Assembly: GCF_022879595.1 (NCBI RefSeq)
Contig: NZ_CP084266.1
Coordinates: 992,001-1,056,000, forward strand
Reading direction: 5' to 3'
Length of the DNA: 64,000 nt
DNA from: Caballeronia sp. Lep1P3
Lineage (GTDB): Bacteria; Pseudomonadota; Gammaproteobacteria; Burkholderiales; Burkholderiaceae
Part shown: positions 1-64,000 of the stretch, in pieces
Numbering within the stretch: position 1 is the first letter of the stretch
How the letters are laid out: each line of letters begins with the position of its first letter
Notes under the pieces: model-generated
What the model was told of the DNA's origin: nothing
Database searches by the model: none
What the model saw: only the letters and a program-made list of their open reading frames with translations
Position numbers and translations under genes: made by a program

Positions 1-703
1 TAGTATCCCTGCGTGACAGCTGGACGGCCATATGGCTAACCGATTGCTTCAGTCCGCCAGCAAAGGCTAGCGCATCCAGCAGACGCTCCCCTTTTGGCGT
101 GAGCGGCATCATGGAACTGGTGTTCACTTCGCCGACGATCGTGACATTCGACGCATTGTTCTTCGTCACTCTGACGAGCACTTGAGGCTGGTTCGCCTTG
201 CCTTTGAGATGGCTGACGATGGTGCCCTCGATCTGCTCCGCCGTGCGTCCTGCAACATTCACGCGGCCGGCAAACGGAATCGTGACAGTGCCATCGGCGG
301 CTACCATTTGGGTCGGCAGCGTGACACTGGTCGAACCGCCCGAGCCAAGTGAGGGCAACGATACCGGCGCCGCCGAACCGAACAGCATCGCGGGCGGCGT
401 TTCCCAGATCGTCACTTCAATCACATCACCGGGACCGATCTCGTAGGTATTCGTCGTCTTACTCGCGAACGTGTTCGAAAAGCGCCCCAGCTGTTTCGCT
501 TTCGCGAGTCCGCGCGCCAGCACATCGTTGACGTCCACCAACTGAATGCCTTCGATGCGTCCAGAGTCGTGCTGCTCGAGTACCTGCTCACGACTCGCTC
601 CTGACGCCGGGATCCAATCCGGAAAGGTTCCACACCCCGACAGACACAAAGTTGCTAGAGCCCAGACCAACGAGACTTTCTTCTTTATCGAGCTTGACAT
701 CAT
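1..703 (-). CDS. Polysaccharide export outer-membrane lipoprotein (Wza/GumB type), 5' part only
   Basis: Reading the minus strand from an ATG at 703 (a second ATG at 700) gives an open frame that runs off the left edge of the window. The protein begins with a short basic segment, a hydrophobic stretch and a lipobox ending LCLSGC, so it should be a lipoprotein. Around residue 75 it enters the polysaccharide export domain (YEIGPGDVIEVTIWE), followed by an SLBB-like part (VTIVGEVN...MPLTPKGERLLDALAFAGG). The family forms the outer-membrane channel for capsule or exopolysaccharide secretion. The remaining export/synthesis genes, if present, lie to the left of the window. The pel genes at 39-52 kb encode their own PelB/PelC export route, so this protein probably serves a different polymer. 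Confidence 0.88.
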   Translation of the reverse strand, partial: MMSSSIKKKVSLVWALATLCLSGCGTFPDWIPASGASREQVLEQHDSGRIEGIQLVDVNDVLARGLAKAKQLGRFSNTFASKTTNTYEIGPGDVIEVTIWETPPAMLFGSAAPVSLPSLGSGGSTSVTLPTQMVAADGTVTIPFAGRVNVAGRTAEQIEGTIVSHLKGKANQPQVLVRVTKNNASNVTIVGEVNTSSMMPLTPKGERLLDALAFAGGLKQSVSHMAVQLSRRDT

Positions 704-933
704 GTTCTTCTACTATCTAATCCGCCGATGTGGTCTAAGTGCTCAAAACAAGGACGCCGACTTCCTGCACGCGAACTCACTGATTCGAAAGCGGAGTCCC
801 TCGTCGCGGCAGCCATATCGGCTCGCGCTGGACCTCCGCAACCACGAGAAATAAGTCCCGCACCGTCAGCGATAGCGCGGCAAGAATCAACGACAACGAT
901 TCTTTTCCAAGGAGCTTGACATCGAGTTCTTCT
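690..933. repeat. Two near-identical 22-bp direct copies (690-711 and 912-933)
   Basis: Both copies contain GAGCTTGACATC followed, after two differing bases, by GTTCTTCT. The first copy covers the start codons of the export lipoprotein on the minus strand. The second, 222 bp upstream of that gene, could be read as ATG TCA AGC TCC and then closes after about 11 codons. It looks like a duplicated remnant of the gene's 5' end. Confidence 0.5.
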
Positions 934-1750
934 TCTGCCGTTATGCCGCAGAACATAAAATGTCCGGAGTGCCGCCATTCATCCAAATGTCGGCGGCATC
1001 ATTCAATTCGCCACTTTGCGACGCGCCGCGCTCTTGAGATACAGCGATTCCCCGAAACTAATCCTTTCTCGACGACAGCAAGCACTCTAAGGGAGCGCGC
1101 TCATGGTCAATTGCGGGAACTGAGGATTTGTTGCACGTCTTTTCGAGCTTTAGAGCATCTCTCGGCGTAGGCGGTTTGGTCGAATTCGACCAGCCGCAAT
1201 CCCCCTTAGAACGAAAATGGAGCGCAGCAGAACCCCGGGAACGTAACGAACTCTTCGAGCACGCGCACCGCCCAAGCATTTCTTAGCAAGTATTTTTTGC
1301 CGAACCGCGCCCCCGCACAGAGCGCGTCATCTCAAAAAACGGACGCCATTATGGCACGCTTTTAAGTGTCTGCTGTGTGATTTGCTGATTGCGCAACACT
1401 GCCGGCTTGAGTCGGGAAAAATTTCCTGGGCGGTGCAGAACTTCGAGGGGCAGTACCAAACGCTGAAGCGATGTGTGAACGCGTCCCGTGACTGACTAGG
1501 CTCGCCAGATAGAAGCTTGACTTTCCAAGAAGTGGCTTCTCTGTTATCTGGCGTTCGATTCGCTGAAGTCTGAAAGAAACTCCATTGAAGCGGTGAACGC
1601 CCCTAGCGATATGCGTCGCTTAGAGCGGAAGAGCCGTTAGGCCAAAAGCGCAAGAAACGTGAATAGTTCAGCGCTGTCGCTCTTAACGGGTAATGGCGAC
1701 GTCTTAACCATTCTCGCGGCGACGCTCAAGCGCGCTGCGCCGATTCGCAG
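704..1750. other. Long gap without a supported gene
   Basis: About 1.05 kb between the export lipoprotein and hpnL. Short open frames exist on both strands, but none shows a family motif or the high third-position GC of the neighbours. Base composition is less GC-rich than in the surrounding genes. Apart from the 22-bp repeat at 690-711/912-933 nothing recognisable was seen; it should contain the promoter of the export lipoprotein. Confidence 0.5.
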
Positions 1751-2761
1751 CTACTCACGCTCGACGAACTCGCAGTTCGTTGCACGCGTCGCCATCGTGA
1801 TTCTCTCTTCTATGCGCAAAACAGCCATTCCAATGCCCGCCCATATCACTTCGCGCATGCGTTTGATTAACGCGAGCGACAGCGCACTTTCACCATCAAT
1901 ACCGAACGCAGCCGAAAGCGTAACGATCGCCACCTCCTGCACCCCAAGACCCGCGGGCGCGACGAACGCAGCGTTGCGGACCGCCTGCACGAGCGCTTCG
2001 ACAGCAACCGCGCCGTTAATCGATATGGGATGTCCGAGCAACTGCATCGCTAATTCGATCTCCAACGCGCCAAGAACATAGCCCGCGAATTGCCATGCAA
2101 AGGCGCCAAGGCAAAGTCGCGGACGCCGCAGCAATGCGCGCACTTCGCAATCGACGCGCGCCCCATCGATGCGAAAGCCCCGCTTGGCGGCAGGCCCTAA
2201 CCAACTCCGCGCGATCGATTCGAGCCGTCGAAATGGCGCGCCTTTGTGCGCTAACGCAAACGCGGCAATCCCTATGGGCAGCGAGATCACCAAAGCCCAG
2301 CCGATGACGGATGTCAGACTGCTCACCTTGCCGGCGTGCGCGAGCAGCAGCGTGAGTCCGAGCATCGTCAGCGCAAACTGGACGGCTATCGTCACCAGCA
2401 CTTCGACGACGACCGAGGCGCTTGCCTTGCTCGCGTCCGGAAGATGCCGCATCGCGAGACGAATGCCGACGACTTCTCCCGCTACGCCCGCGACTGGCAG
2501 CAGGCGCCCGACCGCTTCGCGCACGACAGCGATCCGCCAAAGAACGCTCAGTCCTATGCGCCCGTCGAGAAGCAATTGCCACGCGCGCGCATCGAGTAAC
2601 AACGGCAACGCGTGCAGCGGCACGAGCAAGAGCAGCATCGGCCCGGCTTCTCGAATGAGCGACAAGGAACCTGACACGCTCGCGCGCGATGCGAGTGCGG
2701 CGAGCAGTGCAAGCACCGCGGGCCAGCGGAGCCACTTGAACAAGGTCAGCAAGGCCGTCAC
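1751..2761 (-). CDS. hpnL: HpnL, hopanoid-associated integral membrane protein (LPG-synthase TM-like)
   Basis: A protein of 336 residues with at least six hydrophobic segments, of the HpnL/UPF0104 type related to the membrane domain of lysyl-phosphatidylglycerol synthase. A conserved-looking part is EALVQAVRNAAFVAPAGLGVQEVAIVTL near the C-terminus. A longer upstream frame exists, but its first 64 residues are arginine-rich shadow sequence of hpnK. I chose the GTG at 2761, which overlaps the hpnK stop by 4 bases (GTGA), typical of translational coupling. HpnL has been suggested to act in the handling or transport of hopanoids; the molecular role is not settled. It is the last gene of the hpnIJKL run. 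Confidence 0.85.
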   Translation of the reverse strand: MTALLTLFKWLRWPAVLALLAALASRASVSGSLSLIREAGPMLLLLVPLHALPLLLDARAWQLLLDGRIGLSVLWRIAVVREAVGRLLPVAGVAGEVVGIRLAMRHLPDASKASASVVVEVLVTIAVQFALTMLGLTLLLAHAGKVSSLTSVIGWALVISLPIGIAAFALAHKGAPFRRLESIARSWLGPAAKRGFRIDGARVDCEVRALLRRPRLCLGAFAWQFAGYVLGALEIELAMQLLGHPISINGAVAVEALVQAVRNAAFVAPAGLGVQEVAIVTLSAAFGIDGESALSLALIKRMREVIWAGIGMAVLRIEERITMATRATNCEFVERE

Positions 2762-3606
2762 GAGACGAGCCTCGCCTCTTTGCAAGCGCCGGCTGCTGCC
2801 GGAAAGACATCGCCGAAACCGCCGCACTTCACGTTCATCGACGCAAGCGCTTGCGCGATGCGCGGCGAGCAGAGCGCGGCGAGTTCGTCCGCATGCCGAT
2901 AGCCGCGCATCGCCGGCGTGATCGGCAATTCGCCTTCTGTCGCGGGATGGCAATAGAGTTCCAGCACGCCTTGCGGCGCACGCGCGAGCGTCGCGAGCAT
3001 GGCCGACTCATTCATGCTGCCCGTGGCGGCAAGGCCCGCCACCCAATCGTTATGCGCGATGCCCGCGCGCGCAAGACGTGCCCTTACTAAAGCGATCCAT
3101 GGCGCGAGCCATAGCGAGCCACTGACGTCGCGTGGCAAACGCATGGCGCGCATACCGAACCTCGGGCCGATATTCACTATGAGGTCAAGCACCGTCGGAT
3201 GCAGATGAAAATGCTTGTGCGTATTGACGTGATCGAGCGCAAGGCCGGTCCGCGAAAACGCTTCGAATTGCGCCTCGATTTCATGCGCAAGCTGCCGGCG
3301 CACATGCGGCAGCATGAAGAAGCGAACGCCGTTGCCGAACATCGTTCCCTCGAAACGGCCTTCGTTATCGGTGAGATGAGGAATCGTTTCACGCGCAAGC
3401 GTCGAGAAGCCATCCGTCAGCGTGAGATGCAAGCCCACGCGCAAGCCTGGCAATCGGCGCGCAATATCGACGGCTTCGCTGGCCGCTGGCGCGCTTACCA
3501 TGAGGCTCGCGCACGTCAGTATTCCGCGTTGATGAGCGAGCGCCACCGCATCGTTCACGCGCGCATGCAATCCGAAGTCGTCGGCCGTAACGATGAGCGC
3601 TTGCAC
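2758..3606 (-). CDS. hpnK: HpnK, YdjC/ChbG-type deacetylase of hopanoid side-chain biosynthesis
   Basis: A protein of 282 residues of the YdjC/ChbG carbohydrate deacetylase family. The metal-binding N-terminal motif TADDFG is at residues 7-12, and a histidine cluster DHVNTHKHFHLHP follows near residue 125. In known hopanoid pathways HpnK removes the acetyl group from N-acetylglucosaminyl bacteriohopanetetrol made by HpnI, giving the glucosamine form used by HpnJ. The gene starts 5 bases after the hpnJ stop and overlaps hpnL by 4 bases, so it is central in a tightly coupled operon. Length and motifs are complete. Confidence 0.92.
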   Translation of the reverse strand: MQALIVTADDFGLHARVNDAVALAHQRGILTCASLMVSAPAASEAVDIARRLPGLRVGLHLTLTDGFSTLARETIPHLTDNEGRFEGTMFGNGVRFFMLPHVRRQLAHEIEAQFEAFSRTGLALDHVNTHKHFHLHPTVLDLIVNIGPRFGMRAMRLPRDVSGSLWLAPWIALVRARLARAGIAHNDWVAGLAATGSMNESAMLATLARAPQGVLELYCHPATEGELPITPAMRGYRHADELAALCSPRIAQALASMNVKCGGFGDVFPAAAGACKEARLVS

Positions 3607-3610
3607 CGCG

Positions 3611-5035
3611 CTACGCCTCGTGCGCGCGCAGGAAGCGGAAGAACTCGACGCCCTCGCGCAAACGGCGCTTCGTCATGTCCCAGCTCGTCAACATTTCCCG
3701 CACGATTTCCCAGATCTTCGACGGCCGGAAGTAAAAGCGCTTATAGAACCGTTCCAGCTCGTGATAGATGTCCTCGCGCGAGAGATGCGGATAACCGATC
3801 GCCGCGAGTTGCACGCCTTCCTTGCTCACGAGATTGATGACCTTATTCTCTTCGAGCCATCCATTCTGAACCGCCTGCTCATACAGCTTCGTACCCGGAT
3901 AAGGCGCTGCAAGCGACACCTGAATCGTGTGCGGATTGATGTCCTTCGCGTACTGAATCGTCTTCTCTATCGTGTCCTTCGTCTCTCCGGGCAAGCCGAG
4001 AATGAACGTGCCATGCACCTTGATGTCGAGCTCACGGCAATCGCTCGCGAAGCGCCGCGCAATGGCGGTGCTCAGGCCCTTCTTGATGTTGAGGAGGATT
4101 TGATCGTCGCCCGATTCATAGCCGACCAGCAAGAGGCGCAAGCCGTTTTCCTTCATGACCTTGAGAGTCGAGTAAGGCACGTTGGCTTTCGCATTGCATG
4201 ACCATGTGACGCCGAGCTTCCCAAGCCCTCGCGCGATTTCCTCTACGCGCGGTTTGAAGTCGGTGAACGTATCGTCGTCGAACATGATCTCTTTGACTTC
4301 GGGCATGTTGTCGCGAATCCATTTCACTTCGGCCAGAACGTTCTCGACCGAACGCACGCGATAGCGATGCCCGCCCACCGTTTGCGGCCATAGACAAAAC
4401 GTGCAGCGCGAGCGGCAGCCCCGCCCGGTGTAGATGGAAACGTAGGGATAGTTGAGATAACCGATGAAGTAGTTATCGATATTCAGATCCCGTTTGTAGA
4501 CCGGCGCGACGAACGGAAGCTCGTCCATGTTTTCGAGGATCGGGCGAGCTTCGTTGTGTTCGATGGAACCGTCCGGCAAGCGATAGCTCAGACCGCGGAT
4601 GCCGGCCATCGGCTTACCTTCGGCAATTTCCTTGCAAGTGAAATCGAATTCCTCGCGGCATACGAAGTCGATGGCTTCGCTCGCGGTCAGAGAATTATGC
4701 GGATCGACCGCGACCTTCGCGCCCACCATACCGACGAGCGTGGATGGCGCACGCGCCTTGAGCTGCTCGGCAAAGAGCGCATCCGAGGGAAACGAGGGCG
4801 TGCTGGTATGGATGATGACCAGTTCGTATTCCGAAGCAATCGCAAGCGTCGCCTCGACTGACAGGTCGTCGGCTGGCGCATCGAGCACGCGGCTTCCTGG
4901 AATCAGCGCGGCCGACTGCGCGAGCCACGTCGGATACCAGAACGACCGTATCTCGCGCTTCGCCTGATAGCGCGAACCGGCACCGCCGTCGAATCCGTCG
5001 AAAGAAGGCGCCTGCAGAAAGAGCGTTTTCATCAT
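3611..5035 (-). CDS. hpnJ: HpnJ, radical SAM protein of hopanoid cyclitol ether formation
   Basis: A protein of 474 residues: an N-terminal B12-binding-like region, then a radical SAM core with the CxxxCxxC cluster at C207, C211 and C214 (GRGCRSRCTFCLWPQ). In the pathway HpnJ is proposed to contract the glucosamine ring of BHT-glucosamine to the cyclitol ether. The longest frame starts at 5107 inside hpnI, but the MMKTLFLQAP start at 5035 matches the family and follows a GAGGC ribosome site 17 bases after the hpnI stop. The order hpnI-J-K-L is collinear with the biochemical steps except for the J/K order. Confidence 0.93.
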   Translation of the reverse strand: MMKTLFLQAPSFDGFDGGAGSRYQAKREIRSFWYPTWLAQSAALIPGSRVLDAPADDLSVEATLAIASEYELVIIHTSTPSFPSDALFAEQLKARAPSTLVGMVGAKVAVDPHNSLTASEAIDFVCREEFDFTCKEIAEGKPMAGIRGLSYRLPDGSIEHNEARPILENMDELPFVAPVYKRDLNIDNYFIGYLNYPYVSIYTGRGCRSRCTFCLWPQTVGGHRYRVRSVENVLAEVKWIRDNMPEVKEIMFDDDTFTDFKPRVEEIARGLGKLGVTWSCNAKANVPYSTLKVMKENGLRLLLVGYESGDDQILLNIKKGLSTAIARRFASDCRELDIKVHGTFILGLPGETKDTIEKTIQYAKDINPHTIQVSLAAPYPGTKLYEQAVQNGWLEENKVINLVSKEGVQLAAIGYPHLSREDIYHELERFYKRFYFRPSKIWEIVREMLTSWDMTKRRLREGVEFFRFLRAHEA

Positions 5036-5051
5036 GAGTGAGCCTCGGCTA

Positions 5052-6296
5052 TCAAAGCGAGTCGTTATCCGATACGGGCGCCTCTGCGCGATAGGCGTCC
5101 CGGACATCCCCGATCGGCACGCGCGCGCCGCGCCAGTTCACATTCGAGCCGAACAGTGCGGCGAACCATTGCACGCACATGAGCGCGTCGCGCAATGGAA
5201 TCAGCGGCAAGTTCCACCAGAAATGCCGCCACGAGCGCGCGCAACGCCAGTGCAATAAAAGTCGCGCGCTCAAGCCGAGCGACGTGCTTGTGTCGACGAT
5301 CGTATCCGCAATGGATTGAACGAGATCGGCGCCGCTCGTATCGAGACTCACGCCAATGAGCGCGCTCGTCAGAAGCCACGGAGAAGTCAGCGTCAGGCAA
5401 AGAAAGAGAAATCCCGCCGGATTCACTGAGCGGATCGTCCTTAGCCAGCGCGTTTCGCGGTGCCACAGCGGAGCGAAGCGGTTCTCGATGACGTCCGTGG
5501 TCACGACGATCCCCGACAATACCGTGCGCTTTCCGCACGCCCGGACGCGATCGGCCAGCCAGTAGTCATCCGCAAGGCAATCGCGCAAAGCCTCGAAACC
5601 GCCGGCCTGTTCAAGCATTTCTCTGCTAAGCGCAAGTGTCGCCCCAAAACCGAAGCGACCGTAACCGCCCAGATTAGCCACATCGACCGAAGGCGCGAAC
5701 CATTCGTCGATGAATAAGCCGCCAAGCCGCGACCAGAAGCCGCCAACGCAGCGCGCACGGTAAAGGCACGTCACGAGTCCGATTCTCGCGTCCGCAAGCG
5801 GCGCTGTCACGCGCGTCAGATAATCCGGCCCGACTGAAATATCGCTGTCCGCAATGACGAGCCATTCGTGCCTTGCACGTTCGATCAAATTGAGCAGATT
5901 GCTGACCTTGAGATTCGTGCCGTGTATTTCCGCATTGACGACCAGTGCGATGTCGCGCTCGGGATAGGCCTGAATGAGCCGCCTTACGACGCTTGCAGCG
6001 GCATCGTCCGCGCTAGCGACGCCGAACACAAGTTGATACGAAGGATGTGCTTGCGTGCAAAAGCTCTCGAGATTCCAATAGAGGCGCGGCTCCGCACCGC
6101 ACAGCGGCTTGAGCACCGACACCGGCATATGAAGAGACGACAGGTTTTCATCGTGCTGAATATCGACAGGCACGCGGCGCATGCCGCGCGCGCCCGCATG
6201 CACGAGCGCGGCAATGGCGATATAGCAAGTCGAGGCGCCGCACAGCGCGATGACGAGCCACAGGAACGCGCCAACCGAATGCGCGCTCAAGCGCAC
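5052..6296 (-). CDS. hpnI: HpnI, hopanoid N-acetylglucosaminyl transferase (GT2/GT21-like)
   Basis: A protein of 414 residues resembling ceramide glucosyltransferases. An N-terminal membrane anchor (about residues 8-35) is followed by the glycosyltransferase domain with ADSD near residue 150, DDYWLAD near residue 240 and RETRWLRT near residue 280 (the D-D-(Q/R)xxRW pattern of processive GT2-like enzymes), then C-terminal hydrophobic segments. HpnI transfers N-acetylglucosamine to bacteriohopanetetrol at the inner membrane. It is the first gene of hpnIJKL; the promoter should lie in 6297-6471. The squalene-hopene cyclase and the HpnH/HpnG genes that make the substrate are not in this window. 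Confidence 0.92.
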   Translation of the reverse strand: MRLSAHSVGAFLWLVIALCGASTCYIAIAALVHAGARGMRRVPVDIQHDENLSSLHMPVSVLKPLCGAEPRLYWNLESFCTQAHPSYQLVFGVASADDAAASVVRRLIQAYPERDIALVVNAEIHGTNLKVSNLLNLIERARHEWLVIADSDISVGPDYLTRVTAPLADARIGLVTCLYRARCVGGFWSRLGGLFIDEWFAPSVDVANLGGYGRFGFGATLALSREMLEQAGGFEALRDCLADDYWLADRVRACGKRTVLSGIVVTTDVIENRFAPLWHRETRWLRTIRSVNPAGFLFLCLTLTSPWLLTSALIGVSLDTSGADLVQSIADTIVDTSTSLGLSARLLLHWRCARSWRHFWWNLPLIPLRDALMCVQWFAALFGSNVNWRGARVPIGDVRDAYRAEAPVSDNDSL

Positions 6297-6471
6297 CTCG
6301 CCGATTGCGCAGACGACTCATTGGTTCTTTGCGTGCAGCGCGGGCGCACGCACTTGATCGGTCGCTCGGACATGGACGGACATCGCAGACGTCAATGCGT
6401 CCAGACTGCGGCCATGACGCTTAAGAAAGGCTTAAGGGCCGCGCCGCGAGCGAAAATCGAAACGCAGCGGC

Positions 6472-7068
6472 TTACCGGCGCCTGGTCAGGCCCGGCATCA
6501 TCCGCATCAATACGGCGTCACGTATGACGAAGTGGTGAAAGAGCGCGGCTGCCGCATGACACGCCGCCAGCACGATGATGGTCCATCCCACCAGATCGTG
6601 CGCTTCGCCGACAGTGTGATGCGCGGCCTTGCTGAATGGCGGAAAAGGCGCGCCGATTGCCAGGCCGAAGAAGCTCATCGATTCATTGCCCGACCAGCGC
6701 AGAATGAAACCCAGTACCGCTTCGGCTACGAGCAGCCCGTAGAGAAGATAGTGCACGCCCTTGGCCGCCAACTCCGCCCAGCCAGCGGTTTCAACCGGCG
6801 CCTGATGCCCGGGCGACAAACGCCATACGATCCGCACGACGATCACCGCCGCGAGGATCATCCCGAACGACATATGCGCGACGATCATCAAGTGGCGCGT
6901 CGGCTTAGGCGCGAAGCCCCACGTCTGCGCGAGAGCGAACTGCGTGAGCACCAGAACAACGGTAAGCCAATGCAAAGCGATAGACAGGCGATCGTAGGTC
7001 GTTTTGTCATCGCCGGCGGCGATGCGCGTGGCCGTGTCCGACGCTTTGGAGAAGGTGTCGCGTTGCAT
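6472..7068 (-). CDS. Cytochrome b561 family protein
   Basis: A protein of 198 residues with four hydrophobic helices and the expected histidines for two b-type hemes: ALHWLTVVL in helix 1, VAHMSFG in helix 2, VHYLLYGLL in helix 3 and AHDLVGWTII in helix 4. The family (CybB/YceJ) sits in the inner membrane and moves electrons from ubiquinol, some members to superoxide. It lies 175 bp upstream of hpnI on the same strand and is divergent from the LysR gene at 7223. No functional link to the hopanoid genes is evident. Confidence 0.92.
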   Translation of the reverse strand: MQRDTFSKASDTATRIAAGDDKTTYDRLSIALHWLTVVLVLTQFALAQTWGFAPKPTRHLMIVAHMSFGMILAAVIVVRIVWRLSPGHQAPVETAGWAELAAKGVHYLLYGLLVAEAVLGFILRWSGNESMSFFGLAIGAPFPPFSKAAHHTVGEAHDLVGWTIIVLAACHAAAALFHHFVIRDAVLMRMMPGLTRRR

Positions 7069-7222
7069 GGGTTCCAGTTCCGGATGAGGCTGCTTCTAAT
7101 CGGCTTCAGAGCCTATACGAAACAAACTGAAGATTCGCTTAAGGCGCAAGTCTTGCATTCGCATATGACATGATGACGTTCCTACATCGTAAGCGACGCG
7201 CTTGAACTTCAGGAACGCCGAC

Positions 7223-8122
7223 ATGAATCTCAGGTCCTTGCAGTGTTTCGTCATTCTCGCCGAGGAACTGAATTTCAGCCGCGCAGCCGAGCGACTTCAT
7301 ATTGCGCAACCCGCACTGAGCCAGCAAATCCGGCTCCTGGAAGACAGGCTCGGCACGCAGCTCGTCGATCGCGCGAGGCGGCCACTGCGGCTCACCGAAG
7401 CGGGTCACTATTTCTGCACGGAGGCGCGGCAGATCCTCGGCTCGCTGGAACAGGCAAGCCTCGGCGCGCAGGAAATCGGCATGGGGCGGCGCGGGTGGCT
7501 TTCCATCGGATTCACGCGATCCGCCATGTACAGCATCCTGCCGCCCGCGCTAAAGGCGTTTCATCATGCGTATCCGCAAGTCGAATTGAAGCTCTTCGAA
7601 ATGCTGACGGAGCAGCAGACCGACGCACTGAACGACATGCGAATCCACGTCGGCATTGGACGCCAGCCGCTTGCCATTCCCGGATGCACGTCGTATCCGC
7701 TTTTGCGTGAACATATCGTCGCGGCGCTCGCGCCCGATCACCCTTTAGCGGCGAAGAAGAAAGTAAGCATCGCGGAACTCGCCGATACGCCGCTCATCCT
7801 CTATCCCAAACATCCGAATGCGCAGTTCAAGCGCACTGTGCAGTCGCTCTATCGCGATGCGGGCGTGACGCCTTTCATCGCGCATCAGGCCTATGAGATT
7901 CAGACCGCTATCGCGCTCGTCGCGGCGGGGCTGGGGGTTACGTTCGTCGGCGAGTCGGTGGCGCGGCACGGACGCACAGACGTCGTCTTTCGTCCGCTCG
8001 CGGGGCCGGGCGCATCGCAATGGTCGACGCTTGCCGTCACCTTCCGCACCGATGACGATTCGCCTCATATGCGCGCGTTTCTGCGCTGTCTTCCCGCGCC
8101 TCTGAGCGCCTCCGAACTATAA
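7223..8122 (+). CDS. LysR-family regulator of the downstream MFS/ligJ/ligK operon
   Basis: A protein of 299 residues. The N-terminal winged helix (MNLRSLQCFVILAEELNFSR, AERLHIAQPALSQQIRLLE) is followed by a complete substrate-binding domain. The frame is open from 7202, but the ATG at 7223 gives the canonical LysR N-terminus and has an AGGAAC ribosome site. It reads in the same direction as the permease at 8307, with a 184-bp gap carrying a perfect inverted repeat at 8117-8136. By position it likely activates the permease-ligJ-ligK genes in response to an aromatic-derived acid. The ligand is unknown. Confidence 0.92.
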   Translation: MNLRSLQCFVILAEELNFSRAAERLHIAQPALSQQIRLLEDRLGTQLVDRARRPLRLTEAGHYFCTEARQILGSLEQASLGAQEIGMGRRGWLSIGFTRSAMYSILPPALKAFHHAYPQVELKLFEMLTEQQTDALNDMRIHVGIGRQPLAIPGCTSYPLLREHIVAALAPDHPLAAKKKVSIAELADTPLILYPKHPNAQFKRTVQSLYRDAGVTPFIAHQAYEIQTAIALVAAGLGVTFVGESVARHGRTDVVFRPLAGPGASQWSTLAVTFRTDDDSPHMRAFLRCLPAPLSASEL

Positions 8123-8136
8123 GTCGGGCCTTATAG
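8117..8136. promoter_or_regulatory. Inverted repeat CTATAAG-N6-CTTATAG, candidate LysR operator
   Basis: Perfect 7-bp arms separated by six bases, overlapping the LysR stop codon and 170 bp before the permease start. A further ATAAG follows at about 8142. The AT-rich arms and lack of a T-run argue against a terminator. LysR proteins usually bind T-N11-A-like dyads; here the internal spacing is one base longer, so the assignment is tentative. Confidence 0.45.
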
Positions 8137-8306
8137 AACAATAAGCAACTCGTCTTGGACGCGCGCTTCTGCCATTCTTATCATCGTTTCATGCTCGAAG
8201 AGGCGTGCGCATTGTGCGCGGCCCATTCGCGCGAGCGGACGGCGTAGGCCGTTTGTAAAGCATGGGCCAGAGAGCCCGCGATCCGACGAAAAAACGTGGA
8301 GACGGC

Positions 8307-9629
8307 ATGACCCCTTTCAACGAAGCGGCAACCATGCGAAAGGTGTACGGGCGGCTCATGCCCCTGCTCTTCGCGATGATGTTCTTCAACTACCTCGACC
8401 GCATCAACATCGGCTTTGCCGCGCTCGACATGAACAAGGCGCTCGGCTTCAGCCCCGCCGTGTTCGGCTTTGCCGGCAGCATCTTTTTTGTCGGCTACAT
8501 GGTGCTGGAAGTGCCGAGCAATCTGCTGCTGCATCGTGTGGGTGCGCGGCGCTGGATCGCGCGGATTCTGCTGACATGGGGCGCGGTGGCCGCGGCCACG
8601 GCCTTTGTCTTCGACGACAAGAGCTTCTACGTGCTGCGCTTTCTGCTCGGCGTGATGGAAGCGGGCTTCTTGCCGGGCGTCGCGGTTTATCTGACGAAAT
8701 GGTTCCCGGTGCGATACCGCGCGCGGGCCGTGGGCGGCTACATCATCGCGGGATCGTTTTCGGCGGTGCTGGGCGGCCCGATTTCGACCATGCTCATGAC
8801 CTACGCGAACGGCGTCCTCGGCTTGCAGGGCTGGCAATGGATGTTCATTCTCGAAGGCATTCCGGCGATGCTGCTGGGCCTCGTCACGCTGCGCATCATG
8901 ACCGAGCGCCCCGCCGATGCCGACTGGCTCGACGACGACGAAAAGCAATGGCTCGAATCGACGCTCGCAGCCGAGCGCGAAGCCGTTGGCGGCGCGGCGC
9001 ATTTTCCGCTGCTGCGCGTAGTGGGCGACCTTCGCGTCTGGAGTCTCGCGTGTCTCTTCGGCTGCGCGCTCGTCGGCATCTACGGCCTCTTCCTGTGGCT
9101 GCCGCAGATCGTCAAGAGCCTCGGTCATCTCAGCAATATCGAAGTCGGCTTTCTCTCGGCCGCGCCGCCGCTGCTCGGCGTGCTGGGCACGTTCATCATC
9201 AGCCGCAGTTCGGACCGCACCGGCGACCGCAAGAAGCATCTCGCGTTCGTCTATGGCATGAGCGCCATCGCCATCGCGGGCAGCGCCTATGCGCCGAATC
9301 CCGTCATCGCTTACGTGCTGTTGTGCGTGACCGGCCTCTTCATCTATGCGGGCAATCCGCTCTTCTGGAGCCTTGCGTCCTCGTTCAGAACGGGCGCGGC
9401 AGGCGCGGCGACCATTGCGCTCATCAATACGATCGCGCAGTTCGGCGGGCTCGTCGGACCGTGGAGCATCGGGCTCGTGCGCAACGCGACAGGCAACTTC
9501 AAGCTCGCATTGCTGACCATCGCGGCGTTTCTCGTCATTGCGACGATCATCGCCCTCGTGATGCGCGTGAAGCCCGCCAACGACGAAGACGCTTCGCTGC
9601 CCGCCGCCGATCCTGCCGCGCGGATGTGA
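8307..9629 (+). CDS. MFS permease, anion:cation symporter (ACS) family
   Basis: A protein of 440 residues with 12 predicted membrane segments. The N-terminal signature MRKVYGRLMPLLFAMMFFNYLDRINIGFAAL is characteristic of the ACS family (phthalate, tartrate and glucarate permeases). I chose the ATG at 8307, preceded by GGAGACGGC, over an upstream start at 8262. It lies between the LysR gene and ligJ-ligK on the same strand, with a 31-bp gap to ligJ, so it most likely imports a carboxylated aromatic or a tricarboxylate metabolised by those enzymes. The exact substrate cannot be read from the sequence. Confidence 0.92.
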   Translation: MTPFNEAATMRKVYGRLMPLLFAMMFFNYLDRINIGFAALDMNKALGFSPAVFGFAGSIFFVGYMVLEVPSNLLLHRVGARRWIARILLTWGAVAAATAFVFDDKSFYVLRFLLGVMEAGFLPGVAVYLTKWFPVRYRARAVGGYIIAGSFSAVLGGPISTMLMTYANGVLGLQGWQWMFILEGIPAMLLGLVTLRIMTERPADADWLDDDEKQWLESTLAAEREAVGGAAHFPLLRVVGDLRVWSLACLFGCALVGIYGLFLWLPQIVKSLGHLSNIEVGFLSAAPPLLGVLGTFIISRSSDRTGDRKKHLAFVYGMSAIAIAGSAYAPNPVIAYVLLCVTGLFIYAGNPLFWSLASSFRTGAAGAATIALINTIAQFGGLVGPWSIGLVRNATGNFKLALLTIAAFLVIATIIALVMRVKPANDEDASLPAADPAARM

Positions 9630-9660
9630 ACACCGTACACAACGACAACGGGACTACGCC

Positions 9661-10701
9661 ATGATCATCGATTGTCACGGTCACTACACGACCTCGCCGC
9701 CTCAGCATGAAGCGTGGCGCACGAAGCAGGTGGCCGCGCTGAAGGACGGCGCATCGCCGCCACCGCGACCGTCTATTTCGGACGACGAAATACGCGAAAG
9801 CATCGAAGGCGGACAGCTTCGCATCCAGCGCGAACGCGGCACCGATCTCACGATCTTCTCGCCGCGCGCCGCCGGCATGGGCCATCACCTTGCGACGGCC
9901 GAGGCCAACGCGGTGTGGTCGAGCGAATGCAACGATCTCATTCATCGCGTCTGCAAGCTCTTTCCGCGCAACTTCGTGGGCGTCTGCCAGTTGCCGCAGG
10001 CGCCGGGCGTGCCGCCTGAAAACTGCATCGCGGAATTGAGGCGATGCGTGCAGGAGCTCGGTTTCATCGGCTGCAATCTGAACCCGGACCCTTCCGGCGG
10101 CCACTGGTCCGGCATGCCGCTCACCGACCGCTCGTGGTATCCGCTCTATGAAGCGATGGTCGAGCTGGACGTGCCCGCGATGATCCATGTCTCATCGTCG
10201 TGCAATCCGAACTTTCATGCGACGGGTGCGCATTACATCAATGGCGACACGTCCGCGTTCATGCAATTGCTGACCGCCGACCTGTTCGCGGATTTTCCGA
10301 CGCTCAAGTTCATCATTCCGCACGGCGGCGGCGCAGTGCCATATCACTGGGGCCGTTATCGCGGGCTCGCGCAGGACATGAAGCGCCCGCTTCTCACCGA
10401 GTATCTGCTGAAGAACGTCTTCTTCGATACCTGCGTCTACCATCAGCCGGGCGCGGAATTGCTCGCCAAGGTGATCCCTGTCGAGAACATCCTCTTCGCT
10501 TCGGAGACGATCGGCGCGGTGCAGGGCATCGATCCCGAAACGGGCCATTATTTCGACGATACGCGCCGCTATATCGATGCAATCGACTGGCTCTCCGACG
10601 CGGATCGCCAGCGCATTTACGAAGACAACGCGCGCGCGGTGTACGGACGTCTGTCCGCGCAGCTCGAACGACAACGATCGACCGAAGGAGCGACGACATG
10701 A
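9661..10701 (+). CDS. ligJ: 4-Oxalomesaconate hydratase (amidohydrolase family, LigJ/GalB type)
   Basis: A protein of 346 residues beginning MIIDCHGHYTT, the characteristic metal-binding start of LigJ hydratases, with internal motifs IHVSSSCNPNFH and IIPHGGGAVPYHWGRYRG and the C-terminal ETIGAVQGIDPETG. LigJ converts 4-oxalomesaconate to 4-carboxy-4-hydroxy-2-oxoadipate in the protocatechuate 4,5-cleavage and gallate pathways. Its stop overlaps the next start by 4 bases (ATGA), and the next gene encodes exactly the following enzyme, which strongly supports the call over a generic amidohydrolase. Confidence 0.88.
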   Translation: MIIDCHGHYTTSPPQHEAWRTKQVAALKDGASPPPRPSISDDEIRESIEGGQLRIQRERGTDLTIFSPRAAGMGHHLATAEANAVWSSECNDLIHRVCKLFPRNFVGVCQLPQAPGVPPENCIAELRRCVQELGFIGCNLNPDPSGGHWSGMPLTDRSWYPLYEAMVELDVPAMIHVSSSCNPNFHATGAHYINGDTSAFMQLLTADLFADFPTLKFIIPHGGGAVPYHWGRYRGLAQDMKRPLLTEYLLKNVFFDTCVYHQPGAELLAKVIPVENILFASETIGAVQGIDPETGHYFDDTRRYIDAIDWLSDADRQRIYEDNARAVYGRLSAQLERQRSTEGATT

Positions 10702-11366
10702 ATCCGGCAGGATGGCGCGAATACGAATCGGCACCCCAGGCGAGCGCCGCGACGCTCGATGCGTTGCGCGAACTCGCGGTATCGCTCCTGAGCGACAACA
10801 TGGCGCGCGTGAGCGGCACCACGGGCCTGCGTGCGTTTCATCGGCCGAGACCGATGGCCGGCACCGCCGTCACCGTGCGAACGCGCGGCGGCGACAATCT
10901 CGCGATTCATCGCGCGTTCGACTACTGCAGGCCGGGCGACGTGCTCGTGATCGACGGCGCAGGCGAACTCACTCAGGCGCTGATGGGCGACATCATGGCG
11001 AGCTTCGCGGAAAGCATCGGCGTGCAGGGCCTCGTGATCGACGGCGCGATTCGTGATGTCGGCGCGCTGAGCCAGCGCGATTTTCCGGTGTACGCGCGCG
11101 GCGTCACGCATCGCGGGCCATACAAGCATGGGCCGGGCGAGATCAACGTGCCCGTCACGGTCGGCGGCATGGTGGTGCATCCGGGCGATATCGTCGTCGG
11201 CGACGAAGACGGCGTGCTCGCGATTGCGCCCGCCGATGTCCAAGCCGTGATCGAAGGCGCGCGCAAGCAGGCCGCGAAGGAAGCGGAAGCGTTGAGATCG
11301 ATTGCGGAAGGACGTTTCGACCGCTCATGGGTCGCTGCGCAGCGCGACCGGATGATGAACGGCTGA
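10698..11366 (+). CDS. ligK: 4-Carboxy-4-hydroxy-2-oxoadipate aldolase (RraA-like, LigK/ProA type)
   Basis: A protein of 222 residues of the RraA/DmpA-like fold. It carries the class II pyruvate aldolase signature D-x20-R-D exactly: D98 (GD-IMAS...) and R119-D120 (DGAIRDVG). RNase E inhibitor RraA proteins lack the first aspartate, so this is an aldolase rather than RraA. The reaction splits 4-carboxy-4-hydroxy-2-oxoadipate into pyruvate and oxaloacetate. It is translationally coupled to ligJ (ATGA). A longer frame from 10200 is only a shadow of ligJ. Confidence 0.9.
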   Translation: MNPAGWREYESAPQASAATLDALRELAVSLLSDNMARVSGTTGLRAFHRPRPMAGTAVTVRTRGGDNLAIHRAFDYCRPGDVLVIDGAGELTQALMGDIMASFAESIGVQGLVIDGAIRDVGALSQRDFPVYARGVTHRGPYKHGPGEINVPVTVGGMVVHPGDIVVGDEDGVLAIAPADVQAVIEGARKQAAKEAEALRSIAEGRFDRSWVAAQRDRMMNG

Positions 11367-11439
11367 CGGCTTGCCCGATGCGTGGCGACGCGTGCATCAT
11401 GGCGCGTTCGCTTCATCGACGCCAGGACACTCCGACGCC

Positions 11440-11832
11440 ATGCCAGACCATCTCGACACAGCATCGCTCATTGCACTTGCACGGCGCGCCGAAGCGCAAG
11501 ATCCAGGCCCGTGCACCTGCACGAAAACGCCGCTCGACGGCTGGCAATCCCAGCCGCTCTCTCTCGACGAAACGCAGTTCCGCGAAGTCGGCACGCTGAT
11601 GCCGGAAGACGAGCCCGAGCCGACGTTCTCCGAGTATCTTCCGGGCAAGACGACTTACTGGTCGCCCGACGCGCCCATCGCGCCGCGCTACTTTCCGTAT
11701 AACCGCTGCGGCGTGTGGGAATGCACGTCGTGCGGGCGCCTTTATCTGCGCTACACGGAAGGCGGAGGCTATTTCGTGGACCGCAGAATTCGCGCTGTGC
11801 GCCTTGCGCTCATCGAGGACGTCCCGCTTTAG
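11440..11832 (+). CDS. Small cysteine-containing hypothetical protein, possible metal binder
   Basis: A protein of 130 residues from the ATG at 11440; an earlier start at 11371 adds a low-complexity, non-conserved-looking extension. Cysteines come in pairs: CTC near residue 25 and a CGVWECTSCGRLYLRY segment near residue 90, resembling a zinc ribbon or an immunity-type fold. No signal peptide or membrane segment. It follows ligK by 73 bp on the same strand and may be cotranscribed, but nothing ties it to aromatic catabolism. Family not recognised. Confidence 0.65.
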   Translation: MPDHLDTASLIALARRAEAQDPGPCTCTKTPLDGWQSQPLSLDETQFREVGTLMPEDEPEPTFSEYLPGKTTYWSPDAPIAPRYFPYNRCGVWECTSCGRLYLRYTEGGGYFVDRRIRAVRLALIEDVPL

Positions 11833-12162
11833 TTGAGCGTTGTCGCGCCGTTCGCATGCACGAATCCCTTGTCTTTGTTTTTGGACTGCGCGTAGTATCT
11901 TCGTCAACGCGCGGTGTCTGTCGCCCATGACGCGCGTGTGAAATTATCAGTGGAACGTCTGTCGCATCCGGTCCACGGCATGACCGGCAGTGCATGCATT
12001 TGCAGTCGAACTCCCGATTCAGCGCCTTGGAACTCAGTGCAAGGCAAGTTCGGAGACGAGCATATTGCCCATGACGACGTCGAATCTCATATCAGCGAGT
12101 CCGCGCCTCGTCGCGCTCACCGTACGCGCGCGGCCACCGCGTTTCATCATCGGGCGGCTCGC
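11833..12162. other. Intergenic gap, nothing recognised
   Basis: 330 bp between two plus-strand genes. The frame of the next gene is open through most of it, but residues encoded before 12163 look non-coding. No hairpin terminator or clear promoter was identified by eye. Confidence 0.4.
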
Positions 12163-13782
12163 ATGAACATGCCCGCCGATCAATCCGCGCAAGTGAACGC
12201 GAGCGTCGATGCGGACAGTCACGCGCCGTTCGCACGCACAGGCCGTCTCGCCGCAATCCTCCCGCGCGTGCTTTTCATCGCCACCGTGCTGTATGGCGCC
12301 GCGCTGTTCTGGATAGCGCCGCGCCCGCCCTTCGTCGATTTGCCGCAACACGCGGGGCAAGTCGCGTTGCTGCGCGACGTGCTCAGCCACGCGTCGCCGT
12401 GGCAAAGCCTCGTGCAGATCAATCTGTTCACGCCGTATCTCGTCGGCTACGGACTCGCGCTGCCGCTCGCGTATCTGATGCCCGTGGCCACCGCGCTCAA
12501 GTGCATGCTGACGCTTGCGTATATCGCGTTCGTGGCCTCGTGCGTCGGCTTGCGCCGTCATCTGCATGGCGATGCGCGGCTCGACTGGCTCTTCGTGCCG
12601 GGATGCTTCGGGTTCGCGCTCGGATGGGGTTTCTATACGTTTCTCGTCGCGGCGCCGCTCGGCATTCTGTTCATCTGGCTCGCACACACGTATGCCAACG
12701 CGCTTTCGATCAGAAGAGGCATAGGCCTCTTCGTCGCGGGCGTCGTGCTCTTCTTCTGCCACGGCCTCGTCTTCGTCTTTGGGGCGGCGATAGGCGTGGG
12801 CTTCGTGCTCTTCGGGCACAGGCCGATGGCCCGCCGCGTCGTTGCGCTCGCGCCCTTCGTGCCGCTGGGCGTGCTGTGCATCGCTTATGTAATCATTAGC
12901 CGTGCGAACGATCCGTTGCTCGGTCAGGCGGTGCCCGAAGTCGTCGCGTTCAAGTGGGGCTGGGACTGGCACCGTGCGTTTGCGTTGCCTGTCTATGTGT
13001 GGGGAATGAGCAAGAATGCGGCGGTGTACCTGCCCCTTGTCGCGCTGATGTTCGCGGCGCCGTGGCTGTGGCGCGACAGAATCAACCGGGATCGCTCAGT
13101 GATCGTGCCGATGCTCGCGGTAGCGCTCGTCTGGTTCGCCGTGCCCGATGTGGCGCTCAAGACCGGGTACCTGTATCAGCGCTTTGCGCTGTTTCTGCTG
13201 CCGGCGTATGCGCTCATGTTCTGCGCGGCACCGACATCGGCGAAGGATGATCGCGATGCGTCGGCGCGTTCGGGCTGGCGAACGCTTCGCGGCGTGGGCG
13301 TGCAGGCCGCGATCGTCGCCGGATGCTGGATCTTTCTGACGGATCAGGCGGTCCGCCTGCATCGATTCACCGTCGAGAATGCGCCGCTCGACAAGCTGCT
13401 CGCGCGAACGGAACCGGGCCAACGCGCACTCAATCTCGTGTTCGACCGCACGAGCCCCGCGTACAGAAGCCTCACCGCCTACATGCATCAGGCGCTGTGG
13501 TACCAGGCGGAGCAGCACGGTTTCGTCGATTTCAACTTCGCGACTTTCGTGCCGCAGATCGTGCGCTTCAGGCCGGGCATGCTGCCGCTGGACGGACCCG
13601 CGCTCGAAGGCGATCCGCGACGCTTCGGCTGGCACAAGGACAACGCGCGCAAGTACCGCTACTTCTTCATTCACGCGGGTGAACCATTGCCGGCGAATTT
13701 TTTCCCCAATAACGAATGCGATGTCGCGCTCGTTATGCAGGAGGCCGAATGGTCGCTCTACGAGACGCGCCATTGCCGCTAA
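12163..13782 (+). CDS. Polytopic membrane protein, GT-C/PMT-like, function unknown
   Basis: A protein of 539 residues from the ATG at 12163. After a polar N-terminus it has about ten hydrophobic segments, beginning with LPRVLFIATVLYGAALFWIA, followed by FVDLPQHAGQVALLRDVL in the first loop, which recalls the acidic first loop of GT-C glycosyltransferases and related membrane proteins. The last 130 residues form a soluble domain (FDRTSPAYRSLTAYMHQALWYQAEQHGFVDFN). I cannot assign a reaction. It stands alone, convergent with atoE (40-bp gap). Confidence 0.75.
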   Translation: MNMPADQSAQVNASVDADSHAPFARTGRLAAILPRVLFIATVLYGAALFWIAPRPPFVDLPQHAGQVALLRDVLSHASPWQSLVQINLFTPYLVGYGLALPLAYLMPVATALKCMLTLAYIAFVASCVGLRRHLHGDARLDWLFVPGCFGFALGWGFYTFLVAAPLGILFIWLAHTYANALSIRRGIGLFVAGVVLFFCHGLVFVFGAAIGVGFVLFGHRPMARRVVALAPFVPLGVLCIAYVIISRANDPLLGQAVPEVVAFKWGWDWHRAFALPVYVWGMSKNAAVYLPLVALMFAAPWLWRDRINRDRSVIVPMLAVALVWFAVPDVALKTGYLYQRFALFLLPAYALMFCAAPTSAKDDRDASARSGWRTLRGVGVQAAIVAGCWIFLTDQAVRLHRFTVENAPLDKLLARTEPGQRALNLVFDRTSPAYRSLTAYMHQALWYQAEQHGFVDFNFATFVPQIVRFRPGMLPLDGPALEGDPRRFGWHKDNARKYRYFFIHAGEPLPANFFPNNECDVALVMQEAEWSLYETRHCR

Positions 13783-13821
13783 GGGCGCGTTGAACGCCCC
13801 GCATAATGCGGCCCCACTCGA

Positions 13822-15213
13822 TCACGCAATCAACCACAGCGACGCCGCATAGATCACGAGCGATACGGCGAACGTCACCGCCGTATAGCCCATTACGCGC
13901 TGGATGCGGATTCCCGCGATGGCGACGATAGGCACCGCCCAGAACGGCTGCAGCATGTTCGACACGTTCTCCGCCATCGCCACGCCCATCGCGGTGCGCG
14001 GCACCGACGCATGCAGCCCGATGGCGGCGGGCAGCACGAACGGTCCCTGCACGGCCCAATGGCCGCCCGCGCTCGGCACGAGCAAGGTAATGATGAGCGA
14101 GCTCAGATAGCTCCAGAGCGGAAGCGTCGCCGGCGTCGCGATCGTGACGAATGCCTTTGCGATCATCGAGGCAAGTCCCGTGCCCTTCATGATGCCCATG
14201 ATCCCGCCATACACGGGATACTGCAGCAGCATGGAACCGGTCTGCCGCGCGGCGCGTCGAATGGCGTTCGCATAGGCAATGGGCGTGCGCTGAAGGACAA
14301 GACCGATCAACAGAAAGATCAGGATCGTCGTGTTGATGTCGAGATCGAATTTCTTGTCGCGCCATGCCACGAAGAGATAGCCGACGCCGAACGCAACGAG
14401 CACCGCGGTCCCGATCATCGACTCTTCGAAGCGCGACGCAAACGAAGCAGTCGTGTTGACGCGCGCGTGCGGATCGGCGCTGGACGCGTCCTGCGCATCG
14501 TCGCTTGCATCGCTGAAAGCCACCACGTTCTCGGCCTTCGGATGCATCCTGATGAAGAGCGCAGTCATGACGATGACGACGAGCACCGTCGGGATGAAAA
14601 CAAACGGCGCAAAGACCGTTTCGGAGAGCGGCACGACGTGGCCTGTCGCCTTCTCCACGAGGTTAAGCGCGTTGCCGTGCGATGCCTGCGAAAGTGCGAT
14701 GGAACTCGAAAGCCCGCTGTTGCACACGGACCACGCGGAGTAACCGCCCGCCACGAGCCACGCGAAGTCCACGTTCACCCGGCGAGCGATCTCGCGGGAG
14801 AGGAACGCGCCGACGATCAGCCCCAGTCCCCAATTGAGCCATGCGGCGATGGCGACAACCGGGAACACGACGAGCGCCGCGCGTGCCGGCGTCTGCGCAT
14901 GGGCCGCGAGCGCGCGCAGTCCGCGCTGCACGATGGGCGCTTCCGCGATGGCGTAGCCCGTCGCGAGGATAAGGATCATCTGCAGCGCGAAGCCGAGAAT
15001 GCCGAACGTGCCTTCGAACCAGGCGTCGAGAATCTTGGGGGGCGTGCCGGCTGGCGCGATCAGCGCCGCGAGCACCGCGACGAAAAGGGTCAGGCAGATG
15101 GACAGGACGAACGGATCGGGCATCACCCGCTCGAAAACATAAACCAGTCCTTCGACGATGCCGCGCCCGGCGGCTTGCTGATGGCCCGCGACGCGGTGAG
15201 TGTCTCGCTTCAT
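13822..15213 (-). CDS. atoE: Short-chain fatty acid transporter, AtoE family
   Basis: A protein of 463 residues with many hydrophobic helices. Typical AtoE elements are VFERVMPDPFVLSICLTLFVA near the N-terminus, WLNWGLGLIVGAFLSREIARR, and the C-terminal SYLSSLIITLLVPSAGGHWAVQGPFVLPAA. The family is linked to uptake of short-chain fatty acids such as acetoacetate or butyrate. The frame extends to a GTG at 15234; the ATG at 15213 is preferred, but the start is not certain. No ato catabolic genes adjoin it. Confidence 0.9.
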   Translation of the reverse strand: MKRDTHRVAGHQQAAGRGIVEGLVYVFERVMPDPFVLSICLTLFVAVLAALIAPAGTPPKILDAWFEGTFGILGFALQMILILATGYAIAEAPIVQRGLRALAAHAQTPARAALVVFPVVAIAAWLNWGLGLIVGAFLSREIARRVNVDFAWLVAGGYSAWSVCNSGLSSSIALSQASHGNALNLVEKATGHVVPLSETVFAPFVFIPTVLVVIVMTALFIRMHPKAENVVAFSDASDDAQDASSADPHARVNTTASFASRFEESMIGTAVLVAFGVGYLFVAWRDKKFDLDINTTILIFLLIGLVLQRTPIAYANAIRRAARQTGSMLLQYPVYGGIMGIMKGTGLASMIAKAFVTIATPATLPLWSYLSSLIITLLVPSAGGHWAVQGPFVLPAAIGLHASVPRTAMGVAMAENVSNMLQPFWAVPIVAIAGIRIQRVMGYTAVTFAVSLVIYAASLWLIA

Positions 15214-15492
15214 GTCTCTGATATGTGTGGCCACCGCCGTGCTGACGACAGGCGGATACGATCGGTGCGCGATGCGTCGGCGCTTGCATGCGCACGCCGG
15301 CGAACCGTGCCGATTCTGTGAGTGGAAGAGCGCAGGCGCGCCGTGCGGCGGTCGATCAGTGAGTTCGCTATACGAACAACACTTCGCTAATCGAACGCTG
15401 AGGCATTATTCGCCCGACGAGCGCGGGCTGTCAAGGCAGCAAGGGCGCCGCGCCCGAGGCAATCCTTACGCCCGGCGCGGCGCGATGCGCGC

Positions 15493-17052
15493 TCACATAA
15501 CGCTGTCAACCCTGAACGCGGAAACCGAACCTTTCAGCGCGAGCGTCTGTTCGTCGAGCGCGAGCGCTGCCGCCGACGCCTGTTCGACGAGCGCCGCGTT
15601 CTGCTGCGTCACCTGATCCATCTGCGCGATGGCGCGGTTCACTTGCTCGATGCCCGTCGACTGCTCTTCCGATGCAGCGGCGATCTCGCCGATCAGGTCG
15701 CTCACACGATTCACCGACGTCAGGATTTCGCTCATGACCTGGCTTGCCTGCTGCGCCTGTTGCGCGCCCGCTTCGACACGTCCGAGCGAATCGGTGATGC
15801 GCTCCTTGATCTCCTTCGCCGCGTTCGCGCTGCGTTGAGCAAGCGAACGCACTTCGCTCGCGACGACGGCGAAGCCGCGTCCCTCCTCGCCCGCGCGCGC
15901 CGCTTCGACAGCCGCATTGAGCGAAAGAATGTTGGTCTGGAACGCGATGCCTTCGATCACGTTCGTGATGTCCGCGATCTTGCCCGACAGCTCCGAGAGG
16001 CCGCGCATGGTCAGCTCCACTTCCTGCGCCGCATGATTGCCGCGCTCGGTGACGAGCGCCGTGCTCGAGACGAGCTGCGTCGCCTGCTTCGCGTTGTCCG
16101 CGTTCTGGCGGACCGTGCTCGTGAGTTCTTCCATCGACGAGGCCGTTTCCTGCAGCGCCGCCGCCTGTTCCTCGGTGCGTTGCGACAGGTCCGTGTTGCC
16201 GCTCGCCATCTGATGAACGCCGGTTGCGATCACGTCCGTGCCGCCATGCACGGCCTTCACGATGCCGCCGAGACTGCGCTTCATCTCGCGCATCGACGCG
16301 AATAGCTTGCCGATTTCATTCGCGGCTTCATGCCGAATCGCGACAGTGAGATCGCCGCGCGCAACGTGTTCGAGAACGGTCATCGCTTCCTTGAGCGGCA
16401 TGACGATGGTGTGTTCGAGCGCGTAATACACGAACGCGATAAGCGCGCACGACACCACGAGCAGGCCAATGGCGACGGCGACGAGCGTCGTCTTGCTCTG
16501 CGCCTTGTCGTGCTGAAGTTGCGCGGATTCGTCAGCGGCGACGCCGAAGAACGCATCGGCCGACTTGCCGAACGCCGCGCTCGTGCGCGTCATCGGGCCT
16601 TCGTTGGTGCGTGCATACGCTTCCACATCGCCCGCGCCGATGGCGACGAACAACTGGTCGATTGCGGCCGTATGGGCATGGAAGGTGTCAGCCACTTGCG
16701 CGCCAACCTGCTGCTGCGCGGACGTGGCCTTGGGAATCGCCTGGAATGCTTCAAAGGACTTCTTGGCCAGGTCGTAATAGCCCCGGGCCGCGGCGACGGC
16801 TGAATCCTTGTCGGCAGGATTGGAAGAAAGGGCGATAAAGGCGCGGCTCAACGCGCTTCGTGCCTTGAGGTTGTTGATGTACACATCTTTCAGATCGACG
16901 ATTTCGGTGTTGAGCGTGTCCACCTTTTCCGACAACGCATTCGACTGGTTGACGGAATAGACACCGAAGAACGCGGTGACAAGAACCAGCGCGCCGAAAA
17001 GCAGGAGGACCGCGATAAAGCCTGTTCGCACGGACAAATCTTTCAATTTCAT
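15493..17052 (-). CDS. Methyl-accepting chemotaxis protein (4HB sensor type)
   Basis: A protein of 519 residues: transmembrane helix 1 (residues 10-32), a periplasmic four-helix-bundle sensor domain (about 35-190), transmembrane helix 2 (about 192-213), HAMP, and a methyl-accepting signalling domain with the hairpin tip EGIAFQTNILSLNAAVEAARAGEEGRGFAVVA. It lacks a C-terminal NWETF-like pentapeptide, so it probably relies on other receptors for CheR/CheB tethering. The start at 17052 (MKLKDLSVRTGF) is chosen over an upstream start at 17106. No chemotaxis genes adjoin it. Confidence 0.95.
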   Translation of the reverse strand: MKLKDLSVRTGFIAVLLLFGALVLVTAFFGVYSVNQSNALSEKVDTLNTEIVDLKDVYINNLKARSALSRAFIALSSNPADKDSAVAAARGYYDLAKKSFEAFQAIPKATSAQQQVGAQVADTFHAHTAAIDQLFVAIGAGDVEAYARTNEGPMTRTSAAFGKSADAFFGVAADESAQLQHDKAQSKTTLVAVAIGLLVVSCALIAFVYYALEHTIVMPLKEAMTVLEHVARGDLTVAIRHEAANEIGKLFASMREMKRSLGGIVKAVHGGTDVIATGVHQMASGNTDLSQRTEEQAAALQETASSMEELTSTVRQNADNAKQATQLVSSTALVTERGNHAAQEVELTMRGLSELSGKIADITNVIEGIAFQTNILSLNAAVEAARAGEEGRGFAVVASEVRSLAQRSANAAKEIKERITDSLGRVEAGAQQAQQASQVMSEILTSVNRVSDLIGEIAAASEEQSTGIEQVNRAIAQMDQVTQQNAALVEQASAAALALDEQTLALKGSVSAFRVDSVM

Positions 17053-17591
17053 GTATTTCACTTTTCCAATGAGCCGCGTAGCTCGTAACTCGTAACGGCG
17101 TCGCAAGCAGCAGGGATGCGCTGCAGGTGTGTTTACGGTCGCTTAACTAAAAAATGAAGGATGCACGATATATCGAACGATCGTTCGGACGGCGCGGTCG
17201 AAGCGGCTGGTGGCATGACGCGCGATGCTTTAATTCGTCATGCTTAATCTTTAGCGCTCGCGTCCGAGCGCATCGCTTGCTTCATCAACCCGCATTTTCC
17301 GCAGCCGCGCCGCCCGGCAATAGTCCATCAGCCGTCGATGATCTGCGTTGTCGCCTCGTTCATCGCGGGACCGTGCATCGGGAAAAACCAGTTGATTTCG
17401 TATTTGCGCTGGACGCCGCCGGAACCAAGCCGTTCTTCGATTCCCAGATCGATTGAGCGGCTCTTTACGAAGGGCTTAATGCAGACACTTTCGACGCCAG
17501 TTCGAGGCATCGCGTCGCTGAAAAGTCTTCTCGCTTCGGCCATCCCTTGCTACCGTAGGCAAGCATGGCTGTCCATGTCAGGAGGCATGCA
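17053..17591. other. Divergent intergenic gap with one possible small frame
   Basis: Between the chemoreceptor (minus) and the DszC-like gene (plus). It carries a 14-bp palindrome at 17174-17187. A minus-strand frame at 17328-17543 encodes 71 residues with a protein-like stretch (RKYEINWFFPMHG) but no recognised family and no clear ribosome site; it may be a gene remnant. The DszC-like gene has a good GGAGG at 17581-17585. Confidence 0.4.
17174..17187. promoter_or_regulatory. Perfect 14-bp palindrome CGAACGATCGTTCG
   Basis: A complete dyad with no spacer, 122 bp upstream of the chemoreceptor start, of the size and symmetry expected for a TetR- or LacI-type operator. No such regulator is encoded nearby, so the binding protein is unknown. 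Confidence 0.4.
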
Positions 17592-18767
17592 ATGAACGGT
17601 ATCGAGGACGCTCGCTGGACTGAACCGCTGGATGCAGTGCTGCGCGACTGGGCGCGCACCGCCGCCGCGCGCGACAAGGCGGGCGGCACCGCCTTTCACG
17701 AGCGACGCCTGTTGCGCGAGAGCGGCCTTCTGCGGCTCTCGATACCGCCGGAATACGGCGGCGACGGCGCGGACTGGTCCACGACGCTCGATATCGTGCG
17801 GCGCATGGCGCAGGTCGACAGTTCGCTCGCGCATCTCTTCGCGTTCCATCATCTTCAACTCGCGACAATCCGCCTCTTCGGGCGCGACGCGCAAATACGC
17901 CGCTGGCTCGCTGAAACCGTCGCACAAGGATGGTTCTGGGGCAACGCGCTCAATCCGCTCGACAAGAGCACGCGCGCCCTGCCCGATGCGGATAACGGCT
18001 ATCTCTTCGATGGCCGCAAGAGCTTCTGTTCCGGCGCACGCGATTCGGATCAACTGCTCGCGTCCGCTTTCGATGACGACGGCCGCCTTCTCATCGCCGT
18101 CACGCCGACGAACCGCGCGGGCATCAGCGTGCTCGACGACTGGGACAACATGGGCCAGCGTCAGACGGACAGCGGCACGGTCGTATTCGAACGGGTACAC
18201 GTTGCAGCCGACGAATTGCTGATCGACCCCGGTCCGCTCTCCAGCCCGTTCGCGTGTCTGCGGCCGTTGCTCGCGCAGGCGATCCTGAGTCACATCTATC
18301 TGGGCATCGGCGAGGGCGCGCTACAAGTTGCGCGCGAGGCGACGCTCGCACAGGCGCGGCCCTGGATTGCGTCGGACGCCGCGCGGCCCAGCGAGGACCC
18401 GTATGTGCTCGCGCATTTCGGCGACTTCTTCGTTGCGCTCGAAGGCGCGCGCCTGCTTGCCGAACGTGCGATGCAGGCGTTCGATCGCGCCTGGCAGCGC
18501 GGCCTCGCGTTGAGCGAAGCAGAGCGCGGCGAGGTCGCCGTCGCGGTGGCGGCATCGAAGGTCGCAGCCGCGCGCGCCGGACTGGATGTCGCGCATCGCA
18601 TGTTCGAGGTCACGGGCGCGCGCTCGACGACAGCGGCACTGCGTCTCGACCGCTTCTGGCGCAACGTGCGCGTGCATACGCTGCACGATCCCATCGACTA
18701 CAAAGTGCGCGAACTCGGCGACTGGGCGCTCAATGGACGGATGCCCGAGCCATCGTTCTATTCGTAG
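17592..18767 (+). CDS. Acyl-CoA dehydrogenase-fold flavoprotein, DszC/SfnB-like monooxygenase
   Basis: A protein of 391 residues with the acyl-CoA dehydrogenase fold. Sequence features fit the DszC/SfnB flavin monooxygenase branch rather than true dehydrogenases: SIPPEYGGDGADWSTTLDIVRRMAQVDSSLAHLFAFHH near the N-terminus, GRKSFCSGARDSDQLLASA in the middle, and the C-terminal VTGARSTTAALRLDRFWRNVRVHTLHDPIDYK. Members oxidise organosulfur compounds or related substrates with reduced flavin. The start at 17592 follows GGAGG at 17581. It is followed 95 bp later by an atypical SDR on the same strand. A flavin reductase is not adjacent. The substrate is unknown. Confidence 0.8.
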   Translation: MNGIEDARWTEPLDAVLRDWARTAAARDKAGGTAFHERRLLRESGLLRLSIPPEYGGDGADWSTTLDIVRRMAQVDSSLAHLFAFHHLQLATIRLFGRDAQIRRWLAETVAQGWFWGNALNPLDKSTRALPDADNGYLFDGRKSFCSGARDSDQLLASAFDDDGRLLIAVTPTNRAGISVLDDWDNMGQRQTDSGTVVFERVHVAADELLIDPGPLSSPFACLRPLLAQAILSHIYLGIGEGALQVAREATLAQARPWIASDAARPSEDPYVLAHFGDFFVALEGARLLAERAMQAFDRAWQRGLALSEAERGEVAVAVAASKVAAARAGLDVAHRMFEVTGARSTTAALRLDRFWRNVRVHTLHDPIDYKVRELGDWALNGRMPEPSFYS

Positions 18768-18862
18768 CACGTGCGTCTCTTTTCGCTCTTCGAACATCGC
18801 GCGCCGCGCGGAAGTCGCGTGCCTCGGCTACCATCGGCATGACCGTTCTCTGGGGTGACGTC

Positions 18863-19564
18863 ATGAGCGATATTCCGTACAAAAGCGCACTCATCATCGG
18901 CGCGGGGCCGGGCATCAGCGGCTCGCTCACGCGCTCGTTGCGCGCGCGCAATCTGCAAGTGGTGATCGCCGCGCGCAACGTCGAGAAGCTCGCACCGCTC
19001 GTCGATGAAACGGGCGCGATCGCGCTGCCCGTCGATGCGGCCAACGCCGGTGAGATGGAACGCCTCTTCAGCGAGACCGAAGCGCGAATCGGCGCGCCTG
19101 AAATCGTGGTCTATAACGCGAGCGGACGCACGCGCGGACTCATCGCCGAACTCGATCCCGCTCAGGTGCAACAGGCGATCGCCGTGTCGGCGCTAGGCGC
19201 TTTCCATGCCGTGCAGCAGGCGGCGAAGCGCATGATTCCAGCGGGCAACGGCGCGATTCTGCTGACGGGCGCAACGGCGGGCGTCAAAGGCTTCGCACTG
19301 TCCGCGCCGTTCGCAATGGGGAAGTTCGCGCTGCGCGGTCTCGCACAGAGCGCGGCGCGCGAACTCGCGCCCAAGGGCATCCACGTTGCGCATTTCGTGA
19401 TCGACGGCGCCGTTCGCGCCGCGCATCGCGCCGACTCTGCCGATGCACCCGACAGCACGCTCGACCCCGATGCCATCGCGCAATCGTATCTCGACGTGCT
19501 GCGACAGCATCGCAGCGCATGGTCGTGGGAGATCGAACTGAGGCCCTGGGTCGAGAAGTTCTGA
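18863..19564 (+). CDS. Atypical short-chain dehydrogenase/reductase lacking the catalytic tyrosine
   Basis: A protein of 233 residues. The N-terminal cofactor site GAGPGISGSL (a variant of GxxxGxG) and YNASG (NAG-like motif) are present, but the usual YxxxK is FAMGK and the catalytic serine region reads LLTGATAG. Thus lysine is kept while both tyrosine and serine are absent. The pattern looks like that of a distinct SDR subgroup whose chemistry is unclear, so loss of function should not be assumed. It starts at the ATG 18863 after a GGGGTGA ribosome site and probably forms an operon with the DszC-like gene. Confidence 0.85.
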   Translation: MSDIPYKSALIIGAGPGISGSLTRSLRARNLQVVIAARNVEKLAPLVDETGAIALPVDAANAGEMERLFSETEARIGAPEIVVYNASGRTRGLIAELDPAQVQQAIAVSALGAFHAVQQAAKRMIPAGNGAILLTGATAGVKGFALSAPFAMGKFALRGLAQSAARELAPKGIHVAHFVIDGAVRAAHRADSADAPDSTLDPDAIAQSYLDVLRQHRSAWSWEIELRPWVEKF

Positions 19565-19571
19565 CGGCCAA

Positions 19572-19721
19572 GAAAGCCTTACGCGCCGCGCCGAGGACCT
19601 GGGCAATATCGCTGCCGCCGAAGGCCGTCGGCAGCTCATCGATGCCCTCAAGCAGAGCCTGGCGCCGTTGCGCGAACTCGTCAAAAGCGCGAAGTTCTTC
19701 GAACGCGGCGAGACGACGTAA
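19572..19721 (+). pseudogene. Orphan coding-like fragment, no start codon
   Basis: An open stretch of about 50 codons with strong third-position GC, encoding helix-rich sequence that includes AEGRRQLIDALKQSLAPL and ends FERGETT at a TAA. There is no ATG or plausible ribosome site, and the frame is closed upstream. The minus strand is also open here, so coding on plus is not certain. It may be the 3' remnant of a lost gene. Family not recognised. Confidence 0.35.
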
Positions 19722-19755
19722 GCGCGGCATCGACGAATAAAGAAACACCCGTTCT

Positions 19756-20280
19756 TTATCGGCTCAACGCCCATTCGAGCGTCCGCGCCTGATTGAGATG
19801 CAAGATGCAAGTGGGCCGCGCGGCAGCCAGCAGCGCCTTTACGTGCGGATTCGTCGTCGAGCGGATGATGTCGTCGGTCGCTGCGATCCATCGCTCATGC
19901 CACACGATCTCTCGTCGCACATACGCGAGGTCGAAATCGCGGCTTCCCAGTTCGTCGAGTGTGTCAAGGTCGCCGCGTGCCTGATTCGCGAGCGCGTCGC
20001 TCATGGCGCTCGCGCGAGCCTGCGCGCCGAACTGCGCGAGCATGGCGGCCGCGCGGCGCTCGGCGTCGCCGTGTTCGGCGACGAGCCTGCGCGCGAAGTT
20101 CTGCACGCTTCGGGACTGCGTTCTGCGCAATGCAAGCTCGCCGACAGCGACATCCGACCGATTCGCCACGATGACGACGCCGACGACTTGCGCACCGGTC
20201 AGAGGCCCATCTTGCGCATGCGCGCACAAACTCTTTGCGACGAGCAGCGCGAGTGCCACTGCATGCGATGCAAGTTTCAT
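19756..20280 (-). CDS. Exported DUF4142 protein
   Basis: A protein of 174 residues with a signal peptide (cleavage after AHA near residue 22) and a DUF4142 four-helix ferritin-like bundle: VVIVANRSDVAVGELALRRTQSRSVQNFARRLVAEHGDAERR followed by a second helical pair. DUF4142 proteins are common in the periplasm of soil bacteria and of unknown function. It lies between orphan sequence and the small exported protein at 20424, divergent from the latter. Confidence 0.85.
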   Translation of the reverse strand: MKLASHAVALALLVAKSLCAHAQDGPLTGAQVVGVVIVANRSDVAVGELALRRTQSRSVQNFARRLVAEHGDAERRAAAMLAQFGAQARASAMSDALANQARGDLDTLDELGSRDFDLAYVRREIVWHERWIAATDDIIRSTTNPHVKALLAAARPTCILHLNQARTLEWALSR

Positions 20281-20423
20281 GGATCGACTCCGAAGTCGTC
20301 TTCGTGAAAGAGATTCGACGCGCGACGCTGGAACACTGGTTGCTCAGACGAATAGGCTGAAGACCCATAAATCGTGCTGCTTGCGACGCTCTCCAGCAAG
20401 GTAATCTCTGAGAGGAACTCGAA

Positions 20424-20708
20424 ATGAAAACACGTCATCTTGTCACGGTTGCGGCCGCCGCACTGCTCGTTGCGAACGGCGCTGCCCTGGCTCAGGAACA
20501 AAGCGCACCGATGGCTGGCGCCCCTCACACCACCGATTCCAGCACCGCGACCTACGGTGCATCCACATACCGCGGCTCGGACTATGGTGGCGCCGCATAC
20601 GGCGGTGATAACTCGGCCGGCGCTCGCAATTATGGCGACTGGGTCAGAGGCCGCAACCCGGCCAATTGCCCGGCGGGACTCGCATGTAACGTCTATAAAG
20701 GATCGTGA
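20424..20708 (+). CDS. Small exported glycine/tyrosine-rich protein
   Basis: A protein of 94 residues with a clear signal peptide (MKTRHLVTVAAAALLVANGAALA) and a low-complexity Gly/Tyr/Ser region (YRGSDYGGAAYGGDNSAG), ending with a two-cysteine tail CPAGLACNVYKGS that could form a disulfide. A good ribosome site GAGAGGAA precedes the ATG. Similar small exported proteins with a C-terminal cysteine pair are familiar in Burkholderiaceae, but no function is known to me. Confidence 0.75.
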   Translation: MKTRHLVTVAAAALLVANGAALAQEQSAPMAGAPHTTDSSTATYGASTYRGSDYGGAAYGGDNSAGARNYGDWVRGRNPANCPAGLACNVYKGS

Positions 20709-20854
20709 GTCCGCACAACAGGGCGAACACCTGGCCTGGCACGCGACGGCTGCATTCACGCAGTCGTCGCTTCGCGGCTCGCTGCCGACATACGCACTAG
20801 CCAGCAGCCTCTGCGTTGCTACAATCGGCGGATTCCCCAGACCGCACGATCACG

Positions 20855-21484
20855 ATGTCCCGACACCTCGCATCGCCGCTCGCAGCGCTCGCGCTCGCTT
20901 ATGCATGCGGCGTTGCTTCAGCGCCGGCCAATGCCGCTGACGACGCCACCCAGACAATCGTGATGGTCCGGCACGGCGAGAAGCCCGCAGAAGGACTGGG
21001 CCAGCTTTCGTGTCAGGGACTCAATCGGGCGCTCGCGTTACCGCGCATCATCGAAACGAAGTACGGGCGGCCTCGCGCGATCTTCGCGCCCGACCCCGCG
21101 AAACAGAAGAACGATCGCGGCACGCGATACGACTACGTGCGCCCACTGGCAACCATCGAACCTGCCGCGATCTATTTCGGCTTGCCGGTCGACGCATCCA
21201 TCGGTTTCAAGAATACCGACAAGCTCGTCGACGCTCTGCTTGCGCCGGATTATCGAAGCAGCCTTGTCGTCGTTGCATGGGAGCATGCGATCGTCGAAGA
21301 AGCGGCGCGCCGCATCGTCACGCGCTTCGGCGGCAATGCGTCCAGCGTGCCGCGATGGGAAAGCGCGGACTTCGACAGCATCTATGTCGTGCGCATCGCT
21401 CGCAGTGCGGGAAAGACCGTCGTGTCATTCGACGTCGAACAGGAAGGCTTGAACGATCGACCCACGGTCTGCCCGCAGCATTGA
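20855..21484 (+). CDS. Exported histidine phosphatase superfamily protein
   Basis: A protein of 209 residues with a signal peptide (MSRHLASPLAALALAYACGVASAPANA) followed by TIVMVRHGEKP, the RHG motif of branch 1 histidine phosphatases; the second catalytic histidine is plausibly in WEHAIVEE. The frame is open from a TTG at 20816, but the ATG at 20855 starts the signal peptide. A periplasmic phosphatase role is likely; the substrate is unknown. Confidence 0.85.
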   Translation: MSRHLASPLAALALAYACGVASAPANAADDATQTIVMVRHGEKPAEGLGQLSCQGLNRALALPRIIETKYGRPRAIFAPDPAKQKNDRGTRYDYVRPLATIEPAAIYFGLPVDASIGFKNTDKLVDALLAPDYRSSLVVVAWEHAIVEEAARRIVTRFGGNASSVPRWESADFDSIYVVRIARSAGKTVVSFDVEQEGLNDRPTVCPQH

Positions 21485-21490
21485 AGCCGT

Positions 21491-22051
21491 TCAGAGCTGA
21501 AAGAACGCAAAGACCGATACACCGAGTCCCGCCGCGCCCATGAGCCCCGCAAGCACGAACAGTTTGCGGCTTCCCGTGAGCGAAGTGATGGCCGCAAGCG
21601 AGATCGCCACGCTCAGCCACGCGAGCGCCTGCCCGAACAAATGCTGCGGATGTTCCTTCTGCTCGGAGCGGCGATTCGCGTTTTCCACCTGTTTTTCCAG
21701 CTCTTGCGCCTTCGCGGCGATCTGCTTCTTGCGATCTTCGTACTTGTTGATCTGATCGCGATAGAACGCCTGACGCGCGGGCGGCGCGAGTTCCGCCGCG
21801 AGTTCCATCAAGTGACCCTTGCTCGATTGCGCCTGATAGTAGCTCCATTGATCGCTCGCCTTGCTTTGCTGAAGAACGGCATCGTTCTTGAAGATGAGCG
21901 CCTCTGTCTGCAAGACGCCTTCCTCATAGTGCAAAAGCCCTGACAAGGCCGCGAGAATCGCGGTGAAGACAGCGACCCATCGCGACAAGGGATCGCCTGC
22001 ATGAGCCGCATGCTCGACGAGATGTTCGTGAGGTGCATGTTCGTGGGACAT
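21491..22051 (-). CDS. DUF4337 membrane protein
   Basis: A protein of 186 residues: a histidine-rich N-terminus (HEHAPHEHLVEHAAHAG), one hydrophobic helix (residues 26-42), a long charged coiled-coil region with KYEDRKKQIAAKAQELEKQV, and two C-terminal helices (LAWLSVAISLAAITSLTG, KLFVLAGLMGAAGLGVSVFAFF). This is the DUF4337 architecture. It converges on the phosphatase gene with 6 bp between stops. Function unknown. Confidence 0.88.
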   Translation of the reverse strand: MSHEHAPHEHLVEHAAHAGDPLSRWVAVFTAILAALSGLLHYEEGVLQTEALIFKNDAVLQQSKASDQWSYYQAQSSKGHLMELAAELAPPARQAFYRDQINKYEDRKKQIAAKAQELEKQVENANRRSEQKEHPQHLFGQALAWLSVAISLAAITSLTGSRKLFVLAGLMGAAGLGVSVFAFFQL

Positions 22052-22202
22052 GGTTCCGTATGCGCGTCGTGAATGCGATGTAAAAGCCGAGAACCGGCGA
22101 TCTTATCTCAATAATTCATGCGGCATGCATGCGACTGCATCTCGAACGCGGCACAGGATTTGCCGATAATGAAAACCCGCATGCAGAAAAACAAGATCTC
22201 CG

Positions 22203-23390
22203 ATGCCTTCATCCCCTGCCTTCAAATCGCTTGCGTTCGTGAACGTCGCGCTCGTCTTCATGATCGCGATGGCGGGCACGACGCTGCCCACGTCGATCTA
22301 CCGCGACTATCAGACCGCATACGGATTCAGTCCGGCGATCATCACCGTCATTTACGCGAGCTACGCGCTCGGCGTACTCGGCGGGCTGCTCGCGATGGGC
22401 AACTGGTCCGATCAGCTCGGACGCAAGCGCATGCTGCGATACGGCCTGCTGGCATCGGGCGTATCGGCGCTGACGTTCCTCGCTGCGCACGGCCTCGCGA
22501 TGCTGATGCTCGGCAGGCTCTTGTCGGGCATATCGGCGGGCATCTTCACCGGCACCGCGACGGTCGCGATCATCGAACTGAGTCCCGAAGCATGGCGCGG
22601 CAAGGCGACACTGACGGCGACGGCGTCGAACATGCTCGGACTCGGCCTCGGTCCGGTGCTGAGCGGCGCACTCGTTCAATATGCGCCCTGGCCGACGCGT
22701 CTCTCGTATGCCGTGCATCTTGCACTGCTCGCGCTCGCCATTCTGTTGTTGCGCGGCGTGCCCGAGACCGTGGACGTCGCGCAGCGCCCGGTGCTTCGCC
22801 CGCAGCGGATCGCGTTGCCGCAAGGCGTTCGGGCCGCGTTCATGCCCGCCGCGCTGTCGGGATTCGCGGGCTTCGTCGTCGTCGGATTCTTTGCGGCGGT
22901 CTCGCCTCAACTCATGCGCGGCGTGCTCGGTTATCGCAGCACGCTCGTCATCGGACTGGGCGTGTTTCTGATCTTTCTCTTCTCCACCCTTGGACAAAGT
23001 CTCGAACGCGCCATTGCACAGCGATTTCGTCAGGCCGTCGGATGCGCGTGTCTCGTCATCGGTCTGGTGGCTCTGGCGGTTTGCGCTTGGCAGCGCTCGC
23101 CGCTTGCGCTCTATGTCGGCACGGCAATCTGCGGACTTGGACAAGGCATCGGCTTTCGCGCGGCGATGGGCGAGATCGCGAGCAAGACGCCGCCGGAGCG
23201 CAAGGCGGAAGTCACATCGACGTTCTTCGTCGTGCTCTATGTGGCTATCTCGCTGCCCGTTATCGGCATCGGCGTGGCGATACAGCGCGAAGGCATCGCT
23301 CTCGCGACGATGACGTTTGCCGCCGTCACCATCGTCATCGTGCTAGCGGCACTGGTGCTTCTGTCACGCAACAGCCGCCGCGCGCAATGA
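22203..23390 (+). CDS. MFS transporter (drug/sugar efflux type)
   Basis: A protein of 395 residues with 12 hydrophobic segments. The MFS loop 2-3 signature is GNWSDQLGRKRMLRYG, with YASYALGVLGGLLAMG before it. It resembles YfcJ/arabinose-efflux-like permeases. It stands alone: divergent from the DUF4337 gene and convergent with the esterase gene. No substrate can be deduced. Confidence 0.88.
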   Translation: MPSSPAFKSLAFVNVALVFMIAMAGTTLPTSIYRDYQTAYGFSPAIITVIYASYALGVLGGLLAMGNWSDQLGRKRMLRYGLLASGVSALTFLAAHGLAMLMLGRLLSGISAGIFTGTATVAIIELSPEAWRGKATLTATASNMLGLGLGPVLSGALVQYAPWPTRLSYAVHLALLALAILLLRGVPETVDVAQRPVLRPQRIALPQGVRAAFMPAALSGFAGFVVVGFFAAVSPQLMRGVLGYRSTLVIGLGVFLIFLFSTLGQSLERAIAQRFRQAVGCACLVIGLVALAVCAWQRSPLALYVGTAICGLGQGIGFRAAMGEIASKTPPERKAEVTSTFFVVLYVAISLPVIGIGVAIQREGIALATMTFAAVTIVIVLAALVLLSRNSRRAQ

Positions 23391-23447
23391 AGCGCTGCGC
23401 GTTTCCTGCGAATGCAATCACAATTCACAGAAGCCGCAAGTGCAAAC

Positions 23448-24332
23448 TCATTGCGCCTTTCTTGCGACCGAAGCAAGCTGCCTGAGCCTGCGCGCAAGCG
23501 CGCGCGAGACGACGGGCGTCGGCTGCGCGTCAGGCGCGAAAGCCGCCGCGCTTTCGCGCAGGAACAACGCGCATTCGCGCGCGACGACTTCGCGCTCGTT
23601 GTCCGAAGAAATCATGTGATACGAGTCGTCGAGCCAGATAGTTCTAACGAACGACGCACCGACATTCGCCTCGACCAGACGCGCATTATGGGGACTCGAC
23701 GTTTCGTCGTCGATGGCGTGAATGACGAGGCAGTCGCTTTTGATTTCCTGCAGGCTTTTTCTGACTCTTCCCGCAAGACGACGCGCCTCATGCACCGCCG
23801 CCACCGTTATGAACGCAGGGCCGACTTCGCTGATATCGTTCTTTTCCATGGCTCGCGCGATCTTGGAGCGGAGCGCCTCGTTACGCAAGCCGAACGGCTC
23901 TTTCTCGCGATAACGGAATCGCGATCGCATCGGCGTGTAATAGAGCCACAAAAGCAGGAATCTGTACCACGGCATAGCCCAGCCGTCATAGTTCAGCGTG
24001 ACGGATAGCAATAGAATCGCCCGCGCCGCCGGACGTTCCTGCGCAACCGAGGCCGCGAGTGTCGCGCCCATCGATAGCCCGCAAATCGATACGTGACGAT
24101 AGTGCGCGCAGAGTGCATCGAACTCCGCGACCGCCGCGCTGATCCATTGCTCCATCGGCGTATGCCCCGTTCCCGCGCTGTAACCCGCGAGCTTAGGCGT
24201 ATGCGTGACGAACCCTTCTTCCGTCAGATAGCGGGCGATAAACCGCAATTCGAGCGGCGAACTCGACAGCCCATGCAATAGCAATACAGCGTGATCGGCG
24301 GTCTCCCGAACCGGGAAAAGAGGATTCTTCAA
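23448..24332 (-). CDS. Alpha/beta hydrolase, carboxylesterase Est30/YvaK-like
   Basis: A protein of about 294 residues. HAVLLLHGLSSSPLELRFIARYL gives the oxyanion loop and GLSMGA the nucleophile elbow; the acid is likely in HAIDDETSSP and the base in DDSYHMIS. The frame runs up to 24413 inside the upstream gene. I prefer the TTG at 24332, which has GAGGA six bases upstream and starts just after the upstream stop at 24335, before LKNPLFPV. The two genes are probably cotranscribed. The substrate is presumably a short-chain or monoacyl ester. Confidence 0.85.
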   Translation of the reverse strand: MKNPLFPVRETADHAVLLLHGLSSSPLELRFIARYLTEEGFVTHTPKLAGYSAGTGHTPMEQWISAAVAEFDALCAHYRHVSICGLSMGATLAASVAQERPAARAILLLSVTLNYDGWAMPWYRFLLLWLYYTPMRSRFRYREKEPFGLRNEALRSKIARAMEKNDISEVGPAFITVAAVHEARRLAGRVRKSLQEIKSDCLVIHAIDDETSSPHNARLVEANVGASFVRTIWLDDSYHMISSDNEREVVARECALFLRESAAAFAPDAQPTPVVSRALARRLRQLASVARKAQ

Positions 24333-24334
24333 AG

Positions 24335-25114
24335 TCAGTCCTCGGTTCGCAGAACCAGAAAGGCCCCGGACGGTGTGAAGAACTGCTCGCAAACGCATTC
24401 CACTGCGCGCCACTCATTGCTACCAGAGAGAAAGCGCATGCGATGGTGACCCGGCAGCAGTTGATCGCTTGCGCGAGTGAGATCGTCGGGATGGACCTGG
24501 GCGTGTTTTACGCCATACGCGATGCCCGCGCGAAACGGTTCATCGTTGTCGCCGGCCGCTTCGGCCATGACGCTTGCCGGCAATGCGCCGCTTGCGACAT
24601 CGAGCCCTTTGATGAGAATCAACGAGCGCGTGTATTGGACGATGTGATGCAGCATGCGGTGCATTTCATCGGTGGCACGCCGCGAGATCAACCGCTCGTT
24701 GTCATGGCGCAGGAGCATTTCATAGCGCGACTGAGACACTGCGCCAAGCAATTCCGCGCGATATTGCGCCCTTCGCAGCCGCTCGACGAGCGTAATGAGG
24801 ACGATCGTCACCAGCAGATAGGAGACGAGGAGCTTGATGTCCGACTGATCGATCACCTCGATATGACCATACGGCGGAACGAACAAATAATCGGCGATGC
24901 ACAACCCGGCGAACATCACGCAGCAGGCGGGGCCGAGGCCGCCGTAGTACTGCACCAATACGGCTGCGATCAGAAAGGCAGTGCCGGGCATGACCGCGCC
25001 AAGCACCGGGTGGAGCAACGTGCGAATGAACGCAGCCGACAGAAGCGCGACGAGTGCGATCGCCCAACGCTTGGGTCCGCGGGGCGCCCATCGCCCGGAA
25101 TTTCGGACTTTCAT
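24335..25114 (-). CDS. DUF4118 membrane protein (KdpD-like membrane domain)
   Basis: A protein of 259 residues. Four hydrophobic segments in residues 16-107, including GTAFLIAAVLVQYYGGLGPACCVMFAGLCIADYLFVPP, match DUF4118, the membrane domain of KdpD and many hybrid sensors. A coiled segment (RRAQYRAELLGAVSQSR) follows, but there is no histidine kinase domain; the C-terminal 130 residues are of unknown fold. It is a stand-alone sensor-like protein immediately upstream of the hydrolase gene. Confidence 0.8.
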   Translation of the reverse strand: MKVRNSGRWAPRGPKRWAIALVALLSAAFIRTLLHPVLGAVMPGTAFLIAAVLVQYYGGLGPACCVMFAGLCIADYLFVPPYGHIEVIDQSDIKLLVSYLLVTIVLITLVERLRRAQYRAELLGAVSQSRYEMLLRHDNERLISRRATDEMHRMLHHIVQYTRSLILIKGLDVASGALPASVMAEAAGDNDEPFRAGIAYGVKHAQVHPDDLTRASDQLLPGHHRMRFLSGSNEWRAVECVCEQFFTPSGAFLVLRTED

Positions 25115-25231
25115 TTTTTTCTTAGGGGCGAGAACGACGATGGTCCGCCGCTCCGATTACAACAATCGACGGTGAGACCGGGAAGCGTCGGCGGATCATA
25201 GCCTGCGCTGAAACGGTCGCGGATGTCCTTG

Positions 25232-25253
25232 GACTCTTTTTGCCAAAAGAGTC
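25232..25253. other. Stem-loop with 9-bp arms GACTCTTTT / AAAAGAGTC
   Basis: A perfect inverted repeat with a TGCC loop, located between the DUF4118 gene start (25114) and the mbfA stop (25328). On the minus strand it lies 75 bp after mbfA, where a terminator is expected, but no T-run follows the stem; the T-run is inside the arm. It may be a weak terminator or an operator. Confidence 0.4.
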
Positions 25254-25327
25254 GATGTTATGCGTTGCCGCCTTAACGGGCGCTTATGTGATGAGCCGCC
25301 GAACAACAGCCGTCACTGACAGACGGC

Positions 25328-26452
25328 TTACGAAACGGACACGCCGAGCAAATGCCCGACGCCGTAAGTAAAAGCGGCTGCCACGAGTCCGATGACAATT
25401 TGTCGCGCCGCCGAGAACATTGCACTCCGGCCATTGAATAGCGACGTGAAAATTCCTATCGCCGCAAGCGCAAGCACGCTTAAGACGATGCACTGAATGA
25501 TTGCGGACTTGCCGGAGGACCAGAGAAACGACACTGCCGGAAAAAGCGCTCCCGCCGAGAACAGACAGAACGAGACCGCCGCCGCAGACCACGGATTTCC
25601 GCCTAGTTCGGCGGGATCGAGTCCGAGTTCTTCGCGGGTCAGGGCGTCGAGCGCCTTGTCCTTGTCGCGCATGATTTGCGAGGCAACGCGGCTTGCTTCC
25701 GCACCGTCGAGACCCTTCGCCCGATAGATGAGCCGAAGCTCATGCTCCTCCGCTTCCGGCGTGTGCTCGAGTTCGTCGGCTTCCTTTGCGATCTGCGTCT
25801 TGGCGAGTTCGCGCGCGTTAGTCACCGACAACCATTCGCCAAGCGCCATCGAACAGGCGCCCGCGATGATTCCGGCAAGCGCAGTGAGCAATATCGCCTT
25901 GTTGCCGGTGCCCGCACCCGCCACGCCCATGATGAGGCAGAAATTGGATACCAGGCCGTCGTTCGCGCCGAGCACGGCCGCGCGAAGATCATTGCCCGAC
26001 GACACGCCTCTGTGCCAGGACTCCGCTCCCGCGATCTCTGAACCTTTGGTCGCGCCGGGCTTTCCATCATTCGCGAGCGACTGGACGATGCTCGCGTGAT
26101 GATGTTCGTCTTCCGACATCTTCGCGGTGTCGGGGGAACCGGAATATTTGTTTCTGTCCGCGAACTCCGCGGCCGCGAGCGAAGGCAGAACGAAGCGTGG
26201 GCCGAACACATGGACTAGCCCTTTCATCAGCGCCGTCTTGATGCTCGCGCCAGCAGGCACGCGCTGCTGGTTCGCTTTGAGTTTGTCGGCCCATACCTGC
26301 GCATGCTGTCTTTCCGATGCGGCCAGTTCGCTGTAGACCTGCTTTATTTTCTTGTCCGTCTCGACGCGCGAGAGCGTTTCATAAAGCGCCGCACTGTGAA
26401 TTTCGTCGACAAAGTTCGCGCGGTAGCGCCTTAGCTCGTTCTTCGAAGCCAT
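25328..26452 (-). CDS. mbfA: MbfA-like ferritin/VIT1 fusion, iron or manganese exporter
   Basis: A protein of 374 residues with two parts. The N-terminal ferritin-like domain (about 1-140) has ExxH-type metal ligands in YETLSRVETDKK, ASERQHAQVW and SEDEHHHASIVQ. The C-terminal VIT1/CCC1 domain (about 150-374) has five hydrophobic helices with DLRAAVLGANDGLVSNFCLIMGVAGA and the cytoplasmic acidic loop EADELEHTPEAEEHE. MbfA proteins export iron and protect against peroxide stress. In alphaproteobacteria they are under Irr; no such site was identified here. Divergent from the PAP2 gene. Confidence 0.9.
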   Translation of the reverse strand: MASKNELRRYRANFVDEIHSAALYETLSRVETDKKIKQVYSELAASERQHAQVWADKLKANQQRVPAGASIKTALMKGLVHVFGPRFVLPSLAAAEFADRNKYSGSPDTAKMSEDEHHHASIVQSLANDGKPGATKGSEIAGAESWHRGVSSGNDLRAAVLGANDGLVSNFCLIMGVAGAGTGNKAILLTALAGIIAGACSMALGEWLSVTNARELAKTQIAKEADELEHTPEAEEHELRLIYRAKGLDGAEASRVASQIMRDKDKALDALTREELGLDPAELGGNPWSAAAVSFCLFSAGALFPAVSFLWSSGKSAIIQCIVLSVLALAAIGIFTSLFNGRSAMFSAARQIVIGLVAAAFTYGVGHLLGVSVS

Positions 26453-26767
26453 GTCTTTCTGCTTTGGGGAAATAGGCCACTGTATTCCGCTGCGCCGGTA
26501 TTCGGCCCGATAACCTCAGAACGTGCGTTGAGCAAGAACGCGAATGGTTCGCGTTCGGACGAGGCGGGGGTTTAGCGCATCGCGCAATCCGCGGTTCACG
26601 CGCATTTCTTTAGGGCGGGAACGCACTGATTGGTATGAGTTGATACGATACTTTTGGCGCCGTGTTCCCAGAAGCGCAAGCGTATGCGCTCTGGACTCGC
26701 GAAACGCACTCGAACAAGAACGGCAGCACGCTTAGCCGCACCTAGTGCGATCCTGAATAATAGGTTA
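26453..26767. other. Divergent intergenic region between mbfA and the PAP2 gene
   Basis: 315 bp that must hold both promoters. The frame of the PAP2 gene is open from 26654, but the residues before 26768 are arginine-rich and not credible. No clear iron-responsive box or dyad was found by eye. Confidence 0.4.
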
Positions 26768-27574
26768 ATGATGAACCCATTCGATACGGCAATTCAGTCG
26801 CAACTCGTGCATCTCGGCTGGTCTTCGGCCGCGCTCACTCATGCAGTGAGGACCATTGCGGACTTCTATCTCTTCAAGGGCCTGTTTCCGCTTGCCTTGC
26901 TGTGGGCGCTCTGGTTCAGTCCTTCGGATACGGTGCAGGAACGCCGCGAGATGGTGGTCGCAACGCTCGCTTCGGGACTTGTCGCATTCGTCGTCGGACG
27001 CTTTCTCGCTCACGCGCTTCCTTTCCGTGTACGGCCCATCTATGACGCGAATCTGCATCTTGCGTTTCCCTTGCAAGGCGAAACAGAACGGTTCCTGCGG
27101 ACATGGAGTTCCTTTCCGAGCGATCACGCCGCGCTCTGGATGGCGATGGCCGTCGGCATCTTTCTCGTGTGGCGCTGGCTCGGCGCGATTGCGATTCTTC
27201 AATGCGCGTTACTCGTGTGCTTTCCGCGCGTTTACCTCGGGCTGCATTATCCGACCGATGTCATCGCGGGCGCGATCATCGGCGCAATCACTGCATGGGC
27301 CATGACGCGCGAGCCGGTCCGCAAGCGCTTTGCGCCTGCGATCGTGCGCTTCATCGAAACGCGACCCGCAGTGGGTTACATGCTCGCATTCGTGCTTTTC
27401 TTCGAACTGGCGACGATGTTCGATGAGCCTCGCCTTCTTGCCTCATCGCTCGAAGCGCGTCTCATGCACGAGCATGTGCAAAACGATGCGTCCGGTAATG
27501 CGCAAAAGATCGATCCGCCTTCGCGCGCCGATGCAAAGCACTCGCTAAAGAGCGTCGCTTCGACGAACGGATAG
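26768..27574 (+). CDS. PAP2-family membrane phosphatase
   Basis: A protein of 268 residues with about five membrane helices and the three phosphatase motifs: RVRPIYD (variant of KxxxxxxRP), SSFPSDHAALW (PSGH-like) and FPRVYLGLHYPTDVIAGAIIG (SRxxxxxHxxxD-like). Likely acts on undecaprenyl diphosphate or phosphatidic acid at the periplasmic face. Starts ATG ATG at 26768/26771. A decayed second copy of this family lies at 35640-36119. Confidence 0.9.
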   Translation: MMNPFDTAIQSQLVHLGWSSAALTHAVRTIADFYLFKGLFPLALLWALWFSPSDTVQERREMVVATLASGLVAFVVGRFLAHALPFRVRPIYDANLHLAFPLQGETERFLRTWSSFPSDHAALWMAMAVGIFLVWRWLGAIAILQCALLVCFPRVYLGLHYPTDVIAGAIIGAITAWAMTREPVRKRFAPAIVRFIETRPAVGYMLAFVLFFELATMFDEPRLLASSLEARLMHEHVQNDASGNAQKIDPPSRADAKHSLKSVASTNG

Positions 27575-27639
27575 GCCCGGGCACGCGCGTTCAGTGCGAT
27601 TCGTTATAAGCTCCATCGTGCAGATGCGTGCGATAACGG

Positions 27640-27960
27640 CGATCATCGCGGCAATCCAGCGATGTTTCCCCGGCAGTCCCGACACTTTGCGGATTCTGAA
27701 GCCGTCCGCGACATAAAGGCTGCCGTCCCGTCCGAATGCCAGCCCGCGCGGGCCCGCAAGCATCGCCTGAGTCGCGAGTCCGCCGTCGCCGCCATAACCC
27801 GACACTCCGTTTCGAGCGATGGCTTCGATGACGCCCGTTTCGGCGTCGACCTGTCGCACGCGGTAGTTGAAGGTATCGCTGATCGTGAGATCGCCGGCTC
27901 AGTCGGTTGCAATGTGCGACGGAACGTTAAGCAAGGCCTGCATCGCGGGCTGACCGGGCG
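27640..27960 (-). pseudogene. NHL-repeat protein remnant
   Basis: The minus strand encodes LNVPSHIATD, then a TGA at 27899-27901, then AGDLTISDTFNYRVRQVDAETG continuing in frame as SGYGGDGGLATQAMLAGPRG and GRDGSLYVADGFRIRKVSG. These are NHL beta-propeller repeats. The internal stop and the absence of N- and C-terminal parts mark it as a remnant. The rest of 27575-28234 shows no other gene. Confidence 0.75.
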
Positions 27961-28234
27961 AAGCAATCGAACAAAGCGTTCCAATTGGCTGTCAGGCGAC
28001 TTTCGCCTTTTCGCGCCAACCTTAGATTCGTAATCCGAACTATCTTCGTAGATGTCCAAGACTCGACGCTGCCGCGCGATGACTACGAGAGAAAGTTCGG
28101 TCAAGAGTCACTTCGACAAACGGCAGTCGCTCCGTAAGTAGCGTGACCCATCGGTGCGCGACAGAGACATCTGGCTCATGAACGGAAGCGATCTGGCTCG
28201 CCGACGTTTGGCCACTCCTTTACTGCGGGCACCA

Positions 28235-28258
28235 GTAACAGAACTTGAGTTCTGTTAC
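28235..28258. promoter_or_regulatory. Perfect dyad GTAACAGAACT-TG-AGTTCTGTTAC, IclR operator candidate
   Basis: Two perfect 11-bp arms with a 2-bp centre, 42 bp before the IclR start codon. The core CAGAAC...GTTCTG recurs before the MFS gene at 29327-29341, which suggests one regulator for both sites. A possible -10 (TATAGA at 28266) lies just downstream, consistent with autorepression. Confidence 0.7.
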
Positions 28259-28299
28259 GCGGAACTATAGAGTGGCGACATAATCAGCTAGGAGAAACA

Positions 28300-29097
28300 A
28301 TGACTACCACCGCGTCCCCGACGACCGAGCCATCGGCCGAAGCTTCGGACACATCCAGTGGTGTCGCGGTCCTGGATCGGGCTTTTGCGATCCTCAACGC
28401 ATTCGGGCCGACCGACGACCGGCTGACGCTCACGGAAGTCTCGCGCCGCACCGGCTTGTACAAAAGCACAGTCTTACGCTTGCTCGGAGCCTTGGAGCAT
28501 GGCGGATTCATACGGAAGTTGAGCGACGGGCAGTACGGGATCGGACATCAGCCGCTGCGCCTCGCGACGCTCTACCAGCGGTCTTTTCAAGTCGGTCCGA
28601 TCGTGGAGCCCATCCTTCAGCAACTGAGTCGGGATTTGGGCGAGACGGCATCGTTTTACGTGCGACAGGGCGATCAGCGGTTGGTGCTCTACCGCGTGGA
28701 GCCGTCGAGGAGCGTGCGCGTCGCGATACGTGTCGGCGAGGAATTCGCGATCGACAAAGGCGCCTCCGGCAAGGTGCTGCTCGCGTTCACCGAATCGTCC
28801 GATCCGCGGTGGAACGATGTGCGCGAACAACTCTGCGCGGTCTCATACGGCGAACGCGATCCCGAGACGACGTCGGCATCGGTGCCTGTGTTCGATTCCA
28901 CGGGCCAACTGGTAGGCGCGCTGACGCTTTCCGGGCCAAAGGGCAGATTCGGCGCTCCATCGACAATCAACGTCGCGCTCAAAGCGTTGCTGCTCAGCGC
29001 GAAGCGCGTGACCGTCGCCTTGGGCGGCGTGGGAGCGAGATACGATGCGAGCATCGCCAAGTTCGATCAAGACGACGAGATCGAAAGCGGCGGTTAA
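28300..29097 (+). CDS. IclR-family transcriptional regulator
   Basis: A protein of 265 residues: winged helix (VLDRAFAILNAFG, LTLTEVSRRTGLYKSTVLRLLGALEHGGFI) and a C-terminal effector domain (FYVRQGDQRLVLYRVEPSRSVR, EFAIDKGASGKVLLAF, VPVFDSTGQLVGALTLSGP). It precedes the MFS gene at 29382 on the same strand, and both have CAGAAC/GTTCTG dyads upstream, so it probably controls itself and the transporter. The effector is unknown. Confidence 0.93.
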   Translation: MTTTASPTTEPSAEASDTSSGVAVLDRAFAILNAFGPTDDRLTLTEVSRRTGLYKSTVLRLLGALEHGGFIRKLSDGQYGIGHQPLRLATLYQRSFQVGPIVEPILQQLSRDLGETASFYVRQGDQRLVLYRVEPSRSVRVAIRVGEEFAIDKGASGKVLLAFTESSDPRWNDVREQLCAVSYGERDPETTSASVPVFDSTGQLVGALTLSGPKGRFGAPSTINVALKALLLSAKRVTVALGGVGARYDASIAKFDQDDEIESGG

Positions 29098-29326
29098 GCG
29101 AGTTCCCTCACACACGCTGTTCCGCGGGCGAAAGCCCGTTGCATAAAAACTGCGTCGCGCGCCGGCATTCCATTTCGAACCCCGCTTCAAGTCCACATTT
29201 CCTCCCCGGATCCGCTCGCGTTCGCGCGGCATCGCTTTTGCCCCCGCGCCGCGCGCGGATAGCTGCTGGTGATATCCCTAATCGCTCCTGCTCGCCGCCC
29301 GCGACTACCATATATATACCGCGAGG

Positions 29327-29355
29327 CAGAACGATGTTCTGTCAAACAGAACATC
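29327..29355. promoter_or_regulatory. Overlapping CAGAAC/GTTCTG dyads before the MFS gene
   Basis: CAGAAC-GAT-GTTCTG (29327-29341) overlaps GATGTTCTG-TCAAA-CAGAACATC (29333-29341/29347-29355), giving three alternating half-sites. The half-site is the core of the dyad at 28235. An AT-rich TATATATA lies just upstream at about 29311. The remainder of the 29098-29381 gap shows no gene. Confidence 0.65.
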
Positions 29356-29381
29356 AACAACACTAGCAAGGAGAGATGCAG

Positions 29382-30815
29382 ATGGCCAGCCTGCCCGTCG
29401 ACGGGACGAACCCGCCGCACAATTCACCGAATGCCGGTGGACCGCAGCGGATCAACGCGCGGATCGACCGCTTGCCCGCGACGCGCTCGGTGTGGATCCT
29501 CGTCTTCATGCTGTCGATCGGCGGCTGGTTCGAATTCTACGATCTGTTCTTCACCGCGTACGTCGGGCCGGGCCTCGTCAAAAGCGGCCTGTATTCGACG
29601 ACGACGGCCTCGTTCTTCGGCTTCTCGGGGCTTGGCGCGTTCGTCGCGGCATCGTTCGCGGGACTTTTCATCGGCACGTTCTGTTTCACGCGCCTCGCCG
29701 ACCGCTTCGGACGCAAGACGACCTTCACCGTGTCGCTGCTCTGGTATTCGGTCGCGACATTCGTGATGGCGTGGCAGGACAGCGCGTCCGCGATCAATCT
29801 GTGGCGTCTGATCGCGGGCATCGGCGTGGGCGTCGAACTGGTGACGATCGATACGTACGTCAGCGAACTCGTGCCGAAGCATCTGCGCGGCCGCGCTTTC
29901 GCGTTCGTGCATCTCGTGCAGTACACGGCGGTGCCCGCCGTCGCGCTGTTCGCCTGGTGGCTCGTGCCGCGCGCGCCGTGGGGCATCGACGGATGGCGCT
30001 GGGTCGTCATCATCGGTGCGCTGGGCGCGCTCGTCGTGTGGGCGATCCGCCGCCGCGTGCCGGAAAGCCCGCGCTGGCTCGCGCAGCAAGGCCGTCTCGA
30101 CGAAGCCGAAAGCGTGATGCGCGCGCTCGAAGCCAAAGTCACGAAGCAATACGGCCAGACGCTGCCCGTTCCCGTCGAGAGCATCGAGTCCACCGGCGCC
30201 GTCGGCAAGGCGCGTTTCAGCGAGATCTGGCAGCCGCCGTATCGCCGCCGCGCCGTCACGATGCTGGTCTTCAATCTCTTCCAGGCGATCGGCTTCTACG
30301 GCTTCGCGTCATGGGTGCCCACGCTGCTCGTTTCCAAAGGCGTGACCGTCACGCATAGCCTGATGTACTCGTTCATTATCGCAGCATCGAATCCGTTCGG
30401 GCCTTTGCTGGCCATGGCATTCGCCGACCGTATCGAACGAAAGACGCTGATCGTGCTCTCGGCGCTCGGCATCGCCGTGTTCGGTAGCTTGTTCGCAACG
30501 CAATCGTCGCCCGCCATGCTGATGCTCCTCGGAGTGCTCATCACGCTGTCGGGCACGCTGCTCTCGGTCGGCTATCACGCTTACCAGACCGAGCTTTTTC
30601 CGACGCGCATCCGCGCCACGGCGGTCGGCTTCGTCTATTCGATGTCGCGCCTCTCCGCGATGTTCTCGGGTTTCATGATCGCCTTCGCGTTGCGGCACTT
30701 CGGCGTGGAAGGCGTGTTCGGCTTGATCGGCGGGGCGATGCTGATGGTCATGGGCGCAATCGGCTTCTTCGGTCCACGCACGAACAATCACACGCTCGAC
30801 GAAATTTCTCACTGA
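29382..30815 (+). CDS. MFS transporter, metabolite/sugar:H+ symporter type
   Basis: A protein of 477 residues with 12 membrane segments. Features are RSVWILVFMLSIGGWFEFYDLFFTAYVGPGL at helix 1, RLADRFGRKTTF in loop 2-3, and RRRVPESPRWL after helix 6, typical of the sugar-porter-like/NiaP group. An ATG at 29376 is only 2 bases from AAGGAG; the ATG at 29382, eight bases from it, is the better start. Regulated presumably by the IclR protein upstream. The degradative genes that once followed it appear to have decayed (30999-32218). Confidence 0.88.
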   Translation: MASLPVDGTNPPHNSPNAGGPQRINARIDRLPATRSVWILVFMLSIGGWFEFYDLFFTAYVGPGLVKSGLYSTTTASFFGFSGLGAFVAASFAGLFIGTFCFTRLADRFGRKTTFTVSLLWYSVATFVMAWQDSASAINLWRLIAGIGVGVELVTIDTYVSELVPKHLRGRAFAFVHLVQYTAVPAVALFAWWLVPRAPWGIDGWRWVVIIGALGALVVWAIRRRVPESPRWLAQQGRLDEAESVMRALEAKVTKQYGQTLPVPVESIESTGAVGKARFSEIWQPPYRRRAVTMLVFNLFQAIGFYGFASWVPTLLVSKGVTVTHSLMYSFIIAASNPFGPLLAMAFADRIERKTLIVLSALGIAVFGSLFATQSSPAMLMLLGVLITLSGTLLSVGYHAYQTELFPTRIRATAVGFVYSMSRLSAMFSGFMIAFALRHFGVEGVFGLIGGAMLMVMGAIGFFGPRTNNHTLDEISH

Positions 30816-30998
30816 AGAAGGCTCGACGGCGTCGCCGCTACGGATCCGCACGGCAATGGGAGCGGCTCGAACTCGCGACGTACGAAAACCAATGCTCGAA
30901 GCGCCTCTCGAAACGGCCGTGGCTGGAGCGCCTTGGTTGGCGGTAGGACGGATGCGGATGCAGACGTCGTCCTGCCCGCCGCCCCGCCCCGCCATGTC

Positions 30999-31168
30999 CT
31001 AAATTCCGCCGGCCAGATATCCGCCATCAATGTTCAACACGGTTCCTGCGATGAACCTTGCGTCACTGCAATGGAGAAAGACGGCGGCTTACTCCGGTTG
31101 ACCGGTGATGACGATGTCCTTTCCTGCGATGTTCTCCAACCTGGCGATCTTCTCTGCAAACAGCGCGC
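30999..31168 (-). pseudogene. C-terminal remnant of a short-chain dehydrogenase
   Basis: The minus strand encodes LENIAGKDIVITGQPE, then a TAA, then AAVFLHCSDARFIAGTVL and NIDGGYLAGGI to a TAG at 30999. This is the conserved SDR C-terminus (GQPEE-AAxVxFLxSDxAxFIxGxxLxVDGGY). Only about 55 residues remain and an in-frame stop interrupts it. The N-terminal two-thirds are absent. Confidence 0.8.
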
Positions 31169-31183
31169 GGCGTCGTAGATGGC

Positions 31184-32218
<1,035 letters not shown>

Positions 32219-32450
32219 GCGGTCCTCGGAATGCTTCGCGTGCGCACGACACCTGACCTATCTTATTTCGGCCTAGCGTCGGTTCAGCAGGAGCCCGGTT
32301 TTCGACCATCCGCGCGACTGCGGCCGTCCATCCAGTCAGACACTTAGACGGCGATGGAAAGAATGGTCCGGCTGTTAATTCCAATATGGCAGAGCTAGTC
32401 GTTCGAAGCGCGTGAGTTGACCGGCTACTCAGCGTTGAACTCGTTCCTTC

Positions 32451-33236
32451 TCAACCTTTGCCAAGCGGTGGCCGAGACGGAAATCCGGCCATGTTGCTCA
32501 ACTGGGCGAGTTCATTGGCGGCCTCGCGCAGCAGCACCGAGTAGCCGTGAATCTTCTCTGTCGTCATCCGCTTGCGCGGACCGGCCAGGCTGATGACCCC
32601 GACGCAGCGCGAGCCGCTCACGACGGGCGCCGCAACCGCCGACATGCGCGGGGCGAACACCTCGTCGATCATCGCGTAGCCACGCACACGCGCAGCGTGC
32701 AAGAAACCAAACAGCGCTTTGAGCGTCGTCGGCGCATTCGGTCCGAACTCGTTAGGCTGACCGAAACCTTGTTTGAGGACGAGCGCAGCGGCTTCTTCAT
32801 CGGCCATTGTCATCAGCCAGGCGTGTCCGGTCGATGTGCATGAAAGTCGTGCTGCCTGCCCCATGTCGGGATCGTAGCGGAAGCCGGTGCGCTGTCCGTC
32901 CGCCTTTGCCACCCAGATGATCGCTTCGCCGTCCACCAGCGACAGCCGCGCGAGTTCGCCCGTGTGCGCGGCGACGCGTTCGATGATTGGCTGAGCGATA
33001 TCCGCGATGCCGGTCAGACTGAGAAACTCCAAGCCGTTCGAAGTCATGCGCATGGTCAGTATGTAGCGGCTGTGATCCGCCAGTTGGCGCACATATCCGC
33101 TCTCGACCAGTTCGGCGAGGACGCGATGGCAGGAACTCCGCGGCATCCCGAGCGCATCCGCGACTTCGACGAGCCCCGCGCCTTCGCCTTGTGACGCGAG
33201 AAAGTCGAGCAATCGCAGGCCGTTCTTGAGCGACAT
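32451..33236 (-). CDS. IclR-family regulator, divergent from the MHS transporter
   Basis: A protein of 261 residues: N-terminal winged helix (LRLLDFLASQGEGAGLVEVADALGMPRSSCHRVLAELVESGYV) and effector domain (RLSLVDGEAIIWVAKADGQRTGFRYDPDMGQAARLSCTSTGHAWLMTM). Divergent from the MHS transporter with a 127-bp intergenic region holding a perfect dyad at 33265-33279. Likely controls the transporter and the dehydratase that follows it. The 232-bp gap 32219-32450 before it shows nothing. Confidence 0.93.
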   Translation of the reverse strand: MSLKNGLRLLDFLASQGEGAGLVEVADALGMPRSSCHRVLAELVESGYVRQLADHSRYILTMRMTSNGLEFLSLTGIADIAQPIIERVAAHTGELARLSLVDGEAIIWVAKADGQRTGFRYDPDMGQAARLSCTSTGHAWLMTMADEEAAALVLKQGFGQPNEFGPNAPTTLKALFGFLHAARVRGYAMIDEVFAPRMSAVAAPVVSGSRCVGVISLAGPRKRMTTEKIHGYSVLLREAANELAQLSNMAGFPSRPPLGKG

Positions 33237-33264
33237 CGTTGGCTATCTCGGATTATGAAACGCA

Positions 33265-33279
33265 GTTCCGGTCCGGAAC
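33265..33279. promoter_or_regulatory. Perfect dyad GTTCCGGTCCGGAAC, IclR operator candidate
   Basis: A 15-bp palindrome (7-bp arms, 1-bp centre), 29 bp from the IclR start and 85 bp from the transporter start. Its position fits an operator controlling both divergent genes. It differs from the CAGAAC dyads of the first IclR module, so the two regulators should not cross-talk. Confidence 0.6.
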
Positions 33280-33363
33280 GGTCCGCTTTGACAGCGCAAA
33301 CAATAGCATCTGTTCCTCGTGAGAAGCGGACGTCACACCACATAGGCTTTTAGGAGACACCTC

Positions 33364-34707
33364 ATGTCAGTTACCGCTGACCCGAACATCGTTGCGGGCG
33401 AGCAATCCGCGCAGGCTCATCTTATGGCGCGTCGCGCGGTGGCGGGCGCGACCGTCGGCACGGCGCTCGAGTGGTTCGACTTCGCCTTGTACGGCGTCGT
33501 CGCTGCCACGATCTTTCCAAAGCTGTTCTTCCCCTCGCTCGATCCGACCGCCTCACTGCTGGCGTCGCTGGCGAGCTTCTGGGCAGGGCTGGCCGCGCGT
33601 CCGCTCGGCGCGGTGATCTGCGGCATGCTCGGCGATCGATGGGGCCGCCGCAACCTCATGCTCGTTACAGTCTCGGTGATGGGCGCGTCCTCGTTTCTGA
33701 TGGGCCTGCTGCCCACTTATCAGCAAGTCGGCATCTTTGCGCCGATACTGCTCGTCTCGCTGCGCATCATTCAGGGTTTCGCACTCGGCGGTGAATCGAC
33801 AGGTGCCCAACTGATGGCGGTCGAACACGCGTCGCCGGCGAAGCGCGGGCTGTATTCGGGCCTTCTTGGCGTCTGCTCGCCGCTCAGCCAGATCATGGCC
33901 AACTTCGCGCTGTTCGCATTGTCCGGCTTGCTTTCGGCCAACGACTTCGAATCGTTCGGATGGCGCATCCCCTTTCTCGCGAGCTTCGTGCTCGTGCTGC
34001 TCGGCATCTATATCCGAATGAAGGTGAGCGAGACGCCGGCGTTCGAGGCGCTGAAGAAGAACGGCGAAGGCGCGCGTGCTGCGAACCCGCTCGGCGTCGT
34101 GTTCAGGTTTCACTGGCGCACAGCGCTGCGCCTAACACTGTTTTTTTGCGGCCCTGCGGCGCTGTTTTACCTGATCGTAGTGTTCTCGCTCAGCTATCTG
34201 ACGAAGAACCTTGGCGTGCCGAAACAGACCGGCTTCATGCTGCTGATGGTCGCCAATGTGTGCGCCATCGTCGGCGCGCTGGCGGGCGGCTACTTGAGCG
34301 ACCGCATCGGGCGTAAAGGCGCGCTTCTGATCGGCTCGTTCTGCACGCTGGTCTGCTGCCTGATCTACTTCCCGATTCTCAATCAGCACTCGGTCGCAAT
34401 GACGATGGCCGTCATGGGCGCGTTCCTCGGCTTCACGCAGTTTCAAAGCGGCATACAGCCGGTGTGGTTCGCGGAATCGTTTCCGACAGAAGCGCGCTAC
34501 ACGGGGTCGGCACTCTCGTACTCGGGAGCGAACCTGCTCACCGGCGGGCCGATGCCGATCGTCGCGGTGGCGCTGCTCAATGCCTTTCATGGTTCGCCGT
34601 GGGCGATCGTGGCTGTCTGCGGCTCACTGAATCTGCTTTCCTTTCTCATGATCGCAACGTCGCGGGAAACGAAAAACATCGCCCTCGAACGCAGCACCGC
34701 TCACTGA
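33364..34707 (+). CDS. MHS-family MFS transporter (shikimate/dicarboxylate type)
   Basis: A protein of 447 residues with 12 helices and the metabolite:H+ symporter signature: GATVGTALEWFDFALYGVVAATIFPKLFF in helix 1, ICGMLGDRWGRRNLML in loop 2-3, RIIQGFALGGESTGAQLMAVEHA in helix 5 and the loop after it, and YLSDRIGRKGALL in loop 8-9. MHS members import shikimate, quinate, citrate or aromatic acids. Only four bases separate its stop from the next start, a dehydroquinase-like gene, which points to a cyclic polyol acid such as quinate or shikimate as substrate. Confidence 0.92.
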   Translation: MSVTADPNIVAGEQSAQAHLMARRAVAGATVGTALEWFDFALYGVVAATIFPKLFFPSLDPTASLLASLASFWAGLAARPLGAVICGMLGDRWGRRNLMLVTVSVMGASSFLMGLLPTYQQVGIFAPILLVSLRIIQGFALGGESTGAQLMAVEHASPAKRGLYSGLLGVCSPLSQIMANFALFALSGLLSANDFESFGWRIPFLASFVLVLLGIYIRMKVSETPAFEALKKNGEGARAANPLGVVFRFHWRTALRLTLFFCGPAALFYLIVVFSLSYLTKNLGVPKQTGFMLLMVANVCAIVGALAGGYLSDRIGRKGALLIGSFCTLVCCLIYFPILNQHSVAMTMAVMGAFLGFTQFQSGIQPVWFAESFPTEARYTGSALSYSGANLLTGGPMPIVAVALLNAFHGSPWAIVAVCGSLNLLSFLMIATSRETKNIALERSTAH

Positions 34708-34711
34708 AACC

Positions 34712-35164
34712 ATGACTCGCAAACTCTACATTCTCAACGGCTCCAATCTGAACATGCTGGGCGCACGCGAGCCGCACATCTACGGCCATACGACGCTCAA
34801 AGACATCGAACAGAATTGTCTCGCGCTGGCCGAAGATCTACAGTTCGACTGCGTGTTCCGTCAGACCAACAGCGAGAGTCAGTTGATCGACTGGATTCAG
34901 GAAGCGTTTCTGCAGGACGCCGCGCTGATCATCAACCCGGCCGGCTTTTCGTTCGGGCGGATTCCGGTGCTCGATGCAGTCAAGTTGATCCATCGGCCGG
35001 TGGTGGAAGTGCATATCACGAACATCCACCGGCGCTCCGAGGAGTACCGTCACTCGACGATTTCGGTGGCGGCGACCGCCGTGATTTGCGGAGCGGGTGC
35101 GAACGGCTACTTACTGGCGATCCGCGCAGTCGAGGATCTTTGGAGCCCCAAATCCGATGCATGA
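34712..35164 (+). CDS. aroQ: Divergent type II 3-dehydroquinate dehydratase
   Basis: A protein of 150 residues of the type II dehydroquinase family. The residues numbered as in the M. tuberculosis enzyme are kept at R19, Y24 (AREPHIYG), N75, D88, H101 and the arginine of YRHST (113). The substrate loop differs: the usual NPGAYTH is NPAGFSF, so G77 is Ala and H81 is Phe, and the usual serine after H101-I102 is Thr. It is therefore either a catabolic dehydroquinase with altered loop or an enzyme for a related substrate. It is cotranscribed with the MHS transporter. Confidence 0.8.
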   Translation: MTRKLYILNGSNLNMLGAREPHIYGHTTLKDIEQNCLALAEDLQFDCVFRQTNSESQLIDWIQEAFLQDAALIINPAGFSFGRIPVLDAVKLIHRPVVEVHITNIHRRSEEYRHSTISVAATAVICGAGANGYLLAIRAVEDLWSPKSDA

Positions 35165-35170
35165 GGCGCA

Positions 35171-35605
35171 TCACCGCGCGGTTGCGAGTTCCGGCATGAG
35201 CCGATTGATGACGCTGTGATTCAGCGCGGTCCGGAACTCGCCCGCGTCGCTGCAAGCTTCCCGTTCGTGTAATTCGATGTCGCGGTAATGTGCGGCCACG
35301 AGATGGTCTTCGACGTCGTTGAGTGAGGCGAAAGAAAGCACCGAATTGCCGTCTATCGCCTCACCTTCGGGATTTTCCTGCGTCGTCCCGATCGTATGCA
35401 GTTGCGCGTGGCGACGCACGTAGCTGTGGGTCACGGCTTTCCATAGCAGGGCATCGACGTGCACTTCCAACCACCAGTGTTGAAACGCTTCCCGCGTGTA
35501 TTCGGGCCGGCGCACTGGATCATTCGCACTCGAAAAATATGGGAAAGGCGAGTCTTCGCGGGAAGAGACTTGAAGGCGACCACTGCTGAGTTGCGTGAGC
35601 ACCAT
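35171..35605 (-). CDS. EthD-like dimeric alpha/beta-barrel protein
   Basis: About 144 residues from an ATG at 35605 (a longer frame begins at 35647). The stretch RRPEYTREAFQHWWLEVHVDALLWKAVTHSYVRRHAQLH resembles EthD-domain proteins (eeFrxyWxxxHaxl...). These are small proteins often found with ring-oxidation or polyketide enzymes. It converges on the dehydroquinase gene (6 bp between stops). Upstream it abuts decayed sequence, so its promoter and N-terminus may be compromised. Confidence 0.55.
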   Translation of the reverse strand: MVLTQLSSGRLQVSSREDSPFPYFSSANDPVRRPEYTREAFQHWWLEVHVDALLWKAVTHSYVRRHAQLHTIGTTQENPEGEAIDGNSVLSFASLNDVEDHLVAAHYRDIELHEREACSDAGEFRTALNHSVINRLMPELATAR

Positions 35606-35639
35606 TGGAAAGAACTGGCGCGCCTGGACTTGGTGCCCG

Positions 35640-36119
35640 TCGGCCATTTAGCCTTCTACGATCGCGTGCTCGACATGAACTTCACGCCCGGCAACCTACC
35701 CGAGCGCGTGCGCGACTTCCACGGCGACAAGGACCCGGCGCCGTGGGGTTCGTTGATCGCCTGTCACCGCGCGTGCGTCGAACCAGCGCTGTGGACGTCG
35801 GTGGCGGTGGGCATTTTTTGTCTGGCGCTGGATCGGCGTGCTGGCGATTCCGCACTGCGTGCTGTTGATCCGTCTGCCGGGGGTGCACCTCGGCCTGCAC
35901 ATTCTGACCGACGTCATTGCGGGTCCCATCATCGGCGCTGCAATGGTCACGCTTTTAACGCGGGCTCCGTTGCGGACACCATTCGCGCCGCGCGTCGTTT
36001 GATTTACGGAGCATCGGCCTGCCGTCAGGCAGACGCTGGCCTTTCTGTTTTTCTGTCAACTGGCCACCATGTTCGATGAACCCAGAGTGCTCGCCGTGTC
36101 GCTCATGAGAGTGCTGTAA
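35640..36119 (+). pseudogene. Decayed PAP2-family phosphatase
   Basis: Readable pieces: DMNFTPGNLPERV, ALWTSVAVGIF, then a one-base insertion in a T6 run (35814-35819) shifting the frame to VWRWIGVLAIPHC, GVHLGLHILTDVIAGPIIGA, PLRTPFAPRVV, an in-frame TGA at about 36000, then QLATMFDEPRVLAVSLMRVL and a TAA at 36117. These align segment by segment with the intact PAP2 protein at 26768-27574 (ALWMAMAVGIFLVWRWLG; LGLHYPTDVIAGAIIGA; ELATMFDEPRLLASSLEARL). The PSDH motif is destroyed. Confidence 0.85.
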
Positions 36120-36195
36120 CAACGCCTGAATTTATCCGACGGGCGGCGCGGCACGGCGCGCACCGCCCTCTTTCGCGCTGACTATGCAGCGTCGA

Positions 36196-37425
36196 TCACT
36201 TGGCCGCGAAGACCGATACGCCACCGTTGACGAATCCGTTCGCCGCGCAATTCGGGCATCCCGCAGGCGACGTCGCCGACGAGTACGGCATGAAGATCAT
36301 CCCCGTTGCCGGATCGATGGCAACGGAGTGCGCGTTGTTGCCTGCATTGAGCCGCGCCACGACACTGCGTTTTGCGGCATCGATGATGGTGAGCACCGGC
36401 GTACAGGGCGACGCCGTCGAACACGTACCGTTGGTCGACGCATTGCCCGACTGAGTCCAGCGGCTTGCCGCGTTGTAATAGCGGTTCGTCCCGGAATCGT
36501 ATTCCAGTTGATCGCCGCCGCCCGCGTTGAGCGATGCGACGAGCGCGCCACTCGACCGGTTCATGATCTGCACGAGCAAGGGTGCGCCGGTTGTCGCCTC
36601 TCTGCATCCCACGGCGATATCCGTTCCCGGTCCAAGCGCGAGTCCCGTGGGATCGCAATTGCCTTCCGCGTACATGGCGACACCCGCGAGCGTCGTGTAG
36701 TTCTGCGTACCGCCGGTCGGAATCGCGCGGATGGCCGCACCCGGCAACTTGACCAGTTCGCCGTGCGGGTTGGCCGTGCTGCCGTCGACGTTCACGTAGA
36801 AGTTGTCGCCAGCCGGATCGTACCGGCACGCTTCGAGGCCCGCGGTCGGCTTTCCAGCGGCATCGGTAAAAGTCACTTTCGCGATGATGCGCTGCGTCGC
36901 CGTGTCGATGAAAGTGGCGAACGGGACCGGTTCTTCGGGGCTTGAAATCATGAAGACGCCGTGCGTCGCATCGAGACAGCCTTCGTCGGCGCGAACGCCG
37001 GTGCTGCTCACCGTGATCTTGCTCTGCACCGCGCCCGCCACAGGATCGACGACCTTCACGGAGTTCACGTCGCCGACATAGACGAGACTGCCGACCGCGA
37101 CCGCGCCGTCCGGTCCGGCGGAAGCGTTCGGGCCTGGGCCCAACCCCGCGAAAGCAAGATCGCCGCTGCCCTGTATCGCCTTGACGAACGTCTTCGAAGC
37201 GATATCGATCTCATCGAGAGACGCATTATTGCGATCGGTAAAGACGTAGCGGCTGCCCGAAATGGCGCCGATATCGAACGAAAAATTTACGCCGGCCTTG
37301 ATGTTCGGCACGGCGATATCCGACACGTAGCGCGGCGCGCTGTTGTTATCGTCGTGACCTCCACAGCCCGCGAGCGCCGTGGCGGCGACGGCCGCCAACG
37401 CTTGCTTCCACCTGTATGTTTGCAT
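36196..37425 (-). CDS. Lipoprotein with YVTN-type beta-propeller
   Basis: A protein of 409 residues. A signal peptide ends in the lipobox ALAGC (Cys near residue 21), followed by GGHDDNN. The mature part repeats propeller-like blades with VVDPVAGAV, FIDTATQRII, IIDAAKRSVVARLNAGNNAHSVAIDPATGMIFMPY and several cysteine pairs. It is likely a periplasmic or surface lipoprotein of unknown role. Single gene, no operon. Confidence 0.8.
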   Translation of the reverse strand: MQTYRWKQALAAVAATALAGCGGHDDNNSAPRYVSDIAVPNIKAGVNFSFDIGAISGSRYVFTDRNNASLDEIDIASKTFVKAIQGSGDLAFAGLGPGPNASAGPDGAVAVGSLVYVGDVNSVKVVDPVAGAVQSKITVSSTGVRADEGCLDATHGVFMISSPEEPVPFATFIDTATQRIIAKVTFTDAAGKPTAGLEACRYDPAGDNFYVNVDGSTANPHGELVKLPGAAIRAIPTGGTQNYTTLAGVAMYAEGNCDPTGLALGPGTDIAVGCREATTGAPLLVQIMNRSSGALVASLNAGGGDQLEYDSGTNRYYNAASRWTQSGNASTNGTCSTASPCTPVLTIIDAAKRSVVARLNAGNNAHSVAIDPATGMIFMPYSSATSPAGCPNCAANGFVNGGVSVFAAK

Positions 37426-38237
37426 CGCTTATCCCCTTGGACAGTTGAATAGCCTGCATCCAGCGCGCGTCGCGAATCACGGACGCTTGCACAGGATACG
37501 GACGAGGCGGCGCGAAAGATTGCTATCGTTTTCACCGGCATGTGGATGGGCTTAAGTTAAGCAAGTCATAAGGCTGGAGAGTCGATACTGTCATTCTCGC
37601 CAGAACGAGGTCGTCTCGGGCGTCGCGAGAAAGACTGGTGGTGACCGGCCGAACAAGCCTTCCTCACATGCTCTTGCTGGATGGCCGACTGCCTCAGTTT
37701 TCGAGGGCACAACGAAGAAGCGCGGCAGCAGTTCGAGCGTGCTCGCCACGGCAAATGACTTCTGCCTGCTGTACAAACAGTACAACGCGCGGCGCCGCCA
37801 GCTCGCAGGTGATTTCCGGCAGGCGCTATTCGATGTCCGTGTGTGCACGTAACTGAACGGCAGGAGATGGCCGACAAGCGCACGCTCGCCGGCCGCGGCA
37901 CTTAGACTTCCGTTTGACGAGCGGGCGAACAATTAAACGCTTCCATGGCAACCTCCTCTTCGACGAAGGGAGATCAATCCTGCGCTCAGTCGAGCGGTCC
38001 CTGTCCGCCCCGAAACGGACCCTCGCGTGTCGCTTGCACGATGGACCGCTTCGGGATGACAAGCGGACGTCACGATGAACGAATTCTTGACGTGCCCGAC
38101 AGTTACCGGTCTTCGGGGCTTTGCAAGAACACATAGCTTCCTTCCACGGATAACACGAAGGTCGACACTCTTGCATTCGGATGTGCGGACAGCGAAACGA
38201 CCGCGTTGCCGCCGTTGCGCTGTTGACTATGCGCTCG

Positions 38238-38385
38238 TCACTGCTTGGTCAGTTGCCAGTTATGGACCGGATGCGTAGCGCCGGCGGGCATCGCCCACGC
38301 GCCGCCCGAGTCGAAGTCATATCCGCTGAAGACGATTCGTTGGCTCATGTGCGCCGTGGTCAGGCCGTTGGCATTGCGACGGGCG
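38238..38385 (-). pseudogene. Orphan C-terminal coding fragment, unidentified
   Basis: The minus strand encodes NANGLTTAHMSQRIVFSGYD, then FDSGGAWAMPAGATHPVHNW and QLTKQ to a TGA at 38238. Composition and codon choice look like a true secreted-protein C-terminus, but the frame breaks upstream near 38385. No family recognised. Confidence 0.4.
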
Positions 38386-38489
38386 TGCCCGTGTTCGCGA
38401 AAGCTCTGTTCGCTTGCTAAACCGTTTGCGCGCAGTCCGTGCGCCCACCGTCCTGGCGGTAATCGCCGCGCCGGTCGCGAACGACTCGC

Positions 38490-38835
38490 CGATGACGCAC
38501 CCGAGGCGCCGCCGATGCTATGACGCCATGCCGCCCCGCTCGCCGTCCATGGCCTCCCGACCGAAGTCGTTTATAGTGGCCCACAGGCCATCGAGGCTTC
38601 GGAACGCGGGCGGGCCGACATCGTGCTACTGGATTCTGGATGTCGGACGTGTGGAGACTCCAGATTGCCGCCTGTCTGCGCTTACTGGTCCGCCATTCGG
38701 CGCTTTGGGCTCCCGGAAATCTGTAAGCCGCGAAGGCGGCCGGTTTCGACGCGCTTACCGTTCGAAGCCGACGGACGCCGCCAAGCTCGCCCCGCTACTG
38801 CCTTACCTCTGCCATGCCGATCCGACGCCGAGCGG
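38490..38835 (+). pseudogene. Remnant of a response-regulator receiver domain
   Basis: Across shifting frames the plus strand reads DDAPEAPPML, HGLPTEVVYSGPQAIEASER, ADIVLLD, then SALTG, AGFDALT and KPTDAAKLAPLLPYL. These match, in order, the DD pocket, the phosphoacceptor LLD strand, the ALTG strand and the KPxDAAKL end of a receiver domain such as those at the end of hybrid kinases. At least two frameshifts are needed, so it is decayed. Confidence 0.6.
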
Positions 38836-38970
38836 CCCGCAAGCGTGACACATCGAATCCGAGTAGATGCAAACCGTGAAGGCCCGACAGATGAGACGAC
38901 AGCACAGTCACTACGAGCACGTTGCAATGCAAGGAGCCGCCGATGAACGGGGCGGCGTCTGCCCCGCATA

Positions 38971-41900
38971 ATGCGCGGCGTTGGCTTCCGAAGCGTCGTG
39001 TGGCGCAAGATGGCGGCGCTCTTCGCCGCCTCGTTGACGTTCGCCTGCGCGCGCGCCGACGATACGGCGCCGCCGCAGCAGCCCGAGCCCCGGCCCCAGC
39101 CGTCCATCGCGCTCTTCTACGGCGCGCCGGTGCCGGTCGGCCAGTTCGCTTCGTTCGATAACGTCGTGGTCGAGCCGGAGAGCGGCTTCGATCCCGCCGC
39201 GCACGCCCCGGCTTCGGGCGCTCCCCAATGGCTCGCCTACGTGAGCGTGGGCGAGGTGACGCCTTCGCGCGCCTATTTCAAGGAAATGCCGCCCGCGTGG
39301 CTCAAGGGCAGCAATGCGACGTGGGCGTCGCGCGTGATCGACCAGTCCGCGCCCGGATGGCCGCAGTTCTTCGTGGCGCACGTCATTGCGCCGTTGTGGG
39401 ACAAGGGCTATCGCGGCTTCTTTCTCGACACGCTTGATTCTTACCAGTCGATCGCCACCACCGACGACCAGCGTGCGCGCCAGGAAGCGGGGCTCGTCGC
39501 GGTCATCCGCGCGTTGAAAGCGCGTTACCCCGACGCGCGGCTCATCTTCAATCGCGGCTTCGAGTTGATGCCCGAGGTGCACGATCTGGCGTATGCCGTC
39601 GCGTTCGAGTCGCTGTATCGCGGCTGGAATCAGGCGAAGAAACGCTACGTCGCCGTGCCCGAAGCGGACCGCGAATGGCTGCTCGCGCAAGCGAGGACGC
39701 TGCGCGAGCGATACGGCCTGCCGGTGCTCTCCATCGACTATTGCGCGCCCGCGGACCGCGCCTGCGCGAACGACGCGGTCCGCAAGATCAGCGCGCAAGG
39801 GATCATTCCGTATGTGACCGACGGTGCGTTGCAGACCGTCGGCACGGGTCCCGCGCGGGCGTCGGCAGCGAACGAGGCCCCGACCGCGCCGCTTGCCGCC
39901 GCGCTTTCTGCGCCGGATGCCGCGTCGCGCCGCGCCGCGCCGCGCACGATCCTCGTCGTGCAGGACGTGCAGCCTGGCGCGAGCCTCAACGTGACGCCCG
40001 GCGTGCGTTACGTCTCCATGCCGCTCAACTGGCTCGGCTACCGCGTCGAGTTCGCCGACATCGCGAAGCCACTTCCCGAAGGCGACTTGTCGGGCCGTTA
40101 CGCGGGCATCGTCATGTGGCTGGACTCGCCGGTGCCGGATCGCGCGGCGTTTCGCGACTGGCTCGAAGCACAGGTCGAGCGCCATATGCCCATCGCGATG
40201 CTGACGACCTTCGGCATCGACGTCCAGGGCGATCTCGCGCAAAAGCTCGACCTCGTGCCCGTCGCGGGGCGGCCGGGCAATCGTTTGCGCGTCGAGTCGA
40301 TGGACGCTTCGATGATGGGCTTCGAAATGCAACCGCAGCCCGATCCGCACGATACGACGAACGTGCGCGCCGGCCCGCACAGCCGTTCGCTGCTGCGGCT
40401 GGCCTCGGCGGATGCGGGCAACGACTTCGCCATCGACGCCGCCGCGATCACGCCGTGGGGCGGCTACGCGATGCGCCCGTTCGCCGTCTTCGACATGCCG
40501 ATGGCCAACGAAGCGCGCTGGGTGCTGCAACCGATACGCTTCTTTCGCGCGGCGCTGCGCCTGCCGGACGACATGCCCGCGCCCGATCCCACGACGGAGA
40601 ACGGCCGGCGTCTCCTGATGACGCATATCGACGGGGACGGCCTCGCCTCACGCGCCGAATTCAGCGTGAACGGCGGACCGATGAAAGTGTCCTCCTCCGC
40701 GCCGCCGGAGTATTCCGGCGATGCGCTCTACAACGTCATCCGCCAATTCGGTCTGCCGACGACCGTCTCCGTGATCGAGGGCGAAGTCTCGGACGAAGGA
40801 CCGTATCCGAAGGATGCGCCGCGCCTGCGGGCCATCGCGCGGGAAATGTTCGCGCTGCCGAACGTCGAAATGGCGAGTCACACGTACACGCATCCGTTGC
40901 AGTGGATGCGCGTGACCGGGCTCGGCAAATCGAACGAAGACACCGATACGGTGGAAGGCGGCGGGCGCGCGAACCACAACGGCCTTTCCATCGACATACC
41001 GGGCTACCGGTACGACACGGACCGCGAAATCGGCGGCTCCATCGCCTACATCGACCGGCTCGCGCCCGCCGGCAAGCGCGTGAAAGTGCTGCTCTGGAGC
41101 GGCGACTGTCAGGTGCCCGCGAGCGTCATCGAAGCGGCGGACAAGGCCGGCGTCTACAACATGAACGGCGGCGATACACTCATTACTAAACGCTATCCGA
41201 GCTGGGCCGCGATCGCGCCGGTCGGCGTGGACAAGGACGGCTTCTTTCAGGTGTTCGCGCCGGACCAGAACGAGGAAGCGTACACCGCGCTCTGGCAGGG
41301 CCCGTACTACGGCTACGAACGCGTGCTGGAAACGTTCGACATGACGGAGCATCCCATCCGCTTCAAGCCGGTCGATGTCTACTACCACATGTTTTCCGGC
41401 ACCAAGTACGCGTCGGTGAAGGCGCTCACGGACGTGTATCGCACGCTGTCGACGCAACCGCTCATGCCCGTGTACGTCTCCGAATACGCGCAGAAGGTGC
41501 TCGACTTCGAACGCATGGACATTTCGCGCGACGGCGACTTCTGGCGCATCCACGGCAGCGGCGCGCTGCGCACGGTGCGGCTGCCCGAGGGCCGCGTGCC
41601 CGATCTCGCAAGTGCGGAGGGCGTCGCGGGCTATCTGCCGGGACCGGGCGGCGTGTATGTCCATCTCAGCGGCGCGGATGCGCGCTTTCGCGTGGTCGAT
41701 GCCGCGCACGCCGCGAAGCTGCCGTATCTCGCCGAAGCCAACGGCGTCGTCGATCACTTCGCGCGCACGCCGCGCGGCTTCTCGTTCGATCTCGCGTCGC
41801 ACGTCGCGCCTCATTTCGCCGTCGGCGGTGAGCCGCGCGCGAATGCATGCATCGCGAAGGCGGATGGCCGCCGGCTCGCGCCCGGCATGGCCCAGGGGCG

Positions 41901-41976
41901 GCGCGTGTATTCGCCGTCCGGTTCCTTCAGCCACGCAACGAATGCCGTTCATGTCGATGTCGTCTGCGCAACCTGA
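38971..41976 (+). CDS. pelA: PelA, periplasmic Pel glycoside hydrolase/deacetylase
   Basis: A protein of 1001 residues with a signal sequence (MAALFAASLTFACARAD after a short basic N-terminus). The N-terminal GH114-like domain (about 45-290) contains GYRGFFLDTLDSYQS and IFNRGFELMPEV. A Rossmann-like linker follows. The polysaccharide deacetylase domain has the metal motif HIDGDG (D554, D556) and SHTYTH (H637, H641). PelA deacetylates and trims the Pel polymer in the periplasm. The ATG at 38971 is used; 39010 is an alternative. pelB starts before its stop. Confidence 0.95.
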   Translation: MRGVGFRSVVWRKMAALFAASLTFACARADDTAPPQQPEPRPQPSIALFYGAPVPVGQFASFDNVVVEPESGFDPAAHAPASGAPQWLAYVSVGEVTPSRAYFKEMPPAWLKGSNATWASRVIDQSAPGWPQFFVAHVIAPLWDKGYRGFFLDTLDSYQSIATTDDQRARQEAGLVAVIRALKARYPDARLIFNRGFELMPEVHDLAYAVAFESLYRGWNQAKKRYVAVPEADREWLLAQARTLRERYGLPVLSIDYCAPADRACANDAVRKISAQGIIPYVTDGALQTVGTGPARASAANEAPTAPLAAALSAPDAASRRAAPRTILVVQDVQPGASLNVTPGVRYVSMPLNWLGYRVEFADIAKPLPEGDLSGRYAGIVMWLDSPVPDRAAFRDWLEAQVERHMPIAMLTTFGIDVQGDLAQKLDLVPVAGRPGNRLRVESMDASMMGFEMQPQPDPHDTTNVRAGPHSRSLLRLASADAGNDFAIDAAAITPWGGYAMRPFAVFDMPMANEARWVLQPIRFFRAALRLPDDMPAPDPTTENGRRLLMTHIDGDGLASRAEFSVNGGPMKVSSSAPPEYSGDALYNVIRQFGLPTTVSVIEGEVSDEGPYPKDAPRLRAIAREMFALPNVEMASHTYTHPLQWMRVTGLGKSNEDTDTVEGGGRANHNGLSIDIPGYRYDTDREIGGSIAYIDRLAPAGKRVKVLLWSGDCQVPASVIEAADKAGVYNMNGGDTLITKRYPSWAAIAPVGVDKDGFFQVFAPDQNEEAYTALWQGPYYGYERVLETFDMTEHPIRFKPVDVYYHMFSGTKYASVKALTDVYRTLSTQPLMPVYVSEYAQKVLDFERMDISRDGDFWRIHGSGALRTVRLPEGRVPDLASAEGVAGYLPGPGGVYVHLSGADARFRVVDAAHAAKLPYLAEANGVVDHFARTPRGFSFDLASHVAPHFAVGGEPRANACIAKADGRRLAPGMAQGRRVYSPSGSFSHATNAVHVDVVCAT

Positions 41977-44900
41977 CCGCCAGCGGCTCTTTTCGCCGTT
42001 CGTCGTCGCGGCTTTCGGGCTGCTGGTCGCGCTCATGCTCGTGCTCGCGTTTCCTCGCGAGCGGCTCGAAGAACGGCTGCTCGCGGGCGGTCAGGTGGAT
42101 ACGCTGACCGTCGCGTATCTCGAAGCGTGGCTGCGCATCGAGCCGGACAACGCCGAGGTGCTGACCGAGCTGACGCAGGCGTATCTGAAAGCGCGGCGCA
42201 TCGCGGATGCGCAAAGGATGCTCGCGCGGCTCTCCGTTTCGCCCGATCCGCAAGCGCAGACGAGCGCGTTGCAGGCGCGCATCGGTCTTGCCGAGACCGA
42301 CGCTTACGCGCTGAAGCCGGGCGATCCGGCGCGAGCCGCGAGACTCGAGGAACTCGACGCGCTGCTCGCCGAAGCCCTCGAGAAGCCGTGGGACGCGGCG
42401 CAACTCGAAGCATTGGCGGCGAAGGCGCGTGCGCTGAACGACAGCGCGCTCGCTGGCCGGTACTACGAGCGACTCGCGCGAGCCGAGCCGGGGCAGGCGT
42501 CGCGCTGGCTCGCGCAGGGCGCGCAACTGAAGCTCGCCGCGGGCGATCATGCCGGCGCCGCCGATGCCTTCTTCGCGGCGCAGGCGCATGCCACGACACA
42601 CGACGACGAGCGGCGCTTCTTCCTCTCCGCATTGCAGGCGTTGCAGTCGGCCAACCGCCCCGCCGACGCGCTCGCCGCCGCCGACGCGCATGTCGGCTCG
42701 CTCGCCCGCGACCGCGAAACGCTGCGCTATTTGACGCGCCTTGCGCTAGCGGCGGGCCGGCCCGATATCGCGGACCGCTACGCGCGCCGTTTGCTGGACA
42801 TGTCGTCGCGCGAGCGGCGCGACGGCGCGCCGAGGCTCGCGGCGTGGCGGCAAGCGCGCGGCATCGCGTGTGTTCGGGCCTGCATGAACGGCCGCGCGCA
42901 TCGGATGCATGCCGTCTTCGCCGCCCGCGACGGCTTCGCTATCCGGCGCATAGCGAATCAGGAAGCATCGGCGGCCATCGACGCGTCGGACTACGAACTC
43001 GGCTTCAAGGTGTTCCTCGCCAACGGCGATCTGGCGAGCGCCCAGCGCGTCGCGCAGCAAGCGGTGAACCGCGATCCGGCATCGGCCGAATGGCGCGAGC
43101 GGCTCGCGCAAGTCGCCGAATGGAACCACGCGCCCGATGTCGCGCTCGCCAACTATCTCGCGCTCGCCCGCACGCGCAACGACGAGCGCGACTGGAAGCA
43201 GGTCGAGCGTCTCGCGCCCGCGCTCGGCGACAACGACGCGATGCTCGCCGCCGCGATCCACGAATCGGACCGCGCACCGGGCGACCTGAAGCAGCTCGAC
43301 CGCGTGGTGAGCGCGTACGAATCGCAGGCCGATCCCGACGCCGCGCTGCGTTTCCTTCAGGCCCGCGCGAACGGTCCGTACCGCAGGCCGGTGCTGGAGC
43401 GCTATGCGCAGCTCGCCGAACGCAAGGGCGACGACGATCTCGCCATCGAGACCTACGAGCGCCTGATGCACGAGTTCGGTCCCGCTCCCGCTTACGCGCT
43501 GAAGCTGGGCCTGATGTACTACACGCGCACGCGCTTCGACCGCTCCTTCGCCGTGCTGGATTCCGCGAAGAGCCGCGCGCCCGCATCCGACGCGGACTTC
43601 TGGCGTTTCTATGCGATGCTCGCAACCGTCGAACAGCAGGACCGCAAGGCGCGCGAAGGCTACGGCATGCTCGTGCGATCCGGCAACGCGTCTGCCGACG
43701 ATCTCTCCGCGATGGTCTCCCTGTACGAGAATCAGCCCCTCGAAGCGGGCCGCATCGCGGAATTCGCGTATCGCAAGACGGGCAACGAGCGCCTGCTCGA
43801 ACTCGCGGTCTACGACTATCTGCGGGCGCGCGCGACCGGGCGCATCCGAGCGTTGCTGGCCTCGCTCGATCCGGCATCGCTAGCCGCGGCCGAGCATTCG
43901 CCGCGCTTCTTGCTTGCCCGCGCGCAGTATCTGCAGCGCGCGGGCGACCCCGACGGCGCGCTCGCCGACACGCGGGCCGCCGTGGCGCTTTCGCCGGGCG
44001 ACGACGAAGCGCGCGCCGCGCTGATCTGGGCGCTCGACGGACGCGGCAGCACTGCCGAACTGCGCGCCACGCTCGCCCGCTATGCCCGCGACGCCGAACG
44101 CGACAGCACGCTCTGGGGACCGTATGCGGCGGCGTATCTGCGCTTAGGCGATGCGCGCGGCGCGCTGCACATGATGCACAAGGAGGCCGCCTCGCGCCGC
44201 GACGATCCGCTGTGGGCGCTGGGCTTCGCGGACGCGCTGGAACTGAACGGCCGTATCGACGACGCATGGCGCGTGCGTAACGCCGTCTGGAAGAAACAGA
44301 TGGCGCTGCGTTCCGCGGGCAAGCAACCCGGCGGTCTCGACGACGAGCAGCGCGAAGACCTGCGTGCACGCCTGGTCGGGCTCACGGACCAGTTCGCGGG
44401 CGGCGACGCGTCGCGCGCGGTGCTGATCGAACTGCTGCGTGGCGACCGGAGCGGCAGTGCGGCCGACGTTTCAGACGACGATGCGCACGGCAACGAACAA
44501 GCCCAGGCGCCCTTCGCCTCGACCGACGATGCGATGCGCCGCGCCGCGCATCGCGAAGAGAAACGGCAGCGCGTGTATTCGGCGGTGGCGCGCGAGGCCG
44601 CGCTCGGCTGGCTGCAATCGCACGACGCCTACGACGCCGAAAGTCTCTGGCTGCTGCGCCAGTACATCGACAGCGCGACGCGCCCCGCGTATGCCGAAGT
44701 GACCATTGCGCTCGCGGAACACGACCGGGCGACGCTCAACCGCCTGCTCGATACCGAAGCCGACTGGATTCCGCGCCAAAACCGCCTCGACGCCGAAGCC
44801 GCGACCGGTCGTTTCGGCGACGTGCAGACGCACGCCTACGAGCAGCAGTTCGCGCTGCCGGATGACGAAATCGTCAATCAGATTCTGCGCGAGCAATTGC

Positions 44901-45823
44901 TGCGCAATGCGCAGGCCATCGCGCCGCGTTTTCGCGTGATCGATCAGGGCGGGCTGTCGTACACGGAAGCGGGCATCGGCGCGGGCTTGCGGCTCTCGCC
45001 CACGCAGTCGCTCGCGCTCGATTACGCCGAACGCAATCAGCACGGCGATGCGTCGTTGCCGAACGTGCCGCAGCACGACCGCCAGCTGTCGCTCGCGTGG
45101 CGGCATCTCGGCCTCGACGATACCGAGCGCGTCGGCCTCGGCCGGCGCGACGCGCTCGACGACTTCACGACGTTTCGCCTCGACGGAACGCTTTTCGAGC
45201 AGCAGAACCTGAGCTTCAACTACGCGCTCGGCTTCAACCAGATGGCCACCGAGACGAGCCAGCTGATCGTCGGCGGCGTGAAGCATCTGGCGAGCGTCGG
45301 CGTCAACTATCGGCCGGACCCGCATGTGTTCGTCGGTGGCCGCGTGGAATACGCGCGCTTCTACGGACAGGACAAGTCGTTTCTCGGGACCGGCACCGTC
45401 GCGGACTTCAACGCGGGCTACAAGCTGCGCGTCGATTACCCGGACTACACCATTCGCGCGGTGCTCACGCACGGGCAATACAGCGCGTCGGGCAATCCCG
45501 GCGGCCAGCTCGCGCGCCTCTTGCCGGCCGGCACGCCGCTCGCCGCGCAGCAGTTCATGCCGCAGACGTTCACGCAGGAAGGCGTGCTGTTCTCTTTCGG
45601 CGACGACCTCGAAGAAGGCTACACACGCGCGTGGCGGCCGTTCCTCGCCGCCGGGCCGATCCACGATTCGAATCAGGGCTGGACGGCGCAGGTGCGCGTG
45701 GGACTCGCGGGCAGCGTCTTTGGCAACGATCAGGCGACCATGTATTACGAGCACGCCGGCGTCACGTCCGGGCGCACGCAGGCTTTCACGGAGTACGGCG
45801 TGCGCTATCGCTGGCTGTATTAG
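41951..45823 (+). CDS. pelB: PelB, outer-membrane Pel export porin with TPR scaffold
   Basis: About 1290 residues. A single N-terminal membrane segment (FSPFVVAAFGLLVALMLVLAF) is followed by a very long tetratricopeptide-repeat region (about residues 40-900; e.g. EAWLRIEPDNAEVLTELTQAYLKARR) and a C-terminal beta-barrel ending TEYGVRYRWLY with an aromatic terminal residue. In Pel systems the TPR domain guides PelA and the barrel secretes the polymer. Start candidates at 41942, 41951 and 41957 overlap the end of pelA; a longer frame from 41612 is shadow. Confidence 0.94.
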   Translation: MSMSSAQPDRQRLFSPFVVAAFGLLVALMLVLAFPRERLEERLLAGGQVDTLTVAYLEAWLRIEPDNAEVLTELTQAYLKARRIADAQRMLARLSVSPDPQAQTSALQARIGLAETDAYALKPGDPARAARLEELDALLAEALEKPWDAAQLEALAAKARALNDSALAGRYYERLARAEPGQASRWLAQGAQLKLAAGDHAGAADAFFAAQAHATTHDDERRFFLSALQALQSANRPADALAAADAHVGSLARDRETLRYLTRLALAAGRPDIADRYARRLLDMSSRERRDGAPRLAAWRQARGIACVRACMNGRAHRMHAVFAARDGFAIRRIANQEASAAIDASDYELGFKVFLANGDLASAQRVAQQAVNRDPASAEWRERLAQVAEWNHAPDVALANYLALARTRNDERDWKQVERLAPALGDNDAMLAAAIHESDRAPGDLKQLDRVVSAYESQADPDAALRFLQARANGPYRRPVLERYAQLAERKGDDDLAIETYERLMHEFGPAPAYALKLGLMYYTRTRFDRSFAVLDSAKSRAPASDADFWRFYAMLATVEQQDRKAREGYGMLVRSGNASADDLSAMVSLYENQPLEAGRIAEFAYRKTGNERLLELAVYDYLRARATGRIRALLASLDPASLAAAEHSPRFLLARAQYLQRAGDPDGALADTRAAVALSPGDDEARAALIWALDGRGSTAELRATLARYARDAERDSTLWGPYAAAYLRLGDARGALHMMHKEAASRRDDPLWALGFADALELNGRIDDAWRVRNAVWKKQMALRSAGKQPGGLDDEQREDLRARLVGLTDQFAGGDASRAVLIELLRGDRSGSAADVSDDDAHGNEQAQAPFASTDDAMRRAAHREEKRQRVYSAVAREAALGWLQSHDAYDAESLWLLRQYIDSATRPAYAEVTIALAEHDRATLNRLLDTEADWIPRQNRLDAEAATGRFGDVQTHAYEQQFALPDDEIVNQILREQLLRNAQAIAPRFRVIDQGGLSYTEAGIGAGLRLSPTQSLALDYAERNQHGDASLPNVPQHDRQLSLAWRHLGLDDTERVGLGRRDALDDFTTFRLDGTLFEQQNLSFNYALGFNQMATETSQLIVGGVKHLASVGVNYRPDPHVFVGGRVEYARFYGQDKSFLGTGTVADFNAGYKLRVDYPDYTIRAVLTHGQYSASGNPGGQLARLLPAGTPLAAQQFMPQTFTQEGVLFSFGDDLEEGYTRAWRPFLAAGPIHDSNQGWTAQVRVGLAGSVFGNDQATMYYEHAGVTSGRTQAFTEYGVRYRWLY

Positions 45824-45872
45824 CGGCGCGGCCGCGTCACGGGCATCGAAAAACGAAGCAAGCGGAGCACAC

Positions 45873-46415
45873 ATGAAAACGACACGACAATTCGAACGAT
45901 GCGCTGGATTGCTGGGCGGCCTGTGCATCGCGCTCACGCTGAACGCCTGCGCGGTGGTGGATCGCAGCGACAGCGCGACGGCGCTCGATAAAAACGCGAG
46001 CTGGACCGTGCTGCCGATCAGCAATCGCACCGAAACGCCGCAGGCGGGACTGCGCGCGTCGGCCATCGCGCAGAGCCTGCTCGCGTCGGGCGGCGCAGCA
46101 CTCACGCGCTATCCGGACACCGGCGACGAGGAAACGCTCTTCGATACCGCGAAGCCCGACATCAACACGAAGGCGCTCGCGTGGGCGCGCTCGCAGAACG
46201 TGCGCTACGCGTTGACGGGCACGGTGACGGAATGGCGCTACAAGGTCGGCGTCGACGGCGAGCCCGCCGTGGGCCTGACCTTCGATGTCATCGATGTCGC
46301 AAGCGGCAAGGTCGTCTGGAGCGCGGCGGGCAGCCGCACCGGATGGAGCCGCGACGCGCTCTCGGGCGTCGCGCAGAAGCTCGAAAAAGAGCTGCTCGGC
46401 GCGCTGACGAAGTAA
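45873..46415 (+). CDS. pelC: PelC, outer-membrane Pel export lipoprotein
   Basis: A protein of 180 residues with the lipobox LTLNAC and a compact alpha/beta domain (WTVLPISNRTETPQAGLRAS; VRYALTGTVTEWRYKVGVDGEPAVGLTFDVIDVASGKVVWSA). PelC forms a ring under the PelB barrel that funnels the cationic polymer. The start at 45873 is preceded by AGCGGAG. A 49-bp gap follows pelB. Confidence 0.94.
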   Translation: MKTTRQFERCAGLLGGLCIALTLNACAVVDRSDSATALDKNASWTVLPISNRTETPQAGLRASAIAQSLLASGGAALTRYPDTGDEETLFDTAKPDINTKALAWARSQNVRYALTGTVTEWRYKVGVDGEPAVGLTFDVIDVASGKVVWSAAGSRTGWSRDALSGVAQKLEKELLGALTK

Positions 46416-46418
46416 GTC

Positions 46419-47876
46419 ATGAGAACCGTGGACCGCAAACCGCAGGCATCGAGCAAGCCCGTCGGCGTGGCCGGCGCCCGGCGGCAACGCGAGGCGCAAA
46501 GCGGCCAATCCGTCTCGCAGGACATGCCGTGGGCGCGCGTGTTCGCGCCTTCGGGCATCTCGGGCAGGCGGGCCGCGTTCATCGCGATGGAAGTCGCCGT
46601 CGCGACTATCGTCATGGCCGGCGTCTGCTGGTTCGTCGACCCGGCCGATCCGCTGTTCTTGCGCACGGGCTTCGGCTGGGTGTGGCTTCTTCCGGTCGTC
46701 TTCGCACTGCGCTACGGCACGCTCGCGGGCATGGCGAGCGCGCTTTTGCTGCTGCTCGCGTGGTATGTGTCGAACGCGGTCGGCCCGGCTCGGGCGCACG
46801 CCGCACACGCTGTTTTTCCCGGCGGCTTCTTCTTCGGCGGCTTCGTGCTGACGCTCCTGTGCGGGCAGTTCGGCGATATCTGGATCGGCCGTCAGCGGCA
46901 GGCGCGCATCGCGAACGACTATCTCGCCGAGCGTCTCTCCATTCTCACGAAGAACCAGTTCCTGCTGCGCCTGTCGCACGAACGGCTCGAACAGGACGTG
47001 CTCGCGCGCCCGGCCACGCTGCGCGATTCGCTCGCGCGCTTGCGTTCGCTCGCGCTCAACGACGAGGACGACGGCCCGCTCACCGGCGCCGCGCGCTTTT
47101 TGAAGACCGCGGCACAGGCGTGCCAGCTCGAAACCGCGAGCCTCTTCGCGTGGACCGGCAACACCGTGCAAACGACGCCCGTCGCGAGCGTCGGCGAGCC
47201 GTTCACGCTCGATACGGCCGATCCGCTCGTCACCGAGGCGCGCGAAACGCTTGCGCTGACGCATCCGGAATCGAGCGCCGCATCGGGCGCGGAGGCGAAC
47301 ACGCGTTATCGCGCGGTCGTGCCGCTCCTCGATGCGGGCGGCCGGCACGTCGCGCTGCTCGTCGTCGAGCGCATGCCGTTTCTCGCGATGACGCGCGACA
47401 ACCTGCAGTTCCTGCTCGTGCTCAGCGGCTATTACGCGGACAGCGTGCGCCACGCGGAGATCAGCCGATCGGTATTGCAGGCGTTTCCGCGCTGTCCGTA
47501 CGATTTCGCGCTGGACTACGCGCGTCTCGTGCGTCTGCTGCGCGATACCGGCGTGGAATCGTCGCTCGTCGCGCTCGTCTTCGATGCGAGCGAGTTCGGC
47601 GTCTCGCTGCATGAACACGTGCTGCGCCTGCGGCGCTCGCTGGATGCGCAATGGCCGATCGTCACGCCGACGCAGCGCGTCGTGCTCACGCTGATGCCGC
47701 TGTCCGGCGAAAGCGCTGTGGCGGGCTATCTGCTGCGCATCGAAGACAACCTGCGCGCGCAGTTCGGCGCGGATTTCGAATCGGCCGGTATCGCGACGCA
47801 TTCGATGCGTCTGTCCGCCGATTCGCCGATCGACGCCCTGCGTCAGTTCCTGAGGCTCTGCCATGCCGACGACTGA
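46419..47876 (+). CDS. pelD: PelD, inner-membrane c-di-GMP receptor of the Pel synthase
   Basis: A protein of 485 residues: four transmembrane helices (about 50-160), a coiled segment, a GAF domain (about 200-345) and a degenerate GGDEF domain. The c-di-GMP inhibitory-site motif RxxD is present as R406-S-L-D409, and a Y437-x-x-R440 pair follows with the same spacing as the additional ligand contacts in P. aeruginosa PelD (Y399/R402). The active-site GGDEF is absent, as expected for a receptor. It starts 3 bases after pelC and overlaps pelE by 14 bases. Confidence 0.95.
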   Translation: MRTVDRKPQASSKPVGVAGARRQREAQSGQSVSQDMPWARVFAPSGISGRRAAFIAMEVAVATIVMAGVCWFVDPADPLFLRTGFGWVWLLPVVFALRYGTLAGMASALLLLLAWYVSNAVGPARAHAAHAVFPGGFFFGGFVLTLLCGQFGDIWIGRQRQARIANDYLAERLSILTKNQFLLRLSHERLEQDVLARPATLRDSLARLRSLALNDEDDGPLTGAARFLKTAAQACQLETASLFAWTGNTVQTTPVASVGEPFTLDTADPLVTEARETLALTHPESSAASGAEANTRYRAVVPLLDAGGRHVALLVVERMPFLAMTRDNLQFLLVLSGYYADSVRHAEISRSVLQAFPRCPYDFALDYARLVRLLRDTGVESSLVALVFDASEFGVSLHEHVLRLRRSLDAQWPIVTPTQRVVLTLMPLSGESAVAGYLLRIEDNLRAQFGADFESAGIATHSMRLSADSPIDALRQFLRLCHADD

Positions 47877-48918
47877 GCGCCCCGCACATCGCGCGACCGC
47901 CTTCCTTGCATGGCTCGCGGCGCTCTTCGGCGTGGCCGTGCAGATCTACGTGTTCGCGCTCGCCTCGCACACCGGGCCGCCGACGCGCGTGCTGCTCGCC
48001 TGCCTCGCTGCCCAGGCGGTGGCGGCCACGCTCATCGCGTTCGCGGGCTGGCGTGCGCTGCCCGCGCGTTATCGTTCGACGGGCGCGTGGTGCTATCTGT
48101 GGCTCTTCGTTTTTGCGGTGCCGGTGGGCGGCGCACTGGCCTCGGTCGGCGCGATGGCGCTCGCGGCGGCGCTGCCGCGACGCGTGGCAGCGAAGGGCAT
48201 CGCGTATATCGAGGAACCGGAGTTCGCGACGCATCTGATTCCGCACGTGTCGTACGGACGCGGCGCGCGCCTGAAAGCCGAGTTGCAGAACGCCGAAGCG
48301 GGCACGTCGCTGCGCATGACGGCGCTGCTCGCGATGCAATCGATGCCCGCGCATACCATCAGTCCGCTGTTGCGCGGCATGCTCGCCGATCCGCTCGACG
48401 ATATTCGCCTGCTCGCCTACGGCATGCTCGACAGCCAGGAGAAGCGCCTCACGCAGCGCATCCTCGCCGCGCGTCCGCGCCTTGCCGAGCCGCTCACGCC
48501 GCGCGAGCGTTACCAGGCGAACAAGACGCTCGCCGAGCTTTACGGCGAACTGATCTACGCGCATCTCGTGCAAGGCGACGTCTATCGCAACGCGGCGGAA
48601 CAAGCCGATGCCTACGCCGCCGCCGCGCTCGGCATCGAACCGTCGGACGCCGCGCTGTGGCGCATGCGCGGACGCCTCGCGCTCGACGGCGGCGATCTCG
48701 ACGCCGCCGACGCGCTGCTCGAACGCGCCATTCAACACGGCTTCGCCCGCGACCGCATGCTGCCTTATCTCGCCGAAGCCGCTTATCTGCGCGGCGATTT
48801 CGCCCGCGTGAAGACGCTTCTCGGACAGATGAGCCCGTCTGCCGTCCTGCCCGTCATGAAACCCGTGCTCGATTACTGGCGCGGCTCGCTCGCTACGCTG
48901 CGCAAAGGCGTCTCATGA
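47863..48918 (+). CDS. pelE: PelE, inner-membrane TPR subunit of the Pel synthase
   Basis: A protein of 351 residues with three or four N-terminal hydrophobic segments (ATAFLAWLAALFGVAVQIYVFAL; AWCYLWLFVFAVPVGGALASVGAMALAAAL) and a C-terminal TPR-like region (NKTLAELYGELIYAHLVQGDVYRNAAEQADAYAAAALGIEP). It contacts PelD in the synthase complex. It overlaps pelD by 14 and pelF by 4 bases. Confidence 0.92.
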   Translation: MPTTERPAHRATAFLAWLAALFGVAVQIYVFALASHTGPPTRVLLACLAAQAVAATLIAFAGWRALPARYRSTGAWCYLWLFVFAVPVGGALASVGAMALAAALPRRVAAKGIAYIEEPEFATHLIPHVSYGRGARLKAELQNAEAGTSLRMTALLAMQSMPAHTISPLLRGMLADPLDDIRLLAYGMLDSQEKRLTQRILAARPRLAEPLTPRERYQANKTLAELYGELIYAHLVQGDVYRNAAEQADAYAAAALGIEPSDAALWRMRGRLALDGGDLDAADALLERAIQHGFARDRMLPYLAEAAYLRGDFARVKTLLGQMSPSAVLPVMKPVLDYWRGSLATLRKGVS

Positions 48919-50489
48919 ACGCGAACATCGCCGATATTGCCCAAACGTCATGGCCGGCGTTGACGACAACACTGCCGAAGGCATCGCGCGCCGACGTCGT
49001 CCTGCTCCTCGAAGGCACGTTCCCGTACGTAAGCGGCGGCGTGTCGAGCTGGGTCAATCAGATGATCCGCGCGTTCCCGGACCTGAGCTTCGCGCTGTGC
49101 TTTCTCGGCAGCCGTCCGCAAGACTATCCGAAGGCTTCGTACGCGCTGCCGGAGAACGTCGTGCATCAGGAAAATCACTTTCTCTACGACTTCGCCGCCA
49201 ACCCCGAAGTGGCGAAGCGTCGCGGCGACCGCGCGGCCTTCGCGCAGTCGGCGCAACTGCACGAAGCCATGCGCAATCCCGCGATGCGCGCCGCCGCAGG
49301 CTCCATGCTGCGCGACATGCTGAAGGACCTCGCGCCCGATGGCCGTTTGTCGGAGAGCGAATTTCTCTACTCGCGCGAGGCGTGGAACTACGTGACGGAG
49401 CAGTATCGCGAACGCTGCACGGACCCTTCGTTCGTCGATTATTTCTGGACCGTGCGCGTGATGCACAAACCGCTCTGGCTGCTCGCGCGCATTGCCGAAG
49501 GCTTGCCGGATGGGGGCGTCTATCACACGGTGTCCACCGGCTATGCGGGATTTCTCGGCGCGCTTGCGCACTACCGCACGGGCCGGCCGCTGCTCGTGTC
49601 GGAACACGGCATCTATACGAAGGAACGCAAGATCGACTTGTTTCAGAGCCAGTGGATACGCGATAACCGCAGCATCTTCGAGCGCGACGTGTCGCAGGTC
49701 GGGTATTTTCGCGATCTGTGGGTGCGTTTCTTCGAGACGCTCGGGCGCGTGTGTTACGACGCGGCGGACGACATCGTCGCGCTGTACGAAGGCAACCGCC
49801 AGCGGCAAGTCGCCGACGGCGCGCCCTTGCAGAAGACCGCGAGCGTTCCGAACGGCGTCAACCTGCCGCGACTCGCGCCGCTACGCGAGAAACGCGCGCC
49901 CGGCGTGCCGAAGACGCTGTGCCTGATCGGGCGCGTGGTGCCGATCAAGGACATCAAGACCTTCATTCGCGCGATGCTGACCGTCGTGCGCAAGGAACCG
50001 CTCGCCGAGGCGTGGATCGCGGGACCGGAGGACGAGGACGTCGAATACGCGAAGGAATGCCGCAGCCTCGTCGAAAGTCTCGGGCTGGAGGGCAAGGTCC
50101 GATTCCTCGGCTTCCAGAAGATCGAGGAACTGCTGCCCAAATGCGGCGTGCTGGTGCTCAGTTCCATTTCGGAAGCGTTGCCGCTCGTCGTGCTCGAAGG
50201 CTTCGCGGCGGGCGTGCCTTCGGTGACGACGGATGTCGGATCGTGCCGTCAGTTGATCCACGGACTGCCCGGCGAAGACGCGGCGCTCGGTGCGGCGGGC
50301 CGCGTCGTGCAGATCGCCGATCCGCGCGCGCTCGCCGACGCCGCGCTCGATCTCCTCGACGAGGACAACTGGCGCGCGGCGCAGGCGGCGGGCATCGCGC
50401 GGGTGGAACGCTTCTATACGCAGGAGCGGATGGTGGGCGCGTATCGCGTGCTGTACGAGCGGCTCATCGGCGGCGCAACGCGCACGTAA
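48915..50489 (+). CDS. pelF: PelF, cytoplasmic GT4 glycosyltransferase
   Basis: A protein of 524 residues. The N-terminal half has the PelF-specific LLLEGTFPYVSGGVSSWVNQMIRAFPDLSF; the C-terminal half is a GT4 domain with CLIGRVVPIKDIKTFI and the acidic motif SEALPLVVLEGFAAGVPSV. PelF polymerises GalNAc/GlcNAc-type units from UDP-sugars. It is translationally coupled to pelE (ATGA). A longer frame from 47910 is only the shadow of pelE. Confidence 0.95.
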   Translation: MNANIADIAQTSWPALTTTLPKASRADVVLLLEGTFPYVSGGVSSWVNQMIRAFPDLSFALCFLGSRPQDYPKASYALPENVVHQENHFLYDFAANPEVAKRRGDRAAFAQSAQLHEAMRNPAMRAAAGSMLRDMLKDLAPDGRLSESEFLYSREAWNYVTEQYRERCTDPSFVDYFWTVRVMHKPLWLLARIAEGLPDGGVYHTVSTGYAGFLGALAHYRTGRPLLVSEHGIYTKERKIDLFQSQWIRDNRSIFERDVSQVGYFRDLWVRFFETLGRVCYDAADDIVALYEGNRQRQVADGAPLQKTASVPNGVNLPRLAPLREKRAPGVPKTLCLIGRVVPIKDIKTFIRAMLTVVRKEPLAEAWIAGPEDEDVEYAKECRSLVESLGLEGKVRFLGFQKIEELLPKCGVLVLSSISEALPLVVLEGFAAGVPSVTTDVGSCRQLIHGLPGEDAALGAAGRVVQIADPRALADAALDLLDEDNWRAAQAAGIARVERFYTQERMVGAYRVLYERLIGGATRT

Positions 50490-50510
50490 ATTCAGGGACA
50501 CGCAAACGTC

Positions 50511-51881
50511 ATGGCGGGAATCGGCTTCGAACTGCGCAAGATGCTCAGGCGCGACACGCTCGTCGGGTTGATGCAGGCGTACGCCTACGCGGGACTCATC
50601 AGCGCGGGACCGTGGATTCTGTCGATCATCGGCATGCTGCTGATCGGCATCCTGAGCCTGCCGTTCGTGCTGCCGACTGGACTCATCACGCAGTTTCAGG
50701 TGTCGGTGACGTACCTCATTTCGCTGTCGCTCGTGCTGACGGGGCCGCTGCAACTCGGCTTCACGCGCTTCACCTCCGACCGGCTCTTCGAGAAACGCGC
50801 CGACATGGTGCTGCCCAACTATCACGGCGCGGCGCTCGTTTCGACCGTCGCGGCGATGCTGCTCGGCGGCGTCGCGGTGATCTTCCTGTTTCCCGATCAG
50901 ACGGCCGCATACCGGCTTCTGATGCTGGCGGGCTTCGTCGTGATGAGCAACATCTGGCTCGCCACCATCTTCCTGTCCGGCATGAAACAGTACATGTCCA
51001 TTCTCTGGGTGTTTTTCATCGGCTATACGCTGACGGCGGGCGCCGCAATCACGCTGAACGTGTTCGGCTTGACGGGTCTGCTCGGCGGCTTCGTGTTCGG
51101 GCAGACGGTGCTGCTCGCGGGGTTGCTGACGCTGATCTATCGCGATTACACGAGCGACCGCTTCATCGCCTACGACTTCTTTTCGCGGCGCTACCGCTAT
51201 CCGACCTTGATGGCGACGGGCTTTCTCTACAACCTCGGCATCTGGGCCGACAAGTTCATGTTCTGGTACGCGCCCGGCACGGGGCAGGCGGTCATCGGGC
51301 CGCTGCGAGCGTCGATCATCTACGACATTCCCGTGTTTCTCGCCTACCTCGCGATCATTCCCGGCATGGCCGTGTTTCTGATGCGCATCGAGACGGACTT
51401 CGTCGAGTACTACGACGCGTTTTATGCAGCGGTGCGCGAAGGCGCGTCGTTGCAGCATATCGAACGCATGCGCAACGCGATGGTCGAGGCGCTTCGCAAC
51501 GGGCTCTATGAGATCGTCAAGGTGCAGGCGACGGCCGCCCTGCTCCTCTTTGCGGTCAGCGCGGTGCTGCTCGGCTGGCTGCGCATTTCGACGCTCTACT
51601 CGCCGCTGCTCTACGTCGATGTGATCGCCGCGAGCCTGCAAGTGCTCTTCATGGGCGTCATCAACGTGTTCTTCTATCTGGACAAGCGGCGCGTGGTGCT
51701 TGCGCTCGTCGCGTTGTTCGTGGTGTCGAATGTCGTGCTGACGGGAATGACGCTCATGGCGAATCCCGGATGGTACGGCTTCGGCTTCGCGGGATCGCTA
51801 CTGTGCGTGGTGCTGGTGAGTCTCGTCTGGCTGGATCGGAAGCTCGATTCGCTCGAATACGAAACGTTCATGATCCAGTAA
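50511..51881 (+). CDS. pelG: PelG, Wzx-like membrane subunit of the Pel synthase
   Basis: A protein of 456 residues, the usual length, with about 12 membrane segments and the conserved start MAGIGFELRKMLRRDTLVGLMQAYAYAGLISAGPWILSI. It belongs to the MOP/Wzx-like flippase superfamily and forms the inner-membrane channel with PelD/E/F. It is the last gene of pelABCDEFG, 21 bases after pelF. Confidence 0.95.
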   Translation: MAGIGFELRKMLRRDTLVGLMQAYAYAGLISAGPWILSIIGMLLIGILSLPFVLPTGLITQFQVSVTYLISLSLVLTGPLQLGFTRFTSDRLFEKRADMVLPNYHGAALVSTVAAMLLGGVAVIFLFPDQTAAYRLLMLAGFVVMSNIWLATIFLSGMKQYMSILWVFFIGYTLTAGAAITLNVFGLTGLLGGFVFGQTVLLAGLLTLIYRDYTSDRFIAYDFFSRRYRYPTLMATGFLYNLGIWADKFMFWYAPGTGQAVIGPLRASIIYDIPVFLAYLAIIPGMAVFLMRIETDFVEYYDAFYAAVREGASLQHIERMRNAMVEALRNGLYEIVKVQATAALLLFAVSAVLLGWLRISTLYSPLLYVDVIAASLQVLFMGVINVFFYLDKRRVVLALVALFVVSNVVLTGMTLMANPGWYGFGFAGSLLCVVLVSLVWLDRKLDSLEYETFMIQ

Positions 51882-51894
51882 GCGGCGCACGTGC

Positions 51895-52143
51895 TAACGC
51901 AGGCGAGGCGCGCGTCGATCCGCCCCGCGCGGAACGCATTCACCACGAAATCGACGAACACGCGCGTTTGGATTGCCAGCAGTCAGACGGGCAGCAGGCG
52001 CATGAGGCTGCCTTGCTGAAGCTAGCGCGCGGCATGCGGCATGGGTATCAGCGCGATTTCCGGCCCTTGCATGGCGGCGGCGGCCACGGCTTCGGGATCG
52101 TCGAAGGTCATGCGGGCGTGGTGCCGGACGAGGCATTGCTCGC
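51895..52143 (-). pseudogene. 3' remnant of a LysR-family regulator
   Basis: The minus strand reads MTFDDPEAVAAAAMQGPEIA, LIPMPHAAR, a stop (TAG), then GSLMRLLPV, a TGA, then LLAIQTRVFVDFVVNAFRAG. This is the last third of a LysR effector domain, with two stops in frame. It fills the gap between pelG and the MarR gene. Confidence 0.75.
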
Positions 52144-52149
52144 CCACGG

Positions 52150-52647
52150 TCAACCGCGCAGATTGCGCGCGAACATTTCAAGGCAGTTCTGCACGAGCGT
52201 CGTGTCGGCTGCCTGAATATCTTTGACCATCTGGTCTTCGATCGTACGAACGACGTCCATGCCCAGCCGCAGCACGCGACGCCCTTCCTCTGTCAGCCGC
52301 AGAACGACGATGCGCCCGTGATTGGGGTCCGGCTCGCGCGTGATCCAGTTCCTCGCGGTCATTGCGCTCATCACTTCGTTGGCCGACTGCGGCGTGATAA
52401 AGGATCGTTCCGCAAGCTGCGCGTTCGACGCTTCGCCGCGCGCGTCGAGCACCGAAAGGGCGGTGAATTGGGCAAGCGTAAGCCCCACAGGTGCGAGTGC
52501 CTCTGTCATCTTTCGGCGCAAGATGCGATCGAGGCTTCCAACCAGGTAGGTCAGGCGTGGCCTCGCGTGTGCCTTGCGCGGACGTGACGCGACATGCGCG
52601 GACTTCGTCGTCGACGGGGCTTTTCTTGCTGGCGCTTTGGTCGGCAT
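52150..52647 (-). CDS. MarR-family regulator of the ferulate genes
   Basis: A protein of 165 residues. A basic N-terminal tail (PTKAPARKAPSTTKSA) precedes the MarR winged helix: LTLAQFTALSVLDARGEASNAQLAERSFITPQSANEVMSAMTARNWITREPDPNHGRIVVLRLTEEG. MarR proteins of hydroxycinnamate clusters repress until they bind feruloyl- or coumaroyl-CoA. It is the last gene of ech-vdh-fcs-marR, 74 bp after fcs. It is the only intact regulator in the island, so it is the best candidate to bind the ATCAGG-N3-CCTGAT sites. Start at 52647 preferred over 52725. Confidence 0.88.
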   Translation of the reverse strand: MPTKAPARKAPSTTKSAHVASRPRKAHARPRLTYLVGSLDRILRRKMTEALAPVGLTLAQFTALSVLDARGEASNAQLAERSFITPQSANEVMSAMTARNWITREPDPNHGRIVVLRLTEEGRRVLRLGMDVVRTIEDQMVKDIQAADTTLVQNCLEMFARNLRG

Positions 52648-52721
52648 CGCAACGCTAAAGTGAGCTTGGGAAGTTGCCCATGTTACCGTGTCGGCGCGCC
52701 CGGCCGGGTCAATGTCAACTT

Positions 52722-54620
52722 TCAATCGCGCATTCCCCTCGCGAGAATCACTTGCGAATCAGGTCCGCTCGAATCGTACAAAGCGTCGACAATCGCCGCG
52801 CGGTGTGTCAACACCGCCGATTGATTGATCGAACCTTTATCGGTGATTTCGCCGCGGTCGAGTGAAGGCGGCATCTCCAGCAAGCGCATGCGCGCGATGG
52901 TGTTTGCACTGCCCGTCGCCTGCTTGTTCAGTCGTGCAAGCAGTGTCACGAAGAACTCGCGTACCGGAGGAGCTTCGGCGATTTCGCGCGCGCTCGCATC
53001 GGGCGACAAACCTGCGAACTTTCGTATCTCGTCGAATCTTGGAAAGACCAATGCGCCTACGTCGTCACGGTTAATTCCCGTAATGACGACGTCCTGAACA
53101 TACGGCGCACCCTCGGAGATGATACGGGCGCGCATGGGCCCGACGCTGACGAACGTCCCGGAACTGAGCTTGAAATCCTCGGCGATGCGGCCATCGAACA
53201 TAAGGCCTAGCTCCGGTCGTTCTGCATCGACGAACTTGAGCGCGTCGCCGCTGCGGTAGTAGCCTTCTTCGTCGAAACTCTGCGCTCTCTGATTGCTGTT
53301 CATGCGCCAGTATCCGGCCATGATATGCGGGCCGCGGAACCGCGCTTCCAGTTTGCCGTCCACCGGAACCAGCTTCACTTCACAGCCGGGAGCCGGAACA
53401 CCGACGTATCCTGCCCGCATGACCGAGCCCGTCGTGAACAGGCACGACGGCGACGTCTCCGTCATACCGAGTCCTGCCATGATCCGTATGCGTTCGCCGC
53501 AGTAACGGGCGGTCACCTGTTCGAGCCGGTTCCACGCTGCCTGCGACAGCCCTGCGCCCGCGAAGAAATACACCTTGACGCGAGAGAAGAAGGTCTCGCG
53601 CAGTTGCGCATCGGTTTCGAGCGCAGCCGTCAATTCTTCCCATCCCTTCGGCACGTTGAAGAAAATCGTCGGCGCAATCTCGCGCAGGTTTCGTACTGTT
53701 TCTTCGAATTTTCCCGGAACGGGTCTGCCGTCATCGATATAAAGCGTTCCGCCGTTGTACAGCGCGATACCGACGTTATGACTGCCCCCGAACGTGTGAT
53801 TCCAGGGCAACCAGTCGACCAGAACCGGTGGTGCATCGGCGAAAGCGGGGAAGGTCTCGAGCAGCATCTGCTGATTGCTGCAAAGCATGCGATGTGTCGT
53901 CGGCACAGCCTTTGGCAGCTTCGTCGACCCCGATGTGAACAGGAACTTCGCGATGGTGTCTGGTCCGACCGCGCGCTGCGCATCGTCGACGCTCGTGGGC
54001 GGCGTTGCGATTAAATCGGCGAATGATGACGATGCCCGCGTGCACGACCCCGATGCGCACACGACTTCCACGTCTTCCGGCACGACGGCATCGATCGCGA
54101 CCGCGAAAGCATCACCGTCAGTCGCAAAGACGAGGCCGGGTTTCAGAAGTTCCAGCGTATGTCTCAGCTTGCCATAGTCGCTCGACACCAGCGAGTATGC
54201 CGGCGAGATCGGCGCATATGGCACGCCGGCCCACATCGCACCGAGCGCGACCTGCAGATGTTCGAGATCATTGCCCGAGAGAATTGCGACAGGCCGCTCG
54301 ACCGACAGCTTGCGATCGATCAATGCCTGCCCGATGGCCCGCGCCCGGTCCAGCATCTGCGCGTAGCTAATGCCACGCCATGCACCGTTGGCATCCCGAC
54401 GTGCGACGAGCCAGCGCTCTGGATGAACTTTCGCGCCGCTCACGAGCTTGTCCGTGAATCGATCGGGATAAGATCCGAGCGGCTCTTGTGCGCTCATATA
54501 CCAGATGTCGCCGTTCGAGCGAACGTTGATGCCGGGGCGCCCGATGCGCACCTCGCGATGCGGCAAGTCCGCCAAGTCCCGCGCGTCTTCGCGATTCTCT
54601 CGAGTTGGCTCGAAATTCAT
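52722..54620 (-). CDS. fcs: Feruloyl-CoA synthase
   Basis: A protein of 632 residues of the ANL/AMP-binding superfamily. The P-loop-like motif is FLFTSGSTKLPKAVPTTHRML; others are IRIMAGLGMTETSPSCLF and FKLSSGTFVSVGPMR. The long size and the WYMSAQEPLGSYPDRFTDKLVSGAKVHPERWLVAR N-terminal part are typical for feruloyl-CoA synthases. It activates ferulate and related hydroxycinnamates with ATP and CoA. The ATG at 54620 follows GGAGAC. Downstream of vdh, upstream of marR. Confidence 0.93.
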   Translation of the reverse strand: MNFEPTRENREDARDLADLPHREVRIGRPGINVRSNGDIWYMSAQEPLGSYPDRFTDKLVSGAKVHPERWLVARRDANGAWRGISYAQMLDRARAIGQALIDRKLSVERPVAILSGNDLEHLQVALGAMWAGVPYAPISPAYSLVSSDYGKLRHTLELLKPGLVFATDGDAFAVAIDAVVPEDVEVVCASGSCTRASSSFADLIATPPTSVDDAQRAVGPDTIAKFLFTSGSTKLPKAVPTTHRMLCSNQQMLLETFPAFADAPPVLVDWLPWNHTFGGSHNVGIALYNGGTLYIDDGRPVPGKFEETVRNLREIAPTIFFNVPKGWEELTAALETDAQLRETFFSRVKVYFFAGAGLSQAAWNRLEQVTARYCGERIRIMAGLGMTETSPSCLFTTGSVMRAGYVGVPAPGCEVKLVPVDGKLEARFRGPHIMAGYWRMNSNQRAQSFDEEGYYRSGDALKFVDAERPELGLMFDGRIAEDFKLSSGTFVSVGPMRARIISEGAPYVQDVVITGINRDDVGALVFPRFDEIRKFAGLSPDASAREIAEAPPVREFFVTLLARLNKQATGSANTIARMRLLEMPPSLDRGEITDKGSINQSAVLTHRAAIVDALYDSSGPDSQVILARGMRD

Positions 54621-54731
54621 TGTTTGTCTCCGCTGAATGTCCCGGCATCGTCCCGCGCGTTGCATGACGCGCGGATACGCTATTCGCCTTCTCGGCGCTT
54701 GGCCTTGGGTTGATTATTCCCACGCGCCGAA

Positions 54732-56183
54732 TCAGATCGGATAGTGCCGCTCGCCCGTCTGAACCGTGATCCAGCGCAGATCGGTGAATTCCGCGATCGA
54801 TGCCTTGCTGCCAAAGCGGCCATAGCCGCTTCCTTTCACGCCGCCAAAAGGCATCTGCGCTTCGTCATGCACCGTCGGGCCATTGATATGGCAGATGCCG
54901 GATTCGACGCGTTTAGCGACATTCAACGCGCGCGCGATGTCGCGGCTGAACACGGCTGCCGACAGGCCGAACTCGCTGTCGTTCGCGACGGCCACGGCTT
55001 CGTCGTCGCTGCCGACGCGCTGCACGGTGACGACCGGCCCAAACGATTCCTCGGCGTACAGCTTCATCTCGCGCGTTACGTTATCGACGATGGTCGGCTG
55101 CATGATCGCGCCGTCGATTGCGCCGCCCGCCCGGATATTTGCGCCGTGGCTGCGCGCGTCCTCGACGAGCGCCGCAATACGCTGTGCGGCTTTCCCATCG
55201 ACGAGCGCCCCGAGCTTCGCTTCGGCGGCGGTCGGCGCCATGGCGACGAGCGTGCGCGCCTTGGCTGTGAGCTGCTCGATCAACTCATCGGCGATGCTTC
55301 GATGCGCGATGATGCGCTCCGTCGACATGCAGATCTGGCCTTGATTGAAGAAGGCGCCGAAGGCGATCGCCTCGACCGCAGCATCGAGATTCGCGTCGTC
55401 GAGCACGAGCGCCGGCGCCTTGCCGCCGAGCTCCAGCAGCGCGGGTTTCAGGTGTTTCGCCGCATGCATGGCGATGATGCGCCCGACATGGGTTGATCCC
55501 GTGAAGTTCACACGGCGCACCGCGCGATGAGCGATCAGCCGCTCAACGATGGCCGCCGCGTCCTCGGGCGCATTCGTCACGACGTTGACAACGCCGTCCC
55601 CGAGACCCGCCTCGTGAAGCACCGTCCCGATCATGCGATGCACCGCCGGACACACTTCCGATGCTTTGAGCACGACGGTGTTGCCGCATGCGAGCGGCAT
55701 CGCGATGGCACGCGTACCGAGAATCACCGGCGCGTTCCACGGCGCAATGCCGAGCACCACGCCGCATGGCTGGCGCACCGCGAGTGCGAGATTGCCGGGC
55801 ATGTCGGCGGGGATCACACTGCCGTCGATTTGCGTGGTCATCGCCGCCGCTTCACGCAGCATGTTCGCGGCGAGATGGACGTTGAAGCCGTACCAGTTAG
55901 CCATCGCGCCCGTCTCGGGGATTCCTGCCGCGATGAAATCGCCGGTGCGCGCATCCATGATGTCCGCAGCCTTGAGCAAGCGCGCGCGACGCTCGGAGGG
56001 CGTCAGCGCCGACCAAGCCGGAAATGCGCGAGCGGCGGCTTCGACGGCGGCATCGGCGTCTTCGAGCGTTGCTGCCGGCGCGCGTGAGGCCACGACACCC
56101 GCGACAGGATCGAGGCGGTCAAATGTCGCCCCATTCGATGCGGCGCGACTCTGCCCGCCGATCAACATGCTCACTTCGTTCAC
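54732..56183 (-). CDS. vdh: Vanillin dehydrogenase (aldehyde dehydrogenase)
   Basis: A protein of 483 residues of the NAD(P)-dependent aldehyde dehydrogenase family with catalytic E251 (LELGGKAP), C285 (FNQGQICMSTER) and N150 (APWNAP). In this context it oxidises vanillin (or 4-hydroxybenzaldehyde) released by Ech to vanillate. It lies 22 bp after ech and 111 bp before fcs on the same strand. The vanillate demethylase genes are not in the window. Confidence 0.92.
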   Translation of the reverse strand: MNEVSMLIGGQSRAASNGATFDRLDPVAGVVASRAPAATLEDADAAVEAAARAFPAWSALTPSERRARLLKAADIMDARTGDFIAAGIPETGAMANWYGFNVHLAANMLREAAAMTTQIDGSVIPADMPGNLALAVRQPCGVVLGIAPWNAPVILGTRAIAMPLACGNTVVLKASEVCPAVHRMIGTVLHEAGLGDGVVNVVTNAPEDAAAIVERLIAHRAVRRVNFTGSTHVGRIIAMHAAKHLKPALLELGGKAPALVLDDANLDAAVEAIAFGAFFNQGQICMSTERIIAHRSIADELIEQLTAKARTLVAMAPTAAEAKLGALVDGKAAQRIAALVEDARSHGANIRAGGAIDGAIMQPTIVDNVTREMKLYAEESFGPVVTVQRVGSDDEAVAVANDSEFGLSAAVFSRDIARALNVAKRVESGICHINGPTVHDEAQMPFGGVKGSGYGRFGSKASIAEFTDLRWITVQTGERHYPI

Positions 56184-56205
56184 GGTGCTGTCTCCTGGAA
56201 TGCGC

Positions 56206-57045
56206 TTACTGTTCCGTGCGCTTATATGACTGCAGTCCCGGCTTGATCGACTTGTCGTCGAGGAACTGCTTCAGGCCCTCTGCACGGCCCTGCTCCGGGT
56301 CACGCAGCAGCGCCTGATCGAGCTTGGCGTACAGGTAATCCTCATTTTGGTCCCACGTCAGTTCACGTGAGCGCTTGAAGCCGTGCTTGGCTGCGCGCAG
56401 AACGACCGGATTCTTTTCCAGCAGCTTCTGAGCGAGCTTCACGACTTCCTCACGCAGTTGTGCACGCGGCACGCTCTTGTTGACGAGGCCCATCGCTGCG
56501 GCTTCCTGACCCGTGAAGGTGTCGCCCGTCATGATGTAATGCAGTGCCTGACGATGACCGACCGTATCGGCCATTGCCTTGCTCACGAGATTTCCCGGCG
56601 GAATGCCCCAGTTGATTTCAGACAGGCCAAAGACCGCTTCGTCCGCCGCCATGGCGAGATCGCACGCAACGAGGGGCGAGAAGCCGCCACCGAAACACCA
56701 TCCGTTCACCATTGCGATGGTCGGCTTCGCGTACATGCGTAAGAGCTTCCATTGCCACTGGCAGGCATCGCGGCGAATTTTCTCCTGAAGAATCTCCGGA
56801 CCTGCATCGACTTCGCGGAAATACTCTTTCAAATCCATGCCGGCGGTCCAGGCGTCGCCTGCACCGGTCAGCACCAGCACGCGCGCATCCGCATCCAATT
56901 CAAGCGTCTCGAGGACCTGAATCATCTCGCTGTTGAGCGTGGGACTCATTGCATTGCGCTTTTCCGGACGATTGAACATCACCCAGGCGATGCCCGACTC
57001 CACTTTCACGTCAACGGTTTTCCAGCGACCTTCATAGCTTGCCAT
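56206..57045 (-). CDS. ech: Feruloyl/p-hydroxycinnamoyl-CoA hydratase-lyase
   Basis: A protein of 279 residues of the crotonase superfamily. The residues defined in P. fluorescens HCHL are at the same positions: S123 (GGGFSPL), E143 (GLSEINWG) and Y239 (EDYLYA). It hydrates feruloyl-CoA and cleaves it to vanillin and acetyl-CoA. It is the first gene of the minus-strand operon; its promoter region carries the operators at 57126-57167. Confidence 0.96.
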   Translation of the reverse strand: MASYEGRWKTVDVKVESGIAWVMFNRPEKRNAMSPTLNSEMIQVLETLELDADARVLVLTGAGDAWTAGMDLKEYFREVDAGPEILQEKIRRDACQWQWKLLRMYAKPTIAMVNGWCFGGGFSPLVACDLAMAADEAVFGLSEINWGIPPGNLVSKAMADTVGHRQALHYIMTGDTFTGQEAAAMGLVNKSVPRAQLREEVVKLAQKLLEKNPVVLRAAKHGFKRSRELTWDQNEDYLYAKLDQALLRDPEQGRAEGLKQFLDDKSIKPGLQSYKRTEQ

Positions 57046-57125
57046 GCCTTTTCTCCAGCGCCTCGCGACGCAAAGTGTGAGTGTGTCCCCTGATCGCAGC
57101 GGCTGCCGAATGCACCGTTGTTTGT

Positions 57126-57167
57126 ATCAGGTAGCCTGACACCAATTCTAGTATCAAGCAGCCTGAT
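57126..57167. promoter_or_regulatory. Two operators at the ech promoter (57126-57140, 57153-57167)
   Basis: ATCAGGTAGCCTGAC and ATCAAGCAGCCTGAT, each one base off the dyad ATCAGG-N3-CCTGAT, with centres 27 bp apart. The second fills the spacer of the predicted ech promoter; the first lies just downstream of its -10. Placement is that of repressor sites, presumably for the MarR protein. Confidence 0.85.
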
Positions 57168-57174
57168 GAAACAA
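57145..57174 (-). promoter_or_regulatory. Predicted ech-vdh-fcs-marR promoter
   Basis: On the minus strand a -35 TTGTTT (57174-57169) and a -10 TAGAAT (57150-57145) are separated by 18 bases. The spacer contains an ATCAAG-N3-CCTGAT operator. The ech start codon is about 100 bp downstream. Confidence 0.55.
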
Positions 57175-57264
57175 GCGGCGCACACTCGGTAAAAACCCTC
57201 GGCTGGCATGCGATGCGATCAGTGCTGGCCCTCGCGCCGCACGTAGGGTATTCACCGAACTCAT

Positions 57265-57294
57265 TTGACTTGCCCGAATCAGGCGACCTGATAT
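57265..57294 (+). promoter_or_regulatory. Predicted promoter of the AAHS transporter gene
   Basis: A -35 TTGACT (57265-57270) and a -10 TGATAT (57289-57294) with an 18-base spacer. The operator at 57278-57292 covers the spacer and most of the -10. The transporter start codon is 105 bp downstream. Confidence 0.55.
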
Positions 57295-57365
57295 GAAATA
57301 TGCCCATCCAGCCGAACGGACGACACAGGTCCCTTTTTTTAGCGCTCGATATCAGGAAGCCTGAT
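57278..57365. promoter_or_regulatory. Two perfect operators at the transporter promoter (57278-57292, 57351-57365)
   Basis: ATCAGGCGACCTGAT and ATCAGGAAGCCTGAT are both perfect dyads. The first overlaps the predicted -10, the second lies 34 bp before the start codon. Together with the two ech-side sites they define a four-site regulon signature. No equivalent was seen before the porin or esterase genes. Confidence 0.88.
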
Positions 57366-58117
57366 TAACAGTGGAAAGTCACCGATTAAACAACCGACAT
57401 GAAAACCACCAGAACAGTATTGCCGGGAGACGGCATGAACACACGGTCCGTTGCGAGCACCGGCGCGCTCGCCACCTTGGGTCTTTGTTTTGCCATCGCG
57501 TTGCTGGAAGGACTCGACTTGCAGTCGGTCGGCGTAGCCGCGCCGCGCATGGCGCGCGAGTTCGGCCTGTCCGTCGCACAGATGGGCCTTGCGTTCAGCG
57601 CCGGAACTTTCGGCCTTCTTCCCGGCGCAATGTTTGGCGGCCGGTTGGCAGACCGGATCGGCCGCAAGCGAGTATTGATTCTTTCCGCGGCCATCTTCGG
57701 CCTGTTGTCAATCGCGACCGCGCTCGTCACGAGCTTCAACGCGCTGGTCGCCGTTCGGGTACTCACTGGAATCGGGCTCGGCGGTGCATTGCCGAACCTT
57801 ATCGCGTTGTCTTCGGAAGCAGTGTCGCCCAGGGCGCGTCATACGGCGGTGAGCGTGATGTATTGCGGCATTCCGTTCGGCGGCGTGATCGCTTCGGTCA
57901 TCGGCATTGTCAGCGCGGGCGATATCGAGTGGCGGCACATTTTCTATGTCGGCGGTGCCGGACCGCTGGTGCTCGTGCCGCTGCTCTTCGTGTTCCTGCC
58001 TGAGTCGAAAGCCTTCAGCCACGCCACGCATGGCGCGACTGGCAGGCCCGAGCCCGTCATGCAGGTGCTGTTCGGTGAGAATCGCGCCCTTTCGACGGCG
58101 CAAATCTGGATCAGTTA

Positions 58118-59029
58118 AAGGCCAGTTCAAAAAGCGCGCTCCGTTCGGCTGAAGATGTTCCAGCAGACGAGTGCGCAGGCTAGCTTTAAGAAAGCTTCGT
58201 GAATGTCAGCGCGGCGTTCGAAGCGAGTGCGGAGGCGACGGAAACCATGGAGCCAAGAATGAGTCCGTTCGACGACCCAACGGAATTTGCCGAGGCCGCT
58301 GCCGTGTTCCGTGCGACGCCTGGCGATAACCGGTTGGATGCCGCGCTCGCGAAGCCGGCGGCGATGCGAGTCAGAATCGTAACCACGGTCGGCGTAGATG
58401 ACCTTGGGCTTGCGAAGCGGTCGGCCGCGAGTGCCACGAATCGGCGGGATGGCGTCGACCAGCGGAAGCAGTTGGGTGACATCGTTGCGGTTTGCACCGG
58501 TCAGAATCGCGCTGACTGGAACGCCGTTGGCGTCTACGAGGACGTGGTGCTTGGAGCCTGGTCGCGCACGATCGGTGGGGTTTGGCCCAGTTTTTGGCCC
58601 GCCCCAACGGCTCGCACGGACGATGAATCGACAGCCGCATGTGAGAAGTCGAGCTGGCCCGACTCGCGCAGCTTGTCGAGCAGCAGCCCATGCAATCTGT
58701 CCCACACCCCGGCCTGCTGCCAGTCGTGCAACCGACGCCAGCAGGTCGCGCCAGAGCCGAAGCCTAGCCGCGTCGGTAGATGGTTCCAACGGATACCTGT
58801 CTTCAGAACGAGCAGGATGCCATTCAATGCTGCACGGTCCGAGACCGGTAGGCGCCCGGGGTAACGCTTGCGTCGCGGTCTGGGCGCTGGAAGTAGTGGT
58901 TCGATCAGTGCCCACAGTTCGTCATCGATGATAGGTGCCGGCATTCCTTGATCCGTTGTTCAGGCATCCAAGGTTAACCGTTTCGAAGAAAAGTAAACAG
59001 CCCTTCCGAGCTCTTTTTGAACTGGCCTT
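58118..59029 (-). mobile_element. IS5-family (IS427-like) insertion sequence, 912 bp
   Basis: The ends are inverted repeats beginning AAGGCCAGTTCAAAAAG, identical over 17 bases. The element is flanked by a TTA direct repeat (58115-58117 and 59030-59032), the target duplication. It carries one transposase in two overlapping frames on the minus strand. The complete ends, intact frames and clean duplication indicate a recent insertion. Confidence 0.95.
58127..58944 (-). CDS. IS5-family transposase, orfA + orfB with -1 frameshift
   Basis: orfA starts at the ATG 58944 (MPAPIIDDELWALIEPLLPA, N-terminal DUF4096-like helix-turn-helix; HAAVDSSSVRA with the first catalytic Asp) and would stop at 58534. 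orfB carries GSKHHVLVDANGVPVSAILTGANRNDVT, VIYADRGYDSD (second Asp) and GLGKFRWVVERTHSWLHGFRRL (the E of DDE). The frames differ by -1 and overlap at a run of five A (plus 58591-58595, T on plus) in CAAAAAC, a likely slippery site. Fusion gives about 272 residues. Confidence 0.9.
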
Positions 59030-59604
59030 TTACTTCTGCACGCTGATCGTCCTCTACTTTCTGCTCAACTGGCTGCCTTCCCTCATGGCCGCGCGCGGTC
59101 TTGGGCGCGCCCAAGTGGGCATCGTGCAAATCTTCTTCAACGTCGGCGGCGGTCTCGGCGCGCTCTGCATCGGCATGCTGATGGACCGTTTGCGCGGCGG
59201 CATCGTCGTGTCGGGCATGTATATCGGCATCATCGCGTCCCTCGCTGCGCTCTCCATCGCGCCAGGCTTTGCGGCACTCACCGTGTCCGCGTTTTTCGCG
59301 GGAATGTTCGTGATCGGCGGGCAGTCGGTCCTGTATGCACTTTCCGCCGCCTTCTATCCGACCTCGATGCGTGGCACCGGCGTCGGCGCTGCCGTCGCGG
59401 TAGGACGCGTGGGCTCCGTCGTCGGCCCGCTCGCCGCTGGGCAGTTGCTTGCGATGGGACGCAGCGCATCCGTCGTCATCGGCGCGAGCATTCCGGTCAC
59501 CCTGATTGCGGCAGCCGCGGCGCTGATGCTGATCCGCCGCCCGCGCGTGACCGACTAAATTCGCACAACAACACATGGATACAACACACTGGTTTGGAGA
59601 GGAA

Positions 59605-60750
59605 ATGCGAGCGAATCAACATAAGAAGACCATCGTTCTCGGCGGCGTCCTGCTCGCGTTTGCGGCAAGTGCTGCAGCGCAGTCCAGCGTCACGCTCTAC
59701 GGGATCGTCGATACGGGCATCGAATACGTGTCGCACGCAAATGCGGCGGGCGACGCGGTGTTCCGCATGCCCGCTGTTACTGGCGAGTTTCCGTCACGGT
59801 GGGGGCTGCGTGGCGTGGAAGATCTCGGCGGTGGATATAGCGCCGTGTTCACACTGGAGAACGGCTCCAATATCCGCGATGGCAGCCTCGGCCAGGGTGG
59901 ACGGTTGTTTGGCCGGCAGGCGTTCGTTGGCGTCAAGAGCCCTTACGGCACGGTGGCTTTCGGACGGCAGTACACCATGACGTATCTCGCGTTGATGAAT
60001 GCGGACGTCATCGGGCCGGACATCTACGGGATGGGATCGCTGGACGCGTACGTACCGAACGCCCGCGCTGACAATAGCGTGACGTACATGGACACGTATC
60101 GCGGCGTGACGCTCGGCGCCGGATACTCGTTCGGCCGCGATGCCGCAGGCAACAACTCGCCGGGACAAGGTTCTTGTATGGGCTCGGTGCCAGGTCACGG
60201 AACGGAGTGCCGCGACTGGTCCGTGATGCTCAAGTATGAAGCGCAGTACTTCGGCGCGGCAGCGTCATATGAAGAGCAACGCGGCGGAGCCACGGCCGCC
60301 GCCAACTTCTTCGATGGCGTCGCGCCGACTCCTCTCACCAATCCTGCCGACAAGGATGCGCGCACGCATGTGAGCGCTTATGCGCAATACGCAGGCGCGA
60401 AGATCGGATTGGGCTGGCTCGGACGTCGCGTTGTCACCGATTCTCCCGCTCTACCGAATGCGCGTTCCAATCTGTTCTTCGTGGGCGCGTCTTATTTCGT
60501 GACGCCCTCGTTCATCGTCGATGGCGAGGTCTATCGCATCGTGAATAGCGACCATGACACGCGTGCAACGATGGGCACACTGCGTACGACCTATCAGTTG
60601 TCCAAGCGCACCGCGGTCTATGCACAGGCTTCGTACCTCGCCAACAGCGCGAAAGCGCGCTTCTCGGTGAGCGGCGGCGGTGGCGGCACGACGCCCGCGG
60701 CCGGCGTCGGACAGACAGGCGCAATGATCGGCGTACGGCATTCTTTCTAA
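59605..60750 (+). CDS. OmpC/PorB-type outer-membrane porin
   Basis: A protein of 381 residues with a signal peptide (cleavage after AASAAAQ) and the Burkholderia porin opening SSVTLYGIVDTGIEYVSHAN, the loop GLRGVEDLGGGYSAVFTLENG, RQAFVGVKSPYGTVAFGRQYT, and the terminal MIGVRHSF with a final Phe for barrel assembly. The ATG at 59605 has GGAGAGG upstream; the frame begins at 59575. It lies between the transporter and the feruloyl esterase and is likely the outer-membrane entry for their substrates. Confidence 0.92.
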   Translation: MRANQHKKTIVLGGVLLAFAASAAAQSSVTLYGIVDTGIEYVSHANAAGDAVFRMPAVTGEFPSRWGLRGVEDLGGGYSAVFTLENGSNIRDGSLGQGGRLFGRQAFVGVKSPYGTVAFGRQYTMTYLALMNADVIGPDIYGMGSLDAYVPNARADNSVTYMDTYRGVTLGAGYSFGRDAAGNNSPGQGSCMGSVPGHGTECRDWSVMLKYEAQYFGAAASYEEQRGGATAAANFFDGVAPTPLTNPADKDARTHVSAYAQYAGAKIGLGWLGRRVVTDSPALPNARSNLFFVGASYFVTPSFIVDGEVYRIVNSDHDTRATMGTLRTTYQLSKRTAVYAQASYLANSAKARFSVSGGGGGTTPAAGVGQTGAMIGVRHSF

Positions 60751-60762
60751 AGGAGACGTCCC

Positions 60763-62472
60763 ATGAAAAAGACGATAATCGCAGCACTCGTATCGACCAT
60801 GATGGCGGCATGCGGCGGCGGCTCGGACGACCACGACTCGTCACTGCCGCAATTGAGTGCCGCGAGCCCCGCCGGTCTTGCCGGAACTTGCGACGCGCTG
60901 GCAGCGAAGCTCACCTTCGCCAATACGACTTATACGTCAGTCAAGGACGTACCGGCGGGCACGCTGACCATCGCGGGCAAGGCCGTGCCCGAACACTGTG
61001 TAATCGAAGGCACGATGAATCAGCGCGTCAGTTCCGTCGACGGAAAGACGTACGCGATAGGCTTTGAGATGCGATTGCCGCTCGCATGGAACGGACGCTT
61101 CTTCTATCAGGCAAACGGTGGCCTCGACGGCAGTGTCGTACCGGCGACCGGCGTCATCAGTGGCGGCGGTCCGCTCAATAATGCGCTCAGCATGGGCTTC
61201 GCGGTCATTAGCTCGGACGCTGGGCATTCATCGTCGCAGAATCCGCTTTTCGGACTCGATCCTCAGGCACGGCTCGATTACGGCTATCAGGCGGTAGCCA
61301 AGCTGACGCCAATGGCCAAGCAAGTCATCAAGACGGCTTACGGAAAAGGCCCCGATCGCAGCTACTTCGAGGGATGCTCGAACGGCGGGCGCCACGCGAT
61401 GGTCGCGGCAGCGCGCTACGCCGCCGATTACGACGGCATCATTGCTGGCGATCCAGGTGTTCATCTGCCAAAGGCGGCGATCGGCGAGATGTGGAGCGCG
61501 CAGCAATTCGCCAAGGTGGCGACGGCGACCACGGCAAGCGGACTGCCCGACATCACGACAGGGTTGACGGCGGCAGAGCGGCAAATGATTGCGTCGCACA
61601 TCATTGCTAAATGCGATGCGCTCGACGGAGCGACCGATGGCATGGTGCACGATATCAAGGCCTGCCAAGCCAATTTCGATCTCGCCCGAGACGTCCCGAC
61701 GTGCTCCACTAACGCGCGCGATGGGTCTTGTCTCACCAGCGCGCAAAAGGACGCGCTCGGCAATGTGTTTTCCGGCGCGCACAACAGCGCCGGCACCGCG
61801 CTCTATGCAAGCTTTCCGTACGATGCCGGTATCAGCGGTTCGGGTTGGGCGCAGTGGAAGCAAAACAATTCGGTCACGCTCGACCCCGGCGCCGCAGCCT
61901 TCACCTTTACAACACCGCCGCAAAGTGCATCCGTACTCAGTCAGTTATCGGCTTACGCACTCAACTTCAACATGGATACCGATGCGCCCAAGATCTTTGC
62001 GACGAGCGGTGTCTATAGCGAGTCGTCGTGGTCGTTCATGACGCCGCCTGACGAAACAAATCTGTCGGTACTTAAGAACCGGGGCGCCAAGCTAATCGTT
62101 TATCACGGTACGAGCGATCCGGTTTTCTCGTCGAACGACACGACAGATTGGTATCAGCGACTGATGACGGTGAACGGCGGCGATGCGAGCAATTTTGCGC
62201 GCCTCTACACGGTTGCGGGTATGAACCACTGCTCGGGCGGTCCTACCGCAGATCAATTCGACATGCTGACGCCGATGATTGCCTGGGTTGAACAAGGCAA
62301 GGCGCCCGATAGCGTCGTCGCGACCGCTCGCGATGCAAGCAACGCCATACCGAATCCGGAAGTGCCGGCTGACTGGGGCGCGAATCGCACGCGGCCGTTG
62401 TGCACCTATCCCAAGGTCGCGCGCTACAAGGGTGGCGATATGAACGCGGCATCGAGCTTCGCCTGTAGTTGA
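60763..62472 (+). CDS. Tannase/feruloyl esterase family lipoprotein
   Basis: A protein of 569 residues with the lipobox MMAACGGG. The tannase/feruloyl esterase signature is complete: nucleophile S206 in GCSNGG, D452 in GTSDPVF, H489 in GMNHCSGG, with neighbouring C205 and C490 forming the CS-D-HC disulfide arrangement. It should hydrolyse feruloyl or galloyl esters outside the cytoplasm and feed ferulate to the fcs-ech-vdh route. It starts 12 bases after the porin stop, in an operon with it. Confidence 0.93.
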   Translation: MKKTIIAALVSTMMAACGGGSDDHDSSLPQLSAASPAGLAGTCDALAAKLTFANTTYTSVKDVPAGTLTIAGKAVPEHCVIEGTMNQRVSSVDGKTYAIGFEMRLPLAWNGRFFYQANGGLDGSVVPATGVISGGGPLNNALSMGFAVISSDAGHSSSQNPLFGLDPQARLDYGYQAVAKLTPMAKQVIKTAYGKGPDRSYFEGCSNGGRHAMVAAARYAADYDGIIAGDPGVHLPKAAIGEMWSAQQFAKVATATTASGLPDITTGLTAAERQMIASHIIAKCDALDGATDGMVHDIKACQANFDLARDVPTCSTNARDGSCLTSAQKDALGNVFSGAHNSAGTALYASFPYDAGISGSGWAQWKQNNSVTLDPGAAAFTFTTPPQSASVLSQLSAYALNFNMDTDAPKIFATSGVYSESSWSFMTPPDETNLSVLKNRGAKLIVYHGTSDPVFSSNDTTDWYQRLMTVNGGDASNFARLYTVAGMNHCSGGPTADQFDMLTPMIAWVEQGKAPDSVVATARDASNAIPNPEVPADWGANRTRPLCTYPKVARYKGGDMNAASSFACS

Positions 62473-62944
62473 CGAGTTGGTTAGCGGGACTGTTTCTACC
62501 CTGTTCTTATTGCTCCAAAAGCTTGAACGGCGAGTGGCGTCTGGTTGTAAGTTGCTCGCCGGTTCTGACTGACCCCGCCAAGAGTCGAGCTGCGACGAGG
62601 GTGGCGCATCTGGGGCCTTTTGCGGGGCGTGCATACGCCCTGGCGCGTACGCGGTGCTGATACCGATCTGCTCTGGACTTTTCGACGTTGGCCGCAGCCA
62701 GGTTCGCCTGCTGAAGCGCACGCGAAGGTGCCGTTCGGCGATCAGATCGTGCAATACTAGTGCGCAGGGCGAACTCAATCCGGCCCATGACGACGCGCAC
62801 CTTGGGCATCAATTCCGCTTCGGGCATATCGCGTACTGCTGCCGGACAGTTGGGCCCACGCGACTTTGGTCAACTGCATCGAGTGATGGCCGTTCATCGC
62901 ATCCTTCGGATCGGCCTGTTTTTGAATCGCAATGAGGAAACTAA
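62473..62944. other. Intergenic gap, nothing recognised
   Basis: 470 bp after the esterase gene. Minus-strand frames here (up to 106 and 228 codons) lack family motifs and are probably chance openings. No terminator hairpin with a T-run was found. Confidence 0.4.
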
Positions 62945-63319
62945 ATGGCAGCGACTTTTAACGAAGAAGAAGTGCGCGAGTGCGCCTACCGTCTTTGGGA
63001 AGCGGACGGACGCCGCGAAGGCCGCGACGACCACTACTGGTACCTCGCCATTCAGCTCCTTGAAGAACAGGCTCGGCTTTCTGAAGGAATGTCCGAATCA
63101 ATCGGGGCTTCGCCTTCCGTGCGAGAACGGAAAGTTGCCACGTCCAAGCAAGCCGCCCCCAAAAAATTATCAGGGTTGACAGACGCACAAGCCGACGCCG
63201 ATCGCCGCGTGCAGGCAACGCCTACTGCCGATGCAAAGAAAGCGGAAAAGGTTCAACGCCGAGCGGTTGGATCGACAGTGGGCCGCGTCGCTGCAGGAAA
63301 GAAAAAAGCCGCGGCGTGA
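62945..63319 (+). CDS. DUF2934 protein
   Basis: A protein of 124 residues. The N-terminal DUF2934 motif is EVRECAYRLWEADGRREGRDDHYWYLAI; the C-terminal half is lysine/alanine-rich (KKAEKVQRRAVGSTVGRVAAGKKKAAA), resembling histone-like tails. DUF2934 proteins are small, of unknown role, and common in soil Proteobacteria. A GAGGAA precedes the ATG. Confidence 0.85.
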   Translation: MAATFNEEEVRECAYRLWEADGRREGRDDHYWYLAIQLLEEQARLSEGMSESIGASPSVRERKVATSKQAAPKKLSGLTDAQADADRRVQATPTADAKKAEKVQRRAVGSTVGRVAAGKKKAAA

Positions 63320-63645
63320 AAAGCAACGTCTCATCCCAAAGTCGAGAGCGAACAGAATGAAATCGTCGACACTCGTCTGTCGCCGCGATACATCAATAAG
63401 CGCATCGAGGCCGCGCCCGCCGGATTCTTTTCAGCGATAATCGCCGGGGCTGGCTTGCTGTAAGGCACGGGCCGCGCCGCGCACGGGGCCTGTAGCGAAG
63501 CGGGCATCCGCATGTCGACGAACGTTCGGCAACGTGATAGCCCACGTCGGTGCGCGAGCGGCCGATTCGCCCACGCCCGGAATCACGCGAGACGTTCCGG
63601 CTCGCGCCGCCCGCATCGGGCACGAGCCGCATGAGAGGACCGTTC
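63320..63645. other. Gap with a possible coding remnant
   Basis: 326 bp. A plus-strand stretch reading RYINKRIEAAPAGFFSAIIA then GAGLL and a TAA near 63460 looks protein-like (membrane segment) but lacks a start and is not recognised. Nothing else seen. Confidence 0.3.
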
Positions 63646-63936
63646 ATGCAACGATTCGAGTTCTTCCATCTCTTCGACGACGGTCCCGACGCGCTTCGCG
63701 GCAAGGTCGCCGGTCTTTTTTTCTTGTTGATCGCAACCAATCTCGGTGTCTGGATGTGGACGCTGACCGCGCTGCACGGCGAACCAGGCCTGCTGAGCGC
63801 CGCGCTGCTCGCCTACACTTTCGGCCTGCGTCACGCGGTCGATGCCGACTACATCGCCGCCATCGACAACACTACGCGCAAGCTAATGCAGAGCGGCAAG
63901 CGCCGATACGACGCGATTCCCGTCAATCGCGGCTGA
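63646..63936 (+). pseudogene. Truncated NiCoT-family nickel/cobalt permease
   Basis: 96 residues from the ATG at 63646 with AGAGGA upstream. A first helix (GLFFLLIATNLGVWMWTLTAL) is followed by LLAYTFGLRHAVDADYIAAIDNTTRKLMQSGKR, the NiCoT signature (HxxxxDH in helix II), then the frame closes. The signature histidine of HAVDADH is tyrosine here. Full NiCoT proteins have about 330-350 residues with eight helices, so this is a truncated gene. Confidence 0.8.
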
Positions 63937-63948
63937 CGGCACCGGGCC

Positions 63949-64000
63949 ATGCGACGCCGAATCGTCCGGTTCACGGGCAGCCTCCTCGGATTGTTCGCAA
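63949..64000 (+). CDS. Possible start of a further gene, cut by the window edge
   Basis: From the ATG at 63949 the frame MRRRIVRFTGSLLGLFA is open to the end of the window and looks like a signal or anchor sequence. Only 17 codons are visible and there is no strong ribosome site. Confidence 0.25.
   Translation, partial: MRRRIVRFTGSLLGLFA

Follow-up and report, generated by a model that had tools for sequence, protein, structure and literature searches.

Several MarR proteins (i.e., HcaR, CouR, and FerC) are described as repressors that answer to hydroxycinnamoyl-CoA, and the inducers reported for HcaR are hydroxycinnamoyl-CoA thioesters (accessible text of PMC4737184, PMC10458429, and PMC5487221). 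An earlier note on the DNA studied here started from the premise that the CoA thioester, once bound, makes MarR repressors of hydroxycinnamate genes release their DNA; according to the same sources, this is established. A positive regulator of fca-vdh-fcs, PrhP, is known genetically in Ralstonia solanacearum, and the accessible part of that report gives no recognized site for it (PMC6804342). In Paraburkholderia aromaticivorans, the accessible text of an RNA-seq comparison of ferulate with glucose gives log2 fold changes of 11.7 for the transporter, 11.5 for the porin, 11.36 for an MHETase-type hydrolase, 9.6 for the hydratase/lyase, and 9.1 for vanillin dehydrogenase; the ligase is also up, with its value printed as 89 (PMC9701309). 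Thus, both the transporter arm and the hydratase/lyase arm are ferulate induced in that species (PMC9701309). The locus-tag order given there resembles that of loci such as L061 to L066 among the relatives collected here, and we infer that the locus tag absent from the text of PMC9701309 is the MarR gene and that P. aromaticivorans has the dyads described below.

We analyzed a 64,000-nucleotide stretch of the Caballeronia sp. Lep1P3 genome (hereafter, the window) that carries both arms. On the basis of sequence conservation, four dyads in the window are very probably operators of an HcaR-type MarR repressor (encoded at 52150 to 52725) at the ech and transporter promoters; CoA-thioester-induced release would derepress both arms. 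The core of the locus is very probably an HcaR-type regulon, i.e., one of a known kind, and what is new is a second promoter element and a leader hairpin. In the literature covered (mostly open-access text, without figures), neither this operator nor the second element or the hairpin in the leader is described, which is weak evidence of novelty.

Regulator and gene content

The MarR protein is a winged-helix protein of the MarR family that exceeds the cut-offs of both PF12802 (44 bits) and PF01047 (39.8 bits), and no NCBIfam model reaches its cut-off for this protein. Its nearest relative of solved structure is HcaR of Acinetobacter baylyi ADP1 (E value, 2.2e-32; 115.5 bits; 61 of 144 residues identical), the hca operon repressor (PDB 3k0l, 4rgr, 4rgs, 4rgu, 4rgx, and 5bmz), which belongs to the same pathway and shares 20 of 34 residues over the stretch that begins with SNAQLAERS. 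In this ranking, which compares only proteins with a solved structure, HcaR is followed by Rv2887 (48.8 bits) and, in third place, by Rhodopseudomonas palustris CouR (39.1 bits; 6.2e-9).

The genes ech, vdh, and fcs lie upstream of marR on one strand (Table 1), a linkage that is common but not universal in relatives. The regulator is thus the last gene of the operon that it would repress, as the earlier note had pointed out for this genome; among relatives, this is one of several arrangements. On the other arm, the transporter gene (57399 to 59558) is split by an IS5-family element, and its halves are contiguous in many relatives (e.g., L048, L049, and L055). Because of this interruption, the transporter arm of this strain is probably not fully functional. 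No inverted repeat of at least 12 bp that might mark the ends of the element was found in 58090 to 58970. Another locus of the genome encodes a transporter that is 59% identical.

The ferulate genes border on a Pel-type exopolysaccharide cluster. Its PelF-type glycosyltransferase (NF038011) is followed by a frame that lacks an NCBIfam match and that we take to be possibly PelG (together, 48948 to 51881), and the cluster ends just before marR.

Table 1. Features of the ferulate locus (window coordinates)
Feature	Position	Strand	Remark
marR, HcaR-type MarR regulator	52150..52725	-	Longest frame from TTG; ATG at codon 27 may be the true start
fcs, acyl-CoA (feruloyl-CoA) synthetase	52722..54665	-	Substrate assigned from context
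vdh, aldehyde (vanillin) dehydrogenase	54732..56183	-	Substrate assigned from context
ech, p-hydroxycinnamoyl-CoA hydratase/lyase	56206..57045	-	NF006588
O1, putative auxiliary dyad downstream of ech promoter	57126..57140	.	One mismatch
Predicted ech promoter	57145..57174	-	TTGTTT 57169-57174, 18 bp, TAGAAT 57145-57150; dyad-relative position conserved
O2, dyad in ech promoter spacer	57153..57167	.	One mismatch
Second element GGGTTTTTACCGA	57186..57198	-	18 bp upstream of O2
Second element GGGTATTCACCGA	57246..57258	+	19 bp upstream of O3
Predicted transporter promoter	57270..57299	+	TTGCCC 57270-57275, 18 bp, TGAAAT 57294-57299; hexamer positions kept in relatives
O3, dyad in transporter promoter spacer	57278..57292	.	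Exact
Weak hairpin and T7 tract	57318..57340	+	4-bp stem, 57318-57332; T7 tract, 57334-57340; stem ends 18 bp before O4
O4, putative auxiliary dyad between transporter promoter and start codon	57351..57365	.	Exact
MhpT-like MFS transporter, N-terminal part	57399..58118	+	
IS5-family transposase frame within transporter gene	58127..58915	-	
Frame with transporter C-terminal part	58935..59558	+	Homology from about residue 31
Porin	59575..60750	+	
Tannase/feruloyl-esterase family protein	60763..62472	+	

Dyads in the window and in relatives

The four 15-bp dyads (ATCAGG-N3-CCTGAT) that the earlier note had listed are all present, two of them exact and two with one mismatch each. At up to one mismatch, they are the only matches in the whole 64 kb (shuffle mean, 0.08; 0 of 100 shuffles reached four), and at up to three mismatches the window shows no excess (15 matches versus 17.2 expected). 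The two exact copies are also the only ones in the 6.18-Mb genome. Eight one-mismatch copies lie elsewhere, five of them inside mechanically called ORFs of at least 250 aa, and no hydroxycinnamate gene was recognized beside the eight by Pfam (8 ORFs tested, 4 with a match, i.e., GMC oxidoreductase, transketolase, glycosyltransferase 20, and FGGY kinase). Given that the exact copies occur only here and that the neighbors named elsewhere are of this kind, the motif is of little use as a genome-wide regulon finder in this genome. Applied to the rest of the regulon, as had been proposed, it turns up little more here.

Each promoter has a second site downstream (O1 for ech and O4 for the transporter), in agreement with the earlier description. 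The switch lacks the symmetry that had been claimed for it: the distance between dyad centers is 27 bp at ech (O1 to O2) and 73 bp at the transporter (O3 to O4). The 27-bp spacing is kept in seven relatives (L048, L049, L055, L056, L060, L118, and L139) and is 29 bp in L050; the O3-to-O4 distance varies.

A sigma-70 consensus scan called neither the ech nor the transporter promoter (0 found), and both promoters are therefore predictions. O2 falls within the 18-bp spacer of the predicted ech promoter, where it had been placed before. In many relatives' ech promoters, the dyad takes up the space from a TTG- or TTTAC-like hexamer to TTAAAT (or a variant of this hexamer). For the transporter promoter, a dyad in the spacer had likewise been claimed with no hexamers printed. 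The pair that best fits that claim (TTGACT, 57265 to 57270; TGATAT, 57289 to 57294) does not bear it out, because the dyad would overlap the -10 hexamer by 4 bp, whereas TTGCCC/TGAAAT does enclose O3. It is the positions of the latter pair, not those of the former, that are kept in relatives (read by eye), which probably puts the hexamers of the transporter promoter 5 bp downstream of where the earlier wording had implied. At both predicted promoters, an inverted repeat thus lies between promoter-like hexamers in a conserved position.

We assembled a set of ech promoters from 60 stretches collected by MarR matches, 20 collected by ech or MarR matches, 2 of 8 named loci (the nonduplicates), and the window, and searched for the dyad from 450 bp upstream of ech to 30 bp into the gene. 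Sixty-nine ech promoters were readable (one from Glaciimonas soli [L141], the others from the family of the window). The dyad is present in 64 of these related, and hence not independent, promoters at up to one mismatch and in 69 of 69 at up to two. This was the scan suggested in the earlier note, and the absence of the motif from orthologous ech promoters, named there as a possible refutation, was not observed. Many other lineages show one dyad at ech, not several.

Among 398 genomes of the family, the MarR orthologue was detected in 155 (E value, 1e-25) and ech in 151 (E value, 1e-90); 149 genomes have both, 6 have MarR only, 2 have ech only, and 241 have neither. An exact dyad occurs in 140 of the 155 MarR-positive genomes versus 45 of the 243 MarR-negative ones, and two or more exact copies occur in 80 versus 4 of the same genomes; Fisher p values for this association ignore kinship, and the MarR-negative genomes include small, reduced ones. 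The reversed control pattern was found in 8 of the 398 genomes. Of the 6 genomes with MarR only, 4 lack an exact dyad.

Some of the counts speak against the operator reading. Exact dyads are not unique to the regulon (within the genus, 23 of the 50 genomes without MarR have exactly one), so that a single copy proves little, and 15 of the 155 MarR-positive genomes have none. If another regulator bound the dyads and the MarR protein acted elsewhere, the 23 MarR-negative genomes would be accounted for, as would five loci (L067, L069, L074, L075, and L076) in which no dyad at up to one mismatch lies closer than about 9 kb to the MarR orthologue. However, the genomes of these five loci have the dyad at distant ech genes (L116 to L120), the MarR gene, ech, and multiple dyads go together over the 398 genomes, and the dyad commonly lies between marR and ech where these genes are divergent. 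We consider a different binder very improbable.

Other points also count against MarR operators at these sites. A dimer that needs a single dyad does not explain why there are four sites, and the sigma-70 scan found no consensus promoter. Additionally, on an Acinetobacter indicus plasmid, an HcaR-like gene (43% identical) neighbors divergent ech and mhpT genes, and the dyads in the equivalent positions are all degenerate. In a class-wide sample (E value, 1e-20), no distant relative was found in the other 320 genomes, and plasmid records supplied one.

For eleven ech loci (L116 to L121, L124, L125, L127, L129, and L131), the stretch that was fetched contains no MarR orthologue. The dyad is present in ten of them at up to one mismatch and in one (L124) at two mismatches. 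The genomes of L116 to L121 carry the MarR gene on a different contig, and in those of L124 and L125 it is about 11 to 12 kb away; no orthologue was detected at threshold in the genome of L131. In L116 to L120, the upstream operator of ech is degenerate (no match at one mismatch; two mismatches in L118), whereas the downstream operator and a GGGTTT element persist, which makes these loci natural variants that bear on the importance of each site.

The operator reading of the core remains well supported by comparative evidence, given the dyad at 64 of the 69 ech promoters, the co-occurrence of MarR and dyads, the kinship with HcaR, and the published ferulate induction. In the absence of substrate, the repressor would occupy the spacers of the ech promoter (O2) and the transporter promoter (O3) and keep RNA polymerase off, and O1 and O4 would serve as auxiliary sites just downstream. 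Once feruloyl- or coumaroyl-CoA forms, the repressor would let go, and both arms (i.e., ech-vdh-fcs-marR on one side and transporter-porin-esterase on the other) would be made. Since marR would be made in the operon that its product represses, the circuit would include negative feedback.

Two further observations concern other relatives. The genome G012 (L054 and L140; C. glebae) has a MarR orthologue with two internal stops, no ech at an E value of 1e-90, and no exact dyad, which looks like loss of the whole regulon. In L107 (position 11446) and L143 (position 7065; Trinickia dinghuensis), an exact dyad lies about 2 kb from the MarR orthologue with no known regulon gene beside it, and these dyads may mark a possible new target.

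Second promoter element and leader hairpin

A second element, with the consensus GGGTTTnnACCGA, lies 17 to 19 or 22 to 24 bp upstream of the core dyad, i.e., in two spacing classes that differ by about half a helical turn. At up to two mismatches, it is present at 53 of the 69 ech promoters (shuffled-flank mean, 0.33) and at 35 of the 46 dyad-bearing transporter promoters (59 read; shuffled-flank mean, 0.28), a contrast that overstates the surprise because these related promoters also supplied the consensus. The stronger point is its presence at both of the two unlike promoters in 27 of 43 loci. The only exact matches to AGGGTWTTYACCGA in the genome are the two copies in the window. Over the 398 genomes, the composite pattern yielded 64 matches, 48 of which were placed at these loci by coordinates (reversed control, 5). 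Only the left half of GGGTTTnnACCGA is kept in some promoters (e.g., L098, L100, L101, and L105), and none was found in L141.

A role as a global element found no support: the four one-mismatch copies elsewhere lie inside mechanically called ORFs of more than 300 aa, one of them near the ORF start. At two mismatches, the genome has 72 matches versus 38 for the reversed control.

The recurrence at both core promoters and the exact matches confined to this locus suggest that a second regulator, which would most likely be an activator, could act through GGGTTTnnACCGA on both promoters, and PrhP provides a precedent for such a regulator (accessible part of PMC6804342). We hold this reading to be evenly balanced. 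The two spacing classes half a helical turn apart do not favor it, nor does the lack of the element at up to two mismatches in 16 of the 69 ech promoters and 11 of the 46 transporter promoters; the consensus comes from the same related sequences, and the precedent itself is reported with no recognized site. Among the 20 families (genes of at least 120 aa) shared by at least 8 loci, 6 were tested with Pfam, and none of these neighbors was a candidate binder. To link PrhP to the GGGTTTnnACCGA element is speculation.

Between O3 and O4, within the RNA predicted from the transporter promoter, the window has a weak hairpin followed by a T tract, and many relatives have a hairpin and a T-rich tract. 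We scored a hairpin whose 3' end lies 13 to 20 bp upstream of the operator, with at least 5 T in 8. By this rule, 18 of 27 proximal operators have both features as classed, and 20 of 29 have them after L057 and L072, which an adjacent element-like word had first placed among the core sites, were moved by hand. The loci with a hairpin fall in few related groups, and the independent cases are therefore far fewer than 20. At the other dyads, the count is 3 of 124 (transporter core, 1 of 32; ech core, 2 of 56; other ech, 0 of 17; others, 0 of 19), and 15 long leaders that have no proximal operator show no hairpin with a T tract. The distance between the hairpin and the proximal operator is 13 to 18 bp in 20 of 29 cases with the 13- to 20-bp search and 14 to 18 bp in most cases with an unrestricted search. 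The stems comprise 4 to 12 pairs and differ in sequence among lineages (GGAC/GTCC, GACCT/AGGTC, and GCGCGTTC/GAACGCGC). No Rfam family was found in 57040 to 57420.

This association could mean that O4 acts as a roadblock, i.e., that a polymerase that has passed O3 stalls at repressor-bound O4 with the leader hairpin and U tract behind it and terminates. The contrast between 20 of 29 and 3 of 124 (13- to 20-bp search), the lack of the feature in the long leaders, and the divergence of the stem sequences between lineages would be consistent with such a stall. So would the layouts of L057 and L058, where the upstream neighbor marR points away and only the transporter promoter would thus feed the hairpin. 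The folding results tell against it in part, since three of six leaders (L058, L059, and L120) fold significantly and three (the window, with its 4-bp stem and a z value of 0.54, L048, and L055) do not. A terminator scan of the window did not call the leader hairpin and called instead a minus-strand hairpin at 57321 to 57302, between the promoters and pointing towards ech. Additionally, the proximal operator occurs without a hairpin in L050, L073, L077, and L078, and the hairpin occurs without a T tract in L086 to L089 and L092. We regard termination at a roadblock as rather unlikely.

The hairpin could, with somewhat better but still limited plausibility, be an ordinary terminator that insulates a second promoter, itself under the control of O4. 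In the Burkholderia-like loci (L086 to L092 and L131), the transporter gene lies behind fcs on the same strand, and neither the GGGTTT element nor the upstream dyad was found; expression there consequently needs the proximal site or read-through. For that lineage, the sequences favor a second promoter. However, the hexamers around O4 are 19 to 20 bp apart in most loci (read by eye), which is long for sigma-70, and in the divergent layouts the only evident candidate for insulation is the upstream promoter of the transporter itself.

The elements could also be combined into a two-stage lock on the transporter arm with one repressor, in which O3 would block initiation and O4 would stall escaping polymerases on the hairpin and U tract and so cause termination, together with a second regulator at GGGTTTnnACCGA of both core promoters; full opening would then require both repressor release and a second signal. 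We consider this full scheme unlikely.

Implications and relation to described systems

The locus provides a testable operator and gene set for the use of hydroxycinnamates (i.e., lignin monomers) across much of the Burkholderiaceae, a family of importance in the rhizosphere and for lignin valorization. It also supplies parts for ferulate biosensors. The analysis further suggests a putative second regulator and, possibly, a terminator coupled to the repressor; the latter, if true, would be unusual wiring for a MarR protein.

Several described systems come close to the present locus, judged by the accessible parts of the respective reports. CouR of Rhodococcus jostii RHA1 is a MarR repressor that binds an inverted repeat on its promoters and is released by p-coumaroyl-CoA, but its box (cATTGA-N5-TCAATg) overlaps the -35 hexamer, one box serves two divergent promoters, and the route is beta-oxidative. 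CouR of R. palustris, FerC of Sphingobium SYK-6, and FerR of Pseudomonas fluorescens BF13 are MarR regulators of hydroxycinnamate genes that respond to CoA thioesters; R. palustris CouR is a far weaker match to the MarR protein of the window than HcaR is (6.2e-9), and FerR is listed as both an activator and a repressor. In Agrobacterium fabrum, hydroxycinnamate genes are under a self-repressing MarR protein (HcaR) and a second regulator (Atu1419), the latter being a VanR-group GntR repressor with ATGTATACAT sites, different from GGGTTTnnACCGA, on other promoters of the cluster. Finally, the hca genes of Cupriavidus basilensis B-8 (hcaR, hcaK, and hcaX) resemble the present locus in their annotated MarR regulator, 3-hydroxyphenylpropionate-type transporter, and porin, and differ from it in that they come from a genome annotation in which the regulator is named an activator.
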